Below are positions 1-64,000 of a stretch of DNA of 64,000 nt, one piece after another. The notes beneath the pieces are model-generated. The model was not told where the DNA came from, searched no databases, and saw nothing but the letters and a program-made list of their open reading frames with translations. The stretch's first letter is position 1. Each line of letters begins with the position of its first letter. The DNA is from Iodidimonas nitroreducens (GTDB lineage Bacteria > Pseudomonadota > Alphaproteobacteria > Sphingomonadales > Rhodothalassiaceae): contig BAYV01000009.1 of assembly GCA_000710935.1 (NCBI GenBank), forward strand, positions 62,001 through 126,000, written 5' to 3'. The position numbers and the translations under genes were made by a program.

Positions 1-1719
1 AAAAATACCGGCAGCATGAAGCTGTTTGTCATGAATGCCTTGAAAACCGGCGGAAGCTGGAATGGCGAGCTTAATCTGCGCCACAAGGATGGGCATCTCG
101 TGGTCATGGATTGCAATGTTCAGCCCTTTTTCGATGAGCATGGCAATCGTATCGGAATGATTGGGGTGCATCGCGATATCACCAAACGCCAGCGCGCGGA
201 AATGGAGATCAAGCAGCAAAACCAGATCATCGAGCATATGTGGGAAGCGGTAATCATTACCGATCCCCAAGGCCGCATCGAAGAATATAATGCCAGCGCT
301 AGCCGCATTTTGGGCCTGCATGATAAACGCCCGGCCAATGAAGCCTGCAAGCAGCATCTGATCCAGATTACCGATAATGTTAAGAAAACGGGCCGCCATG
401 AGGAGGAATATGTCATCGGCGATCCGGCCAGCCCTGATGCGATTTACATGGATTGCCTCGCCATGCCGGTCATCGGCCGGGATGGGGATGTTGTCAGGAT
501 CGTCAGCGTGCATCGCGATGTAACAGACCGGATTCGCCGACAAAAAGAGCAGGATGAACGGACGATTCAAAAAGAGCGGTCCATGCGCCTTGAATCTTTG
601 GGAAAAATTGCCGGGGGGATCGCCCATGATTTTAACAATCTGCTGACCCCGGTTCTGGGCTATGCACATCTGGCAAGATCAGCGGCTGAAAAAGAGTCAC
701 CCGTTTATCATGATATTGATCGGGTGATTAAAGGCATGGAAAAAGCCCGCAATCTGGTGCGCCAGATCCTGGCTTTCGGCCAAAAGCTGGATAGCACTCG
801 GTCTATCGAGGTGTTTGATGATCTGATTGCCACGACCCTAAGCCTCCTTAAAGACAGCTTCCCGCCGTCAGTCGAAGTTTTATGGACTCCAGGCTGCGCC
901 GATACCCGCATCCAATGCAATAAAACATTAATCGATCAGCTTTTCATGAATTTATGCTGGAATGCAGTGCAGGCCATGCACGAAGGCGGCACATTAAGCA
1001 TCAAAACCGATCAGAAAGGCGATTGGGCAGCGATCCGATCGCAATTTCAACTCAAAGGCGATGATCATGTAAGATTGGTCATCAGCGATACCGGGCCGGG
1101 GATCGACGCCAAAACCAAAAATCACATCTATGAACCGTTTTTCACCACCAAGGGATCATCCAAAAGCCACGGGCTTGGATTGTCGGTGGTGCATGGCGTG
1201 GTCAAGGCCCATGGCGGGACCATTCTTGTGCATAACATCAAGCCTCATGGTGCTTGTTTCGAAATTTATCTGCCTGCCACAAAAGATCATAATATAGCTG
1301 CAAATCAGCCTGAATTCTCAGATAAACATCAATATAGAAACAACAAAGAAACAATTCTGATTATTGATGATGAGGAGGATGTCAGAAAAATTCTAAGAAG
1401 AATGCTCAATGACATGGGTATCAAAACATTGTGTGCCGAAAGCGGACCGCGCGCCATTGAAATAATAAAAAATAATCCCAATATAAATTTGGTGATTACA
1501 GATTATTTAATGCCGGAAATGAGCGGTGAAGATTTCGCGAAAACATTTCGATTGCACAACAAATCCACACCCATTGTTTTGCTCAGTGCCGTCATCGAGC
1601 CAAGAACTGTCAGGGAATATCGCGCTTGGGGCGTTAATGCCTTGTTACAAAAACCGGTTGTGCCCGAAGATCTGTATGAAATGATCTGCGCGCAACTGGA
1701 TGGGGAAAACAAAGCTTGA
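1..1719 (+). CDS. Hybrid PAS sensor histidine kinase with C-terminal receiver (5' end outside window)
   Basis: The reading frame is open to base 1 and begins inside a PAS domain, so the N-terminus lies upstream of the window. Numbering from the Met at base 16, the order is end of a PAS/PAC domain (to about residue 60, ending HRDIT), a second PAS (about 70-175), a dimerisation/phosphoacceptor domain with His204 in 'GGIAHDFNNLL', an ATPase domain (N box near residue 316, DTGPGID near 359, GLGLS near 387), and a receiver domain (about 446-563, phosphoacceptor Asp496). No membrane segment is seen in the visible part. It probably senses a cytosolic or redox cue and relays phosphate through its own receiver. 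An OmpR-type regulator follows 47 bp after the stop and may be its partner. The receiver part is clearly AT-richer than the kinase core. Confidence 0.9.
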   Translation, partial: KNTGSMKLFVMNALKTGGSWNGELNLRHKDGHLVVMDCNVQPFFDEHGNRIGMIGVHRDITKRQRAEMEIKQQNQIIEHMWEAVIITDPQGRIEEYNASASRILGLHDKRPANEACKQHLIQITDNVKKTGRHEEEYVIGDPASPDAIYMDCLAMPVIGRDGDVVRIVSVHRDVTDRIRRQKEQDERTIQKERSMRLESLGKIAGGIAHDFNNLLTPVLGYAHLARSAAEKESPVYHDIDRVIKGMEKARNLVRQILAFGQKLDSTRSIEVFDDLIATTLSLLKDSFPPSVEVLWTPGCADTRIQCNKTLIDQLFMNLCWNAVQAMHEGGTLSIKTDQKGDWAAIRSQFQLKGDDHVRLVISDTGPGIDAKTKNHIYEPFFTTKGSSKSHGLGLSVVHGVVKAHGGTILVHNIKPHGACFEIYLPATKDHNIAANQPEFSDKHQYRNNKETILIIDDEEDVRKILRRMLNDMGIKTLCAESGPRAIEIIKNNPNINLVITDYLMPEMSGEDFAKTFRLHNKSTPIVLLSAVIEPRTVREYRAWGVNALLQKPVVPEDLYEMICAQLDGENKA

Positions 1720-1766
1720 ACTGAAATTGAAAATTTGCAGTCGCAAATATGAAGATGGGGATTTTC

Positions 1767-2525
1767 ATGAACAAAGTTGCCTATTTACACACCGAAAAGG
1801 CAGACCATGTGGAATGCGGACGCATTCTTCTGGTTGAAGATGATACAGATAATCGGGAGATGATCGCCCGCTTTCTCGCCCGCGATGGGCATCATGTGGA
1901 CAGCGTTGCCAATGGGGCTGATGCCCTTGAAAAAGGTGCCGAACAAAGCTTTGATCTGGCCATCATCGATCTTGGTCTGCCGGATATTGATGGCATCATT
2001 CTGGTGCGCCAATTTTCCCGCCGCCTGGGTATCCCGGTTCTGGTTTTAAGCGGACAATCTGAAACCGAGCAACGCATTCGCGGGCTGAAAGAAGGGGCCG
2101 ATGATTATTTGGCCAAACCCTTCGAGCCCAATGAGCTAGCAGCCCGCATTGAAGCGATTTTGCGCGCCCGCAGGCAAGCCTCAAGCCTGTCCCTGAAAAA
2201 CGGCAAGCGCTATGTCATCGATGGTTGGATCATTGATACGCTGCGCGAAACCGTTGTCAATCAGGCGGGTGAAACGGTTTTTCTGTCAAACGCCGAATTC
2301 AAGCTTTTAAAAGCCCTGATGGAAAAACCCAATCAGGTGCTATCGCGCAAGGATATTCTTGATCTCACCCATTCCGGAGAGGATGCCACCGAGCGCAGTG
2401 TTGATATTCAGGTCACGCGCTTGCGGAAAAAGCTGGAAACCGATCAGGAAAAAATGCAGCTCATCCGCACGGTGCGTCGGGCTGGCTATATGCTCGTAGC
2501 CGACAAGATCGAGTCAACAGACTAG
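1767..2525 (+). CDS. OmpR/PhoB-family response regulator
   Basis: This is a DNA-binding two-component regulator. The N-terminal receiver has the acidic pair in 'LLVEDD', the phosphoacceptor Asp in 'AIIDLGLPD' (about residue 68 from this start) and the conserved Lys in 'LAKPF'. The C-terminal half is a winged-helix domain with 'RSVDIQVTRLRKKLE' and 'IRTVRRAGYML', typical of OmpR/PhoB proteins. Its position just downstream of the hybrid kinase suggests a shared pathway, but hybrid kinases often signal through other partners. The start at 1767 was chosen because a purine-rich AGATGGGG lies at suitable spacing; an in-frame ATG at 1749 is possible. The target genes are unknown. Confidence 0.92.
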   Translation: MNKVAYLHTEKADHVECGRILLVEDDTDNREMIARFLARDGHHVDSVANGADALEKGAEQSFDLAIIDLGLPDIDGIILVRQFSRRLGIPVLVLSGQSETEQRIRGLKEGADDYLAKPFEPNELAARIEAILRARRQASSLSLKNGKRYVIDGWIIDTLRETVVNQAGETVFLSNAEFKLLKALMEKPNQVLSRKDILDLTHSGEDATERSVDIQVTRLRKKLETDQEKMQLIRTVRRAGYMLVADKIESTD

Positions 2526-2540
2526 GCCTCGTGCCTGTAA

Positions 2541-2595
2541 AGGCTATCAAGAGGGCAATTGCCTTGTTTTTTGGTGAATGCCCCCTTGATGGCTT
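2541..2595. other. Long imperfect inverted repeat downstream of response regulator
   Basis: Bases 2541-2557 and 2579-2595 pair as 17-nt arms with a few mismatches (core ATCAAG-A-GGGCA against TGCCCCCTTGAT) around a 21-nt loop containing a short T run. There is no T tract after the right arm, so it is not a standard intrinsic terminator. It sits between the regulator and the TraR-like gene and could be an RNA processing, attenuation or operator element. Confidence 0.35.
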
Positions 2596-2669
2596 GAACG
2601 GTCTGTGCTCAATGATAAAAAAATTCGGGCCAAAAATCAGTCTTGATCAGCAGCCTATTGGTATCGTTC

Positions 2670-3011
2670 ATGAGCAGTGAAAAAATCAAAAGCCAATTGA
2701 TCGCCTTGCAATCAAGCTTACGCGCCTTCCATGATGGGGATGGAGAGCGCACAAAGCCGGTGATGCTTGATCAAAGCTCTGTGGGGCGTTTATCGCGCAT
2801 GGATGCCATCCAGGGTCAGGCCATGTCATCAGCGGTCCGACAAAGACGCGAAAACACCCTGAAAAAAATCGATCAGGCCCTGCAACGGATCGATGATGGC
2901 GACTATGGCTATTGCATCACCTGTGGCGAGGAAATCGCATCCCAGCGTCTTGAGATCGATCCCACCGCATCACAATGCACATCCTGCGCTTCGGGCGGCT
3001 TTCAAGGCTGA
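2670..3011 (+). CDS. TraR/DksA-type C4 zinc-finger protein
   Basis: A small protein (113 aa from this start) with a C-terminal zinc finger of DksA/TraR type: 'YCITCGEEI' supplies CxxC and 'CTSCA' the second CxxC, with 'SQRLEIDPTAS' between them. The preceding segment 'RRENTLKKIDQALQRIDDGDYGY' matches the helix leading into the finger in this family. DksA relatives bind in the RNA polymerase secondary channel and modulate initiation with or without ppGpp; that role is inferred from family membership. A TTG at 2643 extends the frame, but the ATG at 2670 gives a normal N-terminus. The last 10 bp overlap the convergent lipoprotein gene. It differs from the DksA at 10206-10631, which has lost most of its zinc cysteines. 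Confidence 0.85.
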   Translation: MSSEKIKSQLIALQSSLRAFHDGDGERTKPVMLDQSSVGRLSRMDAIQGQAMSSAVRQRRENTLKKIDQALQRIDDGDYGYCITCGEEIASQRLEIDPTASQCTSCASGGFQG

Positions 3012-4330
3012 AGCCCGATATTTTCGGTCACCTCCAAAGGCTTGAGGTTTTCAACAAAAGGCATCACCGTGCATTCGGCGCTTTGTTCATGAAGCTCAGC
3101 ACAGATTGCTTTCCCGGCGCTATAGCCCTTCACCGGACCGGTTAAAAGCCGCCACACCGTTTTTAGATCCTTGAAGCGTCCTTCGGCATAATAGGGCTTG
3201 AACCCGGCCAAAGTTGGCAGGGCATTAACGAGGCTCCAGGCTTTTTCAACGCGCTCAAGGCTTGAAAATGTGCCCAATTGAAGATGATACTCGGGAACGG
3301 CCTCGCTGGTCGTTTTTGCGGGCTTCACCGATGCGGGGGCTGGTTCCGGCTTCTTTTCAGGCGCGATGGGCACAGGTTTCTTTGGCGGATCGAGTTTCAC
3401 CTCTGCACTTCCGTTGATTTCCGGGCTGTCGATTTCCGACCTGTCGGTTTCCGACCTGTCGATTTCAGGGCTCGCCGCTTCCTTTGCTCCGTCGTCATAA
3501 GGTAATTGCCCCAAAAAAACGGCAGAGGCGAGCGCGCGCCCCGATAAATCGCCCAATCGTGCATAAAAGGGGGCATTGCGTCGGGCCTGCTCGGCATTGA
3601 GCGCCTTTACTGCTAAGCGCTGGGCTTCATCAGGACGGCCTTCCATGGCCGCGATCAGCGCCAGATTTTCGTCAACAACACGGCTGTTGGCTTCAGGTCT
3701 ATCGGTTGCCTGCAAAAGATCGCGCGCTGCCGCATATTCCCCCGATAAAGCCATTGAAAGCGCCAGATTGCTCAGGATATCCGCATCATCCGGGGCGCGT
3801 AAAAGCCCTTCGGCATAGGCAAGGCGGGCCGCATCATGCTGGGCTTTCAGATCAAGGGAAACGGCCAGCAGATTATAGCTGCGCGCCGAGTCCCGCCCCG
3901 CATCATGCAGTTTCAAGATCAGCTTTTCACTGCGGTCGAATTGTCCATCACCAATCAAAAGCCCGGCAAGCGCAAGAGTCGCCGCTTCATGATCTGGCTT
4001 TTTCAAAAGCGCCTGCTCCAATGCAGTGCGGGCGCGTTCCCGTTCGCCAATCGCCAGAAAAATCTCACCCAATGCGGTATCGATATCGGGATCATTGGGC
4101 GCCTTTAACTGCGCCTGACGATAAAATTGCAGCGCCGATTGCAAATCACCAGCCTTTTGAAAGCGGTCCCCCAGCCTTTTCAGGCGCGGCGCGTTCATAT
4201 CATCGATGCCCGCGCGCACCCCTTCATCACGATCCATGCGCGCGGATTGCGATGCGCAGCCGCCTGCCATCAGGGCCGATAACAAAAGCATGAGCCATAA
4301 AGCCAGCTTCAAAAGCCCCCGGTTCATCAT
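3002..4330 (-). CDS. TPR and SPOR domain lipoprotein
   Basis: The N-terminus is a lipoprotein signal: a hydrophobic stretch at residues 6-22 followed by 'MAGGC' with the lipidated Cys25. Residues about 45-270 are tetratricopeptide repeats ('GDLQSALQFYRQAQLKAPNDP', 'GEREEARTALEQALL'-like units). A Ser/Glu/Asp and Pro/Lys-rich linker follows (about 275-350), and the C-terminus (about 352-430, 'YHLQLGTFSSLERVEKAW') is a SPOR domain, which binds denuded glycan strands at division sites. An outer- or inner-membrane-anchored periplasmic scaffold linked to the cell wall is the likely role. The linker is encoded by a short tandem repeat. A similar TPR-SPOR layout is common in alphaproteobacteria but the exact function is not known to me. 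Confidence 0.82.
   Translation of the reverse strand: MMNRGLLKLALWLMLLLSALMAGGCASQSARMDRDEGVRAGIDDMNAPRLKRLGDRFQKAGDLQSALQFYRQAQLKAPNDPDIDTALGEIFLAIGERERARTALEQALLKKPDHEAATLALAGLLIGDGQFDRSEKLILKLHDAGRDSARSYNLLAVSLDLKAQHDAARLAYAEGLLRAPDDADILSNLALSMALSGEYAAARDLLQATDRPEANSRVVDENLALIAAMEGRPDEAQRLAVKALNAEQARRNAPFYARLGDLSGRALASAVFLGQLPYDDGAKEAASPEIDRSETDRSEIDSPEINGSAEVKLDPPKKPVPIAPEKKPEPAPASVKPAKTTSEAVPEYHLQLGTFSSLERVEKAWSLVNALPTLAGFKPYYAEGRFKDLKTVWRLLTGPVKGYSAGKAICAELHEQSAECTVMPFVENLKPLEVTENIGLQP
3416..3475. repeat. 15-bp tandem repeat, four units, inside lipoprotein linker
   Basis: Four consecutive 15-bp units starting 3416, 3431, 3446 and 3461 follow the pattern GRTTTCCGRCCTGTC with a few changes in the first and last units. 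On the minus strand they encode pentapeptides of type S-x-E-x-D in the linker between the TPR and SPOR domains. Such in-frame minisatellites can vary in copy number without breaking the gene. Confidence 0.85.
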
Positions 4331-4351
4331 CCTGCCCCTTTCTTTAGAATG

Positions 4352-5479
4352 TCATTTCACCAGATCATTGATTTCCTCTGGTGAAAAGCCAAAATCGCGC
4401 AAAATATCGCGGCTATGGGCACCGGGCACAGGCGGCGGACCGGCAATCTGCCCCGGCGTGCGGGATAATTTTGGCGCGGGGGATGGCTGAAGCAGGCCAT
4501 TATAATCGGTAAATGCCTGCCGCGCTTTCATATGGGGATGATCGGGCACTTCTTTATAATCCAGCACCGGGGCAAAGCACAGATCGCTGCCTTCCAACAG
4601 ATCGCACCATTCCTGCCGGGTTTTTTCCGCCATTTTCTCGGTTATCGCTGCGCGCATCCCCTTCCAACTGCGAAGATCAAGCTGATTTTGGCAAGCCGGA
4701 TGATCCGCCAACCCCGTCATTTTCAAAAACAAGGCGAAAAACTGCGGCTCCAAAGGCCCGACAGAGACAAAAAGCCGATCTTTGGTTTCATAAACATCAT
4801 AAAAAGGCGCGCCACCATCAAGCAGATTGCTGCCCCGTTTCTGGCGCCATAATTGATTGGCATCCATCATATAAACAACCGACATCAGGCTCGCCACTCC
4901 ATCCACCATGGCGGCATCCACCACCTGCCCTTCTCCGGTGGCACGGGCATGGATCAGGGCACAGAGCATCCCAAACAGCAGATAAAGCGCGCCGCCACCA
5001 AAATCGCCCACAAGATTAAGGGGGATGCTCGGCGCCTCATTGCGCCGCCCGATCGCGGCCAATGCCCCGGCCAGCGCGATATAGTTGATATCATGCCCAG
5101 CAGCACCCGCTAAAGGTCCGCTTTGCCCCCATCCTGTCATCCGGCCATAAACAAAACGCGGATTTTGGGCAAGGCATTGATCAGGCCCAAGGCCCATCCG
5201 CTCCATCACCCCGGGGCGGAATCCTTCGATCAGGCCATCAGCGCTGGCGATGATCCGCAAAAGCGCCTGTTGCCCGGCTTCCGATTTCAGATCCAGCGCC
5301 AATGATTGCCGACCGCGATTGAGAATATCGCGCGCCGGATCGCCCACCATCATGGGATTACCGCCGGGCCGATCGATGCGGATCACCCGCGCCCCCTGAT
5401 CCGCCAGCATCATGGCCGCAAAAGGCCCCGGACCGATGCCGGCAATTTCAACAATCGTGATCCCCGAAAGCGCGCCCAT
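4352..5479 (-). CDS. CaiB/BaiF family III CoA-transferase, alpha-methylacyl-CoA racemase-like
   Basis: The protein begins '[22 protein letters not shown]' and continues '[16 protein letters not shown]', the CoA-binding start of family III CoA-transferases. The pair His in '[13 protein letters not shown]' (about residue 129) and Asp in '[10 protein letters not shown]' (about 159) corresponds to the catalytic His and Asp of alpha-methylacyl-CoA racemases, which epimerise 2-methyl branched acyl-CoAs for beta-oxidation. At 375 aa it has normal racemase length. The start ATG at 5479 sits behind AAGGAATTGAAG; a GTG at 5482 is adjacent. It is divergent from the hydrolase-OsmC gene and 21 bp downstream of it on the other side lies the lipoprotein gene start, so it could be co-transcribed with the lipoprotein gene. 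The substrate is not determined. Confidence 0.88.
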
Positions 5480-5584
5480 CACTTCAATTCCTTTTCCAAA
5501 AGCCTATTTCATAAAGCCTGTTTTGCCATGCTATAACAGCATTCATGACCTGCCGATTTTGGTTAGACCTATTAGGAGAATTTT

Positions 5585-6811
5585 ATGCGCAGCGAAAAGG
5601 TGACATTCGAAGGAACGCAGGGAAATCTGGCCGCACGGCTTGATCTGCCAGAAGGCAGGCCCAAAGCCTATGCCCTTTTTGCCCATTGCTTTACCTGCAG
5701 CAAGGATGTGTTTGCCGCATCGCGGATCGCTGCAGGTCTGGCCGATCTGGGCATTGCCACCTTGCGCTTTGATTTCACAGGGCTTGGGGCCAGCGATGGT
5801 GAATTTGAGAATACCAACTTCACATCAAATATCGAAGACCTTCTCAAAGCCGTTGATTTTATGCGTGAAAGCTATGAAGCCCCCAAGCTTTTGATTGGCC
5901 ATAGCCTGGGCGGTGCCGCCGTTCTGGCTGCCGCTGGAAAAGTTGATGAAGCGCAGATTGTGGCAACCGTGGGTGCCCCCTATGATCCCGATCATATTCG
6001 CCATCATTTTGATCAGCATATCGAAACCATCAATGAGAAGGGTGAAGCCGAAGTGAAAATCGGTGGCCGCCCTTTCCGGGTGAAAAAGCAGTTTCTTGAC
6101 GATATTGGCGGTCATGATCAAAAGGAACGGATCGCCAATCTGAAAAAGGCACTTTTGATCTTTCATTCGCCCATCGATCAGATTGTGGGGGTGGATAATG
6201 CCGCCAATATTTTTGCCGCCGCCAAGCATCCCAAAAGCTTTATCACCCTGGATGATGCCGATCATCTGCTTACCGCCCGGGAAGATGCGCTTTATGTGGC
6301 GCAGGTGATTGTGGCCTGGGCGCGGCGCTATGTGAAGGGGTTGAGCACGCCTGAACTGAAAAGCCCGTGGAAGCCAAGCCCGGATCACAGCATTGTGGCG
6401 GAGGCCCAGAGCGGCAAATTCCTACAGGTGATCAATGCCAATGGCCATAGCCTGCTGGCGGATGAACCCATTGATATGGGGGGCGATAATCTGGGGCCCA
6501 GCCCTTATGGCCTGCTGCTATCCGGCTTGGGGGCCTGCACGGCCATGACCATCCGCATGTATGCCGATCGCAAGAAATTGCCCCTTGAGCATGTTTCGGT
6601 CAAGCTCAGTCATCAAAAAATTCATGCCAGTGATTGTGAAGAGTGCGACACCAAAGAAGGGCAGCTCGATGATATCGAGCGGGAAATCGAACTGGTTGGC
6701 GATCTTGATGATGAAACCCGGCAAAAGCTGCTGGAGATCGCCGATAAATGCCCGGTTCATCGCAGCCTGCACGGTGAGGTACGCATCCGCACCAGCCTTT
6801 TGAAAAGCTGA
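5585..6811 (+). CDS. Alpha/beta hydrolase-OsmC fusion protein
   Basis: Residues 1 to about 250 form an alpha/beta hydrolase: an early 'AHCFTCSKD' strand-loop, the nucleophile elbow GHSLGG with Ser107, and 'DADHLL' as a likely catalytic His region near residue 224. The C-terminal part (about 265-408) is an OsmC/Ohr domain with Cys in 'LSGLGACTAMTIRMYA' and a second Cys in 'IADKCPVHRSL', the redox pair of this family that reduces organic peroxides. Fusions of these two domains are known as bifunctional hydrolase/OsmC proteins. A role in hydrolysing and detoxifying lipid peroxides or peroxy-esters is inferred. AGGAGA at the proper distance supports the start. Confidence 0.93.
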   Translation: MRSEKVTFEGTQGNLAARLDLPEGRPKAYALFAHCFTCSKDVFAASRIAAGLADLGIATLRFDFTGLGASDGEFENTNFTSNIEDLLKAVDFMRESYEAPKLLIGHSLGGAAVLAAAGKVDEAQIVATVGAPYDPDHIRHHFDQHIETINEKGEAEVKIGGRPFRVKKQFLDDIGGHDQKERIANLKKALLIFHSPIDQIVGVDNAANIFAAAKHPKSFITLDDADHLLTAREDALYVAQVIVAWARRYVKGLSTPELKSPWKPSPDHSIVAEAQSGKFLQVINANGHSLLADEPIDMGGDNLGPSPYGLLLSGLGACTAMTIRMYADRKKLPLEHVSVKLSHQKIHASDCEECDTKEGQLDDIEREIELVGDLDDETRQKLLEIADKCPVHRSLHGEVRIRTSLLKS

Positions 6812-6838
6812 GATCAGCCCCATCGGGGCACACCTCGG

Positions 6839-6890
6839 TTAAAAAAACAGCATGATCGGCCTTTATTTTCGGCGGATCATGCTGTGATCA
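6839..6890. terminator. Bidirectional intrinsic terminator (hydrolase-OsmC / aspS)
   Basis: Arms 6846-6856 (ACAGCATGATC) and 6874-6884 pair perfectly over 11 bp. On the minus strand the stem is followed by a run of seven T (plus-strand A at 6840-6846 region), a strong terminator for aspS. On the plus strand it is followed by GATCATTTTAT, a weaker tail for the hydrolase gene. It lies exactly between the two convergent genes. Confidence 0.88.
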
Positions 6891-6915
6891 TTTTATCGAA
6901 AGCTATGCAAAACGC

Positions 6916-8724
6916 TCAGCCCTGTTTTTTGGGTGGCTCCACAATGCGAATATGCAATTCGCGCAACTGTTTCAAATCCACCATCCCCGGCGCCCCCATC
7001 ATGGGATCCTGAGCGCGCTGGTTCATGGGAAACAGAATAACTTCGCGAATATTGGGTTCATCGGCCAACAACATCACGATCCGATCAATCCCGGGGGCAA
7101 GGCCACCATGGGGCGGCGCGCCATAACGAAAGGCATTGAGCATCCCGGAAAATTTCTCTTCCAAAACATCCTTTGAATAGCCTGCGATTTCAAAGGCTTT
7201 GACCATGATATCCGGGCGATGATTTCGGATCGCGCCCGAGCTCAATTCGATGCCATTACACACGATATCATATTGATAGGCCAGAATATCGAGGGGATCT
7301 TTGGTTTCCAAAGCCTCCAGCCCGCCTTGGGGCATGGAGAAAGGATTATGCGAAAAATCGATCCGCTTTTCATCCTCATCATATTCAAACATCGGAAAAT
7401 CAACGATCCAGCAGAATTTATAAGCTTCCGCATCGATCAGTTCGAGCTCTTCGCCAAGCCTTGTGCGGGCCAAACCCGCCAATTTTGCGGCCTGCGCGGG
7501 GGTGCCAGCGGCAAAAAACACCCCATCATCTGAGGCAAGGCCCAGATCCTTGAACAACTGAGCGGTTTTCTCAGGGCCATGATTTTTAGCGATCGGCCCG
7601 CCGGGAACCCCATCCTTGCTATTGATATAGCCGAGCCCGGCATAGCCTTCGCTGCGCGCCCAATCGTTCATCTTGTCGAAAAAGGCGCGGGGGCGCGCCC
7701 CTGCCCCCGGTGCCGGAATGGCCCGCACCACCGATCCTTCTTCAACCAGCTTGGCAAATAATCCAAAGCCGCTGCCACGAAATTGCTCAGTCACATCGAC
7801 AATTTCGATGGGATTGCGCAGATCGGGCTTGTCATTGCCATATTTGAGCATGGATTGCGCATAGGGAATGCGTGGAAAAGGCGGTTTTGTCACCGGCTTT
7901 TTGCTGAATTCCTCAAACACCCCATAAAGCACCGGCTCGATGGCATTGAACACATCATCTTGGGTAACAAAGCTCATTTCCACATCGAGCTGATAAAATT
8001 CGCCGGGGCTGCGATCCGCGCGGGCATCTTCATCACGAAAACACGGCGCAATCTGGAAATAGCGATCAAATCCCGCCACCATGATAAGCTGCTTGAACTG
8101 CTGCGGAGCCTGAGGCAAAGCATAAAACTGGCCGGGATGCAGCCGTGAAGGCACCAGAAAATCCCGCGCGCCTTCCGGTGATGAGGCGGTCAGGATCGGG
8201 GTTTGAAATTCCATGAAGCCTTCATCCGTCATCCGCCGACGGATCGATGAAATCACCTTTGAACGCAACACGATATTTTTGTGCATGGTTTCACGGCGCA
8301 AATCCAGAAAGCGATATTTCAACCGAATATCTTCGGGATAATCCTGCTCGCCAAAAACCGGCATGGGCAATTCTTCGGCCGCCGACAGAATTTCGATCTG
8401 CTGGGCATAAACTTCGATATCACCGGTTTCCAGATCGGGATTGACCGTTTGCGGATCGCGCAACACAACCTTACCATCCACCCGGATCACCGATTCCGCG
8501 CGCAAGGACTCGGCCAGGGCAAAGCCTTCGCTGTCAGAATCGAGCACGACCTGGGTGATGCCATAATGATCACGCAGATCGATGAACAACAAATTGCCGT
8601 GATCCCGCTTTCTGTGTACCCAGCCCGAAAGCCGAACGATATCGCCCACCTGATCCTTGCGCAAACTATTGCAACGATGGCTGCGATAAGGATGAAGGGA
8701 TGATGGATTTTGAAGCTGGGACAT
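6916..8724 (-). CDS. aspS: Aspartyl-tRNA synthetase
   Basis: A class IIb aminoacyl-tRNA synthetase that charges tRNA-Asp (and in some bacteria tRNA-Asn). The N-terminal OB-fold anticodon domain is seen in '[23 protein letters not shown]'. Motif 2 lies around '[19 protein letters not shown]', the bacterial GAD insertion domain follows in the middle, and motif 3 is '[13 protein letters not shown]' near the C-terminus. About 602 aa from this start, the normal bacterial length. An upstream in-frame ATG at 8781 would add 19 residues; the ATG at 8724 was chosen because aligned family members begin shortly before 'HPYRSH'. Whether it is discriminating cannot be judged here. It ends at a strong intrinsic terminator. 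Confidence 0.97.
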
Positions 8725-8997
8725 GGGGATCACTCGGTCTTTATGATGGCGGAGAAAGAGATTGAAGGCAAAGCGCTGCATTAGATCTGAAACAGCGCTT
8801 ATGGCAATGGTTCATAGCTAGATAACGGTTTATGCTTCATCTTTGTGGCTGCGGTAAAGCACATGGATTATGGGTTATTGTCAAGGCGTGCACGGTTCTG
8901 ACGGTCATGATTTGGCAATTTTCAATCATGGGGTTTGTAATGAACCTGATGAGCCGTGTATAGCTCGGATTTCAATTGCAGGATATAATAGCAGGTC

Positions 8998-10167
8998 ATG
9001 TCCCTTATAACCGATCAAGATGGGCTGAAAGCCCTTACCGAACGCCTATCGAAAGCGCCCTATATTACGGTTGATACCGAATTCATGCGTGATAACAGCT
9101 ATTATTCAAAGCTGTGTCTCATTCAGGTGGCTGATCAGGATGGCGCTTTTGCGATCGATCCCCTAAGCCCTGATCTTGATCTGGAGCCTTTTTACGATCT
9201 GTTGTTCGATCCTTTGGTGATCAAGGTTTTTCATGCCTGCCGTCAGGATATGGAAATCTTTTTTCATGCCAAGGGCCGCCTGCCCGCACCGATTTTCGAT
9301 ACGCAGGTGGCCGCCATGGTCTGCGGATTTGGGGATTCTGCAGGCTATGAAACACTGGTGAAACAGATTGTCGGTCAATCTTTGGATAAAACCGCGCGTT
9401 TCACCGATTGGTCGCGGCGTCCCTTGTCGGATCGGCAATTGACCTATGCCTTGGGCGATGTCACCCATTTGCGGGTCATTTACGAAAAACTTCGCGACAG
9501 CCTCGCAAAAAACGGTCGCGAAGGCTGGGTGGCCGAAGAAATGAACATCCTCACCAGCCCCGATACCTATCGCCTTGATCCCGTGAATGCTTGGGAACGC
9601 ATCAAATTTCGCTCCGGCACGCCACGGTTCATTGCCCGATTGCAGGCTTTGGCCCGCTGGCGTGAAGAACTGGCCCAGGCCCGCGATATTCCACGCAGCC
9701 GGGTGGCGAAAGATGATGTGCTTTTGGAAATTGCCGCCCATCCCCCGGCCCAGATCGAAGCTTTGGATCAGGTGCGCGGCTTATCACGTGGCTTTCATGC
9801 CAGCAATCCGGGCGCGGCCTTGTGGGATGCGTTGCAAGAGGCGCAGGCCATTCCCGAACAGGAACTGCCGAAAAAACCCCATTCGCCCCGCCCTTCGCAG
9901 AAAACGCCTGCGATTGCCGATCTTTTAAAGGTGTTGTTGAAATGCCGCTGTGAAGATGCGGGGGTAGCCCATAAGCTGGTGGCCAGTGGTGCGGATATTG
10001 ATGAAATCGCCCGCAATGCCCATGCCCCTGTTCCGGCCATGACCGGCTGGCGCTATGAGCTATTTGGCCGGGATGCCCAAGCCCTACGCGAAGGTGCCAT
10101 CGCCCTCACCGCCCATGGCAATCATATCGAAATCGTGGAAATCGAGCCTGCAAACGACAGCGCCTAA
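8998..10167 (+). CDS. rnd: Ribonuclease D
   Basis: A 3'-5' exoribonuclease for tRNA 3' maturation. The DEDDy nuclease core is complete: 'TVDTEFMR' (Asp26, Glu28), 'HACRQDMEIF' and the 'LTYALGDVTHL' Tyr/Asp motif. An HRDC domain follows at about residues 210-290, with a C-terminal extension to 389 aa. A TATAAT hexamer at 8984-8989 ends only 8 nt before the ATG, so the transcript may have little or no leader; no matching -35 box is clear. It converges on dksA. Confidence 0.96.
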   Translation: MSLITDQDGLKALTERLSKAPYITVDTEFMRDNSYYSKLCLIQVADQDGAFAIDPLSPDLDLEPFYDLLFDPLVIKVFHACRQDMEIFFHAKGRLPAPIFDTQVAAMVCGFGDSAGYETLVKQIVGQSLDKTARFTDWSRRPLSDRQLTYALGDVTHLRVIYEKLRDSLAKNGREGWVAEEMNILTSPDTYRLDPVNAWERIKFRSGTPRFIARLQALARWREELAQARDIPRSRVAKDDVLLEIAAHPPAQIEALDQVRGLSRGFHASNPGAALWDALQEAQAIPEQELPKKPHSPRPSQKTPAIADLLKVLLKCRCEDAGVAHKLVASGADIDEIARNAHAPVPAMTGWRYELFGRDAQALREGAIALTAHGNHIEIVEIEPANDSA

Positions 10168-10205
10168 CGAGCTATCGGCGCAAACAGCCCGATAACGCAT
10201 CACGA

Positions 10206-10631
10206 TCAATCGTCACGATGAACTTTTTCCATCTTTTCGTGGCGTTCCTGAGCTTCCAAAGTCATCGTGGCAATGGGCCGGGCATCCAGCCTTTGCAGGC
10301 TGATAGGATCGCCGGTCACTTCGCAATAGCCATATTCCCCCTGCTCCAAACGGCGCAGGGCAGCATCGATCTTGGAAACCAGCTTGCGCTGGCGATCCCG
10401 TGTGCGCAATTGGATCGACCAATCGGTTTCACTGGATGCGCGATCGGCAATATCCGGCTCTTTCAGGCTATCCTGTTGCAGGCTTGCCAAAGTTTCGCGC
10501 GATTCTTTCAAGATTTCTTCGCGCCAATTTAAAAGCTTGCGGCGGAAATATTCCTGCTGCCTTTCATTCATGAAGTCTTCGTCTTTTGACGGACGATAAT
10601 CCGATGGTAAATCATAACTCATTAGGCTCAT
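10206..10631 (-). CDS. dksA: RNA polymerase-binding transcription factor DksA
   Basis: The 141-aa protein has the DksA layout: a coiled-coil hairpin (about residues 25-95, with 'ADRASSETDWSIQLRTRDRQRKL' containing the acidic tip region) and the C-terminal globular end 'YGYCEVTGDPISLQRLDARPIATMTLEAQERHE'. It lets ppGpp act on RNA polymerase in the stringent response. Only one of the four zinc-binding cysteines is kept (C-x-x-T and no second pair), a form seen in alphaproteobacterial DksA. Starts at 10631 or 10622 are both possible; GGAGCGG precedes them. It lies downstream of fliX on the same strand, an order also found in Caulobacter-type genomes. Confidence 0.95.
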   Translation of the reverse strand: MSLMSYDLPSDYRPSKDEDFMNERQQEYFRRKLLNWREEILKESRETLASLQQDSLKEPDIADRASSETDWSIQLRTRDRQRKLVSKIDAALRRLEQGEYGYCEVTGDPISLQRLDARPIATMTLEAQERHEKMEKVHRDD

Positions 10632-10902
10632 CCGCTCCTTTAACCAAGGCCGCCCGGATCGCCCGGCCCGCCTGGGGTGATCCCATACTCATCATCGGCA
10701 ATCTCATCCAAAGCCGGAGAAAGGGGCATCGGCACTGCACGCCTCGCTCAAGGCTCCAGACCTGCGCCGGATTTATAATGATCTGCAAGGCCTGCGGCAA
10801 GCAGTTAGGCGGGAACCCAAGAAAAATTTACAATGTGTTTGGGGGGGATAGATAAAATGCAATTGAATGGCATGGAAACAAGCAGGATAATTCTGGAAGA
10901 GG
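10632..10902. other. Intergenic dksA-fliX, no gene seen
   Basis: This 271-bp stretch lies between the start of dksA and the end of fliX. Short open frames occur on both strands but none has a family match or convincing start. It should contain the dksA promoter on the minus strand. I see no clear hairpin-plus-T terminator for fliX; a GGGGGGG run at about 10842-10848 is the only unusual sequence. Confidence 0.5.
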
Positions 10903-11331
10903 TCAGCTTTCCTGTTCCAATTTTGCCAGTTCCACCTCTGCCCGCACTTCAATGTCATCCAAAATCGCAGACAAGGCAGGATCAAGGGTGCCATCCCGTT
11001 GATCACGGGCCAAACGCGATAGCTGGCTGAGCTTTGATTGGGGAATCGCCCCCATCAAAAGGCCCTTGCGCACATCTTCAAGCATATCGAGCATATCATG
11101 CGCCCGGGCCAAACCTTTAGAGCGGCCAGCGGTAGCATCCGGCATTTCCTGCAAGGCCAAAAGCGCATCCACGGAGGCAATCGGCCCAGAGGCAGCCGCA
11201 GGGGTTGATGAAGAGGTGGCCCGCCCGCCCTCGACAGAGGCAGAAAAGGCGGCACCCCCTGCTACGGAAGACTTTGAAGCCTTCTGCGACGATTTCAACG
11301 AACTGGATTTACCGGGGCCATCTATGCGCAT
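10903..11331 (-). CDS. fliX: Flagellar assembly regulator FliX
   Basis: From the Met at 11331 the protein begins 'MRIDGPGKSSS' and, after a Ser/Ala-rich linker, has 'IASVDALLALQEMPDA', 'RAHDMLDMLEDVRKGLLMGAIP' and 'VELAKLEQ', the pattern of alphaproteobacterial FliX. In Caulobacter FliX couples completion of the early (class II) flagellar structure to the activity of the sigma-54 activator FlbD. Divergent placement against flgI is the same as in Caulobacter. The ORF extends upstream to 11367 but those residues do not look native. No FlbD gene is in the window. Confidence 0.87.
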   Translation of the reverse strand: MRIDGPGKSSSLKSSQKASKSSVAGGAAFSASVEGGRATSSSTPAAASGPIASVDALLALQEMPDATAGRSKGLARAHDMLDMLEDVRKGLLMGAIPQSKLSQLSRLARDQRDGTLDPALSAILDDIEVRAEVELAKLEQES

Positions 11332-11373
11332 GAAGATACAATAACCATTGCGCCGCCAAAAGAGCAAGACTTG

Positions 11374-11426
11374 CCGAAGCTTCGGGCTAGCCCCCGGAAA
11401 ATTCTGACCTCCGTTAAAACCAACGG
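11374..11426. promoter_or_regulatory. Palindromes between fliX and flgI, possible activator sites
   Basis: A perfect 12-bp palindrome CCGAAGCTTCGG lies at 11374-11385, and CCGTT-N6-AACGG at 11411-11426. They are about 110 and 70-80 bp upstream of the sigma-54-type promoter at 11493-11508, the usual distance for an enhancer protein. That they bind FlbD or another activator is inference from position only. Confidence 0.4.
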
Positions 11427-11492
11427 CGTGCTGTGATTAAACAAGCCATTGATTTTAAACTTTATATTTTGTGACCAGTGGATGGCAATAAT

Positions 11493-11508
11493 TGGCATGA
11501 TTCTCGCA
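11493..11508 (+). promoter_or_regulatory. Sigma-54-type promoter of flgI operon
   Basis: TGGCATGATTCTCGCA has the GG (11494-11495) and GC (11506-11507) dinucleotides separated by exactly 10 bases, as in the -24/-12 consensus TGGCAC-N5-TTGC. Three positions depart from consensus. It lies about 80 bp upstream of flgI, whose homologues in Caulobacter are sigma-54 dependent. Confidence 0.7.
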
Positions 11509-11587
11509 TAAATTCTGGCGAGACGATAAAAAGACGCATCATGGGCTTTGGCGGGATCAAATATGAATCAGATGATCAGCCAAGCTT

Positions 11588-12781
11588 ATGAACCGGAACA
11601 GAAAGAGACTGGCCATGTTTGCAAAACGCATCATCCATTTATCAGCGCTGCTGTTATCGGCGATCATGCGCCTTGATAGCAGATATTATCTGATTGCGAT
11701 GGCTGTGGCTTTGGGCTTTTCAACGCCAGCCCATGCGGCCTCTCGGCTGAAAGATCTGATCAATGTTGAAGGTGTGCGCGAAAACCAGCTTGTGGGTTAT
11801 GGGCTTGTGGTGGGGTTGAACGGCACTGGCGATACCTTGCGCAATGCCCCTTTCACCCAGCAAAGCCTTGAGGCGATGCTGGAACGCTTAGGCGTGAATA
11901 CCCGTGATGCCAATAATATGGTAACGGATAATGTGGCCGCCGTGATCGTGACCGCCGATCTGCCGGCCTTTGCCCGCCCCGGCAATCGGATCGATGTGCA
12001 GGTCAGCACTTTGGGCGATGCCGAAGATCTGCGCGGCGGTGTGTTGATGGTAACCCCGCTTTTGGGGGCCGATGGCGAAGTTTATGCCGTGGCCCAGGGC
12101 CCCATCGCGGTGGCCGGATTTGCCGCAGCGGGCAATGCCGCCAGCATCACGGTGGGGGTGCCCACATCGGGCCGCATAGCCAGCGGGGCCATTGTGGAAC
12201 GCGAAGTCGCCTTTGAATTTTCCAGCCTGCAAAAGGTCCATCTGTCCCTGAAAAATCCTGATTTCACAACTGCCAATCGGATCGCCCAAGCCATCAATGG
12301 CGCCATCAGTGGATCGGTTGCCAGCATGATCGATCCTTCTACGGTCACTTTGGTGCGCCCGGCGGGCTATGAAAAATCGCTGATTCAAATGGTAACGGAA
12401 ATCGAACATCTGGTGATCGAGCCCGATTTCCCGGCCAAGGTGGTGATCGATGATCGCTCGGGGATCATTGTGATGGGGGCCGATGTGCGGGTGAGCACAG
12501 TGGCCATTGCCCAAGGTAATCTGACCATCCGCATCACCGAAACGCCGGTTGCTTCACAGCCTGCCCCCTTTGGTGAAGGGGAAACGGTTGTTTTGCCCCG
12601 CACTGATGTGGCCGTTGATGATGATGGCGAAAAGCGCCTTGCCATCGTTGATGATGGGGTTTCATTGCAGGATCTGGTGGATGGCCTCAATGCATTGGGG
12701 ATCGGGCCTCGGGATATGATCTCGATCCTGCAGGCGATCAAGGCGGCAGGCGCCCTACAAGCTGATATCGAGGTGATGTGA
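11588..12781 (+). CDS. flgI: Flagellar P-ring protein FlgI
   Basis: The mature part starts near 'ASRLKDLINVEGVRENQLVGYGLVVGLNGTGD', the hallmark of FlgI, and runs to a C-terminal 'VSLQDLVDGLNALGIGPRDMISILQAIKAAGALQADIEV' typical of the family. FlgI assembles around the distal rod in the peptidoglycan layer as the P ring. A signal peptide ending '..STPAHA' precedes it. The first 50 residues hold two hydrophobic stretches, so the true start may be the ATG at 11615 or 11666 rather than 11588. It is the first gene after the sigma-54-type promoter and overlaps flgJ by one base. Confidence 0.95.
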   Translation: MNRNRKRLAMFAKRIIHLSALLLSAIMRLDSRYYLIAMAVALGFSTPAHAASRLKDLINVEGVRENQLVGYGLVVGLNGTGDTLRNAPFTQQSLEAMLERLGVNTRDANNMVTDNVAAVIVTADLPAFARPGNRIDVQVSTLGDAEDLRGGVLMVTPLLGADGEVYAVAQGPIAVAGFAAAGNAASITVGVPTSGRIASGAIVEREVAFEFSSLQKVHLSLKNPDFTTANRIAQAINGAISGSVASMIDPSTVTLVRPAGYEKSLIQMVTEIEHLVIEPDFPAKVVIDDRSGIIVMGADVRVSTVAIAQGNLTIRITETPVASQPAPFGEGETVVLPRTDVAVDDDGEKRLAIVDDGVSLQDLVDGLNALGIGPRDMISILQAIKAAGALQADIEVM

Positions 12782-13155
12782 TGGATATCACCCTCGTCCA
12801 AAACGCTTTCCCATCCGGTGGCACGGATTTTGGCCAGGCAAGTTTTGCCGGGATGAAAGCCCGCCTCGACAGCACCCGGGATGCCGCCTTTTCCTCGACC
12901 CGCATCAGCGATAGCGAGGCCCGTGACAAGGAAATGCGCAAAACAGCCGAGGATTTCGAGGCCGTGTTCATGGGCCAGATGCTGGCCCCGATGTTCAGCG
13001 GATTATCCACCGATGGCCCCATGGGTGGCGGTCATGCCGAAGAAGTTTTCCGTTCGATGATGGTTGATGAACTGGGCAATAGCGTTGCCAGATCAGGCGG
13101 AATCGGCATTGCCGATACGATCTACAAACAATTGCTGACATTGCAGGAGATTTGA
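12781..13155 (+). CDS. flgJ: Rod-binding protein FlgJ (chaperone part only)
   Basis: A 124-aa protein with the rod-capping domain of FlgJ: 'RKTAEDFEAVFMGQMLAPMFSG' and 'EEVFRSMMVDELGNSVARSGGIGIADTIYKQL'. It lacks the C-terminal muramidase domain of enterobacterial FlgJ, which is normal for alphaproteobacteria, where a separate lytic enzyme opens the wall. The ATG overlaps the flgI stop as TGATG, implying translational coupling. Confidence 0.92.
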   Translation: MDITLVQNAFPSGGTDFGQASFAGMKARLDSTRDAAFSSTRISDSEARDKEMRKTAEDFEAVFMGQMLAPMFSGLSTDGPMGGGHAEEVFRSMMVDELGNSVARSGGIGIADTIYKQLLTLQEI

Positions 13156-13158
13156 AAC

Positions 13159-13650
13159 ATGACCCGGCAAGGAACAGAAGATGCCACCGAAAAAAACCAA
13201 GCGCCTGCGGAGCAACCCGTTCTCGCTCAGCCCGTGCGGGATTTTCTGGCCATATCAGATAATCTCACCAACCTTTTAGCGCGGGAAAATGCCCTGCTGG
13301 AAACCCGCAGACCGAGGGAGACGAAAGCGCTGGCGGGTGAAAAAATCCGCCTGACCGAAGCCTATAAACAGGCATTGGAAGATTTGCGCAGCAAGGAAAG
13401 CCAGTATCTTGGCCCCAAGGATTCAACCATCCGCAAAAAGGTGAAAGCCACGACCGAACTTTTTCGTGCCGAATTGGCCCGCCATGCCAAGCTGATCATC
13501 CGCTTGAAAACGGTCAGCGAAGGGATCGTTAAATCCATCAGCGATGAAGCGATGAAGCAAAAAAATCCGGTGCGGAATTATGGCCAGAATGGACGGATGA
13601 ACACGCCTTATGGAGCGGGGGCTTCCCTAAGCCTGGATCGGCAAATCTGA
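13159..13650 (+). CDS. FlgN/FlbY-like flagellar protein
   Basis: A 163-aa, mostly helical and charged protein with 'FLAISDNLTNLLARENALLETRRPRETKALAGEKIRLTEAYKQAL', which resembles FlgN-type export chaperones that hold the hook-associated proteins. In Caulobacter the third gene of this operon is named flbY; the match here is by position and general character. AGGAGATT precedes the start and the gene follows flgJ by 3 bp, so all three flg genes form one operon. The last 24 bp overlap the 3' end of ppx on the other strand. Confidence 0.65.
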   Translation: MTRQGTEDATEKNQAPAEQPVLAQPVRDFLAISDNLTNLLARENALLETRRPRETKALAGEKIRLTEAYKQALEDLRSKESQYLGPKDSTIRKKVKATTELFRAELARHAKLIIRLKTVSEGIVKSISDEAMKQKNPVRNYGQNGRMNTPYGAGASLSLDRQI

Positions 13651-15186
13651 AGTGGCGCCATAGGCATCATCGGAAAGTCCGGCGATTTCCGGCCGCAAAT
13701 TCATGATTTGGGCCAGATTTTGAAAGCGGCGCGCCACCACTTCATTAACGATTTCATGGGCATCCGGCTCAACATCCAGCACCAGCCGATCCGAAAAACG
13801 CTTCAGGCTGACCCGCTTTAAAAGATTTGAGGTGCCCCCCGATATCCGATGGCCCAAACGCAAAGCCTCACCCAGGATCAGGGCTTGCCTGATATCTTCT
13901 TCCCCCAGCATCGAGCGACACAGGCTGGCCAGCGGCATTCCATCAGATGCCCCGTAAATGCGGCCAAGAGCCAGGCCCACAAACCCGCGATCCTTATGAT
14001 CGATGCCCACAAACCGGCCATAGAGTGCTTCCATGATCGCCCGCTCTGCCCGGTAATCGGGATGCCCCCGCCATGAAATATCCGATAAAAGGCAGGTGCC
14101 ATAGCGCAGGCGCTTCAGCTCGGGGCGATCTGTTTTGCTCTCGAATAAGGGATCGATCCAACGCATCAGCCGATCCCCATGCTCCTTGAAACGACCGCCG
14201 ATTTCCGCCATGTCCCGCGCCGCCGCAATAAACGGATCTTCAGCTTTCAGGGATTGCGGCAATCGTTGATATACCAGTCCTTCGCGCAGCCCCAAAGAAG
14301 AGGTGATCACCTTATTGGGGCGCATATGATCCAGAATATGATATAAAATCAAGGCGGCACAGGGCATCACGGCGGCCCGGCGGGATGGCACGGAATTGAT
14401 TTTGGCAAGGCTTTGCGGCTCTTGTTGCGCAATCAGCTTCGCCAGATCCTGGGCATCCGCGCCTTCAAGAGAAAAGGCGTGCAAAATAGGCAAAGGTGTT
14501 TTTTTCTGCACCATATTGACCCGGCTGACCGCGCGCCACGCCCCACCCACGATATAAAAATTCTTATTCCGCCGCGCTTTCAGCCATGGCACTTCTTTCA
14601 AGCTGGCGATGATCTTGCGGCTGATCAGCGTCTGATCATCGTTAAAATCACCCTGAAGCCTTAAAGGGCCAATGGGCAAAGTGATCTTTTCCGTGATCGC
14701 GCCTTTGGCAATTTCTACGAGTTCGAGACTGCCGCCGCCCAGATCACCAATGATCCCATCGGCATCGGGAATGCCCGATAAAACCCCCAAAGCAGATAAT
14801 TCGGCCTCTTCTTTCCCGGAAATAACCCGGACCCTGATGCCGGTATCCGATTTGATCCGGGCAATAAAAGCCGCTCCATTGCTGGCTTCACGCACGGCAG
14901 CGGTGGCCACGGCATCGATATGACCCGCCTCAATCCGCATGGCTTTCATAAGCAGCTGAAACCGCTTCAAGGTAGCGAGGGCCGCCGCCATCGCCTCATC
15001 ATCCATCTTGCCGGTTTTGCTGATCATCCGACCAAGCCCACACAGCACTTTTTCATTGAAAAGGATGTGCGGATTGCGGCTCATCTTGTCGAAAACCACA
15101 AGACGAACGGAATTGGACCCGATATCAATTACCGCCAGATGATCGCGGGAATCGTGGATGCGGTCTTTAAAAGAGGATTGCGGCAC
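13627..15186 (-). CDS. ppx: Exopolyphosphatase (Ppx/GppA family)
   Basis: The ATPase-like fold of Ppx/GppA is seen in the phosphate-1 motif 'AVIDIGSNSVRLVVFD' near residue 20, the phosphate-2 motif 'IIGDLGGGSLELVEI' near 145 and a catalytic-type 'EEAELSALG' between them. The C-terminal half (about 310-519) is the HD-like helical extension of long Ppx proteins. It removes terminal phosphate from polyphosphate or hydrolyses pppGpp; the neighbour ppk favours polyphosphate turnover. The start codon appears to be GTG. The gene lies 100 bp after ppk, consistent with a ppk-ppx operon. Confidence 0.92.
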   Translation of the reverse strand: MPQSSFKDRIHDSRDHLAVIDIGSNSVRLVVFDKMSRNPHILFNEKVLCGLGRMISKTGKMDDEAMAAALATLKRFQLLMKAMRIEAGHIDAVATAAVREASNGAAFIARIKSDTGIRVRVISGKEEAELSALGVLSGIPDADGIIGDLGGGSLELVEIAKGAITEKITLPIGPLRLQGDFNDDQTLISRKIIASLKEVPWLKARRNKNFYIVGGAWRAVSRVNMVQKKTPLPILHAFSLEGADAQDLAKLIAQQEPQSLAKINSVPSRRAAVMPCAALILYHILDHMRPNKVITSSLGLREGLVYQRLPQSLKAEDPFIAAARDMAEIGGRFKEHGDRLMRWIDPLFESKTDRPELKRLRYGTCLLSDISWRGHPDYRAERAIMEALYGRFVGIDHKDRGFVGLALGRIYGASDGMPLASLCRSMLGEEDIRQALILGEALRLGHRISGGTSNLLKRVSLKRFSDRLVLDVEPDAHEIVNEVVARRFQNLAQIMNLRPEIAGLSDDAYGATSDLPIQA

Positions 15187-15286
15187 GCATTCAATACTTC
15201 ACAAAGGGCCTTATTCGGTCAAACGAAAGACACCAGATAAAATCACAAAAGGCAAGGCCCCATAAACGCTTCATCGGTATCGATGA

Positions 15287-17629
15287 TCAGTCACGCGGCG
15301 GCAAAATAAGTTGTGGCGCGCCATCCGGCCGGGTTCCATCCGGTTCCATATGATGCAGGTCCACCTCCAGCTTGGCCGGGCGCTCGGTTTCAAGGGCGCG
15401 GCCACGACCGGAAAGGCTGGGGTTTTTCATGAAATAGGTATGGGCGGAAAAAGGCTCTTCATCGCCTTCGGGGATAGATCGCTGATAATCGCCATCCGGG
15501 CGAAGCCACCAGCTTTGCTGATTATCTTTCAGATTGGCCACCATCACCTGCCCCATGATCTGTTCATGAACCGTGGGGTTTTCAATCGGAACCAGCGATT
15601 CCACCCGGCGATCAAAATTGCGTGGCATCCAATCCGCCGAAGAAATGAACACCCGTGCTTTTGCCGATGGCAAACCATGCCCGGCCCCAAAACAGGCAAT
15701 GCGTGAATGTTCCAAAAAACGCCCGACAATGCTTTTGACCCGGATATTTTCCGATAAATCCGGCACCCCGGGGCGCAGGCAACAAATCCCCCGAATGATC
15801 AGATCAATCTCAACCCCGGCCATCGAGGCTTCATAAAGTTTTTCAATGATCTGGGCATCCACCAGTGAATTCATCTTGGCCCAGATCGCCGCCGGACGCC
15901 CGGCCCGGGCATGGCCGATTTCAGCATTGATCATCTTGATTAGGGAGTGACGAATATCAAAAGGAGACATCGCCAGCTTTTCCATATTGCGCGGACGGGC
16001 ATAGCCGGTCACATAATTGAACAGCCGCGCTGCATCGCGCCCCATTTTCGGATCAGCGGTAAAAAAGCTGAGATCGGTATAGATGCGTGCCGTGATGGGA
16101 TGATAATTGCCGGTGCCAAAATGCACATAAATCTGCAGCCCTGCGCTTTCCCGGCGCACCACCATCGAGACTTTGGCATGGGTTTTGAGATCGAGAAATC
16201 CAAAAACCACCTGCACGCCGGATCGTTCGAGATCGCGCGCCCATTTGATATTCTGCTCCTCATCGAAGCGGGCTTTTAATTCCACCAGCGCCGTCACGGA
16301 TTTGCCCGCTTCTGCGGCCTCCTTTAAAGCATTGATGATTTCCGATTGCGATCCGGCGCGATAAAGGGTTTGCTTGATCGCCACCACATCAGGATCGCGG
16401 GCCGCCTGCCGTAAAAAGGCATGCACCACATCAAAAGATTCATAAGGGTGGTGCACCACAAAATCCTTGGCCCGCACAGCCTTGAAAATATCGCCACCAT
16501 GATCGCGCAGACGCTCGGGATAGCGGGGATTATAGGGCTTGAATTTCAATTCAGGCAGATCATCAACGATCAATTGCCGGGTTTCCCCCACCCCTAAAAT
16601 GCCATCCACCCGGGTTACGGTATCGGGATCGGCATCGAGTTGATCGATCACCATGGCGGCCAGATCGGCGGGCATTGACTGATTGATCTTGAGCCGGATC
16701 ACCCGCCCCCGACGACGACGCTTGAGTGCCGTTTCAAACAGCCTGATCAGATCTTCGGCTTCTTCCTCGATTTCCATATCGCTATCGCGCACGATACGGA
16801 AAACCCCACTGGCCTGCAATTGATAGCCGGGAAACAACTGATCGAGAAACAGCCCGATCAGGGTTTCAAGGGGCACGAAACGAATCCGCTCCCCGGGCAG
16901 CCGAATGAAGCGGTTAACCTGATCAGGGATCGGCAGCAAAGCGCGGATTTCCTTGCCATCCAGCGCCCTTTGCAATGACAGGATGAGGGAGAACCCCAGA
17001 TTGGGGAGAAAGGGAAAAGGATGTGCCGGATCGATCGCCAAGGGGGTGAGTACGGGAAAAACATTCGATAGAAAATAGCCCTCAAGCCAATGCCGTTCTT
17101 TTTTGGTGATTTCATGGGCTTCGAGAACGGCCAGCCCGGCCCGGCGCATTTCATCTTTTAATTGCTGCCAGCGCTGTTGTTGTTCTGATGTCAGCTTATC
17201 GGCAAGGGCCGTGACTTTTTTCAATTGTTGGCTGGGTGTCAGGCCATCATCGCTCACGGTTTCAATGCCGGAATCCACCAATCCGCGCAAACCCGCCACC
17301 CGCACCATATAAAATTCATCAAGATTGGATGCGGATATCGACAAGAAGCGCAAGCGCTCCAACAGGGGGTGGTGGCTATTGCCCGCTTCTTCCAGAACCC
17401 GGCGATTGAAATTAAGCCAGGATAATTCGCGATTGATGAATTTCTCACCTGCCGTCATCCGATGGAGGATTGCCCGCGCCGAACGAGCCGACATCGATTT
17501 GGCGGCCATGGTTTTGCCCGTGCTTTGGGTTTCGGCCCCCATGTTCAGCTTTTCTGACGTCGCGGCCTCGGCCTCGGTGGTCATGGCGGGCGCTTCATCC
17601 GCTTCGTTCAATTGATTATGGGATGGCAT
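15287..17629 (-). CDS. ppk: Polyphosphate kinase 1
   Basis: A PPK1, which builds polyphosphate from ATP. The N domain begins at '[19 protein letters not shown]'. The active region has '[13 protein letters not shown]', containing the His equivalent to the autophosphorylated one, and '[22 protein letters not shown]'; the C2 domain carries '[11 protein letters not shown]' and '[17 protein letters not shown]'. About 780 aa, some 80 longer than the E. coli enzyme because of a variable N-terminal extension (to about residue 60) and C-terminal tail. The ATG at 17629 was chosen over 17662. It follows hdaA and precedes ppx on the same strand. Confidence 0.96.
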
Positions 17630-17719
17630 GAAATACAACTCCGAAAAAACACGAACAGTCAAAGATATGACGACGATAACCTGCCGTGCAAGACCGTCAG
17701 ATTTATGACAACCCGGTGA

Positions 17720-18397
17720 TTACAAACCGGCGGCGGCCAGAACTGCCCGGGCCAAAGGCAAGGTCAGCGGCTTTTTCTGCGACAAAGACGCTTTATCAAG
17801 GGCCGCCACGATCTGTTCCACCCCATCAAAAGAGCGTTCGATCCGGGGGAGCACATAATCCAGCACTTTGGGATCGGTGCGCAACTGGCGATCATTGAGC
17901 CTTTTCACCATCAAGGCCGCGAGCAAAGCATCATCGGGGGCTTCAATCGCCGCCACCGGGGTGGCGATCAAACGCGACCGCAGATCATTGAGCCGAACCC
18001 CCCAGCGTGCAGGCGGCAGGCGCCCTGATATGAGCAAATGACCCTGTCGTTCACGTATCCAATTATAAAGATGGAAAAAATCCACTGGATCAAGCCGCCC
18101 TTCGGCCAGCGCCTTATCGGCATCTTCCACAATCACCGCAGGATGGGGCTTGATCATCAGGCGGCTGCGCGCCCCGATATTTTCAGGGGCCACCCGATCC
18201 GCCCCCGATTTTTGCTGCCAAACCGCGGCCAGATGCGATTTGCCCGATGCCGGCGGACCGATCACGGCCAGGGCATGGGATGACCAATCCGGCCAGTGAT
18301 CGATCATCGCTACAGCCGCAGCATTCGACGGCGCGATAAAAAAATCCTCGCCACGAAAGCTTTGCCGGTGGGGCAGATCAAGGGGCAGTTGATACAT
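17720..18397 (-). CDS. hdaA: DnaA-related regulator HdaA
   Basis: From the ATG at 18397 the protein starts 'MYQLPLDLPHRQS'; QLPLDL is a sliding-clamp-binding motif, as in Hda proteins. A degenerate AAA+ domain follows with Walker A 'GPPASGKSH', a Walker B-like 'VIVEDADKAL' and arginine-rich 'DLRSRLIATPV'. It lacks the DnaA DNA-binding domain. Hda, with the clamp, stimulates ATP hydrolysis on DnaA after initiation and so limits re-replication. AAAGGGC lies 9 nt upstream. The gene overlaps the end of the AI-2E family transporter gene by about 20 bp. Confidence 0.88.
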   Translation of the reverse strand: MYQLPLDLPHRQSFRGEDFFIAPSNAAAVAMIDHWPDWSSHALAVIGPPASGKSHLAAVWQQKSGADRVAPENIGARSRLMIKPHPAVIVEDADKALAEGRLDPVDFFHLYNWIRERQGHLLISGRLPPARWGVRLNDLRSRLIATPVAAIEAPDDALLAALMVKRLNDRQLRTDPKVLDYVLPRIERSFDGVEQIVAALDKASLSQKKPLTLPLARAVLAAAGL

Positions 18398-19505
18398 CAT
18401 CATGCCCTTTGATGGCTGGGGTTTGTTGGGTTTCCAAACGATAATGGGCGAGCGAGGAGCGCACGAGAACGGCAATCACCGCCGCTGCGGGCACTGCGAT
18501 CAGCACCCCCACAAAGCCTGCAACCTCGCCCCCGGCAAAAACGGCAAAGATCACCCAAACCGGATGCAGGCACACATGGCGGCCCAATAAACGCGGGGTG
18601 AGAACGGCCCCTTCCAAAATCTGCACAAACACCCAAACCAGAACGACCAGCCCCAGATTGGCATAATCAAGCCCCCATTGGCCAAAGCCCACAAACAGGG
18701 CAACGGCCAGCGCAAAGGCTGTACCGAAAAAGGGAATGAACCCCAAAATCCCCGCCAGCATCCCCAAAATCAGAGCATAATCAAGCCCCATCACTGACCA
18801 GCCAAGACAATATAACACCGCCATGGCCAGCATCACACTGAGCTGACCACGCACAAAGCCTGAAAGCACCTGATCGATCTCGATCATGGTTCTGCGCACA
18901 AAGGGTGCTTGGTGGGCAGGGAGCAAGGCATTGGCCCGGCTGATGATTTTATCGAAATCACGCAGGATATAAAAAGCCACCATCGGGGAAATCAGCACCA
19001 ATGCCAGAATATTGAACAAAGCCAGCCCGCCGGTGAACACCCCCATGATCATCTGATGCGCCATGGCAAAGCCTTGTTGGACCATCGATTCCAGAACATC
19101 CTGAGCCTGCTGACCGATTTCGGTGCCAAATTCGGTTTCCATATTAAGCATCATGGAAGATGTCCAAATCCGCAGATCGGCAATAACCCCCGGAACAGCC
19201 CGTACCAGACCCACAAGCTGCGCCTGCAACAATGGCCATAAGCCAAAAAGCACACACAAGCTGATGATGAAGCACAAAAAGATGATCAAACCCGCCGCCA
19301 GCCCCCGGTCGATATGATATGCTTCCAATCGATCAGCCAAGGGATCGAGCAGATAAGCCAGCGCGAAACCGGCAAGGAACGGTAGCAAAATACCCCGGGT
19401 GAGATAGGCAAATAAAAGGGCTATGAGCAACAAACCCCATGGGATCAAACGCGACATCAGGCGCGGGTTCAAGCCTTGTTCATCCGCTTTCCCGGCGTCG
19501 CTCAT
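18378..19505 (-). CDS. AI-2E family transporter (PerM-like permease)
   Basis: A 375-aa integral membrane protein with about eight hydrophobic segments, including N-terminal 'GILLPFLAGFALAYLLDPLADRLE' and the C-terminal part 'LLGRHVCLHPVWVIFAVFAGGEVAGFVGVLIAVPAAAVI', the signature of the AI-2E exporter/PerM family. Members move autoinducer-2, ions or unknown substrates. Its start overlaps the end of the DUF2066 gene as ATGA, and its end overlaps hdaA, an arrangement conserved in many alphaproteobacteria. Confidence 0.9.
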   Translation of the reverse strand: MSDAGKADEQGLNPRLMSRLIPWGLLLIALLFAYLTRGILLPFLAGFALAYLLDPLADRLEAYHIDRGLAAGLIIFLCFIISLCVLFGLWPLLQAQLVGLVRAVPGVIADLRIWTSSMMLNMETEFGTEIGQQAQDVLESMVQQGFAMAHQMIMGVFTGGLALFNILALVLISPMVAFYILRDFDKIISRANALLPAHQAPFVRRTMIEIDQVLSGFVRGQLSVMLAMAVLYCLGWSVMGLDYALILGMLAGILGFIPFFGTAFALAVALFVGFGQWGLDYANLGLVVLVWVFVQILEGAVLTPRLLGRHVCLHPVWVIFAVFAGGEVAGFVGVLIAVPAAAVIAVLVRSSLAHYRLETQQTPAIKGHDDVSTAP

Positions 19506-20758
19506 CTGGATGACCCTCCTTCCGATTGCGGTGCTCGCATCTCTCGCCCTTCATCGGCTGTATCGGTTATGAGCACCAGCCCCTGGTCGCTGTTCAACAG
19601 TTGAAGCCGGGCCTGGGCTAAAGCCAGCCTTAATTGATCGATCGTCCCCACATAGCTGATGGCAAAACGCGAAAGCGGCAACCCGATTTCGGTCATTTCA
19701 AATGAGCGCACGATCCCCACGCTTTCAAGCTTTTGCCGGATCGACAGCCAAGCCTCGGCATGATCGACCGGCGCCATGACGCTGACGACCGATTGATCGC
19801 CGGTCGCGGCTAAAAGGGTCTGTTCTTTCCATAAAGCATCGGATCGACGCAGGATAAGATTAGCCGCCCGTTTGAGTACAAAAGCCTCGGTCCCGGCTTC
19901 GGTTTCTGACGTCGCCGCTTCTGCTGGATCAAAATCTTCCATAAAAGCCGATAAACTGCCCTCAGCATGGCTCATGCGGCTTTCCCCTTCATCATCCAAG
20001 GGACCAACCACCAGATCATAATGCAAATCGGGTTGGCCGGTCCGATAATTGGGCACCAGCCTTGCCGTGGCAATCACGATTCGCGGCACGGCGAAAAATC
20101 GCGCCGCCTTGGCAAGCTTGGATGGATCGGGATTGGTCAGCAGATCATCGGACAAAACAGCCCGCGATGAAATCCGATCCGGGGCAAAGCGATAAGCGAT
20201 CAAGCGGTTTTGCAGATCCGCCCCGGCCAGCGCCTGTTGCCATGGATGATCCCCAAATACCATCCGCACACCGCGATCATAAAGCACCGGCACCAAAAGA
20301 TAAGGCCCGCCCAGTGATTCTGTATAGGCAACATCGGTACGGGCAAAGATATCGCGCACCGCATCGGGCGAAAACAACACATCAAGCACGGCCATATAAC
20401 GGCGCGATGAGAATTTTTCCTCGCGAATATCCACCGACCGCACAAGGCTTTGCAATAAAGGCGGGCTGGCCGGGGGCAGATTGCCAAGGCTTTCATCCGC
20501 CACCAGCTTTTCGATCAGCGATTGCCAGGCCCGTTCCTGCGCATTGGCCAAAGCCTGCCTGCGGGCTTCGGTGGCATTGGCGGCCTCTACATCAACATCG
20601 ATGCCATACACACTAAACAAGCGTGCCGAAGCATCCCGATCCGCCTGCACCTGCATTTGCGCCTGTGCCGGCCCACCTATGCCGAATACCATGAGGGCAA
20701 AAAGCACTGGGGCAAAAAGCACTGGGATCATCATCACTGCAGAAAGGCCCAGCCGCAT
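19502..20758 (-). CDS. DUF2066 domain exported protein
   Basis: From the ATG at 20758 the protein has a signal peptide ending '..GPAQAQ'. The mature part matches DUF2066: 'YGIDVDVEAANATEARRQALANAQERAWQSLIEKL', then 'FSSRRYMAVLDVLFSPDAVRDIFA' and 'LGGPYLLVPVLYDRG'. Its function is unknown; the consistent position ahead of perM and hdaA and behind divergent purM is the main clue. An upstream extension to 20818 is unlikely to be translated. The C-terminal half contains an Ala/Glu-rich stretch near residue 280. Confidence 0.85.
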   Translation of the reverse strand: MRLGLSAVMMIPVLFAPVLFALMVFGIGGPAQAQMQVQADRDASARLFSVYGIDVDVEAANATEARRQALANAQERAWQSLIEKLVADESLGNLPPASPPLLQSLVRSVDIREEKFSSRRYMAVLDVLFSPDAVRDIFARTDVAYTESLGGPYLLVPVLYDRGVRMVFGDHPWQQALAGADLQNRLIAYRFAPDRISSRAVLSDDLLTNPDPSKLAKAARFFAVPRIVIATARLVPNYRTGQPDLHYDLVVGPLDDEGESRMSHAEGSLSAFMEDFDPAEAATSETEAGTEAFVLKRAANLILRRSDALWKEQTLLAATGDQSVVSVMAPVDHAEAWLSIRQKLESVGIVRSFEMTEIGLPLSRFAISYVGTIDQLRLALAQARLQLLNSDQGLVLITDTADEGREMRAPQSEGGSSR

Positions 20759-20899
20759 ATCTTCGTTCTCCTTTGGTTCGCACCACCTTAGCGCCCCAAT
20801 GCCCGCAGGCAAAGCCATGAAACAGATAAAACCGACGATCTCAGGGTCATGACTGTGGATGGGGTCAGCATAAATCCCTTATAGCAACAAGACGTCATC

Positions 20900-20913
20900 T
20901 TCATGATCATGAA
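20900..20913. promoter_or_regulatory. 14-bp palindrome in divergent DUF2066/purM promoter region
   Basis: TTCATGATCATGAA at 20900-20913 is a perfect palindrome about 95 bp upstream of purM and 140 bp upstream of the DUF2066 start. It could be an operator for either gene. GATC is very common in this DNA, so part of the symmetry may be chance. Confidence 0.35.
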
Positions 20914-21009
20914 ATCTGTTCAGATTTTGGCTAAAGGGGCTTGCTCTCAATAGCCCTTTCGCCCCATGTTGCACAGCCTTTGGATGGCAAGCAGAAAGGT
21001 TTAAAACCC

Positions 21010-22119
21010 GTGAGCGACCCCCTCCCCCCCTCTTATGATTATGCCACAGCCGGTGTTGATATTGCGGCGGGCAATGCGCTGGTTTCCGCCATCAAGCCTG
21101 CTGCGGCCTCCACCCGCAGGATTGGGGCCGATGCCGGTTTGGGCGGCTTTGGGGCTTTGTTCGATCTGAAAGCGGCGGGCTATCATGATCCTATCCTGAT
21201 TTCCGGCACCGATGGGGTTGGCACCAAATTGCGCATCGCCCTCGATACCGGCCTGCATCAAAATGTGGGGATCGATCTGGTGGCGATGTGCGCCAATGAT
21301 ATTCTGGTGCAAGGGGCCGAACCTTTGTTCTTTCTTGATTATTTTGCCACCGGTCGGCTGGACCCGAAGATCGCTACCGAAGTGATCGAAGGGATCGCGC
21401 GGGGCTGTATTGAAGCCGGCTGCGCCCTGATTGGCGGCGAAACGGCGGAAATGCCCGGCATGTATGCCCATGGCGATTATGATCTGGCTGGTTTTGTGGT
21501 GGGCGCCGTGGAACGGGATCAGATCATCAACGGCGCCACGATCAAACCCGGCGATGCGATCATCGGGCTGGCCTCATCGGGCGTTCATTCCAATGGCTTT
21601 TCATTGGTGCGCAAGCTGGTGGCGGATTTTGATCTGGCTTATGATCAGCCCGCGCCCTTTGATGGCCAAACAACATTAGGCGAGGCTCTGCTCACCCCTA
21701 CCCGCCTTTATATCAAAAGCTGTTTGCCGCTTTTGCGGTCAGGCCAAATTAAGGGCATGGCCCATATTACGGGCGGCGGATTGCTGGAAAATGTCCCCCG
21801 TTGTTTACCGGAGGATCTGTGCGCTACCATCGATGTGGATCGCTGGGCCCTGCCCCCTGTTTTTCGCTGGCTGCAGGAAGCCGGGCGCATCACCCCCTAT
21901 GAATTGGGGCGCACCTTTAATTGCGGCCTGGGGATGGTGCTGTTTGTTGATCCTGATCGGGCAGAACAGGTCATCGCTGCCCTTGATGCGGCGGGCGAAA
22001 GTGCGATGCCCATCGGCATGGTTGAAGAAAAACCCGGCAAGGCGCTCTGCAGGCTGCGCGGCAAGCCGGGGGCCTGGGGCGCACAGCAGGGCTTTGATCA
22101 TATCACCGATGAAGCCTAA
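21010..22119 (+). CDS. purM: Phosphoribosylformylglycinamidine cyclo-ligase
   Basis: AIR synthetase, the fifth step of de novo purine synthesis. Family marks are '[15 protein letters not shown]', 'GFGALFDL', the ATP/metal motif '[13 protein letters not shown]', '[13 protein letters not shown]' and '[14 protein letters not shown]'-like '[17 protein letters not shown]'. The GTG at 21010 was chosen as start because AGAAAGG lies about 9 nt upstream and the protein then begins just before the conserved core; a TTG at 20941 is the only longer option. It overlaps or nearly abuts purN. Confidence 0.96.
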
Positions 22120-22123
22120 GCTC

Positions 22124-22783
22124 ATGGCCCGGATGCAGCTTGGCATTTTAATCTCCGGTCGGGGCTCGAATATGAAAGCCCTGATCGATGCCTGTGCAGG
22201 GAGGGATTATCCCGCAGAAATCGCTTTGGTCCTGTCCAATGTCGCCTCGGCCGGTGGTCTTGAAACAGCCCGCGCTGCCGGGATCAAAACCATAGTTATT
22301 GATCATAAGGCCTATCCAAGCCGGGCAGAATTTGAGCGAGATCTCGATCAGGCGCTTCGCGATCATGGTGTGGAGCTTGTCTGTCTCGCCGGGTTCATGC
22401 GCCTTCTGGATAAGGATTTCGTAAAGCGCTGGCATGATCGCATGATCAATATCCATCCATCCCTGCTGCCATCTTATCGCGGCCTGAAAACCCATGAACG
22501 GGTTCTGGAAGATGGCGTGCGCTTCACCGGCTGCACGGTGCATTATGTCAGGCCGCAAATGGATGAAGGGCCGATCATCATGCAGGCTGTTGTGCCCATT
22601 GATGATCATGACACCCCCCAAAAACTTGCCCGGCGGGTTCTGGCTTATGAGCACAAGATTTATGTTGAATCGGTGCGTTTGATCGCCAGCGGAAACATCC
22701 GCCCCCGGGGCAATAAAACCGCCAGCAAGGGCTTGAAATTCCCCAAAAAAGGCCTGATCAGCCCGACGCCTGACGACGCCTGA
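22124..22783 (+). CDS. purN: Phosphoribosylglycinamide formyltransferase
   Basis: GAR transformylase, the third step of purine synthesis, using 10-formyl-tetrahydrofolate. It shows 'GILISGRGSNMKALIDAC', the catalytic 'NIHPSLLPSYRGLKTHERVL' (Asn and His) and 'GCTVHYVRPQMDEGPII' with the catalytic Asp. Possible starts are 22109 (overlapping purM by 11 bp), 22124 and 22133; the longer open frame to 21791 runs inside purM and is not real. The pair purM-purN is translated as one operon. Confidence 0.95.
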   Translation: MARMQLGILISGRGSNMKALIDACAGRDYPAEIALVLSNVASAGGLETARAAGIKTIVIDHKAYPSRAEFERDLDQALRDHGVELVCLAGFMRLLDKDFVKRWHDRMINIHPSLLPSYRGLKTHERVLEDGVRFTGCTVHYVRPQMDEGPIIMQAVVPIDDHDTPQKLARRVLAYEHKIYVESVRLIASGNIRPRGNKTASKGLKFPKKGLISPTPDDA

Positions 22784-22810
22784 AATTACAAAGGCCCCTT
22801 TCTCATGAAA

Positions 22811-22835
22811 ATGGCGCGAGAACCCCCCGCGCCAT
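22811..22835. terminator. Possible terminator between purN and ndk
   Basis: ATGGCGCG (22811-22818) pairs perfectly with 22828-22835 around a 9-nt loop. T tracts on either side are short (TTTC on the minus strand), so termination would be moderate at best. It lies between the two convergent genes. Confidence 0.45.
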
Positions 22836-22883
22836 CATTGTCATTCAAATAATGGCCAGAAATGCGGCCATATCAGCACATCT

Positions 22884-23306
22884 TCAGCCGACGATTTCAA
22901 TTCCGGCAAAGAAAAAGGCGATTTCAATCGCGGCATTTTCTGCACTGTCTGAGCCATGCACGGAATTGGCTTCGATATTTTCAGCAAAGCTTTTGCGGAT
23001 GGTGCCTTCGGCAGCTTCCTTAGGATTGGTGGCCCCCATCACGTCACGATTTTTGGCAACGGCATCTTCGCCTTCCAAAACCTGAACAACCACAGGGCCA
23101 GAGGTCATGAAGGCGACCAGATCATTGTAAAACGGACGTTCTTTATGCACGGCATAAAAGGCTTCGGCCTGCGCTTTGGTGAGGTGCAGGCGCTTTTGGG
23201 CAATGATCCGCAGCCCGGCATTTTCCAGAACGGCATTGATCTGGCCGGTCAGATTGCGGCGGGTGGCATCGGGTTTGATGATCGAAAAGGTACGCTGAAG
23301 TGCCAT
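22884..23306 (-). CDS. ndk: Nucleoside diphosphate kinase
   Basis: A 140-aa Ndk, which equalises nucleoside triphosphate pools. It starts '[21 protein letters not shown]' and contains the phospho-His motif '[20 protein letters not shown]'. The ORF extends upstream to 23399, but all family members begin at this Met. It is convergent with purN and divergent from the ABC-F gene. Confidence 0.97.
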
Positions 23307-23424
23307 AAGGTGATTGTCCCTCAAAATATGGTTTGCATGAAGCTTCGCGGCGGTTTTTAAGCGATGAGAAAGCGAACTGCAAGGACTACCGTTTTTCATC
23401 GGGTCGTGTTAGAGGCACAGCGTC

Positions 23425-25314
23425 ATGTTACATATCAAAGATCTCACCTACCGCATCGGCGACCGGCTTTTGCTCGATCACGCCACGGCACGCATCACCG
23501 CTGGTCAAAAGCTTGGCCTGATCGGTCAGAATGGCACTGGGAAATCAACCCTTCTGGGATTGATCACGGGTGCCCTCATGCCCGAAAGCGGATCAATCTC
23601 GATCCGCCCCCGTGCCTCTTTTACGCTGGTGGGCCAAGAAGCCCCCTCAGGCCCGCGCACATTGATCAGCGCCGTTCTCGATGCCCATAAGGAAATGCGG
23701 GCTTTGGAGGACGAAGCCCAAACCGCAACCGATCCCAATCGGATCGCGGAAATCCATACCCGTTTGGCGGATATCGATGCCCATTCCGCGCCAGCACGGG
23801 CAGCAGCCATCTTATCCGGGCTTGGTTTTGATCAGGCAGCGCAGGAACGCCCGCTTGACAGCTATTCCGGGGGCTGGCGGATGCGGGTTGCCCTGGCGGC
23901 GGCTTTGTTCACCCGGCCCGATCTTTTGCTGCTGGATGAGCCGACCAATTATCTCGATCTCGAAGGGGTGATCTGGCTGGAAAATTTCCTCCGCACCTAT
24001 CCCTATACTGTTGTGGTGGTCAGCCATGATCGGTCTTTGCTCAATCGGGCAATCACCTCGATCCTCCATCTGGAAGGCGGCAAGCTGGTGGCTTATGCCG
24101 GTGGCTATGATGATTTCGAGCAGGCCCGGCTTTTGCGCAATGAGCAACTGGCCTCGATGAAATCAAAGCAGGATGCCCAAAGGCGTCATCTGCAATCCTT
24201 CGTTGATCGATTTCGCGCTCAGGCCAATAAGGCGAGCCAGGCCCAAAGCCGTTTGAAAATGCTGGAAAAAATGCAGCCCATCGCGGCGGTGGTCGAAGAA
24301 CACACCGTGCCGTTCAACTTCCCGAAGCCCGCGCCTTTATCGCCGCCGTTGATCACGCTGGATGGGATTTCAGTGGGCTATCATGAAAATGAGCCGGTCC
24401 TGAGCCATCTTGATATGCGCATTGATCCCGATGATCGGATTGCCCTTTTGGGATCGAACGGCAATGGCAAATCAACCTTTGCCAAGCTTTTATCGAAACG
24501 ATTGAAGCCGATGGGCGGCAAGATGACCATGCCGCGCAGCCTGAAGGTGGGCTATTTCGCCCAGCATCAGCTTGATGAATTGCATGAAAAAGAAACACCC
24601 ATCGATCATATGGCCCGATTGATGGCGGATGCCACCGAAACCAAGGTGCGCACGCGATTGGGCAGCTTTGGCTTTTCCGCCGATAAAGCCGACAGGCGGG
24701 TGGAAACCTTATCGGGTGGCGAGAAAGCCCGGCTGCTTTTTGCTTTGATGACCCATGCCGCACCTCAGGTGATGATTTTGGATGAACCAACCAATCATCT
24801 GGATATCGATAGCCGCGAATCCCTGATCCGCGCTTTAAATGATTATGAAGGCGCAGTGATTTTGATCAGCCATGATCGTCGTTTGGTGGAAGCCTGTGCC
24901 GATCGCCTGTGGATCGTGGAAAATGGCGGGATCAATGTTTTTGACGGCAATATCGAGGATTATCGCCAAAGGCTTTTGCGCGAACGCGGAGCCCGCAGCG
25001 AATCCGGCGAACGCGATGCCGCCAGCGATAAACGCAAGAATGGCCGCCGCTCTTCTGCCGATAAACGTGCCCGATTGGCCCCTTTGCGTCAGGCGGTCAG
25101 CGATATGGAACAAAAGCTGGCCTATCTGAACGAGCAAAAAGAGCGCATTGCCCGGGCGCTGAACAGTCCCGCCCTTTATGATGGCAGCCAGCCCAATGGG
25201 CCCGCCAAAGCCGCGCATTTGCAGCAGGAACAAGGCCGATTGGAAAAGCTGATCGCCAAGGCCGAAGATGAATGGCTGACGGCCCAGGATAAGCTGGAAG
25301 AGGCACAAGCTTGA
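23425..25314 (+). CDS. ABC-F family ATPase
   Basis: A soluble protein with two ATP-binding cassettes and no membrane domain. Walker A motifs are 'IGQNGTGKST' (about residue 33) and 'LGSNGNGKST' (about 343); signature motifs are 'DSYSGGWRMRVAL' and 'ETLSGGEKARLLFAL'; Walker B 'LLLDEPTNYLDLE' and 'MILDEPTNHLDID'. Between the cassettes is the P-site interaction linker rich in Arg/Lys/Gln ('KQDAQRRHLQSFVDRFRAQANKASQAQSR'). The C-terminus is a long coiled coil (about 545-629). ABC-F proteins act on the ribosomal E site; length and coiled coil resemble YheS/Uup. It is not assigned as antibiotic resistance. Confidence 0.9.
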   Translation: MLHIKDLTYRIGDRLLLDHATARITAGQKLGLIGQNGTGKSTLLGLITGALMPESGSISIRPRASFTLVGQEAPSGPRTLISAVLDAHKEMRALEDEAQTATDPNRIAEIHTRLADIDAHSAPARAAAILSGLGFDQAAQERPLDSYSGGWRMRVALAAALFTRPDLLLLDEPTNYLDLEGVIWLENFLRTYPYTVVVVSHDRSLLNRAITSILHLEGGKLVAYAGGYDDFEQARLLRNEQLASMKSKQDAQRRHLQSFVDRFRAQANKASQAQSRLKMLEKMQPIAAVVEEHTVPFNFPKPAPLSPPLITLDGISVGYHENEPVLSHLDMRIDPDDRIALLGSNGNGKSTFAKLLSKRLKPMGGKMTMPRSLKVGYFAQHQLDELHEKETPIDHMARLMADATETKVRTRLGSFGFSADKADRRVETLSGGEKARLLFALMTHAAPQVMILDEPTNHLDIDSRESLIRALNDYEGAVILISHDRRLVEACADRLWIVENGGINVFDGNIEDYRQRLLRERGARSESGERDAASDKRKNGRRSSADKRARLAPLRQAVSDMEQKLAYLNEQKERIARALNSPALYDGSQPNGPAKAAHLQQEQGRLEKLIAKAEDEWLTAQDKLEEAQA

Positions 25315-25346
25315 AGGATCGAGCCTGAAAGATTGGGCCTGACAGA

Positions 25347-25814
25347 TCAGGCTTTCTGCTCCCAGCCGCCCTGCTCTTTTTGCTGCCAATAGCTCTGGTT
25401 TTCCGCCTTGGCCTTAAAGTGCAGCCAATCCGCGCGTGCGCTTTGCACGATGGTATCATCATGGCCATCAAACATATAAAGACACAGCTTATAAGGATGC
25501 GGATCATCGGGCAGCGCGCCGCCATTGATTAAGATCAGCACATCAGGATCATTAGGGGGATCGGCAATGGCTTCATCCCCCGCCGCCAGATAAACCGGCT
25601 GCAAAGCGGCATGGGGGCTGGCCGCTGTGCCATGGGGCAGGAAGGATACCGGATCATAGGCCCATAAGGCGCGATCAAGGCGATCGAGCACATCCTGATC
25701 GGGCACCCGCACAAAGCAGCGCAGGCCGCGCCCCATTACTTTTTCAAGCAATTTGGGAAACGCGGCCTCCAGCGACTGACGTTGAAGATGATAGAAACGG
25801 ATCTCTTCGAGCAT
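25347..25814 (-). CDS. holC: DNA polymerase III chi subunit
   Basis: The protein reads 'EIRFYHLQRQSLEAAFPKLLEKVMGRGLRCFVRV', then 'LDRALWAYDPVSFLPHG' and 'PDVLILINGG', the pattern of HolC. Chi links the clamp loader to single-stranded DNA-binding protein. At 155 aa it has the usual size. It converges on the ABC-F gene with a 32-bp gap and lies in front of the DUF885 gene's 3' end on the same strand. Confidence 0.9.
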   Translation of the reverse strand: MLEEIRFYHLQRQSLEAAFPKLLEKVMGRGLRCFVRVPDQDVLDRLDRALWAYDPVSFLPHGTAASPHAALQPVYLAAGDEAIADPPNDPDVLILINGGALPDDPHPYKLCLYMFDGHDDTIVQSARADWLHFKAKAENQSYWQQKEQGGWEQKA

Positions 25815-25845
25815 CAGTGATCACATCTTGAAAGGCGGATCGTCA

Positions 25846-27723
25846 TCAGCCTGCAGTTTTCCGGGCTTCGACCCAGCCATTGATCTTTTCTTCAAGAATA
25901 TCAAGGGGAAGCGGCCCGTCTTTCAGAACCTCATCATGATAGCCCCGAATATCAAACGCATCGCCCAGGGCTTCACGGGCTTCCTCACGCAAGGAGAGGA
26001 TCTTTTCCTTACCGATCATATAGGCCGTGGCCTGCCCCGGCATCACGATATAGCGTTCGATAGCTTTTGAAAGATCGCCCTCAGGGTTGGGGGTGTTGGT
26101 CCGCAGATAATCAATGGCCTCTTCTCGGGTCCATTTTTTATCATGCAAACCGGTATCCACCACCAACCGCGCTGCCCGCCATAATTCCATCGCCAGCCGC
26201 CCGAAATCGGAATAGGGATCTTCATAAAAGCCCATTTCTTTTGGCAGATATTCCGAATAAAGGCCCCAGCCTTCGGTATAGGCCGTAAAGCGTGCCATCC
26301 TTTGGAACATGGGCACACCCTCAAGCTCCTGCGAAATGGCAATCTGCATATGATGGCCGGGAATGCCTTCATGATAGGCCAAGGCTTCCATCTGATAGAT
26401 GGGCATATCCGTCATATCATATAGATTGGCGTAATAGGTGCCGGGCCGCGAGCCATCAAGCGCCGGTTGCTGGTAAAAAGCCTTGCCCGCCGCCTTTTCG
26501 CGGAAGGGTTCAACCCGCTTCACCACCATATCGGCTTTGGGCAGAATGCCGAAATAGTCCGGCAGTTTTTCGCGCATCTGATCGATCAGCGCCTTCGCCT
26601 CATTCAGATAGCGCGCCCGCCCTTCATCGGTATTGGGATAGGTAAACCGATTATCGGTTCGGATGAATTCAAAGAAATCCTGCAAATCGCCTTCAAAGCC
26701 CACCTGCTTCATGATGCCCAGCATTTCTTCATGAATGCGGGCAACATTATCCAGGCCGATCTGATGAATTTCGGCGGCACTAAGATCGGTGGTCGTGTAA
26801 TTTTGCAGGCGATCATTATAATAAGCTTCGCCATTGGGCAGCTTCCACACGCCATCATCGGTGGTGGCGATCTGTTCTTGCCGTTCCAATTCGGTAATCA
26901 GTCGTTCATAGGCGGGCTGCACCGATGTCAGCAAGGCATCGCGGGCCTGCTCGCGCAAGGCAGTGGCCTCATCCTCACTCAAATCAAGGGAGGCGAGCTT
27001 TTCATTGAAATCATCCCACAAAGCAGAGTTCTCGCCGCTTTCATCAAAAGGAGCGCCGGTGATCACATTACGCGAGGCTTCAATCACGAGGGGATAAACG
27101 AAACGCGGCGGTACCACGCCCAGTTCCTCGCTTTTTTTGACATTGGCAAGGATCTGATCCATCAGCCCCGTAACGCCTTCGAGCCGGGAAATATAAGCTT
27201 CGATATCCGAAGGCTGTGTAACCCGGTGAATATTGATCAAAAAGCTGGGAATTTGCTGCTGCCAACCAAACATCTGATTGATCGGATAGCTGTAATGGCG
27301 CCATTTTTCGCCATCGATGTCTCTTTGGGTGAGGATCTTGAACAGGCGATGCGATAATTTGGCCTGCGCATCAAGGGCATCCACATCAAAGCCCTTCAGC
27401 GTTTCAAGGCGCTGTTGATTGATCGCCAAAGTCTCATCGGCAAATTGATCCGACAGATCATCCCATTTGCCATAATCTTCGGTTTTCCGCCCCAAATAGG
27501 CCTGGCGCATGGGTGAGCGGGCGAGGTCTTCTTCAAAAGCCTGCTCAAAAAAGCTGTAAAGCCGTTGGGATTCGGTTTGCACCTGTTCGCTGGCCGGGCT
27601 TTCGCTTTGGCTCGTTTGGTTATTCTGATTGCCTGCATTATCGCAGGCCGAGACCGCAATCGATAAGGCCAAAGCCGAAGCCCCGCCCAGAATAAGCCGA
27701 TATAACGCGCTTTTTTGAACCAT
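25846..27723 (-). CDS. DUF885 family lipoprotein
   Basis: From the ATG at 27723 (GGGAGCG upstream) the protein has a lipoprotein signal: hydrophobic residues 9-24 and lipobox 'AVSAC' with Cys27. The remaining roughly 600 residues are DUF885, with the diagnostic 'EALAYHEGIPGHHMQIA' containing His/Glu residues reminiscent of a metal site, 'YTEGWGLYSEYLPKEMGFY', and 'VVDTGLHDKKWTREEAI' near the C-terminus. Proteins of this family have been suspected to be peptidases; no activity is asserted here. A Gln/Ser/Asn/Glu-rich linker follows the lipidated Cys. A stretch of 180 bp separates it from the flagellar TPR gene end. Confidence 0.87.
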   Translation of the reverse strand: MVQKSALYRLILGGASALALSIAVSACDNAGNQNNQTSQSESPASEQVQTESQRLYSFFEQAFEEDLARSPMRQAYLGRKTEDYGKWDDLSDQFADETLAINQQRLETLKGFDVDALDAQAKLSHRLFKILTQRDIDGEKWRHYSYPINQMFGWQQQIPSFLINIHRVTQPSDIEAYISRLEGVTGLMDQILANVKKSEELGVVPPRFVYPLVIEASRNVITGAPFDESGENSALWDDFNEKLASLDLSEDEATALREQARDALLTSVQPAYERLITELERQEQIATTDDGVWKLPNGEAYYNDRLQNYTTTDLSAAEIHQIGLDNVARIHEEMLGIMKQVGFEGDLQDFFEFIRTDNRFTYPNTDEGRARYLNEAKALIDQMREKLPDYFGILPKADMVVKRVEPFREKAAGKAFYQQPALDGSRPGTYYANLYDMTDMPIYQMEALAYHEGIPGHHMQIAISQELEGVPMFQRMARFTAYTEGWGLYSEYLPKEMGFYEDPYSDFGRLAMELWRAARLVVDTGLHDKKWTREEAIDYLRTNTPNPEGDLSKAIERYIVMPGQATAYMIGKEKILSLREEAREALGDAFDIRGYHDEVLKDGPLPLDILEEKINGWVEARKTAG

Positions 27724-27903
27724 CTTACGCTCCCTTGAGTGATCTTGCTGTGCGATCATTTTTATGAATTTGGCACGCTCTGACGCCCTTGATGAAAAGA
27801 GCACCGCAGGCGGTCATCTTTTCCAAAGATTAATGGAGATGATCCTAGACCCGGGCGCGGCTGACAGCAAGCCATAGACTTTAATGATCCAGTGCTGGAA
27901 ATA

Positions 27904-30822
27904 TTAAAAAGCCGTGCCGCCCGTGGGGGTGAATTCAGCCCGATAAGCTGAGAGGAAAGAGCGGAATTGATCAACGCCGCCCAATTCACCGGCAATCCGC
28001 CCCAATTCACCGGCGGGGGTTCCCGATGGGCTGGTCAATAAATCAAAGACCCCCGCATAATCCCCTTCCATGATCAGGGGGCGATAGCGGGACCGCAATT
28101 GCGCCAAACGTTCCCGCGCATCATTAAAGGAGAGCGCCAAGGCCTGACGGATGAGGATTTCCCGTTCCGGCAAGGCCAGGGGCGCATCATTCCGCCAGCG
28201 ATTGCCCAGCAGCCGATCCGATATAGCGGCCAAAGCAGGCCAATCCTGACTCGCCCAGTAAATATCGGCGCGTAATTGATCCGCCTCGCGCCCTGATGTG
28301 TTTTCCAACAGGACCAAAGCTTCCTCATAGCGCTTTAATTCAGACAAGGCCCGGGCCGAAACAAGGGTGCGCTGCTTTAGCACATCATCAGGCAAGATAG
28401 GCTGGCGGGTGGCGCGCATGATCCGCAGGGTTTCTTCCGGGCGGCTATCCAGCAGATAAATCTTGCCCAATTGTGCAGCAACCAAAGCCTGTGCCGATCC
28501 TTCCAGCCGATAGCTGACCTGATGTTCTAAAAGCTCGGCAGCACGATCCACCAGATCAACGGAAACCAACCGCTCAACCAAATGGCGGATCATCCGATCC
28601 CCGGAACTGCCCAAGGGGGTCAATTCGCTGAAATCATAAAAAAGCCCCAAGGCCTCCAAGGGCGGCAGTTTATCGGCAGCGCCATCAAGAAACAGTCTGG
28701 AAAAAATAGCCGACATCTGTGCCGCCAGATCCCGGGATTGGGCATCGGTGGCAAAAGCCGAAGCCGCAAGTTGAAGGGTTAAAAGCGCCTGACGATATTG
28801 CTCTTGCTGGCGATAAAGATCGGCCAGCGTTTCCAAAACATCCATTTCCAGCCTGTCGCCCCGCCAGGCAAAGCGGAGCCTTTCCAGCCGGGCCGTCGCC
28901 TCGCTGATCGAGATATTGCCCTCGCCATATTCCAGCCTTGCCAATTGCAGGCGGGCTTTTGTGGATAAATGGCGATCCCGGGCGCTGGCGGCATCCTGAT
29001 AACGGGCGCGGGCGGTGGCAATATCCCCCCGGCTTTGCGCCAATTGGCCATAAAGATAATCAACGGCCAGCGCCTGATTGCCGCTCAGCCCCATATTTTG
29101 CAGGCTGGTGATCTGCCCGCTGGCCAGATCATAGGCTTTTTCCGCCAAAGCCGATTGGGCGATAGCGAGATGGATTTTTGCCAGAAAAGGCCGATCATGA
29201 AGGGCCAATGCCTCGGTGCCTCGACGAAAATAATCAAGGGCCAAGGCATGGCGCTCGGCATGATTGGCAGCCAGGGCCCGCCACAGCCATAGATCGGATT
29301 CGGCATCCAGCTTTGGATCGAGCAGGGCCGTCAAAGCCTCAAGAGGCCGATTGAGACCCAACAGAACAACCCCCGAAACGGCCTTCCACTGTAGGGTATT
29401 TTTGATTTCGGGATCGGTATCCGCCAAAAGCGCAAGCATCGCATAAGCTTCGGGATAGGCCCCATGGCCGGCATAAAAACGGGCAAGATCCCAGCGCACC
29501 GATTTACGTGATGCCGCATCCGCCAGGGATAAATCCACCAGCATCTGCTGTTCGCGCGCCGTATAATCGGCTTTTGTGCCCTCATGGGCTCCTTGTCGCC
29601 AAGCCTCAAGATCGATCATCCGCGAGACCACAGTGCCGCCCCGGGCCGCACCCATCCGGGCGGCTAATTCAGAACCTGAAATCGCCAGGCCCCTTTGCGA
29701 GCCGATACTGACCCCGGTGGCAAAACGAACGATCTGAAGCCCATCGGCCACAGGATCAATGACCAACCCTTGAGCTGAAGGCAAAAGATGGAAATCCACA
29801 TATTGATGATCTTGCGCCAGGCCGCGACCATCATCCCCCAAAGGGATAACCGAAAGCCGATCCCCCACCGCCGGATCAACGAGGCTGAGGCGGCCACCCA
29901 CCTCATCGGCGGCAACGAAGATCACCGTTCCCTGCGCCCCCGCCTGACGCACAGGGGTCAATTCCCGGGCAGGAGCCGATGCCCCGCTCACGATGCGCAC
30001 CCGCCAGATTTGGCCCGTGCGCCGCACCGATAAGCCCACAGAACCCACCAGATCGAAACGTAAGGCCGTAAAGCCTTGGGCATCCATCTGTTCGGCACTG
30101 CGCAAGGGGCCGGAATTTCCCTCGGCTACGGATCGCTCCACGGCCGATAAATCAACCCGACGGCTATCCTCGAATATCGTCCAAAGCCAGCCGGATCGCA
30201 GGAAAACAGCCGCCGTGGTGCCCTTTTGCCAGCCAAAAGCAAGCTCGATACCATCCGCATCTTTCACAAGGCTGAGCGGCAACAGATCAGATGAGGCCTC
30301 CGGGCGGTAGCTGAGCGGGGATGAGTTGCTTGCCCCCTGCTCTGCTGCTACCGACCGCATTTCTTGTGGCGAATTTTGGGACGGCGGGGCAGGTTCAGCC
30401 GCGGCCTCAGCCCTGATCCCTTCGGCATTTTGTGCAGGAAAAACATCCAGAACAAGGCTGGCCCCGCTTAGAAAATGCCTGAAGCTGCTTTGGGGATTGA
30501 CCATGATATCAAGGATCGTTCCGGACCCGTTTTGATCATCATCAGCCCGTGCCTCAATGGCCATGATATGGGCTAAAGGATCATTTCTCAGCACACTGAA
30601 ATCAAAAACATGGCTTTGGGTAAACTGAAGCCTGATCCGATCCCCCGCTTTGGTGATCTGATATTGGGGAACCTGCAAAAAATCAAAAACCACCCGGCTA
30701 TAGGCGGGATGCTCGCCCCGGCGAACGGAGATCGCCGCCGTATCATCCTGAGCAAATACGGCTTGATGAGGAGCGAACCAGATGCCCCAGATCAGCAGGA
30801 CCAAAAAGAGCCTAGCCATCAT
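27904..30822 (-). CDS. Large exported TPR protein at the end of the fliL operon
   Basis: From the ATG at 30822 the protein (972 aa) has a signal peptide ending 'PHQAVFA' near residue 24. The first domain (about 30-110, 'HPAYSRVVFDFLQVPQYQITKAGDRIRLQF') resembles an AMIN-type beta domain that binds cell wall or secretin-like partners. A long variable section follows, and from about residue 470 to the end there are helical repeats of TPR type ('GAYPEAYAMLALLADTDPE', 'ALDYFRRGTEALALHDRP', 'QYRQALLTLQLAASAF'). It overlaps the MotB-like gene start-to-stop by about 11 bp and is the last gene of the fliL-fliM operon. A periplasmic scaffold around the flagellar base is likely but unproven. Confidence 0.75.
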   Translation of the reverse strand: MMARLFLVLLIWGIWFAPHQAVFAQDDTAAISVRRGEHPAYSRVVFDFLQVPQYQITKAGDRIRLQFTQSHVFDFSVLRNDPLAHIMAIEARADDDQNGSGTILDIMVNPQSSFRHFLSGASLVLDVFPAQNAEGIRAEAAAEPAPPSQNSPQEMRSVAAEQGASNSSPLSYRPEASSDLLPLSLVKDADGIELAFGWQKGTTAAVFLRSGWLWTIFEDSRRVDLSAVERSVAEGNSGPLRSAEQMDAQGFTALRFDLVGSVGLSVRRTGQIWRVRIVSGASAPARELTPVRQAGAQGTVIFVAADEVGGRLSLVDPAVGDRLSVIPLGDDGRGLAQDHQYVDFHLLPSAQGLVIDPVADGLQIVRFATGVSIGSQRGLAISGSELAARMGAARGGTVVSRMIDLEAWRQGAHEGTKADYTAREQQMLVDLSLADAASRKSVRWDLARFYAGHGAYPEAYAMLALLADTDPEIKNTLQWKAVSGVVLLGLNRPLEALTALLDPKLDAESDLWLWRALAANHAERHALALDYFRRGTEALALHDRPFLAKIHLAIAQSALAEKAYDLASGQITSLQNMGLSGNQALAVDYLYGQLAQSRGDIATARARYQDAASARDRHLSTKARLQLARLEYGEGNISISEATARLERLRFAWRGDRLEMDVLETLADLYRQQEQYRQALLTLQLAASAFATDAQSRDLAAQMSAIFSRLFLDGAADKLPPLEALGLFYDFSELTPLGSSGDRMIRHLVERLVSVDLVDRAAELLEHQVSYRLEGSAQALVAAQLGKIYLLDSRPEETLRIMRATRQPILPDDVLKQRTLVSARALSELKRYEEALVLLENTSGREADQLRADIYWASQDWPALAAISDRLLGNRWRNDAPLALPEREILIRQALALSFNDARERLAQLRSRYRPLIMEGDYAGVFDLLTSPSGTPAGELGRIAGELGGVDQFRSFLSAYRAEFTPTGGTAF

Positions 30823-31549
30823 CGGACGGCTCCCTTTGCCATGCCAGAATTTCAATCTCGACCCGACGCGCCTGCGCCATTTTTTCTGATCTGTTGCCAT
30901 CGGCACTGCGTTCGTCAAATTGGCCCGCACCATAGCCATAGATCGTCATGGGATAATGATAGCCCTTATCTGTCAAAAAATCTGCAACGCTTTGGGCGCG
31001 GCGCAGGGAAAGCTCCCAATTTGAGGCATAAATCTGCCCCCGCATGGGGCTTGGATCAGTATGGCCGGAAATCACGATCCGATTATCGATCCTTCGCAAT
31101 TGCTGGGCCAGATCAGACAAAGCCCCCTGAGCTGCTGAATTGAGCCGGGTAGACCCCAATTCAAAGGATAAATCCGACGACAGGCTGATGAGCACCCGAT
31201 CATCACTGCGGGTGATGTGCGCCATGGGCTGAGCATCGCCGCCTTTTTGGCTACCTGACCATTGATGCGTCAATAAAGCAGCTAAATAATCCAGCCCAAC
31301 CCCCCAGGGCACATAGCGACGAAGCTGATCCGCATCGGGTTTATCGGACTCCACGATCTGCGCCTGATTGGGATTGAATTGCTTACGAAAGGACGCCAGA
31401 ACCGATTCCCATTCGGAAAGCTGCACGGCATTCATGGAAAAGAGCAAAACAAAAAATGTCAGCATTAAAGCCAATAAATCCGCAAGGCTAACCATCCATG
31501 AGGCTGATGTTTGTGATTTTCTGACAAGGATCGGCGGGGGGCTGATCAT
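30812..31549 (-). CDS. MotB-like protein A (OmpA domain, channel Asp retained)
   Basis: One membrane segment at residues about 18-40, 'WMVSLADLLALMLTFFVLLFSMN', matches the MotB helix and keeps the Asp (Asp24) that carries protons in stators. The C-terminal OmpA/MotB domain (about 118-236) is intact: 'ISGHTDPSP', 'NWELSLRRAQSVADFL', 'YGYGAGQFDE', 'RRVEIEI', so it should bind peptidoglycan. No MotA is in the window and the gene lies in the fliL-fliM operon next to a second MotB-like gene (overlap ATGA, 31546-31549). It could be a stator component working with a MotA encoded elsewhere or an accessory motor protein. Confidence 0.85.
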   Translation of the reverse strand: MISPPPILVRKSQTSASWMVSLADLLALMLTFFVLLFSMNAVQLSEWESVLASFRKQFNPNQAQIVESDKPDADQLRRYVPWGVGLDYLAALLTHQWSGSQKGGDAQPMAHITRSDDRVLISLSSDLSFELGSTRLNSAAQGALSDLAQQLRRIDNRIVISGHTDPSPMRGQIYASNWELSLRRAQSVADFLTDKGYHYPMTIYGYGAGQFDERSADGNRSEKMAQARRVEIEILAWQREPSDDG

Positions 31550-32220
31550 GGATCACCCCTGCCGCTCTCCAGGGCAGGCTGTTTGGCCCGCAGATGGATT
31601 TTCAAACGCCGACCGAGGGCCTTTTTATCAAGGCCAATGGCCAAAGCCGATTGTGGAATACCCTCCCCCACAAGGCTCAAGGCCAGGGCATTGGCGCGCC
31701 GATAGGCCAGATCCCCTTCCGCCTTGGCCTGCCCGAAGATGAAAGCGATTTCACGCTTTTCACCATAAGGAGCGCTTTTGATCAGCGTTGATATTTTTTT
31801 GAAAAAGGGCGTGGCCTGCTCGCTCAATTCAGCGCTTTGGGCGAAAAATATGGCCCGGGGATCCAGCTCAAAAACCAGCATATTGCCGCCTTCGGCAGGA
31901 TAAGAGCGCACGGGCCCCGGCATTTCAGAAATCAGCGCACCGGCAAGACGAAAAAATTCACTATCAGATTGAGCATAGCGATCAGGCGGCAGAAAACCCG
32001 GACGCCGCACCGGGGGACCGAATGGACGCTCGAAGGCATCTTCAAGGCTTTGCACCACCGCAACGGAGCGCGCCGTTTCGCGATTTGAAATCACATTCAT
32101 AACAATGAAAAAAGCCAGAAGAATAAGATAGAGCGAAACAAAAAGCCCTATAGATGGATCAATGAAACGGCCCCGCCCATCCCGCTGCTGGTGATGTTCA
32201 TGAAAGGCCGACATGGCCAT
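31546..32220 (-). CDS. MotB-like protein B (degenerate, no channel Asp)
   Basis: A 224-aa protein with a single N-terminal membrane helix, 'SIGLFVSLYLILLAFFIVMN' (about 23-42), resembling that of protein A but with no Asp inside it; aligned on the FF pair, Ser29 stands in its place. The C-terminal half keeps the outline of an OmpA domain ('AIFFAQSAELSEQATPFFKKIS', 'AYRRANALALSLVGEGIP') but the peptidoglycan-contacting GHTD-type motif is replaced by 'IFGQAK'. It therefore probably neither conducts protons nor binds peptidoglycan in the usual way. It begins 3 bp after cheZ and overlaps MotB-like A by 4 bp. Confidence 0.75.
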   Translation of the reverse strand: MAMSAFHEHHQQRDGRGRFIDPSIGLFVSLYLILLAFFIVMNVISNRETARSVAVVQSLEDAFERPFGPPVRRPGFLPPDRYAQSDSEFFRLAGALISEMPGPVRSYPAEGGNMLVFELDPRAIFFAQSAELSEQATPFFKKISTLIKSAPYGEKREIAFIFGQAKAEGDLAYRRANALALSLVGEGIPQSALAIGLDKKALGRRLKIHLRAKQPALESGRGDP

Positions 32221-32223
32221 TCA

Positions 32224-32877
32224 TCAATCAAAACTGGCAAGAAGGGCATCGATATCATCCTGATTATTCCCCTTCCCATCCAATTGGGGCCCATGCTTCA
32301 GGGCATCTTCATTCACGACCTCACCTTTTTCATTGAAGATGTTTTCTTCCTCATCTTCGTGAATCGTGGTGTCGCCAATGGCTTCGGCCAAAGCAGACAG
32401 ACGATCTTCAATATGGCGCAAGACGCTGACAACCTTGGAAACCCGCTGCCCGGTAATATCCTGAAAACTCGATGCTTCAAAGATTTCGGTGCTCAGTTCA
32501 AATAAGCGGTCACCATGTTCGCCGGTAACTTCGCCTGCAAGCTCACCCATCTTATCGGCGGCATCCATAATCTTGCCTGCCGCTTCTTCGGTATGCGCTA
32601 CCACGGCATCCAATTCATCCCGAGCGGTAACGATATGCTTGTCGGTCAGGGTTTTGGGCCGCATGAAAGCCAGTTCATCACGGGCATGGGCAATGAAATC
32701 GAGCAATTCACGCACTTCGGAACCCACATCCGCCTTGGTTTCCATGCCCTGACCATCAAGGGACGTCAGCAGATTGGCGACCACGGACCCGATTTCATCC
32801 ACGGTTACAGCCTCACCCTTTGAGGCTTTAATCGCATTGAGCCTGTCCTCAATGCTCAGAGCCACCGCCTTGGTCAT
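32224..32877 (-). CDS. cheZ: CheZ-type CheY-P phosphatase
   Basis: The 217-aa helical protein has 'SSFQDITGQRVSKVVSVLRHIE' with Asp140 and Gln144, the residues equivalent to the catalytic Asp143 and Gln147 of E. coli CheZ. The C-terminal peptide 'QDDIDALLASFD' after an acidic/Gly-rich linker corresponds to the CheY-binding tail. It would dephosphorylate CheY-P and shorten the switching signal to FliM, which is encoded three genes upstream. A 101-bp gap separates it from motE and contains two TTGACA-like boxes on the minus strand, so it may have an extra promoter. Confidence 0.88.
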   Translation of the reverse strand: MTKAVALSIEDRLNAIKASKGEAVTVDEIGSVVANLLTSLDGQGMETKADVGSEVRELLDFIAHARDELAFMRPKTLTDKHIVTARDELDAVVAHTEEAAGKIMDAADKMGELAGEVTGEHGDRLFELSTEIFEASSFQDITGQRVSKVVSVLRHIEDRLSALAEAIGDTTIHEDEEENIFNEKGEVVNEDALKHGPQLDGKGNNQDDIDALLASFD

Positions 32878-32978
32878 CCGCTGCTCCCGAAATTATGTGC
32901 GCCTGAGACTGTCTATCACTGTCAAGTCAATATCTGTCAATTTAGCAGTCCGACAGTTAAAAGCCTGTTAATTTCAAT

Positions 32979-33734
32979 CTATTGTGCAGCTGTTTCCTGC
33001 CCCAGCGCCTCAACATTCGGCAGAGGATTGCGCGTGGCAAGCCTTGTGGTCAAAGTTTTTGCCACATCGGTATCCATTTCCGCCAGAAGGGCTGCCATTT
33101 TGCGATCCGACATCCGCAAAGCAACCTGCTGCTGAATATCCATATCAAGGCGTTCGAAAATCGCGGCAGCATCCTTGGGCTTCATGGTTTCATAAACTTT
33201 GACGATCGATTGAATCTGCTGATCTTCCTGATCCTCATGCTTTTCCACCAAGGCAGCGATTTTTTGCTCGATGGTTCGCAATTCAGAAATTTTCTGATCG
33301 ATCCGGCGTTCGGTCGAGGCCAATATCTGCTCACGCAAAGCTGCTTTTTGCTCTTGTTCTTCAAGCTGTTGTCGGCGCTTTCTCAGGTCTTGCAACAGAT
33401 TCATTTCAGACCGGCTGATCCCGGCAATCGCGGCTGTTGCGGAAACCGCTTCATCGTCGCCTGACAAAGGTGCTGATACGGTTGCTTCTGCCGCCCCCGC
33501 CTCATCTTGGGCCTTTTCCTTGGGCTGATCGGCTTTGGGTTCAGCGCCATTGGCCGCAGGGGCGGCCGTTTCCTGGGCACTGGCCTTGCTCACCAAGCGG
33601 CTGAGGTCGCCAGCGAAAGTCCCCGATTTAATGGCGAGGCCCACCACTGCAACCATGATGAAAACCGGCAAAAGCCTCAATCGGGCAAGAGGGCGACCGA
33701 TGCTATTGACTGATAAAATCGCGCGCACGCTCAT
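32979..33734 (-). CDS. MotE family protein
   Basis: After a short cytoplasmic N-terminus comes one membrane segment, 'LLPVFIMVAVVGLAIKSG' (about 21-38), then a periplasmic Ala/Glu/Pro-rich linker, a strong coiled coil (about 108-165, 'LRKRRQQLEEQEQKAALREQ') and a C-terminal MgtE-N/FliG-like module 'VKVYETMKPKDAAAIFERLDMDIQQQVALRMSDRKMAALLAEMD'. This is the layout of MotE, first described in rhizobia as a chaperone for the periplasmic motility protein MotC. In many alphaproteobacteria it lies next to fliM, as here. It overlaps DUF6468 by ATGA. Confidence 0.82.
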   Translation of the reverse strand: MSVRAILSVNSIGRPLARLRLLPVFIMVAVVGLAIKSGTFAGDLSRLVSKASAQETAAPAANGAEPKADQPKEKAQDEAGAAEATVSAPLSGDDEAVSATAAIAGISRSEMNLLQDLRKRRQQLEEQEQKAALREQILASTERRIDQKISELRTIEQKIAALVEKHEDQEDQQIQSIVKVYETMKPKDAAAIFERLDMDIQQQVALRMSDRKMAALLAEMDTDVAKTLTTRLATRNPLPNVEALGQETAAQ

Positions 33735-34162
33735 CGGGCTTCCTTCAGAGCTTTCAAAAGATCGGGCCGACCACTGCGGATCGGGGTCACTTTTTCTTCA
33801 GTTGCCGCCGTTTCAGCCGAATCCCGCGCCGCCTTGGCGGTCAATTTCTTCTCAAGCCGATCGGCCAGATTGTTTCCCGCTTCGGTGATCAGGGTCAATT
33901 CATCGGCCATGGCCCGGGCCTTGCGCGTCGAAGATTGAAGATTCTCATCCGCCTCGCCGCCCATTTTCCGCAGATTTGCAATGGATTCTTTTGCCTGAGT
34001 GGTGGCATTTTCCAAACGATCCACAAGACCAGCCAGTTCATTTTGACCTTTGCGCATTTCTTGCAAACGGCTGTTCACCCGAATACAGGCATAAAGAACG
34101 GCGGCCAGCAGCACGATCAATGTCGCATCAAGCGCAAGACCGGTCATCTCTGTCATCGACAT
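33731..34162 (-). CDS. DUF6468 flagellar-operon membrane protein
   Basis: A small protein (143 aa from the ATG at 34162) with an N-terminal membrane helix 'LALDATLIVLLAAVLYACIRV' followed by a coiled coil with 'RLQEMRKGQNELAGLVDRLENATTQAKESIANLR' and 'TRKARAMADELTLITEAGNNLADRLE'. This is the DUF6468 family, found almost only between fliM and motE in alphaproteobacteria; its function is unknown. AAAGGA lies 10 nt upstream of the start, which is 4 bp past the fliM stop. Confidence 0.8.
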   Translation of the reverse strand: MSMTEMTGLALDATLIVLLAAVLYACIRVNSRLQEMRKGQNELAGLVDRLENATTQAKESIANLRKMGGEADENLQSSTRKARAMADELTLITEAGNNLADRLEKKLTAKAARDSAETAATEEKVTPIRSGRPDLLKALKEAR

Positions 34163-34166
34163 GGTT

Positions 34167-35315
34167 TCATTCCTTTCGACCCGCACGTTTCAAGCGGTTC
34201 ACATTATTCACCTGCACCGCCAGTTTTTGCCCTGATCGTCCCATTCTGGCATTCAGCAAAGTCACCTCGCCGCAGCGCATTTCCAGGCTATCCTGAGGCG
34301 TGACATTCAGCTGAATGGTTTGGCCCACCTGAAGATTCATCACATCCCGCAGGCTCATCACCTGTTCATCAAGCACCGCCCGAAGCTGCAGGTCGGCAGA
34401 CCATAATTCCGTGGCGAGATGGGTTTCCCAGATACTGTCGCGACCGAATTTTTCGCCCATGAAACGCTGCAGCAGCAATTCGCGCACGGGTTCCAATGTG
34501 GCATAGGGATAAAGCAGTTCCAATCGTCCGCCGCGATCTTCCATGTCGATGCGCAGCTTGATCAGCACCGCAGCATTGGGCGGGCGGGCGATGGTGGCAA
34601 AGCGCGGATTGGTCTCCAGCCGATCAAAGGTGAAATTGGTGGGTGATAAAGGCTCGAACGCCGCCGACATATCCTTCAAAATGACCGCGATCATGCGTTC
34701 GACAAGGGTTTGTTCGATGGTGGTATAGGGCCGCCCTTCGATCCGCATCGCCGCCGTGCCCCGGCGTCCACCCAAAAGCACATCGACGATGGAATAAATG
34801 AGCGAGCTATCAACCGTCATCAGGCCGTAATTATCCCATTCTTCGGCCCGGAACACGGCCAGCATGGCCGGCAAAGGAATGGAATTGAGATAATCGCCAA
34901 AACGCACGGAGGTGATATTATCAAGGCTGACCTCGATATTATCAGAGGTGAAATTACGCAAGGAGGTCGACATCATCCGCACCATGCGGTCAAAGATGAT
35001 ATCGAGCATCGGCAGGCGTTCATAGGAAACCAGAGCACTGTTGATCAGCGCCTGAATACCATGAGAATCGCCGCCATCATCCTCGCCATCAAAGCCGAGC
35101 AGGCTATCGATTTCATCCTGATCAAGAACCCGCCCCGGCGCACTGCCCGAATAGCCATCCCCATCATCATCTTCCGCATCGCCAGCGGCCATGGCTTCCC
35201 ATTCTGCAGCCACGGCATCGTCATCGGGGGCATCATCTTCGGCGCCGGCCATAGCAGCCCATTCCGCGGCTACGGCTTCGTCATCGATCTCTTCATTTTC
35301 GGTTTCATCGGCCAT
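34167..35315 (-). CDS. fliM: Flagellar motor switch protein FliM
   Basis: FliM forms the middle of the C ring and receives CheY-P. The CheY-binding motif 'LDQDEIDSLLG' is at residues 64-74, unusually far from the N-terminus because an acidic extension with two copies of D-D-x-AVAAEW-x-AMA (about 11-24 and 31-45) precedes it. The middle domain has 'FDRMVRMMSTSLRNFTSDNIEVSLD' and the GGR region 'VDVLLGGRRG'; the C-terminal SpoA domain ends 'LKVGQTIQLNV..'-like 'NLQVGQTIQLNVTPQDSLEMRCGEVTLLNARMGRSG'. Only 7 bp separate it from fliL. Confidence 0.96.
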   Translation of the reverse strand: MADETENEEIDDEAVAAEWAAMAGAEDDAPDDDAVAAEWEAMAAGDAEDDDGDGYSGSAPGRVLDQDEIDSLLGFDGEDDGGDSHGIQALINSALVSYERLPMLDIIFDRMVRMMSTSLRNFTSDNIEVSLDNITSVRFGDYLNSIPLPAMLAVFRAEEWDNYGLMTVDSSLIYSIVDVLLGGRRGTAAMRIEGRPYTTIEQTLVERMIAVILKDMSAAFEPLSPTNFTFDRLETNPRFATIARPPNAAVLIKLRIDMEDRGGRLELLYPYATLEPVRELLLQRFMGEKFGRDSIWETHLATELWSADLQLRAVLDEQVMSLRDVMNLQVGQTIQLNVTPQDSLEMRCGEVTLLNARMGRSGQKLAVQVNNVNRLKRAGRKE

Positions 35316-35322
35316 GATTGCT

Positions 35323-35832
35323 CTACTGAACCAGCATTTCCCTGAACAGAACGTCTTTGACTTCCACCGGCGCCACCGATGTATTGATCCGAACCAGCAA
35401 TTCTTCCTTCAAACGATAAAGACCCGCCGAGCCATTGAGATCCTGCACCCGCAATTCGCGCAAATATACCTGAAAATCATCAATGATCCGCGGCATTTTT
35501 TCTTCCACCGCCGCCCGGGCACTTTCCCTGTCAACCTCAAGGCTGATGCGGGCCCGCAGAAACTGCTGCTGGCGTTCCCCGGTATTGAGATTGACGACCA
35601 TTTCGGGCAGATCGATAAAGATCAATTGGATCTGCTCCTTCACCGGCTTGTCTTCGGCTATGGGCTCTTCCTTGCCGCCCATCAGCATCGTCAAGACAAC
35701 AATGATCGCGATCAGGACGACAAGAGCCGGAACGGCAATCAGGATAATTTTCTTCCCGCTGAATTTTTTGGTTTGGGGCATATCACCCAAATCGCCAGCA
35801 AGATCATCATCGAGATTATCGTCATCTGCCAT
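35323..35832 (-). CDS. fliL: Flagellar basal body-associated protein FliL
   Basis: A 169-aa single-pass membrane protein: an acidic cytoplasmic start (several Asp), a membrane helix 'IILIAVPALVVLIAIIVVLTMLM' (about 29-51) and a periplasmic stomatin-like domain with 'FIDLPEMVVNLNTGERQQQFLRARISLEV' and C-terminal 'ELLVRINTSVAPVEVKDVLFREMLVQ'. FliL surrounds stators and supports torque. It is the first gene of the leftward operon and lies about 130 bp downstream of a reverse-strand sigma-54-type promoter. Confidence 0.95.
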   Translation of the reverse strand: MADDDNLDDDLAGDLGDMPQTKKFSGKKIILIAVPALVVLIAIIVVLTMLMGGKEEPIAEDKPVKEQIQLIFIDLPEMVVNLNTGERQQQFLRARISLEVDRESARAAVEEKMPRIIDDFQVYLRELRVQDLNGSAGLYRLKEELLVRINTSVAPVEVKDVLFREMLVQ

Positions 35833-35973
35833 GGAAACGTCCGTTCAATTTCAGGAAACCGATCCTGCCCATAAGCTCAAGCGCGCTCTGTCTTGCTATA
35901 GTTAATATCGAGAGTGTTAATAAGTCGTAAGGGTCTTGAAAGACTCTTGGTCGCACACCATCCTGATCAAAGC

Positions 35974-35989
35974 GGCAAACTCTGCCCCA
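35974..35989 (-). promoter_or_regulatory. Sigma-54-type promoter of fliL operon
   Basis: Read on the minus strand, TGGGGCAGAGTTTGCC has GG and GC separated by 10 bases and TTTGC at the -12 element; the -24 part is TGGGGC instead of TGGCAC. Transcription would start about 130 bp before fliL. The match is fair, and is supported by position. Confidence 0.55.
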
Positions 35990-36060
35990 TGATCATCCGT
36001 TCATGATCCGCTTTCACGATCAAAATCACCAATCCATTGAAATTATTGAATTCCATAATC

Positions 36061-36076
36061 TGGCACGGGCATTGCA
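36061..36076 (+). promoter_or_regulatory. Consensus sigma-54 promoter of flgF operon
   Basis: TGGCACGGGCATTGCA matches the -24/-12 consensus TGGCAC-N5-TTGCA at every conserved position. It lies 73 bp upstream of the flgF start, so the leader would be about 60 nt. This is the best sigma-54 site in the window. Confidence 0.9.
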
Positions 36077-36084
36077 TTGCGATT

Positions 36085-36099
36085 TGGCAAGGGCAGTGC
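36085..36099 (+). promoter_or_regulatory. Second GG-N10-GC element upstream of flgF
   Basis: TGGCAAGGGCAGTGC has GG at 36086-36087 and GC at 36098-36099, 25 bp after the first promoter and in the same direction. It is also a partial inverted repeat (GGCA...TGCC), so it may instead be a protein-binding site that overlaps the start of transcription. Confidence 0.4.
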
Positions 36100-36148
36100 C
36101 GGTGTTTTGGCGATCCTTTTAAGACCTTGCGAAAAATGGAGACGGATG

Positions 36149-36889
36149 ATGGACACATTGCTTTCAATCGGCTTATCGCATCAAGGTGCCATGCTGCGGC
36201 GCATGGATGTGATCGCCAATAATATTGCCAATGCATCCACCACGGCCTTCAAGCGCGAACGGGTGGTTTTTCAGGATTATCTGTTCACCATGAAAGGCGA
36301 AGGCCCCAAGGAACTGCGCGATGTGCGCATGGTTCTGGATTATGGGGTGGTGCCCGACATGAGCAAGGGCGAGTTTATCATGACCCGCAATCCGCTGGAT
36401 GTGGCCATGGAAAATGAAGGCTTCATGGTCATCCAGAATGATGAGGGGGAGCGCCTTTATACCCGCAACGGTAATTTTCGCATCAATATCGATGGTGAAT
36501 TGACCACGCAAACGGGTCAGCGTGTTTTGGGGGTCAATGATCAGCCGATCAGAATCAATCCTGATGATACCAATATCATCATCACCGAAGATGGCACCAT
36601 GCGCTCGGATCTTGGCGATATCGGCCAGATTCAGATGGTGCAATTTGCCAATTATCAAGGCTTGGAGCGCCGGGGCGACAGCCTTTTTGCCACTGAGCGT
36701 GAGGAACTGCCGCCCGATGAGCTGCGGCTTGTTCAGGGGGCTTTGGAAGGCTCGAATGTCAATCCCATCGAGCAGGTGACCAGCATGATCAATGTGCTGC
36801 GCAGCTATCAATCGATGGAACGCAGCCTCAACACCTATTCCGAGCAGCAGGACCGCGCCATCGAGCGTCTCTCGCAGGTTCAAGCCTGA
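36149..36889 (+). CDS. flgF: Flagellar rod protein FlgF
   Basis: A proximal rod protein of the FlgF/FlgG family. It starts 'MDTLLSIGLSHQGAMLRRMDVIANNIANASTTAFKRERVVFQDYLF' and ends 'NPIEQVTSMINVLRSYQSMERSLNTYSEQQDRAIERLSQ', with the shared rod N- and C-terminal heptad regions. At 246 aa it is shorter than FlgG, as expected. ATG at 36149 or the adjacent 36146 follows GGAGACGG. First gene of flgF-flgG-flgA-flgH. Confidence 0.93.
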   Translation: MDTLLSIGLSHQGAMLRRMDVIANNIANASTTAFKRERVVFQDYLFTMKGEGPKELRDVRMVLDYGVVPDMSKGEFIMTRNPLDVAMENEGFMVIQNDEGERLYTRNGNFRINIDGELTTQTGQRVLGVNDQPIRINPDDTNIIITEDGTMRSDLGDIGQIQMVQFANYQGLERRGDSLFATEREELPPDELRLVQGALEGSNVNPIEQVTSMINVLRSYQSMERSLNTYSEQQDRAIERLSQVQA

Positions 36890-36929
36890 TTATCAGAACG
36901 CCTCTGCCACATTATAGAAGGACAAGACG

Positions 36930-37715
36930 ATGAAAGCATTGAATACAGCCGCCACCGGGATGCTTGCTCAGCAATTGAATGTCGAGGTGATCTCGAACAA
37001 TATCGCCAATCTCAACACCACGGCCTTCAAGCGCCGCCGTGCCGAATTCCAGGATCTGCTCTATCAGAATATCGAGCGGGTGGGTGCCAATTCAACGGCG
37101 CAAGGCAATGTGGTGCCATCGGGCATTCAGGTGGGAGTGGGCGTGCGCGCGGCGGGGGTTTATCGCATCGCCACCCAGGGCAGCCTTGAATTGACCGATA
37201 ATCCCCTTGATCTGGCGATCAATGGCCGGGGCTTTTTCCGCGTCCAAAGCCCTGATGGCGAAGAGCTTTATACCCGTGCCGGATCATTTCAGCGCGATCA
37301 GGATGGCCGGATCGTAACGCCCGAAGGCTTTGAAATCCTGCCCGGCATCAATATCCCCGAAGAAGCGATCGATGTCAGCATCAATCAGGAAGGCGAAGTT
37401 CAGGTGACCCTGCAAGGTCAGGTCAATCCCCAGATCGTGGGGCAGCTTGATCTTGCCACCTTTACCAATGAAGCCGGTTTGGAAGCCATTGGCTCTAATC
37501 TTTTGCGGGAAAGCCAGGCATCCGGCCCGGCCACTGTGGCCACCCCGGGCACCAATGGCTTTGGCCTGATCGAGCAGGGTTTCCTTGAAAAATCGAATGT
37601 CGATCCGGTGCAGGAAATCACCAATCTGATTACTGCCCAGCGCGCTTATGAATTGAATTCCCGGGTGATCACCACATCCGATGAAATGCTCAATGCCGTG
37701 AACAGCCTGCGGTGA
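36930..37715 (+). CDS. flgG: Flagellar distal rod protein FlgG
   Basis: The 261-aa length and sequence are standard FlgG: 'MKALNTAATGMLAQQLNVEVISNNIANLNTTAFKRRRAEFQDLLYQ', the FlgG-specific loop 'GANSTAQGNVVPSGIQVGVGVR' and the C-terminal 'DPVQEITNLITAQRAYELNSRVITTSDEMLNAVNSLR'. FlgG builds the distal rod that crosses the P and L rings encoded nearby. AGAAGGACAAGACG precedes the ATG. Confidence 0.97.
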   Translation: MKALNTAATGMLAQQLNVEVISNNIANLNTTAFKRRRAEFQDLLYQNIERVGANSTAQGNVVPSGIQVGVGVRAAGVYRIATQGSLELTDNPLDLAINGRGFFRVQSPDGEELYTRAGSFQRDQDGRIVTPEGFEILPGINIPEEAIDVSINQEGEVQVTLQGQVNPQIVGQLDLATFTNEAGLEAIGSNLLRESQASGPATVATPGTNGFGLIEQGFLEKSNVDPVQEITNLITAQRAYELNSRVITTSDEMLNAVNSLR

Positions 37716-37757
37716 TGAACCCGCCCTTTTGAAATGCTCCTGATGGGGAAAGATGAC

Positions 37758-38762
37758 ATGACCAAAACCCGCGCGATGATCGCATCAATGATGCTGAAAA
37801 GCCTGATCGCTTTGACCGCATTGAGCGCCCTGCTGATGACCAGTACTCTGGCGATGGCGATGATGACCAAATCATCAGCCACCGTTAATGGTCCGCTGAT
37901 CACCCTTGGGGATGTGCTGTTGACTTTGCCTGATCAAATGACTGCGCAAAAGGCGGCTGAAACGGTATTGGCCTCAGCCCCCCTGCCCGGTGAAAGCCTG
38001 TCTCTATCGCGCTATGATATTGATCGCGTCATGGAAAAGGCGGGCTTTACCCACGGCCTTGAAAACGCCAGCGGCTATATCAAAATCACCCGCGCCGGGC
38101 ACGCCATTCCCGAAGATATGATCATCCAAAAACTGGCTGATGCGATCTCTCGTTCAAGTAATTACGAACAGGTAAATGTTCGTCTCACCAATGCGAGCAA
38201 TCCCCTTTATGCCGTCCTTTCGGCTGATCTGGGCAAGCTGCGGATCGAGGCCCTTTCGGTGGATGAAACAACGGGCCGCTTCACCGCCACCCTTGCCATT
38301 CCCCATGATGAAGGACGCTGGAACCGGGTGGCCCTTTCCGGCATGGCCGAGCCAACAAGGATGATCCCGGTGCTGGTGCGCAGCATGAGCAGCGATGAAG
38401 TGATCAGCCGGTCGGACATCGATTGGATCGAAATGTCGGAGCGGCGCATCAATCGCACCATGATCCTCGATGCTTCGGAATTAATCGGCCTTGCCCCCGT
38501 GCGGATGCTGCGGGCCGGGCAAGCCCTGCGCACAAGCCAGGTGCAGCGCCCGCTTCTGGTCACCAAAGGCTCGGTGGTAACAATGTTCGTCCGCCATGGT
38601 GCCCTGACCCTGAGCGCCACCGGAAAAGCCATGCAGGATGGCGCCAAAGGTGATTTCATCCGGCTTTTGAATACAGCCAGCAATCGCACAGTGGAAGCCC
38701 GCGTCACCGCATCCGGGGTGGTTGAAGTGATGAACCGTGCCGTTGTGGCCGCTTCGCAATGA
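37758..38762 (+). CDS. flgA: Flagellar P-ring assembly chaperone FlgA
   Basis: An exported protein with a hydrophobic N-terminus and SAF domain in the C-terminal half ('VISRSDIDWIEMSERRINRTMILDASELIGLAPVRMLRAGQALRTSQVQRP'), and the end 'GVVEVMNRAVVAA', as in FlgA. It helps FlgI subunits assemble into the P ring. The ATG at 37758 follows GGGGAAAG; a Met at 37734 is an alternative. At 334 aa it is longer than the enterobacterial form, as in other alphaproteobacteria. Its N-terminal half (about 40-180) is variable. Confidence 0.9.
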   Translation: MTKTRAMIASMMLKSLIALTALSALLMTSTLAMAMMTKSSATVNGPLITLGDVLLTLPDQMTAQKAAETVLASAPLPGESLSLSRYDIDRVMEKAGFTHGLENASGYIKITRAGHAIPEDMIIQKLADAISRSSNYEQVNVRLTNASNPLYAVLSADLGKLRIEALSVDETTGRFTATLAIPHDEGRWNRVALSGMAEPTRMIPVLVRSMSSDEVISRSDIDWIEMSERRINRTMILDASELIGLAPVRMLRAGQALRTSQVQRPLLVTKGSVVTMFVRHGALTLSATGKAMQDGAKGDFIRLLNTASNRTVEARVTASGVVEVMNRAVVAASQ

Positions 38763-38805
38763 TCTCAATGAAGGCATCTTCTGTAAAAAATAGGAAGGAC
38801 GTGTC

Positions 38806-39564
38806 ATGAACCGGGCTTATCACATCTGCAGCCAATGGCTAAAAATCGGGCTTCTCAGCGCCAGCCTTGGGGCCTGCACTATGGGGGATCGTCTGGCCAA
38901 TATCGGTAAAGCCCCCGATCTGGCCCCCATCGAAAATGTTCAGGCCCCCACGAGAACGCGATCCCTGTCCTTGCCGATGATGAGCCAGGACCAAGGCGTG
39001 GGCCAGGCCAATTCCTTATGGCGAACTGGGGCGAAGGCTTTTTTCCGCGATCAACGGGCAGCCCAGATCGGCGATATTCTGACCGTGGCCATCGAGATTG
39101 ATGATCGGGCCGAAATCGAAAATGAAACGATCCGCTCGCGCAATAATACGGAAACCGCCGGTCTCGATGGCTTTTTGGGTTTTGAAGGCAAGCTCGACAA
39201 GGTTCTGCCCAATACCGTGAACCCCGCCGCCCTGGCCGATTTCGGATCGACCAGTTCTTCAACCGGGAATGGAGAAGTGGATCGCTCGGAAACCATCGAC
39301 TTGACCATTGCTGCCATCGTCATCGATGTGCTGCCCAATGGCAATCTGGTGATCCAGGGGCGGCAGGAAGTGCGGGTGAATTTTGAAGTGCGGGAATTGC
39401 TGATCGCCGGGATCGTTCGCCCGGAAGATATTTCCGCCACCAATATCATCAACCACTCACAAATTGCCGAGGCGCGCATTTCTTATGGTGGGCGCGGCCA
39501 GCTCAGCGATATGCAGCAGCCTCGATATGGCCAGCAGCTTTACGATATCTTGTTCCCATTCTGA
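38806..39564 (+). CDS. flgH: Flagellar L-ring lipoprotein FlgH
   Basis: The protein has a lipoprotein signal with lipobox 'LGAC' and Cys24. The mature part shows 'SLWRTGAKAFFRDQRAAQIGDILTVAIEIDDRAEIEN' and the family end 'ISYGGRGQLSDMQQPRYGQQLYDILFPF'. FlgH forms the outer-membrane L ring. AGGAAGGACG lies upstream of the ATG. It ends the rightward operon, followed by a strong terminator. Confidence 0.96.
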   Translation: MNRAYHICSQWLKIGLLSASLGACTMGDRLANIGKAPDLAPIENVQAPTRTRSLSLPMMSQDQGVGQANSLWRTGAKAFFRDQRAAQIGDILTVAIEIDDRAEIENETIRSRNNTETAGLDGFLGFEGKLDKVLPNTVNPAALADFGSTSSSTGNGEVDRSETIDLTIAAIVIDVLPNGNLVIQGRQEVRVNFEVRELLIAGIVRPEDISATNIINHSQIAEARISYGGRGQLSDMQQPRYGQQLYDILFPF

Positions 39565-39582
39565 CGGGCATAGACAGCAAAG

Positions 39583-39612
39583 AAAAAGGGGGCGATTGCA
39601 GCCCCTTTTTTT
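39583..39612. terminator. Bidirectional intrinsic terminator (flgH / hflX)
   Basis: A-rich GGGGGC (39583-39593), a short loop and GCCCC followed by seven T (39601-39612) form a textbook hairpin with A and T tracts on both sides. It serves flgH rightward and hflX leftward. Confidence 0.92.
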
Positions 39613-39624
39613 ATAAACAAATGA

Positions 39625-40986
39625 TCAGGATTGATCCCCACCCTGCTGCGCCAGAAATTTGGCATGGCTCACCGGATCGATCCGCACCTTTACATGGGTG
39701 CGCCCCTCATCATCGGCAGATTGCGCTAAAACCTCGCCATGGCGATGCAGCCAGGAAAGATCGCCCCCTCGCCAAGGTTCGATGATCAGATCATGCACGC
39801 TATCATCGGCACCCACGCACTGATCGATCCTTTCCATTAATTCATCAAGGCCAGCCCCGGATAATGCAGACACAGGCACATCATGCGGCGATTTCTGCGA
39901 GAGATTAACCAAAGCGTCCCGCTCATCATCAGGCAGAAGATCGATTTTATTCAAGGCCTCGATCATCATCGGGCCTGCCACCTCGCCCGGCTTCACGCCC
40001 AAATCGGCGAGCACATGAAGCACATCGGCCTTTTGCGCCTCGCTATCGGGATGGGCCACATCGCGCACATGCACGATGAGATCGGCAGAGATGACCTCTT
40101 CCAATGTGGCCCGGAATGCCGCGATCAGATGGGTGGGAAGATCCGAGATGAAGCCAACGGTATCGCTCAGGATCACTTTGCGTCCGGTGACCAGATCAAT
40201 GGATCGCATGGTGGGATCAAGGGTCGCAAACAGCATATCGGCCGCCAGCACATCTGAATGGGTCAGCCGATTGAACAGGGTGGATTTGCCGGCATTGGTA
40301 TAGCCCACAAGGGCAACCACCGGATAAGGGGCCTTTTGCCGCCGGGTGCGATGCAATTCCCGGGTTCGGGTCACGGTTTCAAGCTGACGTTTGATCTGGG
40401 CAATGCGATCCGTGATGATGCGTCTGTCGGCTTCGATCTGGGTCTCACCGGGGCCGCCGATGAAACCGAAACCGCCACGTTGCCGCTCCAGATGGGTCCA
40501 GCTTCTGACAAGGCGCGATTTCTGGTAATTCAGATGCGCCAATTCAACCTGCAATTCCCCTTCTTTGGTGGCCGCACGTTCACCAAAGATTTCAAGAATA
40601 AGCCCGGTGCGATCGATCACCTTGGTTTTCCATTCGCGCTCCAGATTGCGCTGCTGAACAGGCGAAAGTTCGGCATCCATGATCACCAGATCAATGCTGT
40701 GTTCGGCGATATAGCTGCCCATCTCCGCAACCTTGCCCTTGCCAAGCAGGGTTGCGGGCCGAGCCGGGGCCAAAGCCACAAGCTCTGCCCGCTCGACCGT
40801 GATATTGATGGCCATGGCCAGGCCAACCGCTTCTTCCAAGCGGGCGGCGGGGCTGCGCGCCTTATCGTCATAAGCCGTTTTATGCGCGTTTTTTTTCACC
40901 CATGGGTGAATGACAAGAGCCCGGGTCGGCTGCTCCCCATCATGGGGAGACCGAAGCCCGACATGCTCATCCGTAATGTGGATCAC
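39625..40986 (-). CDS. hflX: Ribosome-associated GTPase HflX
   Basis: HflX splits stalled 70S ribosomes under stress. The N-terminal HflX domain has 'ARPATLLGKGKVAEMGSYI' and 'DAELSPVQQRNLEREWKTKVIDRTGLILEIF', then 'RGGFGFIGGPGETQIEADRR'. The G domain has 'GYTNAGKSTLFNRLT' (G1), 'DTVGFISDLP' (G3) and 'NKID' (G4). It follows hfq by 21 bp, the usual hfq-hflX operon. Confidence 0.96.
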   Translation of the reverse strand: MIHITDEHVGLRSPHDGEQPTRALVIHPWVKKNAHKTAYDDKARSPAARLEEAVGLAMAINITVERAELVALAPARPATLLGKGKVAEMGSYIAEHSIDLVIMDAELSPVQQRNLEREWKTKVIDRTGLILEIFGERAATKEGELQVELAHLNYQKSRLVRSWTHLERQRGGFGFIGGPGETQIEADRRIITDRIAQIKRQLETVTRTRELHRTRRQKAPYPVVALVGYTNAGKSTLFNRLTHSDVLAADMLFATLDPTMRSIDLVTGRKVILSDTVGFISDLPTHLIAAFRATLEEVISADLIVHVRDVAHPDSEAQKADVLHVLADLGVKPGEVAGPMMIEALNKIDLLPDDERDALVNLSQKSPHDVPVSALSGAGLDELMERIDQCVGADDSVHDLIIEPWRGGDLSWLHRHGEVLAQSADDEGRTHVKVRIDPVSHAKFLAQQGGDQS

Positions 40987-41007
40987 AAAGTTTCCCTTGA
41001 TCGACGA

Positions 41008-41256
41008 TCAATCTGTTTCGAGATCTTTTTCCGGCTCAAACAGGCTCACCGGACCGGACGGCATGATGGTCGAAATCGCATGTTTATAAACCAGTTGAGA
41101 ATGACCATCGCGGCGCAAAAGGACGCAGAAATTATCAAACCATGTAATCACGCCCTGCAACTTAACCCCATTGACGAGAAAGACGGTTACAGGCGTTTTT
41201 GATTTGCGGATTGCATTGAGAAAGACATCCTGAAGATTTTGCGATTTTTCTGACAT
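41008..41256 (-). CDS. hfq: RNA chaperone Hfq
   Basis: The 82-aa protein has the Sm1 motif '[26 protein letters not shown]' and the Hfq-specific Sm2 motif '[12 protein letters not shown]'. It pairs small RNAs with mRNAs as a hexameric ring. The C-terminal tail is short and acidic. It sits in the order trkA-hfq-hflX usual for alphaproteobacteria. Confidence 0.98.
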
Positions 41257-41528
41257 GTGTCGCCATTCTTTTTTTGTTGAACATTATCGTTGAGATCGAC
41301 CGTTTCTTCGAACGCTTCATTCCACTTAAAACCAGGATCGACAAAGCCGAACGAATCCGGGGAACTTTATGCCTGAACTTAGAAAATATCCCCCGATGAT
41401 CATAGCTTGCCACGTTTGTTGCGCCGCGACAATTCGTTGTCGAAAATTTTATCTCGACAATCAACCATGTGTGTCTTTTTGATTCAGGATCAATACAAAA
41501 AGCGGATAAGGGGCTCATTCCTCCGCTA
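41257..41528. other. Intergenic trkA-hfq with UUCG-loop hairpin
   Basis: No gene is seen in these 272 bp. On the plus strand 41427-41442 is CGACAA-TTCG-TTGTCG, a perfect 6-bp stem with a TTCG loop, followed on that strand by AAAATTTTATC. On the minus strand, where trkA and hfq are read, the hairpin has no T tract, so it is not a clear trkA terminator. The hfq promoter must lie here. Confidence 0.5.
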
Positions 41529-42908
41529 TCAAAAGAATTCAAGATGCACGGAAAATAATTGCTCAACAGCTTTGACAGCATCTGTAAGCGCCAGCACGAT
41601 CACCCGGTCTCCGGCTTGAAAAACTGTATCGCCACGCGGCATGATCACCTTTTTATCGCGCACCACAGCCCCCACCAGCACGCCCCGTGGAAGCTTGATT
41701 TTCGCCAAAGATCGCCCATTGACGGACGAGGCTTCCAGCACTTCGGCTTCAATGATTTCCGCCGCCCCATCGGCAATAGAATGCAGATCGCGAATCCGGC
41801 CGCGCCGAATATGGCGCAAAATCGTGGAAACGGTCATCTCCCTAGGATCGATATGCACATCAATTCCCAAAGTGCCGATCAAAGAGCGAAAGGATGTATT
41901 GTTGATCAAGGTCATCGCCCGGGAACAGCCATGGCGCTTGGCCAGCAACGTCGCAAGGATATTGACCTCATCCTCATTGGTAACGGCCACCACCGTTTCC
42001 GCTTCGCCCACATTCGCCTCGCGCAGAATTTCGGGATCAAGGGCATCGCCATGGATCACCACCGTGCGGCTCATTTTATCGGCCACATAGGCGGCCCGTT
42101 CCTCATCGCGTTCGATCAGCTTCACATTTAAGCGCGGGGTGCGGGATTCCAACTTTTGGGCAAGGAACATTCCCACCGATCCGCCGCCAATCACCACGAT
42201 CCTTCGGGCGGCCTCTTCCTCATGGCCGAACACACCCATGGCCCGGGCCACATAGCGTTTTTCAACGGCGATATAAACGCCATCGCCGATTTCCATATGA
42301 TCATCGGCCAGGGGCACAAATAATTTACCCCCGCGCATGATCCCCATCACCCGCACTCGCAGATCGGGAAACAGTTCGGTCAATTGCCGCAAGGGTGTAT
42401 CCACCACCGGGCAGCGATCATCCAACCTGATCCCCAAAACCCGCACGCTATCATCTGAAAAGGGGAGAGTGTCGAAAGCTCCGGGCACTTCGAGCCTGCG
42501 ATAAATCGCTTCGGCCACCTCCACTTCAGGTGAGATGACAACATCGATGGGGATATTATCGCGGGTAAACAGATCGCTCCATTGGGGGGCCAGATAGCTT
42601 TGATTACGGATGCGGGCAATTTTCGTCGGCACATTGAAAAGCGAATGGGCAATCTGGCAGGCCACCATATTCACTTCATCTGAAATGGTAACGGCAATGA
42701 TCATATCAGCTTCGGCAAGGCCCGCGGCCTCCAACACATGGGGATCAGACGCATGGCCCTCCATCGCCTGCACATCAAGGCTTTCGCCCACCTTGCGGAT
42801 CAGCTTTGCCGACCGATCCACGATAATCACATCATTTTTCTGATCGGCCAGATAGCGGGCGATATTAAGCCCCACCTGCCCGGCGCCACACACCACGACT
42901 TTCATCAT
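41529..42908 (-). CDS. trkA: Trk potassium uptake regulatory protein TrkA
   Basis: A cytosolic NAD-binding gating subunit for Trk/Ktr potassium channels. It consists of two RCK units in tandem: nucleotide motifs 'VVCGAGQVGLNIARYL' near residue 4 and 'VIGGGSVGMFLAQKL' near 235, each followed by a TrkA-C domain. At 459 aa it has full length. It lies 60 bp downstream of ntrX on the same strand. The TrkH channel itself is not in the window. Confidence 0.96.
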   Translation of the reverse strand: MMKVVVCGAGQVGLNIARYLADQKNDVIIVDRSAKLIRKVGESLDVQAMEGHASDPHVLEAAGLAEADMIIAVTISDEVNMVACQIAHSLFNVPTKIARIRNQSYLAPQWSDLFTRDNIPIDVVISPEVEVAEAIYRRLEVPGAFDTLPFSDDSVRVLGIRLDDRCPVVDTPLRQLTELFPDLRVRVMGIMRGGKLFVPLADDHMEIGDGVYIAVEKRYVARAMGVFGHEEEAARRIVVIGGGSVGMFLAQKLESRTPRLNVKLIERDEERAAYVADKMSRTVVIHGDALDPEILREANVGEAETVVAVTNEDEVNILATLLAKRHGCSRAMTLINNTSFRSLIGTLGIDVHIDPREMTVSTILRHIRRGRIRDLHSIADGAAEIIEAEVLEASSVNGRSLAKIKLPRGVLVGAVVRDKKVIMPRGDTVFQAGDRVIVLALTDAVKAVEQLFSVHLEFF

Positions 42909-42968
42909 ATTCCCCTTGAGCCGGTGCCCCTGATGGCCCGGTTCAGCATTGCTTGTACCGTCTGCCCC

Positions 42969-44357
42969 TCATTCATCATCATCGCGCCGTTCATGCCCCC
43001 CAAGGCCAAGATTTTTCAGCTTTCTGTGCAGGGCGCTGCGTTCCATCCCGATGAAATTGGCAGTTTTTGAAATATTGCCCGAAAAGCGGGTGATCTGCAC
43101 GCGCAGATATTCCCGCTCAAAGGCTTCGCGCGCCTCTCGCAGGGACAAGGTCATCAGGGCATTATCGCTATCCCCGCGCAAAAGGCTGCTGGCATCTTCG
43201 GTGAGTTCCAAAGGCAGCATATCGGGTTCGATAATATCGCGCCCATCATGGGCCATGATCAAAATGCGCTCAATCACATTGCGCAATTGCCGCACATTGC
43301 CCGGCCATTCATAAGCCTGCAAAGCGGCGAGCGCCGGTTCGCTAAAGCCTTTGGGGGCACGCCCCGTGGCCGCCGCCACGGCCTTCACGAAATGCTCGGA
43401 CAAAGATGGAATATCATCGCGACGCTCGCATAAGGATGGCACCTGAATCGGCACAACCGACAAGCGATGAAACAGATCTTCGCGGAAGGTGCCTTGGGTG
43501 ATTGCCTTTCGCAAATCCCGGCTCGATGCTGAAACCACCCGCACATCAACCTGCACCCGCTTTGAACCGCCCACCCGCTCGAAGGTCTGCTCGGTCAGAA
43601 TGCGCAGAATTTTGCCCTGGGTGGTCATCGGCATATCCGCCACTTCATCGATGAACAGGGTGCCGGCATGGGCCCGCTCGAACAGGCCGGTTTTCACCAG
43701 CCCGCCATCCCGCTCGATGCCGAACAATTCTTCCTCCATGCGATGCGGTTCCATCGAAGCCGCTGATACGATCACAAAGGGCGCCTTAAAGCGCTTGGAG
43801 CGCGCATGTAAAAGCCGGGCCGCCACTTCCTTGCCCGAACCCGGCGGGCCGGAAAACAAAACGCGGGAATTGGTGGGAGCCACCCGCTCGATGGCCTGGC
43901 GCACCGCATTGATGGCCCCGGAATTGCCAGTCAGTTCAAAAACCGGCCCGACCCGGCGTTTCAGATCTTCGTTTTCACGCCGCAATTCTTCAGCCTCGGT
44001 CGCCCGGGCCACAATGAACAAAAGCTGATCGGCCTTGAAAGGCTTTTCGATAAAATCATAAGCCCCGCGCTTGATGGCAGCGACGGCGGTTTCCACATTG
44101 CCATGGCCGGAAATGATCACCACCGGCAAATCGGGATGGCGGCGCTTCACGAGTTCAAGCACCTCCAGCCCATCAAGACGGCTGCCCTGCAACCAGATAT
44201 CCAAAATCAGCAGCGATGGACGCCGGGCTTCCAATTCGGCCAAAGCACTGTCGCAATCATGGGCCACCCGTGTTCCATAGCCTTCATCACTCAGGATTCC
44301 GGCCACCAGTTCACGAATATCGGCTTCATCATCAACGATTAAAATATCCAGTGCCAT
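42969..44357 (-). CDS. ntrX: NtrX response regulator lacking the GAFTGA loop
   Basis: From the ATG at 44357 the receiver shows 'ILIVDDEADIREL' and phosphoacceptor Asp53 in 'LLILDIWLQGS'. The AAA+ domain has Walker A 'SGPPGSGKEVAARLLH' and Walker B 'GTLFIDEVADMP', but between them, where sigma-54 activators have GAFTGA, the sequence is 'FGIERDGGLVKTGLFERAH'. The C-terminal Fis-type helix-turn-helix is 'GNISKTANFIGMERSALHRKLK'. It is paired with NtrY. The missing loop implies it does not open sigma-54 promoters but binds DNA directly. Confidence 0.94.
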   Translation of the reverse strand: MALDILIVDDEADIRELVAGILSDEGYGTRVAHDCDSALAELEARRPSLLILDIWLQGSRLDGLEVLELVKRRHPDLPVVIISGHGNVETAVAAIKRGAYDFIEKPFKADQLLFIVARATEAEELRRENEDLKRRVGPVFELTGNSGAINAVRQAIERVAPTNSRVLFSGPPGSGKEVAARLLHARSKRFKAPFVIVSAASMEPHRMEEELFGIERDGGLVKTGLFERAHAGTLFIDEVADMPMTTQGKILRILTEQTFERVGGSKRVQVDVRVVSASSRDLRKAITQGTFREDLFHRLSVVPIQVPSLCERRDDIPSLSEHFVKAVAAATGRAPKGFSEPALAALQAYEWPGNVRQLRNVIERILIMAHDGRDIIEPDMLPLELTEDASSLLRGDSDNALMTLSLREAREAFEREYLRVQITRFSGNISKTANFIGMERSALHRKLKNLGLGGHERRDDDE

Positions 44358-44397
44358 CTGCACCCTTTCTTTTGTAGCATATTCCGGCCTTTTCGGC

Positions 44398-46797
44398 TCA
44401 TTCCGCCGCGCGTTTATCGCGTTCGGGCTCGTTTGTCGCCTGTTTCTCCAGATAATCAGCGGCAAAGCGCAAGGTCACCACCGCGCCCCCATCCCGACCA
44501 TTGGCCAGCAGCAGAGCGCCGCCATGTTCTTCAGCGATTTTCTTCACGATTGCCAGCCCAAGGCCGGTGCCCTTGGCCCTTGTGGTCACATAAGGCTCGA
44601 CCAGACGATCGGCATCTTCAGGAAGGCCACGGCCATTATCGGCAATGATGATATCAACCTGATCCTCCGCTGATTGCAAAGTCAATTGAATGAGACCCGG
44701 GCTTTTATCGCCGTCTTCGATCCGCGCTGAGATCGATTCCCGGGCATTTTTCAAAAGATTGGTCAAGGCCTGCGCCAAAAGCCGACCATCACAAACCATC
44801 TTCAAGGCGTGTTCGGGAAGCCTGGTCTCGAAGGTGACATCCCTTTGACCCATTTCCTGTAAAAATACCGTTTGCCGGATGATGTCATGAAGATTTTCCG
44901 ATTTGAAAACCGGCGCCGGCATCCGCGCAAAAGAGCTGAATTCATCCACCATCCGGCGCAGATCCCCCACTTGCCTGATGATGGTTTCCGTGCATTGGGA
45001 AAAAACTGCCGGGTCGCTGACAATCTCACGCACATATTTTCTTTGCAGGCGCTCGGCTGAAAGCTGAATGGGCGTGAGAGGATTTTTGATTTCATGCGCA
45101 ATGCGGCGGGCCACATCCGCCCAGGCGGCGGTGCGTTGATCGCGCAATTGATCGGTCACATCATCGAAAGTCACCACATAACCGCCCATGCCCCCCTTAT
45201 AGCCATCGGCTTCGGCGGTGACCCGCACCAAAAGGGTCCGCGCCTGATCCTTGCGCATCACCGTCACCTGTGTTTGGGCGATTTTATGGTTTGATTGTGA
45301 TGCATCGGCCAATAGGGATGCCATCTGCGGTGCAATTTCGGCCAAGGGCCTGCCCAAAAGCAAATCCGGGGCAATCCCTAAAAGATCGCAGGCCGACCGA
45401 TTGGGCAGATGAATCATGCCTTCTTCAGTTACCCCCAAAACCCCCGCAGACACCCCTTCGAGCACGGTTTCAAGAAAACTGCGGCGATCATCCAATTCGC
45501 GATTGGTGCTGACCAATTCACGCCTTTGGGCTTCAAGCTGCCGGGTCATGCGATTGAATGTGCGCGAAAGCACGCCGATTTCATCAGGGCCACCCGGCCC
45601 TTCGGCCCGCGCCGTCAGATCACCCTGGCGAACGCGATTGGCCGCTTCCACCAATTGGCTGATCGGCGCCACCAGCCGATTGGCGAACCACAAACCGATC
45701 CACACCGCAGCGAGCAGGATCAAAAGCGTGACCACGATGAAAATGGCATTCGACCGCAGCTGCACCGATGAGCGCTGGCTTTCCAATGTGCGATAGGTTT
45801 CCACCGCCCTTCGCGCGGCTTCCACATGGGCGGTGACCCGGGGATCCACCCGGCGTCCGATATATAAAAAGGCATCATAGAATTGATCGAGCCTGGTCAA
45901 AGCCCGCACCTGATCATCACCGGGATCGGCGATGATCACCTGCTCGCCCCCTGTTACCCGGCGCATCACCGATTCCGGCACCCGATTGGCGGAAAGATCG
46001 AGATTGAAGGAATATTTCGCCAGAACCCGGCCATTGCTGCTGAACACGATCACTTCCTGCAAGGATCGCAACAGCGCCTGTTCTTCCACCAAACCCTGCA
46101 AAAATTCACGATCCCGTTCGCCCTGCAAAGCCACGCGATTAAGATCATTGGACATCGCAATCAGATCAAGCTTGATATTCTGGCGATGCTCTTCGATATA
46201 GGCATCCGCCACCTCGAGGCTGTTATTCAAAGCCCCGCGCACGGAATCGGAAAACCAGTTCTGCACCCCATATTGCAAGAACAGCACCGATAAAATCGCC
46301 ATGATCACCGGCGGGACCGAGGCAATGGCCGCAAAAAGGGCCACCAAGCGCAGATGAAGACGCGATCCCGCCGAGCCTTCTTTCCGCGCAAACCACACCC
46401 GCACCACCCGCCGGGCCACCAAAGCCGCCAATGAAACTAAAAGCACAAGATTGAGCAGCAAAAGCGTTGCCACCAGCCCATCGGCCACATCTTCGGCAGC
46501 CCCCTTGCGGCTGAGGGCGATATATGTGGCAATGCCGGAGGCAACGGCAATGATCGCAAGGCTGATTTCAAGCTTTAAGCCCACCCCGGACCGCCGCACC
46601 CACAGGCGAAAACGCGCCATGCGACGCGGCTTACGCGAGGGAGCATGCCAAGCCCGGGGCGATGCCTGATCCTGCTCTTGATCAGGTGCCTCTTTAGGCT
46701 CAGATGCATCCGGCCGTGCAGCAGAGATCGGATCGGTTTTTTGGGTCATCAAGGGTTCAGGCAACTGCTTTTGAGATAAGGCATGGGCTGAGTCCAT
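44398..46797 (-). CDS. ntrY: NtrY sensor histidine kinase
   Basis: A 799-aa membrane kinase. Membrane segments lie at about 77-95, 108-128 and 150-172, then an extracytoplasmic part to about 350 and a fourth segment near 355-375. HAMP (about 376-430, 'QLVEAANRVRQGDLTARAEG'), PAS (about 445-545), the dimerisation domain with '[20 protein letters not shown]' and an ATPase domain with 'NGRGLPEDADRLVEPYVTTRAKGTGLGLAIVKKI' follow. The NtrY family senses nitrogen or redox state and phosphorylates NtrX. The start at 46797 is uncertain; 46749 is an alternative. Confidence 0.94.
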   Translation of the reverse strand: MDSAHALSQKQLPEPLMTQKTDPISAARPDASEPKEAPDQEQDQASPRAWHAPSRKPRRMARFRLWVRRSGVGLKLEISLAIIAVASGIATYIALSRKGAAEDVADGLVATLLLLNLVLLVSLAALVARRVVRVWFARKEGSAGSRLHLRLVALFAAIASVPPVIMAILSVLFLQYGVQNWFSDSVRGALNNSLEVADAYIEEHRQNIKLDLIAMSNDLNRVALQGERDREFLQGLVEEQALLRSLQEVIVFSSNGRVLAKYSFNLDLSANRVPESVMRRVTGGEQVIIADPGDDQVRALTRLDQFYDAFLYIGRRVDPRVTAHVEAARRAVETYRTLESQRSSVQLRSNAIFIVVTLLILLAAVWIGLWFANRLVAPISQLVEAANRVRQGDLTARAEGPGGPDEIGVLSRTFNRMTRQLEAQRRELVSTNRELDDRRSFLETVLEGVSAGVLGVTEEGMIHLPNRSACDLLGIAPDLLLGRPLAEIAPQMASLLADASQSNHKIAQTQVTVMRKDQARTLLVRVTAEADGYKGGMGGYVVTFDDVTDQLRDQRTAAWADVARRIAHEIKNPLTPIQLSAERLQRKYVREIVSDPAVFSQCTETIIRQVGDLRRMVDEFSSFARMPAPVFKSENLHDIIRQTVFLQEMGQRDVTFETRLPEHALKMVCDGRLLAQALTNLLKNARESISARIEDGDKSPGLIQLTLQSAEDQVDIIIADNGRGLPEDADRLVEPYVTTRAKGTGLGLAIVKKIAEEHGGALLLANGRDGGAVVTLRFAADYLEKQATNEPERDKRAAE

Positions 46798-46880
46798 AGG
46801 AATAGATGCAAAAATGCAACAGTTTTTTGATCAACTTGACACAGATGTGCACGCAATACCCAATCCTGCATCCTGATGGA

Positions 46881-48329
46881 TCATTTTTGCCCCCGGGCAA
46901 AGCTGATTCCCAATTCACGGATTTTCTTGCGCAATGTATTGCGATTAAGCCCCAAAAGCTCGGCTGATTTAAGCTGATTTCCCTGCGTTGCCTTCAGGCT
47001 CAATTCAATCAGCGGCCTTTCGATCTCGCGCAAGATTCGCATATGCAGGCCCGCGGGGGGCAAGGCATCGCCATGCGCCTTGAAATAGCGCTTCAGATAG
47101 CGTTCGACCGCCTCTTGCAATCCTTCTTCACGCCAATCTTTTTTATGATCTGCATGATCACCGATTTTCAAACCCAGTGTCTGATCCACGGCTTGGGCGC
47201 TAATGGATTTTTCCGAATTCAAAACACACAGCCTGCGCACCAGATTTTCCAGTTCCCGCACATTGCCGGGCCAATCATGCCGCGCCAAACGATCCAATGC
47301 TGCCGGGGAAAAGCGCTTGAGCGAAAGACCTTCCCCCACCGCCCGGCCAAGAAAATGCTGCACCAGGTCGGGCAGATCACTCAATCGATCGCGCAAGGGC
47401 GGTAAATTCAGCGGCACCACACACAGGCGATAATATAAATCCTCGCGAAAGCGGCCATTGGCCACCAATGCGCCCAGATCCTTATTGGTGGCGGCGATGA
47501 TCCGCACATCGACCGAGATCGGCTGTCCGCCCCCCAAAGTCGTGAATTCGCCTTCTTGTAAAACCCGCAGCAGACGCGTTTGGGCTTCATAGGGCATATC
47601 GCCGATTTCATCGAGAAAAAGCGTGCCGGTTCGGGCCTGTTCAAAGCGTCCGTCTGCCCGGCTATGGGCCCCGGTATAGGCCCCGCGTTCATGGCCAAAC
47701 AGCTCGCTTTCAATGAGATCGCGGGGAATGGCGGCCATATTCACTGCTATGAACGGGCCTTTGCGCCGCCTGCCCATGGAATGCAGCGCCCGAGCCACCA
47801 ATTCCTTGCCGGTCCCCGATTCTCCGGTGATGGTCACGGTCAGATCGGTGGGCATCAGGCGCGCCATGGCCCGATACAGATCCTGCATCGCCGGAGACCG
47901 ACCAATCAGGGGATTATCAGCATCATGAGGGTGCGATCCAAAGGGTTGATCATCTTTATGCCGGGCGGCGGCGCTGCGCACCAGACGTTCCAGTTCATCA
48001 AGATCAAAAGGCTTTGCCAGATAATCGAAAGCCCCCCTTTCGGTGGCTTTGACCGCTGTCATCAGGGTATTTTGGGCGCTCATCACAATCACCGGCAGAT
48101 CGGGATGAAGGCTGCGGATATTGGGCAGGATATCCAGCCCGTTATTATCGGGCATCAAAACATCGGTGATCACCACATCAAAGCTTTGGCTGGTCACATA
48201 TTCCCATAATTGCGCGGCATTATGCGCCATCGTCACCGCACAACCCATGGCCTTCAAGGCTTCCTCGATGACCAGACGGATCGATCGATCATCATCGGCC
48301 ACCAGAACCCGGATTGCATCTGTCATCAT
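46881..48329 (-). CDS. ntrC: Nitrogen regulator NtrC
   Basis: A sigma-54 activator. The receiver has '[18 protein letters not shown]' and phosphoacceptor Asp56; the AAA+ domain has '[16 protein letters not shown]', the sigma-54-contacting '[15 protein letters not shown]' and '[12 protein letters not shown]'; the C-terminus is the Fis-type DNA-binding domain '[31 protein letters not shown]'. It turns on nitrogen-scavenging genes when phosphorylated by NtrB. The start overlaps the ntrB stop. About 84 bp separate it from ntrY. Confidence 0.97.
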
Positions 48330-49450
48330 CCCTCCCCCCCTGCATCGTTGGCGGCCCTGAATAGCAAAATAAAGTGGGTCCCCCCCTGATCGGGACATTC
48401 CACCTCAACCAACCCACCCAATTCAGCCACCAGCTTTGCCACCATGGCCAGCCCCAAACCCGATCCCCCTTCGCGACCGGTGACAAAGGGTTCAAAAATA
48501 TGATCCGCAAGATCAGCCCTGATGCCCGGGCCATTATCGCTGATGGTGATTTCCACCGGCAGATCAACCGGCGCGCCATCAGGCGCCGCCATCCGCAAGC
48601 CATGGCGAAAAGCCGTGCCGATCCTGATCACACCCCCGCTCGCGGGCACGGCTTCGGCGGCATTTTTCACCAGATTCAGGAATAATTGCACCAGCCGATC
48701 CCGATCCCCCAAAACCGGCGGCAAAGACGGATCATAGCTTTCAACAATCTGCACATGGCTGGCAAAGCCGCTTTTCGCCACGGCCCGCACATGATTGAGA
48801 ACCGTATGGATATTCAACGCCTGCCGGGTAAAGGGCCGCACATCGGTAAAGCTTTCAAGCTGATCCACCAGCCTTTTGATGCGGTCAACTTCATCCCGGA
48901 TCAGGATGGCCATGGCCCGGCCCCGCCCGGCGCTTTGTTTTTCCAGCAATTGCGCCGCCCCGCGAATCCCGGAAAGCGGATTTTTAATCTCATGTGCCAG
49001 CATCCCGGCTAGCCCGAAAACCGAACGCGCCGCCCCTTCCACTGTGGATTGCCGACGCATGACCCCGGGAAGCCTGCGTTCTTCCAAAACCAGAAGCACA
49101 AAGCCCGGATGATCGGCGATTTGAGCCGCCTGCACATCGGCCATCATGTGCTTTAAAATGCCCGACAAGGGCAGATCCCGCGCCACCACAACGCCGCTGC
49201 CGGCGCGAATCCGCTCGACCAACGGGCTGATCTGATTATCGATCCCGAAAAGCGCATCTAATGCGGCCTTTCGCAAAGCCGCCTCGGCCAAACCCAAAAG
49301 GCTTTCCGCCGCAGCATTGGCCAAAGCGATCCGATTATCGGGCCGAATGACAAGGGCCGCCAGAGGCAGCGAATTGAGGATATCTTTTTCCGAAATATCC
49401 GGCTCGCAGGATTGAGACACGGAAAGGTCTGACATTCTCAAGCCGCCCAT
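48326..49450 (-). CDS. ntrB: Nitrogen sensor kinase NtrB
   Basis: A cytosolic kinase: PAS domain (about 20-120, '[29 protein letters not shown]'), the His motif '[24 protein letters not shown]', N box '[14 protein letters not shown]' and the nucleotide-binding end '[32 protein letters not shown]'. It controls NtrC in response to PII/nitrogen status. Starts at 49450 or 49435 are possible; the former overlaps the dusB stop. The operon order dusB-ntrB-ntrC is the common one. Confidence 0.95.
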
Positions 49451-49452
49451 CC

Positions 49453-50454
49453 TCAAGCAGCCATGGATTTCAAAAGCGGCTCATAATAGCTGCTGATCGC
49501 CGAAGTGACGGCATTGAAATCGGATATCTTATTCACATTATTCCTGAATTCAGCCGATCCCGGCAGGCCTTTGGTATACCAGCCCAAATGCTTTCGGGCC
49601 AATCTCACGCCCACATCGGCCCCATAATAATCGATCATATCGCGATAATGATCAAGCACCAGCGCCGCCTGGTCCTCAAGGGATGGATCAGCCAGCTTTT
49701 GCCCATTTTTCAAAAAATGCCGAAGCTGATTGATGAACCAGGGCCGGCCATAGGTGCCACGACCCACCATCACCCCATCGGCCCCCGACAGGGCCAAAGC
49801 CTGTTCGGCATCTTCATAGCTGTTGATATCGCCATTGGCGATCACCGGCAAATGCACGGCCTCTTTCACCTTGCGGATGAAAGCCCAATCGGCATGGCCG
49901 CGATACATCTGGCAGCGGGTGCGGCCATGGACGGTGATCATTTTCACCCCCAGATCCTGAGCGATACGGGCCAGTTCCGGGGCATTGCGGCTGCTATCAT
50001 CCCAGCCCGTGCGCATTTTCAAGGTAACGGGCACCCGCACGGCATCCACCGTGGCCCGGATCAGGCTGGCGGCATGATCAAGATCACGCATCAAGGCCGA
50101 ACCGGCATAGCCATTGACCACTTTTTTCACCGGGCAGCCCATATTGATATCGATGATATCGGCTCCCAGATCCTCATTCAGCTTTGCCGCATCCGCCATG
50201 CTCGATGCCTTGCAGCCCGCAAGCTGCACCGAAACCGGGCGTTCATCCAAAGTGGCCTGCGCCTTTTTCATCGAATCCCGGGTTTCGCGGATCATCGCTT
50301 CCGAGGCGATCATCTCGGTCACCAGCAAAGAGGTGCCAAAGCGCTTCACCAATCGCCGGAAAGGCTGATCGGTCACCCCCGACATCGGGGCGAGGATCAC
50401 CGGGTCCTTTATTTCAACAGAACCAATCTTTATAGAAGGCGAAAGCCGCGTCAT
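49453..50454 (-). CDS. dusB: tRNA-dihydrouridine synthase DusB
   Basis: A flavin enzyme that reduces uridine in the tRNA D loop. Family features are 'LAPMSGVTDQPFRRLVKRFG', the catalytic Cys region 'DINMGCPVKKVVNGYAGSALMRD', 'TLKMRTGWD', 'MITVHGRTRCQMYRGHADW', 'VIANGDINSYEDA' and 'GVMVGRGTYGRPWF'. The ATG at 50454 was chosen over an upstream start at 50481. It is the first gene of the leftward Ntr operon and divergent from ispDF. Confidence 0.95.
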   Translation of the reverse strand: MTRLSPSIKIGSVEIKDPVILAPMSGVTDQPFRRLVKRFGTSLLVTEMIASEAMIRETRDSMKKAQATLDERPVSVQLAGCKASSMADAAKLNEDLGADIIDINMGCPVKKVVNGYAGSALMRDLDHAASLIRATVDAVRVPVTLKMRTGWDDSSRNAPELARIAQDLGVKMITVHGRTRCQMYRGHADWAFIRKVKEAVHLPVIANGDINSYEDAEQALALSGADGVMVGRGTYGRPWFINQLRHFLKNGQKLADPSLEDQAALVLDHYRDMIDYYGADVGVRLARKHLGWYTKGLPGSAEFRNNVNKISDFNAVTSAISSYYEPLLKSMAA

Positions 50455-50520
50455 GATCGGCGCTCCATTTCCTGTCGCCACGGTGCTTTGACCGCACTGC
50501 CTTAAATTTGAGCAATCTAT

Positions 50521-51759
50521 ATGTCACAATCAGCACGAAATGCAACAGATCCGGCCAATCTGCCCCCCCGGCCATCCACCCGGATCGCTGTTCTGATCGT
50601 GGCGGCAGGGCGCGGCCAGCGGGCTGGTGAGGGTTTGCCCAAGCAATATCGCTTATTGGGCGGGAAAATGGTTTTAAGCCGCAGCATCGCGGCTTTTGCC
50701 TGCCATCCCGCTATTCACAGCATTCATGTGGTAATCAACCCTGATGATCGCGCCCTTTATGATACTGCGGCAGCGAACTTTGATATTGCACCGCCGATCA
50801 AGGGCGGCGCCACGCGCCAGGGCTCGGTTCATGCGGGGCTTATGGCGCTGGCCGATGAAAAACAGACCGGCGCACCGCCTGATCTGGTGCTGATCCATGA
50901 TGCCGCCCGCTGCTTTGTCAGAAAGAACCTGATCGACCGGGTGATCGCGGCCTGTGATGCCGGGTCTGGCGCTATTCCGGCACTGGCGGTGACCGATACC
51001 CTAAAGCGCGGCGATGGCGGCCAGATCATCGGCACGGTTTCCCGCGATCAGCTTTGGCGGGCGCAAACCCCGCAAGGCTTTCCCTTCCAGCCCTTGTTGA
51101 AAGCCCATCAGAATGCGGCTTTGGCGGGCGAGGAGATGACCGATGATGCCGCCATTGCCGAAGCCGCCGGATTGCCCGTGCGCCTGACCGAGGGCGATGA
51201 GGAGAATATCAAATTGACCACGCCTGCCGATTTCGCCCGATATGAAACCCAAAATCATGAACCGCGCACTCTTGAGCCGCGCACTGGTCTCGGCTTTGAT
51301 GTGCACCGTTTCGAGCCGGGGGATCATCTGTGGCTGTGTGGGATCAGGATCGCGCACAGTGCGGGATTGAAGGGCCATTCCGATGCCGATGTGGGCCTTC
51401 ATGCCTTGACGGATGCAATTTTAGGGGCTTTGGCGGATGGCGATATCGGCCATCATTTTCCGCCGGATGATCCCCAATGGAAAGGGGCCTCATCGGATCG
51501 GTTTCTCGCCCATGCCGGGGGGCTGGTGCGGGCGGCATCGGGGCGGATCAGCCATTGCGATATTACCCTCATTTGCGAACGCCCCAAAATCGGACCCCAT
51601 ATGATGGCCATGCGGCAGAAAATCGCGGATACTCTCGATCTGGATATCCGGCGCATATCGGTAAAGGCGACAACGACCGAGGGCTTGGGCTTTACCGGCC
51701 GCCGCGAAGGCATTGCCGCCCAGGCCACGGCCACCGTGCTGCTGCCTGCTCCAGACTAA
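50521..51759 (+). CDS. ispDF: Bifunctional IspD-IspF enzyme
   Basis: Two steps of the methylerythritol phosphate isoprenoid pathway in one chain. The IspD half (about 20-250) has '[25 protein letters not shown]', '[10 protein letters not shown]' and 'RAQTPQGF'; the IspF half (about 256-410) has '[19 protein letters not shown]', '[34 protein letters not shown]' with metal-binding Asp/His, and '[22 protein letters not shown]'. Such fusions are typical for alphaproteobacteria. A spacer of about 10 residues joins the halves ('[12 protein letters not shown]'). Confidence 0.97.
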
Positions 51760-51823
51760 CAGCACATCTCATGGCTGATTTTGAAGCCGGAGCGTTCAGC
51801 CCTTAGAAGGAAAGGCCCAAGGC

Positions 51824-52324
51824 ATGACCCCTTTTCCCCCCGTGATTGAAGAAGCGGCGCGTGCCCTTGTCACGGCCTGCCGCGCCCGCTCGATCACGTT
51901 GGCGACGGCGGAATCCTGCACGGGTGGATTGATCGGCGCGGCGATCACCGAAATCGCCGGTTCATCCGATGTGTTTGATCGCGGCTTCATCACTTATTCC
52001 AATGCCGCAAAACAGGATCTGCTTGATGTGCCCATGGCCCTGATCGAGCAATATGGCGCTGTTTCCGAACCTGTGGCCCGCGCCATGGCCGAAGGGGCCC
52101 TGCACCATTCCCGCGCCGATATTGCCGTTTCCGTGACCGGAATTGCCGGCCCCGGGGGTGGGAGCGCCGTTAAGCCTGTGGGGCTGGTGTGGTTCGGGCT
52201 GGCCTGCCGGGGGGCCACGACCAAATGCATCCAAAGGGAATTTGGCGATATCGGGCGTGCCGCCGTTCGCATGGAAACCGTGGCGCAGGCCCTTGCCCTG
52301 CTCATGCCGGATGATAGAGGATGA
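51824..52324 (+). CDS. pncC: CinA-type nicotinamide mononucleotide deamidase
   Basis: A 166-aa protein corresponding to the C-terminal domain of CinA: 'LATAESCTGGLIGAAITEIAGSSDVFDRGFITYSNAAKQDLL', 'SEPVARAMAEGAL' and 'AVSVTGIAGPGGGSAVKPVGLVWFGLA'. The Ser-Cys-Thr-Gly motif and the Lys of 'NAAKQ' belong to the deamidase site. It recycles NMN to nicotinic acid mononucleotide. It lies 64 bp after ispDF. Confidence 0.92.
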   Translation: MTPFPPVIEEAARALVTACRARSITLATAESCTGGLIGAAITEIAGSSDVFDRGFITYSNAAKQDLLDVPMALIEQYGAVSEPVARAMAEGALHHSRADIAVSVTGIAGPGGGSAVKPVGLVWFGLACRGATTKCIQREFGDIGRAAVRMETVAQALALLMPDDRG

Positions 52325-52379
52325 AATCCTTGCACTCACCTGATCGTGTGCTGTTTATCCCGCTTTCACCCTATACGCT

Positions 52380-53411
52380 GTGATTATGAAATTTTTATCC
52401 CTTATTCTTGTCGCCTCTTTATTTCATCTGTTTGCGCCCGCAGATCGATCTATGGCGCAAAATATTTCGGCCGGTGATCGGCTCAATCTTTCCATCGCCA
52501 TGAAAATTGCCGATCATCATGGGGGCCTGCTCTGGCCGGATTTTGAACAGACCCCCAAAACAACCCTTTTGATCGCCCCGGATGAACAGGCGGTGATCTG
52601 TGTTGATGATGTGCCAGAAGGCTTTGCGCGGCAGATGCCCGATCTGGGCGGCTGCCCGCTTTATCAGGCCAAAACCCCGCATAATCCCTATCGCATTCGC
52701 GCTTTTACCACTTTTGGGCGCAAACCCACCATCATCATCGGCTCGCCCTATACGGCCAATCCTTTTCCCTTATGGATCGGGATCTGGCTGCATGAGCATT
52801 TTCATCAATATCAGATGACCATGACGGATTATCAAAAACGCGCCGAAGCCCTGATGCTGGCGGATGAGGGCGATGAAAATGGCGCATGGATGAGCGACTT
52901 TCCCTTTCCCTATGCTGATCAAAAGGTGCAAAAAGCGTTTCAATTGCTAAGCGAAAGCCTGGCCGCGGCCCTTGCCGCATCGGATCAGGCGCGCCGCCTT
53001 GATCTATTGCACATTCATCTTGATGCTTTAGAGCATTTCAAAAATATCAGTGGTGAAAAGGCGGCGCGCTGGGCCGCTTTCACCGCATGGCAGGAAGGCA
53101 CCGCCAATTATTTTGAAATGAAAATATTGCAATTGGCAGCCCAAGAGCCGGGCGCCATCTTTGCTGAAGCCCCATCACGACCGGATACCGCCGAATTCAA
53201 GCGCTCATCAGATCGGCAATATAATAAAATGATCGCATCTTTGAAATCTGCCGATCTGGGCGAACAGAAATCACTGGCCTTTTATGCCCTGGGCGCGGGC
53301 CAAAGCTTTCTGCTCGATGATTTGGATGCCGATTGGCATAAAGATTATCGCAACCGGCCTTTTGATCTTGAGCCTTTATTGCGTGAAGCCCTATCAAAGG
53401 CCAGATCGTGA
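52380..53411 (+). CDS. Exported protein with HExxH motif, family not recognised
   Basis: No family was recognised. The N-terminus is a likely signal peptide (hydrophobic 4-20, ending '..RSMAQ'). A metal-site motif H138-E-H-F-H142 in 'GIWLHEHFHQYQ' is followed 97 residues later by 'WQEGTANYFE', in which Glu239 could serve as a third ligand as in gluzincin peptidases. The rest is mostly helical with no repeats. The start is GTG at 52380 or ATG at 52386, without a clear ribosome-binding site. It ends 18 bp inside the convergent SRPBCC gene. A secreted zinc peptidase is a reasonable guess only. Confidence 0.7.
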   Translation: MIMKFLSLILVASLFHLFAPADRSMAQNISAGDRLNLSIAMKIADHHGGLLWPDFEQTPKTTLLIAPDEQAVICVDDVPEGFARQMPDLGGCPLYQAKTPHNPYRIRAFTTFGRKPTIIIGSPYTANPFPLWIGIWLHEHFHQYQMTMTDYQKRAEALMLADEGDENGAWMSDFPFPYADQKVQKAFQLLSESLAAALAASDQARRLDLLHIHLDALEHFKNISGEKAARWAAFTAWQEGTANYFEMKILQLAAQEPGAIFAEAPSRPDTAEFKRSSDRQYNKMIASLKSADLGEQKSLAFYALGAGQSFLLDDLDADWHKDYRNRPFDLEPLLREALSKARS

Positions 53412-53864
53412 AGGCGGCTTTGGCGCATCGGGCTTCGCATAAACACGGTCGGCGCGTTGCTCGAAAGCCTTGACCATGCGGCTCACCGCCTCAGTGAAAA
53501 CAGCCCCGGCCAATCGCTCGAACAAGTGATTTTTAAACTCGAAATCCACACAGAAATCGATGGCGCAACCGCCCCCCTCCACCGCGTGGAATATCCATTC
53601 ATTATGCAAATAGCGCAAAGGGCCGCGAATATAATTCACCTGCACCCGCCGCTTTGGTTCTAATTGCACCTTGGATGTAAAGCGCTCTTTAAAAACCTTG
53701 AAGCCGACGATCAAATCCGCCTGAAAGCTGTTGTCGCGCTGATCATAAACCCGGGCGCTAACCAGCCAGGGCAGGAACTGCGGATAGGATGCCACATCCG
53801 CCACCAGATCAAACATCTGCTCCGGGCTATAGGGCAGATATTTTCGTTCTTCATGATGCGGCAT
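53394..53864 (-). CDS. Coq10/RatA-type SRPBCC protein
   Basis: A 156-aa START-like lipid-binding protein: 'LPYSPEQMFDLVADVASYPQFLPWLVSARVYDQ', 'ADLIVGFKVFKERFTSKVQLEP' and 'WIFHAVEGGGCAIDFCVDFEFKNHLFERLAGAVFTEAVSRMVKAFEQRA'. It is related to mitochondrial Coq10, which carries ubiquinone, and to RatA. In alphaproteobacteria it usually follows lipA, as here. Its role in ubiquinone function is inferred from homologues. Confidence 0.9.
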   Translation of the reverse strand: MPHHEERKYLPYSPEQMFDLVADVASYPQFLPWLVSARVYDQRDNSFQADLIVGFKVFKERFTSKVQLEPKRRVQVNYIRGPLRYLHNEWIFHAVEGGGCAIDFCVDFEFKNHLFERLAGAVFTEAVSRMVKAFEQRADRVYAKPDAPKPPSRSGL

Positions 53865-53949
53865 AAATATTTCGCCAGTCCATGCCTTGAGTCCATGCCT
53901 TGTCGTGCCTCGATCAGATCATGCCAAATCCTGGCAAGCGGCATACAGA

Positions 53950-54894
53950 TTATTGATTTGTCGTTTGATTTTGGGATTGCCTTTGCAGACGCTCTTCCCG
54001 GGCGGCCCGCAAGCGCAAAAAATCATCCCCCGCATGATAGCTTGATCGGGTGAGCGGCGATGCCGAGACCATCAAAAAGCCCTTGGCCCGCGCCAATTGT
54101 TCAAAATTGGCAAAATCATCCGGGGTTACAAAGCGATCCACCTTGGCATGGCGGGGGGTGGGTTGCAGATATTGCCCGATGGTCAGAAAATCGATATCCG
54201 CCGAGCGCATATCATCCATCACCTGGCTCACCTCAAGACGCTCTTCACCCAAACCGACCATCACACCGGATTTGGTGAAAATCGAAGGATCAACCCGCTT
54301 CACGGTTTCAAGCAGCTTCAGGGAATGATAATAGCGCGCCCCGGGGCGAATGGTTGGATAAAGCCGGGGAACGGTTTCCAGATTATGGTTGAACACATCA
54401 GGGCGGGCTTCGGCCACCCGCTCGATAGCACCGGCCTTGTGCCGGAAATCGGGGGTGAGAATTTCAATCGTGGTCCCCGGTGAGCGGCTGCGCAATTCTT
54501 CGATCACCCGCACAAACTGATGCGCGCCGCCATCATCGAGATCATCGCGATCCACCGATGTGATAACGATATGCTCCAGCCCCATCTCGCCGCAGGCTTC
54601 GGCCACATGAACCGGTTCCAGCACATCCACCTTGCCGGGCATCCCGGTCTTGATATTGCAAAAAGCGCAGGCGCGGGTGCAGGTGTCGCCCAAAATCATC
54701 ACGGTGGCATGTTTTTTCTGCCAGCATTCGCCGATATTGGGGCACGCCGCTTCTTCGCACACCGTATTCAGCCCCAAGCGCCGCATCAGCTTTTTGGTTT
54801 CAGCAAATTCCTTGGAAACCGGGGCTTTGACCCGCAGCCAATCGGGCTTGCGCTGATAAGGTGTGTTATCGCGGATGGGTGTAATTTCGGTCAT
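53950..54894 (-). CDS. lipA: Lipoyl synthase
   Basis: A radical SAM enzyme that inserts two sulfurs into octanoyl groups on lipoyl domains. The auxiliary cluster motif is '[12 protein letters not shown]', the SAM cluster motif is 'CTRACAFC', and '[37 protein letters not shown]' and the C-terminal '[14 protein letters not shown]' follow. GGAAGTGATCG precedes the start. Its substrates, the lipoyl domains of PdhB and PdhC, are encoded upstream in the same direction. Confidence 0.98.
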
Positions 54895-54998
54895 CGATCA
54901 CTTCCGTTTAAAAAGAATTTGGCTGCCTTACCATAGCTTGCCTGCTTTGTCTCGAACACCGTCATGAACGCATAAGAGACATGCAAGACCATCAGGCA

Positions 54999-55340
54999 TT
55001 ACCCAAATGAAAGAGACATGCCGCGTGCAAGATAATCCGGCAATATCGTCTCCTCATCGGTAATCGCCTGATTGATTTGCTCTTCGGTCAGATTGCGCAC
55101 ATCGCTTAAATCTGCGCCTTTCAAAATCGTGCCTTTCAATCGGGTGTTTTTAAGATTAGCTCCAACGAGGCTCGCTTTTGAAAGATTTGCATTTTCCAGA
55201 TTGGCCTCTTCCAAATCAGCCCCATCCAAGCGAACGCAGCCGATTGCCGCCCCGGCCAAATTGATGGGGGGATAATCCTTTCGCAATGCCTTCAGGTCTT
55301 TGCGAAATTTTGCGCTATGGGCACCATATGAACTAGCCAT
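54999..55340 (-). CDS. Pentapeptide-repeat protein (C-terminal half of a split family)
   Basis: From the ATG at 55340 the protein (113 aa) has a short helical start ('AKFRKDLKALRKDYPP') then pentapeptide repeats A(D/N)Lxx over about residues 27-80 ('LDGADLEEANLENANLSKASLVGANLKNTRLKGTILKGADLSDV') and a helical tail. Such repeats form a right-handed quadrilateral helix. The start overlaps the stop of the upstream gene by 8 bp in a shifted frame, and that gene encodes the domain that normally precedes the repeats in one chain. The frame is open back to 55373. The DNA is AT-richer than the neighbours. Confidence 0.8.
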   Translation of the reverse strand: MASSYGAHSAKFRKDLKALRKDYPPINLAGAAIGCVRLDGADLEEANLENANLSKASLVGANLKNTRLKGTILKGADLSDVRNLTEEQINQAITDEETILPDYLARGMSLSFG

Positions 55341-55743
55341 GATCGGCATCCCCGCTTTCATCAACATCATCATTCTGGATTATATAGTTTATCATTTCCT
55401 GAATGTCAGGCGTGACATTTTCTGAAGAGTCTTCTCTGATCCGCGCCTGAAAAATCTCAACCGTTTTAAAATCGAGATCCGGGTAATTTTCAACAATACC
55501 CATGAGAGTATAAACCGCGCCCAGCCTTATGGCGAGATGCTCATGATATAATTGCTCAACAGCTTTATTAAAAAGCTCGGTTGCATGCGCCCTGCGATTA
55601 AGATGCGCCTGCTCTCCGGCATGCTTTGCCTGTTTATCAATGGCGCGACTTCTAACAAATGCAAAAATGAGACCGGCAATGATACCAAGACTGACAATCC
55701 AATCCTGAACAACGCCGCTTTCCTGTAAAAGCCACTCAAGCAT
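55333..55743 (-). CDS. Membrane-anchored partner of the pentapeptide protein (N-terminal half)
   Basis: A 136-aa protein with one membrane helix (about 14-31, 'DWIVSLGIIAGLIFAFV'), a basic stretch, and 'HATELFNKAVEQLYHEHLAIRLGAVYTLMGIVENYPDLDFKTVEIFQARIRE'. This resembles the segment found ahead of pentapeptide repeats in larger single-chain proteins. It ends 'DVDESGDADHG' after an acidic tail. The next gene begins within its last codons (ATGGCTAG overlap). Together they may be a true two-gene version, or one gene with a frameshift. It lies between lpdA and lipA, which are usually adjacent or joined by other genes of lipoate metabolism. Confidence 0.72.
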   Translation of the reverse strand: MLEWLLQESGVVQDWIVSLGIIAGLIFAFVRSRAIDKQAKHAGEQAHLNRRAHATELFNKAVEQLYHEHLAIRLGAVYTLMGIVENYPDLDFKTVEIFQARIREDSSENVTPDIQEMINYIIQNDDVDESGDADHG

Positions 55744-55776
55744 TCACAATCCCACCACCAAAACCAAGTCTATAGC

Positions 55777-57177
55777 CTAATAATGGATGGCCCGATCATA
55801 GGCATCGAGCACGCTTTCATGCATCATTTCCGAAAGCGTGGGATGCGGGAAGATGGTGTGCATCAGTTCGGCTTCTGTGGTTTCCAGCGATTTTGCCACG
55901 GCATAGCCCTGGATCAGCTCCGTGACCTCGGCCCCAATCATGTGGGCGCCCAGCAATTCGCCGCTTTTGGCATCGAATATAGTTTTGATGAAGCCTTCCG
56001 GTTCGCCCAAGGCAATCGCCTTGCCATTACCGATGAAGGGAAATTTTCCCACCTTCACGCTGTGACCGGCATCTTTGGCGGCGGCTTCGGTCAGGCCCAC
56101 AGATGCAATTTGCGGGCGAGAATAGGTGCAGCCGGGGATCAGCTCTTTCTTCATCGGGTGCAGCCCCTTTATTCCTGCGATTTTTTCAACAGCAATCACC
56201 CCTTCATGGCTGGCTTTATGGGCAAGCCAGGGCGGACCGGAAATATCCCCAATCGCCCAGATGCCATCAACGCCGGTGTGGCCCCATTCATCGGCCACCA
56301 CATGGCCGCGATCCACCTTTACGCCTGCCTCTTCAAGGCCAAGATTTTCCACATTGCCAGTGATGCCGATGGCCAGAATCACCCGGTCCACGGTCATATC
56401 CGTGCTTTTGCCGTCCTTGCCCTTGATCGTGGCCGTAACACTATCGGATTTGGTGGCGATCTTCTCAACACTGGCCTCAAGGATGAATTTCATCCCCTGC
56501 TTTTCAAACTGCTTTTTGGCAAAGGCTGAAACCTCGGCATCTTCCACCGGCACGATACGATCCATCATCTCTACGATGGTGACCTCAGCCCCCATATCGC
56601 GATAAAAGCTCGCAAATTCGATCCCAATGGCCCCCGATCCCACAACAAGCAGGGATTTGGGCATGGTTTCCGGCGTCATGGCGTGTTTATAGGTCCACAC
56701 AAGCTTGCCATCAGCCTTCAGATGCGGCAATTCCCGCGCCCGTGCGCCGGTGGCAAGGATGATGTTCTTCGCTTCTAATTCAGTGGTTTTGCCGTCCGCC
56801 TTCACACTGACCTTGCCTTTGCCCTTCAGCCGGGCTTCGCCCATGATGGTGGTGACCTTGTTCTTCTTCAAAAGCCCCTTCACCCCGGCATTCAACTGCC
56901 CCGCCACCTTGCGCGAGCGTTCAACCACTTTCTTGAGATCAAAGCCAACCTCTTTGACAGACAAGCCAAAACTGGACGCATTATCCAGATAATGTTTGAT
57001 CTCGGATGTTCGCAAAAGCGCCTTGGTGGGGATGCAGCCCCAATTGAGGCAGATGCCCCCCAGATGCTCGCGTTCGATGATCGCGGTTTTCAGCCCCAAT
57101 TGCGCCGCGCGAATGGCTGCCACATAGCCGCCCGGCCCGGCCCCGATCACGACAAGATCAAATTTTGTATCGCTCAT
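55777..57177 (-). CDS. lpdA: Dihydrolipoamide dehydrogenase (E3)
   Basis: FAD flavoprotein that reoxidises lipoyl groups. It has the FAD motif 'VVIGAGPGGYVAAIRAAQLG', the redox disulfide 'GGICLNWGCIPTKALL', the NAD motif 'VVGSGAIGIEFASFYRDMGAEVTIVE', and the C-terminal His-Glu site 'HTIFPHPTLSEMMHESVLDAYDRAIH'. At 466 aa it is full length. It lies 26 bp after pdhC and is thus the E3 dedicated to this complex. Confidence 0.97.
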   Translation of the reverse strand: MSDTKFDLVVIGAGPGGYVAAIRAAQLGLKTAIIEREHLGGICLNWGCIPTKALLRTSEIKHYLDNASSFGLSVKEVGFDLKKVVERSRKVAGQLNAGVKGLLKKNKVTTIMGEARLKGKGKVSVKADGKTTELEAKNIILATGARARELPHLKADGKLVWTYKHAMTPETMPKSLLVVGSGAIGIEFASFYRDMGAEVTIVEMMDRIVPVEDAEVSAFAKKQFEKQGMKFILEASVEKIATKSDSVTATIKGKDGKSTDMTVDRVILAIGITGNVENLGLEEAGVKVDRGHVVADEWGHTGVDGIWAIGDISGPPWLAHKASHEGVIAVEKIAGIKGLHPMKKELIPGCTYSRPQIASVGLTEAAAKDAGHSVKVGKFPFIGNGKAIALGEPEGFIKTIFDAKSGELLGAHMIGAEVTELIQGYAVAKSLETTEAELMHTIFPHPTLSEMMHESVLDAYDRAIHY

Positions 57178-57203
57178 CCGTTTTTCCTTTTCCTGTCGTC
57201 AGC

Positions 57204-58577
57204 TCACAAAAGCATGGTCATGGGGTCTTCGATATAGCCTTTGAAGGCGGCGAGGAATTCCGCCCCGATCGCCCCATCCAGAACCCGGTGATCCACCGCC
57301 AATGTCACGCTCATCATCAACTTCACAGCCACCGCATCATCAACCACCACAGCCCGCTTTTCCCCGGCGCCAACAGCCAGAATGGCCCCTTGCGGCGGAT
57401 TGATCACCGCGCCGAACTCCCGAATGCCAAACATGCCGAGATTGGAGATCGAAAAGGTGCCACCCTGATAATCTTCAGGCATCAGCTTGCCATCACGGGC
57501 TTTCGTGGCCAGATCCTTCATCTCGCGGCTGATGGTGGCAAGCCCCTTTGCCCCGGCATCGCGGATCACCGGTGTGATCAGCCCGCCATCAATGGCCACG
57601 GCCACCGATATATCCTGCCGTTTGAACAGATAGGCCTTATCACCCGCAAACATCGCATTGGCCGCCGGCACCTTTTTGAGCGCCAGGGCCGAAGCGCGGA
57701 TGATGAAATCATTGACCGAGATTTTGACCCCCTCGCCTTCCAAACGGGCATTGAGGTCCTTGCGCTGGGCCATCAGCTTTTCAAGGCTTACATCGATGGT
57801 CAGATAGAAATGCGGCACATGGGATTTCGATTGGGTCATGCGCTTGGCGATCACCTTGCGCATTCCCGACAATTTCACCTCATCATAAGGAATATCGGCG
57901 GGCGGCACAAAGCCCGGCGCATCCACAGCCCCTGCTCCTGCCCTCGGCCCCGCAGCCGCTTTTTCTGCCGGAGCGGCCTTATCCGCTGAGGCGGCTTTCG
58001 GTTGATCAGCGCGGGCGGGCGCACCCCCTTCTTTGGCGGCATCAATATCGGCCTTGATGATCCGCCCCTTGGGGCCGCTGCCAGTGATGGCGGTGAGATC
58101 AAGCCCCGCCTGCTGGGCCAAGCGACGGGCAAGGGGGGAGGCAAAAATCCGCTCGCCCTCAGCCGTTTCAGGCGCGGGCGGCGCTTTGGACTCGCCAGAA
58201 TCCGAATCATCAGATTTTGAACCGGATTTTGGGGCTTCAGTCTTCCGGGCCTCCACCTTTGGCGCGCCCTCCTGATCCTTGGCGGCGTCTTTTTTCGCCC
58301 CCCCGCCAGCGCCTTCAAGAGCGCTTTCATCCTCGCCTTCTTCCAAAAGGATGGCGATCACATCATTCACCGGAACATCTTCGGTGCCTTCGGAAATCAA
58401 AATTTTGCCCACGCGCCCTTCATCGATAGCTTCCACCTCCATGGTGGCTTTATCGGTTTCGATCTCGGCAATGATATCGCCCGAGGCCACGGTGTCTCCT
58501 TCACTGACCAGCCATTTGGCCAGCGTTCCCTTTTCCATCGTGGGCGACAGAGCAGGCATGAGAATTTCGATGGGCAT
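57204..58577 (-). CDS. pdhC: Pyruvate dehydrogenase E2, dihydrolipoamide acetyltransferase
   Basis: From the ATG at 58577: one lipoyl domain (about 1-78, lipoyl-Lys in 'ETDKATMEV'), an Ala/Lys/Glu-rich linker, a peripheral-subunit-binding domain ('ASPLARRLAQQAGLDLTAITGSGPKGRIIKADID', about 140-175), a second Ala/Pro-rich linker, and the catalytic domain with 'DHRVLDGAIGAEFLAAFKGYIEDPMTMLL', whose His and Asp are active-site residues. The lipoyl domain is nearly the same as that of pdhB, also at the DNA level. Confidence 0.96.
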   Translation of the reverse strand: MPIEILMPALSPTMEKGTLAKWLVSEGDTVASGDIIAEIETDKATMEVEAIDEGRVGKILISEGTEDVPVNDVIAILLEEGEDESALEGAGGGAKKDAAKDQEGAPKVEARKTEAPKSGSKSDDSDSGESKAPPAPETAEGERIFASPLARRLAQQAGLDLTAITGSGPKGRIIKADIDAAKEGGAPARADQPKAASADKAAPAEKAAAGPRAGAGAVDAPGFVPPADIPYDEVKLSGMRKVIAKRMTQSKSHVPHFYLTIDVSLEKLMAQRKDLNARLEGEGVKISVNDFIIRASALALKKVPAANAMFAGDKAYLFKRQDISVAVAIDGGLITPVIRDAGAKGLATISREMKDLATKARDGKLMPEDYQGGTFSISNLGMFGIREFGAVINPPQGAILAVGAGEKRAVVVDDAVAVKLMMSVTLAVDHRVLDGAIGAEFLAAFKGYIEDPMTMLL

Positions 58578-58664
58578 GAAGCTGATCCCTCTTCTAAGCG
58601 GAGCGGTGCACAAGAAAGCGCACCTCCTGAAACTGGCGTGCCATTCTTTTTGCACAGCCGGATG

Positions 58665-58689
58665 AAAAATCTCAATGCCGGGATTGAGA
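58665..58689 (-). terminator. Intrinsic terminator or attenuator between pdhB and pdhC
   Basis: On the minus strand TCTCAAT (from 58689) pairs with ATTGAGA (to 58670) around a 6-nt loop, directly followed by TTTTTC. This is a compact terminator inside the 238-bp spacer that separates pdhB from pdhC. If active, it would lower or regulate pdhC-lpdA expression, or mark a separate promoter for them. Confidence 0.6.
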
Positions 58690-58815
58690 CAGGAGCCGAT
58701 ATCGCAAAAATTTTATCCCCTCAAAAGACCGGGTGAAAATTCCCGACCCTTGAAGCGGATCATCGCGACCCGCCCGCCAAAGACGGGCCGCAAAAAAGAT
58801 AGAAAAGCCTGTGGA

Positions 58816-60228
58816 TCATCCGCGATAGCATACTTTTTTCACGGCCTCGACGATCCGCTCCGGCGAAATCAGCCATAATTTTTCCAGATTGGCGGCATAG
58901 GGCGTGGGGGTGTCTTCATCCGTCACCCGCAAAACCGGCGCATCCAGATAATCAAAGGCATCTTCCATCAGGCGCGCGGAAATCTCGCTGGCAATCGAGC
59001 ATGTGGGCCAGCCTTCTTCCGCCACCACGCAGCGATTGGTTTTGCGGACCGAGCGGGCCACCGTTTCCATATCCAGCGGGCGCAAAGTGCGCAGATCCAC
59101 CACTTCAACGCTCACTCCTTCATCCGCCAGCTTATCTGCGGCGCTCAGGGCCTCGCGCACGGCGATGGAATAGGCAACGATGGTCACATCCGTGCCTTCC
59201 CGCACGATCTTCGCCTTGCCGATGGGCAGCACGAAATCATCAAGCTTGGGTACATCAAAGCTTTGGCCATAGATGATTTCATTTTCCAAAAACACCACAG
59301 GATTGGGATCGCGGATGGCCGCTTTCAACAAGCCCTTGGCATCGGATGCAGAATAAGGCGCCACAACCTTCAAGCCGGGAATGGCGGCATACCAGGGCGC
59401 ATAATTCTGGCTGTGCTGGGCTGCCACCCGCGCTGCCGCCCCATTGGGGCCCCGAAACACAATCGGCACATCCACCTTGCCGCCCGCCATATAGCGCTGT
59501 TTGGCTGCGGAATTGATAATATGATCAATCGCCTGCATGGCAAAATTAAAGGTCATGAATTCAACGATGGGCTTCAATCCGCCCAAAGCCGCGCCGGTAC
59601 CAAGACCAGCAAAGCCATATTCGGTGATCGGCGTATCGATCACGCGTTTCGCGCCAAATTCATCGAGCAGGCCCTGAGTGACCTTGTAGGCACCTTGATA
59701 TTCCGCCACTTCCTCGCCCATGATAAACACGGCCTCATCCCGCCGCATTTCTTCGGCCATAGCATCGCGCAGGGCCTCGCGCACGGTTTGCTTGATCATC
59801 TCGGTGCCAGCGGGGATTTCCACCTCCATGGGCGGGGCGGCTTCAGCGGGGCGCGAGGGCCGCTTTGGCGCATCATCATCCGATTTGGCCGCCGCCTCAT
59901 CATCGTCAGCAGCAGATTTCGCAGCTTCTTTGGGCTTTTTATCTTCGGCCCGGGATGCGGCTTCCTTTAGATCCGCGCTCTCTTCGCCCTCTTCCAAAAG
60001 CAGGGCGATCACCTGCCCCACGGGCACATCTTCGCTTCCCTCATCCACCAAAAGCTTGCCAATGGTGCCTTCATCCACGGCTTCCACTTCCATCGTGGCT
60101 TTATCGGTTTCGATCTCGGCGATGATATCGCCAGCGGTTACCGCATCGCCCTCTTTTTTCAGCCATTTCGATAAGGTGCCAGACTCCATGGTAGGAGACA
60201 GCGCGGGCATTGTAATTTCAATAGGCAT
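58816..60228 (-). CDS. pdhB: Pyruvate dehydrogenase E1 beta with N-terminal lipoyl domain
   Basis: Residues 1-78 are a lipoyl domain ('[17 protein letters not shown]'), followed by an acidic/Ala/Lys linker (about 100-145), and then the E1 beta transketolase-like part ('[80 protein letters not shown]'). The extra lipoyl domain is a known feature of alphaproteobacterial PdhB. E1 alpha and beta together decarboxylate pyruvate with thiamine diphosphate. The ATG at 60228 is 16 bp after the pdhA stop. Confidence 0.97.
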
Positions 60229-60244
60229 GGTTGTCTCGCGCTCC

Positions 60245-61273
60245 TCAAGACTCGACAAGAATGTCGGTATAAAGCTCAGACGGATCGGGTTCGGGGGCAT
60301 TGCGGGCAAAATCCGCAACCTCCGAAATCTCGTCTTTGATCTCTTTGTCGATGGCTTTCAGGGTTTCTTCGTCCACACCATCTTCGATCAGCCGCTTTTT
60401 GATGAATTCGATTGGATCGCGTTCCTCACGCGTGGTTTGCACCTCATCGCGGGACCGGTATTTCGCCGGATCAGACATCGAATGGCCGCGATAGCGATAG
60501 GTTTTCAGCTCCAAAAGAATCGGGCCATTGCCTTCGCGCACATATTTCACCGCATCATCGGCAGCGGCACGCACTTCCAGCACATTCATGCCATCCACAA
60601 GCCTGCCGGGAATGCCAAAGCTTTCCCCGCGCTTGTATAATTCCTGCTGCCCCGATGACCGCGCAACCGATGTGCCCATGGCATATTGATTGTTTTCGAT
60701 CACATAAATAACCGGCAGGTTCCAAAGCTTGGCCATATTGAAGGCTTCATAAACCTGGCCCTGATTGGCTGCACCATCGCCAAAATAGGTCAGCACTACA
60801 TTATCCGTGCCTTTATATTTGGCCGCGAAACCAAGGCCGGTGCCAAGGGGAACCTGCGCCCCGACAATGCCATGGCCGCCAAAAAATCCGGCTTTGGGGT
60901 CAAACATATGCATCGAGCCGCCCTTGCCCTTGGCAATGCCTGCGGCCCGGCCGGTTAATTCCGCCATCACCGATTTAGGGGTGGCCCCGGTGATGATCGC
61001 ATGGCCATGGGCGCGATAGCCGGTGATGATATTATCACCCTTTTTAAGGGCTGATTGCAGACCTACGGCCACGGCTTCCTGACCAATATAAAGATGGCAA
61101 AAGCCACCGATCAGGCCCATGCCATACATCTGGCCGGCTTTTTCTTCAAAGCGGCGAACAAGCGACATCTGTTTAAAGAAATCCAGCATTTCGTCACGGC
61201 TCGCCTTATATTCATGCGATGCCTTGGAATTGCTACCGGTTTTGCTGGATCGAGGGGAAGGAGTCTTTGCCAT
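60245..61273 (-). CDS. pdhA: Pyruvate dehydrogenase E1 alpha
   Basis: The thiamine diphosphate site is '[34 protein letters not shown]' (GDG...NN), with upstream '[23 protein letters not shown]' and the phosphorylation-loop-like '[20 protein letters not shown]'. About 342 aa from the ATG at 61273; a longer frame to 61351 is unlikely. First gene of the pdhA-pdhB pair, 224 bp downstream of ftsB. Confidence 0.97.
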
Positions 61274-61497
61274 CGAGCGATCCGTCTTTGCGAGGAACGG
61301 GAAACTATGAATGGACAAACCGACCACGGCGAAACCGCATGTCACGCTCAATCGCCACCAAAGCAGGATGAACGCTGTCTGTCCGCCCCATCAATATCGG
61401 CGGGAGACGCTTATTTCAAAGAAAAAGCGCTTGATGGCAAGCTTGTGATCATGCTGCGATGCAATAATAATGCGCGAAAGCTCTAAAAAGCGATCAT
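61274..61497. other. Intergenic ftsB-pdhA
   Basis: A 224-bp stretch that probably holds the pdhA promoter. A short plus-strand frame at 61307-61486 has no family match or ribosome-binding site. No hairpin with T tract was found. Confidence 0.45.
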
Positions 61498-61830
61498 TCA
61501 ATGCGGCGCAATCAAGTCATCCGGGTTTAAAATCAGAATTTCATCTTGATGCACAAAGCCCAAAGACCGCCGCACCTGCTCATCAAGCATATCGGGATCA
61601 AGATGATCGGGCCGCAATAAAGCCACCCGTGCCTCAAGCGCTGCGCGCTTCTGAGCAATCTGGGCGGCTTTTCTTTCCATGATATCGGTTTGCCGCGACA
61701 AATCCCGCAAAGCCAGAAAGCCAAGCTGGCCCATGATGGAATGAACCAGAAAATAGCCCAAAAGCAAAACAAGGACGGCCGGAATCATAGCCCTGTGCAT
61801 GCGGCGGCTGATGGAAATGGATGAACGCAT
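61498..61830 (-). CDS. ftsB: Cell division protein FtsB/DivIC-like
   Basis: A 110-aa bitopic protein: a basic N-terminus, one membrane helix (about 15-36, 'MIPAVLVLLLGYFLVHSIMG'), then a leucine/alanine-rich coiled coil ('LSRQTDIMERKAAQIAQKRAALEARVALLRPDHLD') and the FtsB-type end 'LDEQVRRSLGFVHQDEILIL'. It bridges FtsL and FtsQ at the septum. The position between eno and the pdh genes is standard for alphaproteobacteria. Confidence 0.88.
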   Translation of the reverse strand: MRSSISISRRMHRAMIPAVLVLLLGYFLVHSIMGQLGFLALRDLSRQTDIMERKAAQIAQKRAALEARVALLRPDHLDPDMLDEQVRRSLGFVHQDEILILNPDDLIAPH

Positions 61831-61949
61831 AAACGAATCGAATCACATGCACGAACCGAGATCAAGGGAAAAGATTTTATAAGGCTTTTGATGGTTCTTT
61901 GGAGGATCGTCATTTTAAACGGATATGCGTGTATTTGGTTCGTTTATTA

Positions 61950-61978
61950 TTGACATTGTACCAATATGGTTATATTTC
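61950..61978 (+). promoter_or_regulatory. Sigma-70-like promoter of the lysis cassette
   Basis: TTGACA at 61950-61955 is followed by TATATT at 61971-61976 (15-bp spacer) or TATTTC at 61973-61978 (17-bp spacer). It stands 25-30 bp before the endolysin ATG in an AT-rich section. No gene-transfer-agent regulator site could be recognised. Confidence 0.55.
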
Positions 61979-62001
61979 TTCTGATGAAGGAGGAGCAGCC
62001 C

Positions 62002-62565
62002 ATGAACCATGATCAGATTCTCGACGATATTCTCCGCCGCGAAGGGGGCTTTGTGGATGATCCGGATGATCCCGGTGGCCCCACAAATCTTGGGATCACC
62101 TTAAAAACACTGAGCGATTGGCGACAGGCCCCGGCCACTATTGATGATTTGCAGGCCTTGAGCCGGGATGAGGCCAAACAGATTTATGCGGCCCGCTATA
62201 TCAAAGACCCGGGGCTGGACCGTCTGCCCCCGGCTGTGCAACCTATTTTAATCGATGCTGCCATTCATATGGGGCCAAGCGAGGCCATCCGGCTTTTGCA
62301 AAGGGTGCTGAATGCGGTGAGCGGCCCCGCCATCGCGGAAGATGGCCTGATGGGCCCCTTGAGCCGGACGCGGGCGCAATCGGAATATGAACGCCTTGGC
62401 CCGGCCTTTCTGGCAAGCCTGCTTGAAGAGCGCCGCCGTTTTTATTTTCGCCTCACCGCCCGACGCCCGGTTCTGGCAAAATTTTTGCGAGGATGGCTCA
62501 ACAGATTGGCCGATTTCAACGTTGAAAAGAGCCTGTTGAACTCTCGCGAAAGGGGGCTGGCCTGA
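62002..62565 (+). CDS. GH108-family endolysin (N-acetylmuramidase)
   Basis: From the ATG at 62002 (AAGGAGGA upstream) the protein has 187 aa. The N-terminal glycoside hydrolase 108 domain has 'ILRREGGFVDDPDDPGGPTNLGIT' with the catalytic Glu14 in the EGG motif, and a C-terminal PG-binding-3-type part ('PVQPILIDAAIHMG'-like 'VQPILIDAAIHMGPSEAIRLLQRVLN', 'GPLSRTRAQSEYERLGPAFLASLLEERRRFYF'). There is no signal peptide, so export would need the holin encoded next. In Rhodobacter such a pair lyses cells to release gene transfer agents; temperate phages use the same enzymes. Confidence 0.9.
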   Translation: MNHDQILDDILRREGGFVDDPDDPGGPTNLGITLKTLSDWRQAPATIDDLQALSRDEAKQIYAARYIKDPGLDRLPPAVQPILIDAAIHMGPSEAIRLLQRVLNAVSGPAIAEDGLMGPLSRTRAQSEYERLGPAFLASLLEERRRFYFRLTARRPVLAKFLRGWLNRLADFNVEKSLLNSRERGLA

Positions 62566-62975
62566 TGCCCCTGCCCCTCATCACCGGGCTTGCCGATAAA
62601 CTATTCGGCATTGTTGACAGCCTTGTCACCGACAAGGATCAGGCCGCCCTTTTAAAACACGAGCTCGACATGACCTTGTCAAAGCTCAATCTGGCGCAAA
62701 TGGCTGTCAATGCTGAGGAAGCCAGGCACGCCTCGTTGTTTGTGGCGGGCTGGCGGCCTTTCATCGGCTGGGTGTGTGGCGCGGCTTTGGCATGGGAGTT
62801 CATCGGCGCGCCGGTGGGGCAATGGGCGCTCACCGCAGCCGGTCTGGAACTGACCTATGCCCTGCCCCAAGTGGCATCGGGCGATTTGATGGAGTTGGTT
62901 CTGGCGATGCTGGGCCTTGCAGGCTTGCGCAGCTATGAAAAGCGCGCGGGTGTTTCCCGAACCCGGATCAGATGA
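62565..62975 (+). CDS. 3TM holin of the gene-transfer-agent release type
   Basis: The 136-aa protein starts by TGATG overlap with the endolysin. A soluble N-terminus with Leu/Ala-rich helix ('ALLKHELDMTLSKLNLAQMAVNAEEARH') precedes membrane segments at about 60-85 ('FVAGWRPFIGWVCGAALAWEFIG') and 100-122 ('LMELVLAMLGLAGLRSYEK'). The GWRPFIGW and LGLAGLRSYEK motifs are those of the family known as holin for gene-transfer release. Together with the endolysin it should permit cell lysis. Confidence 0.87.
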   Translation: MPLPLITGLADKLFGIVDSLVTDKDQAALLKHELDMTLSKLNLAQMAVNAEEARHASLFVAGWRPFIGWVCGAALAWEFIGAPVGQWALTAAGLELTYALPQVASGDLMELVLAMLGLAGLRSYEKRAGVSRTRIR

Positions 62976-62987
62976 TCAGTGCCAAAT

Positions 62988-63023
62988 AAAAAAGGATGCG
63001 GCTTTCACACCGCATCCTTTTTC
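62988..63023. terminator. Bidirectional intrinsic terminator (holin / eno)
   Basis: AAAGGATGCGG (62991-63001) pairs perfectly with 63010-63020 around an 8-nt loop, with six A before and five T after. It ends both the holin transcript and the leftward eno transcript. Confidence 0.92.
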
Positions 63024-63054
63024 TGAGCTTAACCTAACAAGCCCCTGTTTTTAA

Positions 63055-64000
<946 letters not shown>

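Follow-up and report, generated by a model that had tools for sequence, protein, structure and literature searches.

Two MotB-like genes lie side by side in a flagellar operon of the 64,000-nucleotide stretch of DNA analysed here (the window), one with and one without the channel aspartate of the stator, and the question is what such a pair contributes to the motor. A sequence-only reading had proposed that the two proteins, called A and B, form either a heteromeric non-conducting ring or an asymmetric stator helper, and had regarded them as the best candidate in the window for an undescribed motor sub-system.

Organization of the Flagellar Operon

The operon occupies the minus strand and runs fliL-fliM-DUF6468-motE-cheZ-B-A-TPR. 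Its first gene is fliL (35323-35832, Pfam FliL 76.8 bits), whose presence in the operon had already been pointed out, followed by fliM (34167-35315), recognized from its sequence and operon position, a gene for a single-TM DUF6468 protein (33731-34186), which occupies the same position as PflI in other alphaproteobacteria, motE (32979-33734, MgtE_N PF03448 28.8 bits against a cut-off of 25.9) and a gene for a CheZ-like phosphatase (32224-32877, Pfam CheZ 59.9 bits). Downstream of these lie B (31546-32220, 224 aa) and A (30812-31549, 245 aa), with B upstream of A. Both open reading frames and their 4 bp overlap were found as previously read, and no motA adjoins either gene within the window, again in agreement with that reading. 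The operon closes with the TPR gene (27904-30822). Its listed open reading frame (27904-30939) begins 117 or 120 bases too early, and the true start is probably 30822 or 30819, because the signal peptide is found there. Elsewhere in the window, an open reading frame on the plus strand (61966-62565) resembled a phage-type glycoside hydrolase 108 lysozyme when judged by eye.

Features of Protein A and Protein B

Protein A is a B-subunit of the PomB/MotS type with a plug region, and the earlier description of it as carrying Asp24 and a full OmpA domain was confirmed by the Pfam scores, both above the curated cut-offs (MotB_plug 44.7 bits, OmpA 55.7), and by the alignment. The channel aspartate Asp24 sits in WMVSLADLLALMLTFF and was present in 125 of 126 aligned A rows, the remaining row having a gap. 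The OmpA domain contains GHTD together with NWELSLRRA, which follows the NWELSxxRA pattern; the Asp of GHTD was kept in 93 of the 126 rows and was replaced by Asn in 20 more. Thus the marks of a MotB/PomB B-subunit, a TM helix with the channel Asp and an OmpA domain with the peptidoglycan motif, were all found in A, and its closest solved structures were MotB/PomB chains. Judged by sequence, A shows every feature of a MotB and looks fully able to homodimerize.

Protein B likewise has one TM helix and an OmpA-like periplasmic domain, and it scored under both Pfam cut-offs (MotB_plug 19.6, OmpA 14.7 bits). Its helix region reads LFVSLYLILLAFF, and in a profile-profile alignment with A, which spans 189 columns, Ser29 of B was aligned with Asp24 of A (97% probability, E 6e-11). 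At this position B had Ser in 77, Ala in 28 and Gly in 21 of 126 rows, a small residue every time, and Asp in none, a contrast with A that chance does not account for; GHTD was lost, with FIFGQAK in its place in the window genome, so both losses noted in the first reading of B were borne out. The Arg of the second motif was the sole part retained, being present in 125 of the 126 rows. The AlphaFold model of B (pLDDT 78) shows a long helix together with an OmpA-like domain, and it matched the periplasmic domains of MotB, PomB and MotS with Z of 10-12. The channel Asp and the peptidoglycan-binding motif are therefore absent from B, and the TM helix and the OmpA-like fold are present. Furthermore, the B helix has a conserved surface of its own (Tyr31, FVSLYLI), which could point to a separate assembly. 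Genome annotation is likely to label both proteins just MotB or OmpA-family protein.

Conservation and Spread of the A-B Pair

Of 100 genomes sampled from the order, 51 had B, and at E 1e-3 B was detected in 122 of 289 genomes of the class, the weakest of the latter matches being other OmpA-domain proteins. When the genome contigs were searched with the B alignment, 77 loci were obtained; a single-sequence search of the contigs with A gave no match. Among the holders of B were Kordiimonas, Eilatimonas, Pseudokordiimonas, Terasakiella and one MAG labelled Magnetococcales. A adjoined B in 96 of 98 B loci; of the two exceptions, one falls at the end of a contig (L082) and in the other the A gene was called too long (L129). 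The commonest B-A spacings were -4 (43 loci) and -1 (14 loci). The suggested association with fliL-fliM-DUF6468-motE-cheZ and the TPR gene was also surveyed, and the eight-gene order was retained in most of 97 further loci (L074-L170).

Within the genus A and B diverged at the same pace; B was neither absent nor pseudogenized in close relatives, where it was intact and about as conserved as A. When A and B were placed in one tree with other MotBs, A had a single origin and so had B, but B was long-branched and its root unsure, so the tree does not show that B arose by duplication from A. No genome was seen that keeps A without B. Genome G004, of the same family, was considered as a B-less case and rejected, since a very diverged A and B are in place (C1:1463400-1465137; L228:6774-8137); the A helix there keeps the Asp and the peptidoglycan motif is gone. 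The A-B pair is old and widespread, and the conservation of the B-A adjacency, of the operon and of the non-Asp position means that B is not a decaying copy.

A Probable PomA-Type Partner in a Second Operon

The third MotA of the window genome was found to be of the PomA type (253 aa, C99:122791-123549, outside the window). Its gene is flanked by fliN and flbD in another flagellar operon, fliH-fliN-pomA-flbD, which recurred in nearly all of the 30 loci fetched, the gaps being genes lost at contig ends. Among solved structures, Vibrio PomA is the closest (E 3.5e-38). Residues have been assigned by cryo-EM to Na+ selection (T158, T185, T186) and to rotor contact (R88, D114 and R232 being those mapped here) (PMC10374538). 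The equivalents of these six were invariant in 24 PomA homologues. The Na+-site threonines are missing from H+-driven stators, and the canonical MotAs of the window genome (genes at C103 and C106, with canonical MotB genes at C90 and C106) have Ala at the T158 and Gly at the T185 equivalent. Since PomA keeps the threonines and the canonical MotAs do not, a Na+-driven unit is predicted beside H+-driven ones in this genome. An apparent motor-like pair was also observed in the window genome at C95:24298-27483 (L011), where a MotA/ExbB-like protein of 405 aa is followed by a single-TM coiled-coil protein.

PomA and A/B occurred together in 46 genomes, PomA alone in two, A/B alone in two, and neither in 10. 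Both PomA-alone genomes (G005, G006) are fragmented MAGs. The A/B-alone genomes were G204, which is in 410 contigs, and G021; the latter was rejected as a true case of A/B without PomA, because flbD is absent too and the pomA operon is thus missing there. These counts are not an independent test, since the genomes were partly picked for having B and are related by descent. In one MAG with A and B present, pomA is broken by a frameshift or stop (G075:C27:10044-10792, L208), which may be an assembly error.

Most of 42 genomes carried one canonical MotA with one canonical MotB plus one PomA, and in most of them A and B were the only unpaired B-subunits, extra PomA-like genes having their own adjacent MotB. 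In five genomes (G136, G160, G166, G271 and G346) A and B were the sole MotB_plug proteins; in G346 PomA was confirmed and MotA_N was lacking. For G166, a 97% complete assembly, all 1,727,890 bases (1.73 Mb) were searched, and the only stator genes were those of PomA, A, which keeps the Asp, and B, which has Gly. Flagellins, FliD, FliF, FlhB and the hook protein were all encoded. Because these are the sole stator genes beside a full flagellar gene set, PomA, A and B are most likely enough to drive a flagellum in G166. We strongly infer that PomA and A constitute an ion-driven, torque-generating unit. A purely non-conducting ring of A and B, one of the two early proposals, is argued against because A keeps Asp24 in every sequence, a PomA-type MotA with the Na+-site threonines and rotor-contact charges exists and co-occurs with A/B, and G166 has no other stator genes.

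Scaffold Proteins Encoded with A and B

The MotE of the window has an MgtE_N domain and an N-terminal TM or signal and lies in a flagellar operon, the features which define E-ring MotE/FlgY proteins (PMC13023049); it is a member of the E-ring (FlgY-type) family. The TPR protein was modelled by AlphaFold (pLDDT 87.5) as a signal peptide, an AMIN-like domain with more beta-sandwiches besides, and a TPR superhelix. Its top PDB match was chain 9hmf_K of the periplasmic scaffold of the C. jejuni flagellum (E 6.8e-12), with low TM-scores, as is expected for a long superhelix, and with many unrelated TPR proteins ranking below it. Signal peptide, AMIN domain, TPR superhelix and nearness to motE are the features of the MotK/PflA spoke, and by domain layout and fold the TPR gene encodes a MotK/PflA-like spoke. 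In Cereibacter, rotation requires both MotK (AMIN+TPR) and MotE, and both of them bind MotB2 (PMC10954123).

Proposed Stator and Alternative Explanations

The chances seem to us evenly balanced that A and B supply both B-subunits of a flagellar stator of the Na+ type with a PomA-like A-subunit, the inner dimer giving PomA5-A1-B1. PomA would be the A-subunit and A would supply the ion-binding Asp; B would take the second place in the inner dimer, leaving one ion-binding Asp per stator, not two. Placing B there appears to fit the available facts best, because of the one-to-one coupling and the shared helix and plug homology. In the 5:2 turnstile model, two binding sites act in turn, with ten ions and ten 36-degree steps per turn (PMC9389320). 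One Asp would be expected to halve both, giving about five ions per turn and 72-degree rather than 36-degree steps. The altered OmpA-like domain of B would dock on the MotE/MotK scaffold instead of on peptidoglycan; such docking is guessed from the lost peptidoglycan motif of B and from the operon in which B lies. The whole picture, an obligate heterodimeric PomA5-A1-B1 stator with a single ion-binding Asp and the periplasmic domain of B on the E-ring/MotK scaffold, not peptidoglycan, is put forward tentatively, at somewhat below an even chance. Against a one-site reading speak the homodimer-capable look of A, the separate helix face of B, the published 5:2 model and genome G021.

Alternatively, A may homodimerize with PomA as an ordinary Na+ stator, and a separate non-conducting B dimer may anchor or position these stators on the FliL/MotE/MotK scaffold. 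A has all the features of a homodimer, B combines a distinct conserved helix face with the loss of Asp and peptidoglycan motif, the scaffold proteins are encoded in the same operon, and a MotB held by the scaffold, not by peptidoglycan, is described for C. jejuni (PMC11870540). However, three MotB elements persist in B, namely the membrane helix, the plug-region helix and an OmpA-like fold, and B aligns with A over 189 columns; its translation is coupled to that of A, as expected of a 1:1 partner. We consider a separate B dimer less likely than the heterodimer.

The loss of the Asp with retention of the dimer elements would also suit B as a brake, which joins the dimer and makes the stator inactive or less conductive, the A:B ratio setting the number of active units. 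This is improbable: the two genes share an operon with B first, and their coupled translation fixes that ratio, and no genome was seen to have dropped B while retaining A. Still less probable is that A and B serve canonical MotA and not PomA. Most of these genomes do carry genes for canonical MotA and MotB, but there MotA already comes with a MotB, whereas in most genomes A and B are the only B-subunit candidates for PomA. Canonical MotA as the partner was rejected on G166 and G346, which have A/B and PomA and no canonical MotA. Finally, that B is a functionless degenerate paralogue, as its scores under the Pfam cut-offs might suggest, is scarcely credible and was rejected on conservation: throughout the class B is maintained, it has invariant residues, and it is as conserved as A.

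Relation to Known Systems and Significance

The PomA-A-B stator favoured here shares with Vibrio PomA/PomB (8BRD, 8BRI) the PomA sequence, the Na+-site threonines, the rotor-contact charges and, in A, the helix with Asp24. It differs in that the genes are split over two operons and that an extra B-subunit lacks the Asp and the peptidoglycan motif. Aquifex, too, has a single MotA and a neighbouring pair of MotB genes (motA-motB1-motB2); however, the TM regions there share 97% identity, and a chimera made from either MotB functions in E. coli (PMC4525482), whereas B here has lost the Asp. By description, AglRQS of Myxococcus likewise has two MotB-like subunits and one MotA-like subunit, but it is a gliding motor and A, B and PomA are flagellar; heterodimerization of AglQ and AglS was left open (PMC9389320). 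In Cereibacter Fla2 (PMC10954123) and Campylobacter FlgY/PflA (PMC13023049, PMC11870540), MotE and an AMIN+TPR protein are likewise tied to the stator, but the accessible parts of these papers report no Asp-less MotB, and in Fla2 motA2 occupies the place held here by B-A.

One review records that a magnetotactic genome has just one pomA and one motB, and it analyses them no further (PMC7175107). No description of an Asp-less MotB partner was found in the non-subscription literature searched, nor any paper on dominant-negative MotB D32N. The view of the locus as an undescribed sub-system thus needs to be divided: MotE and the TPR protein are of known kinds, and B, the A-B pairing and the link to PomA are undescribed. 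A and B do belong to one conserved unit together with FliL, MotE and the TPR gene, and an asymmetric stator, the other early proposal, stays plausible.

As read from their genomes, many alphaproteobacteria have a sodium-type motor unit served by a linked pair of MotB-like genes, of which one is Asp-less, and a flagellar motor with PomA, A and B may use one ion site instead of two. The accepted 5:2 model rests on two equivalent Asp sites used in turn, and a natural one-site motor would test that model directly, through step size, ions per turn and torque limit. If true, it would also show a MotB trading wall anchoring for scaffold docking, in bacteria where the location of MotE and MotK within the motor is only now being worked out.
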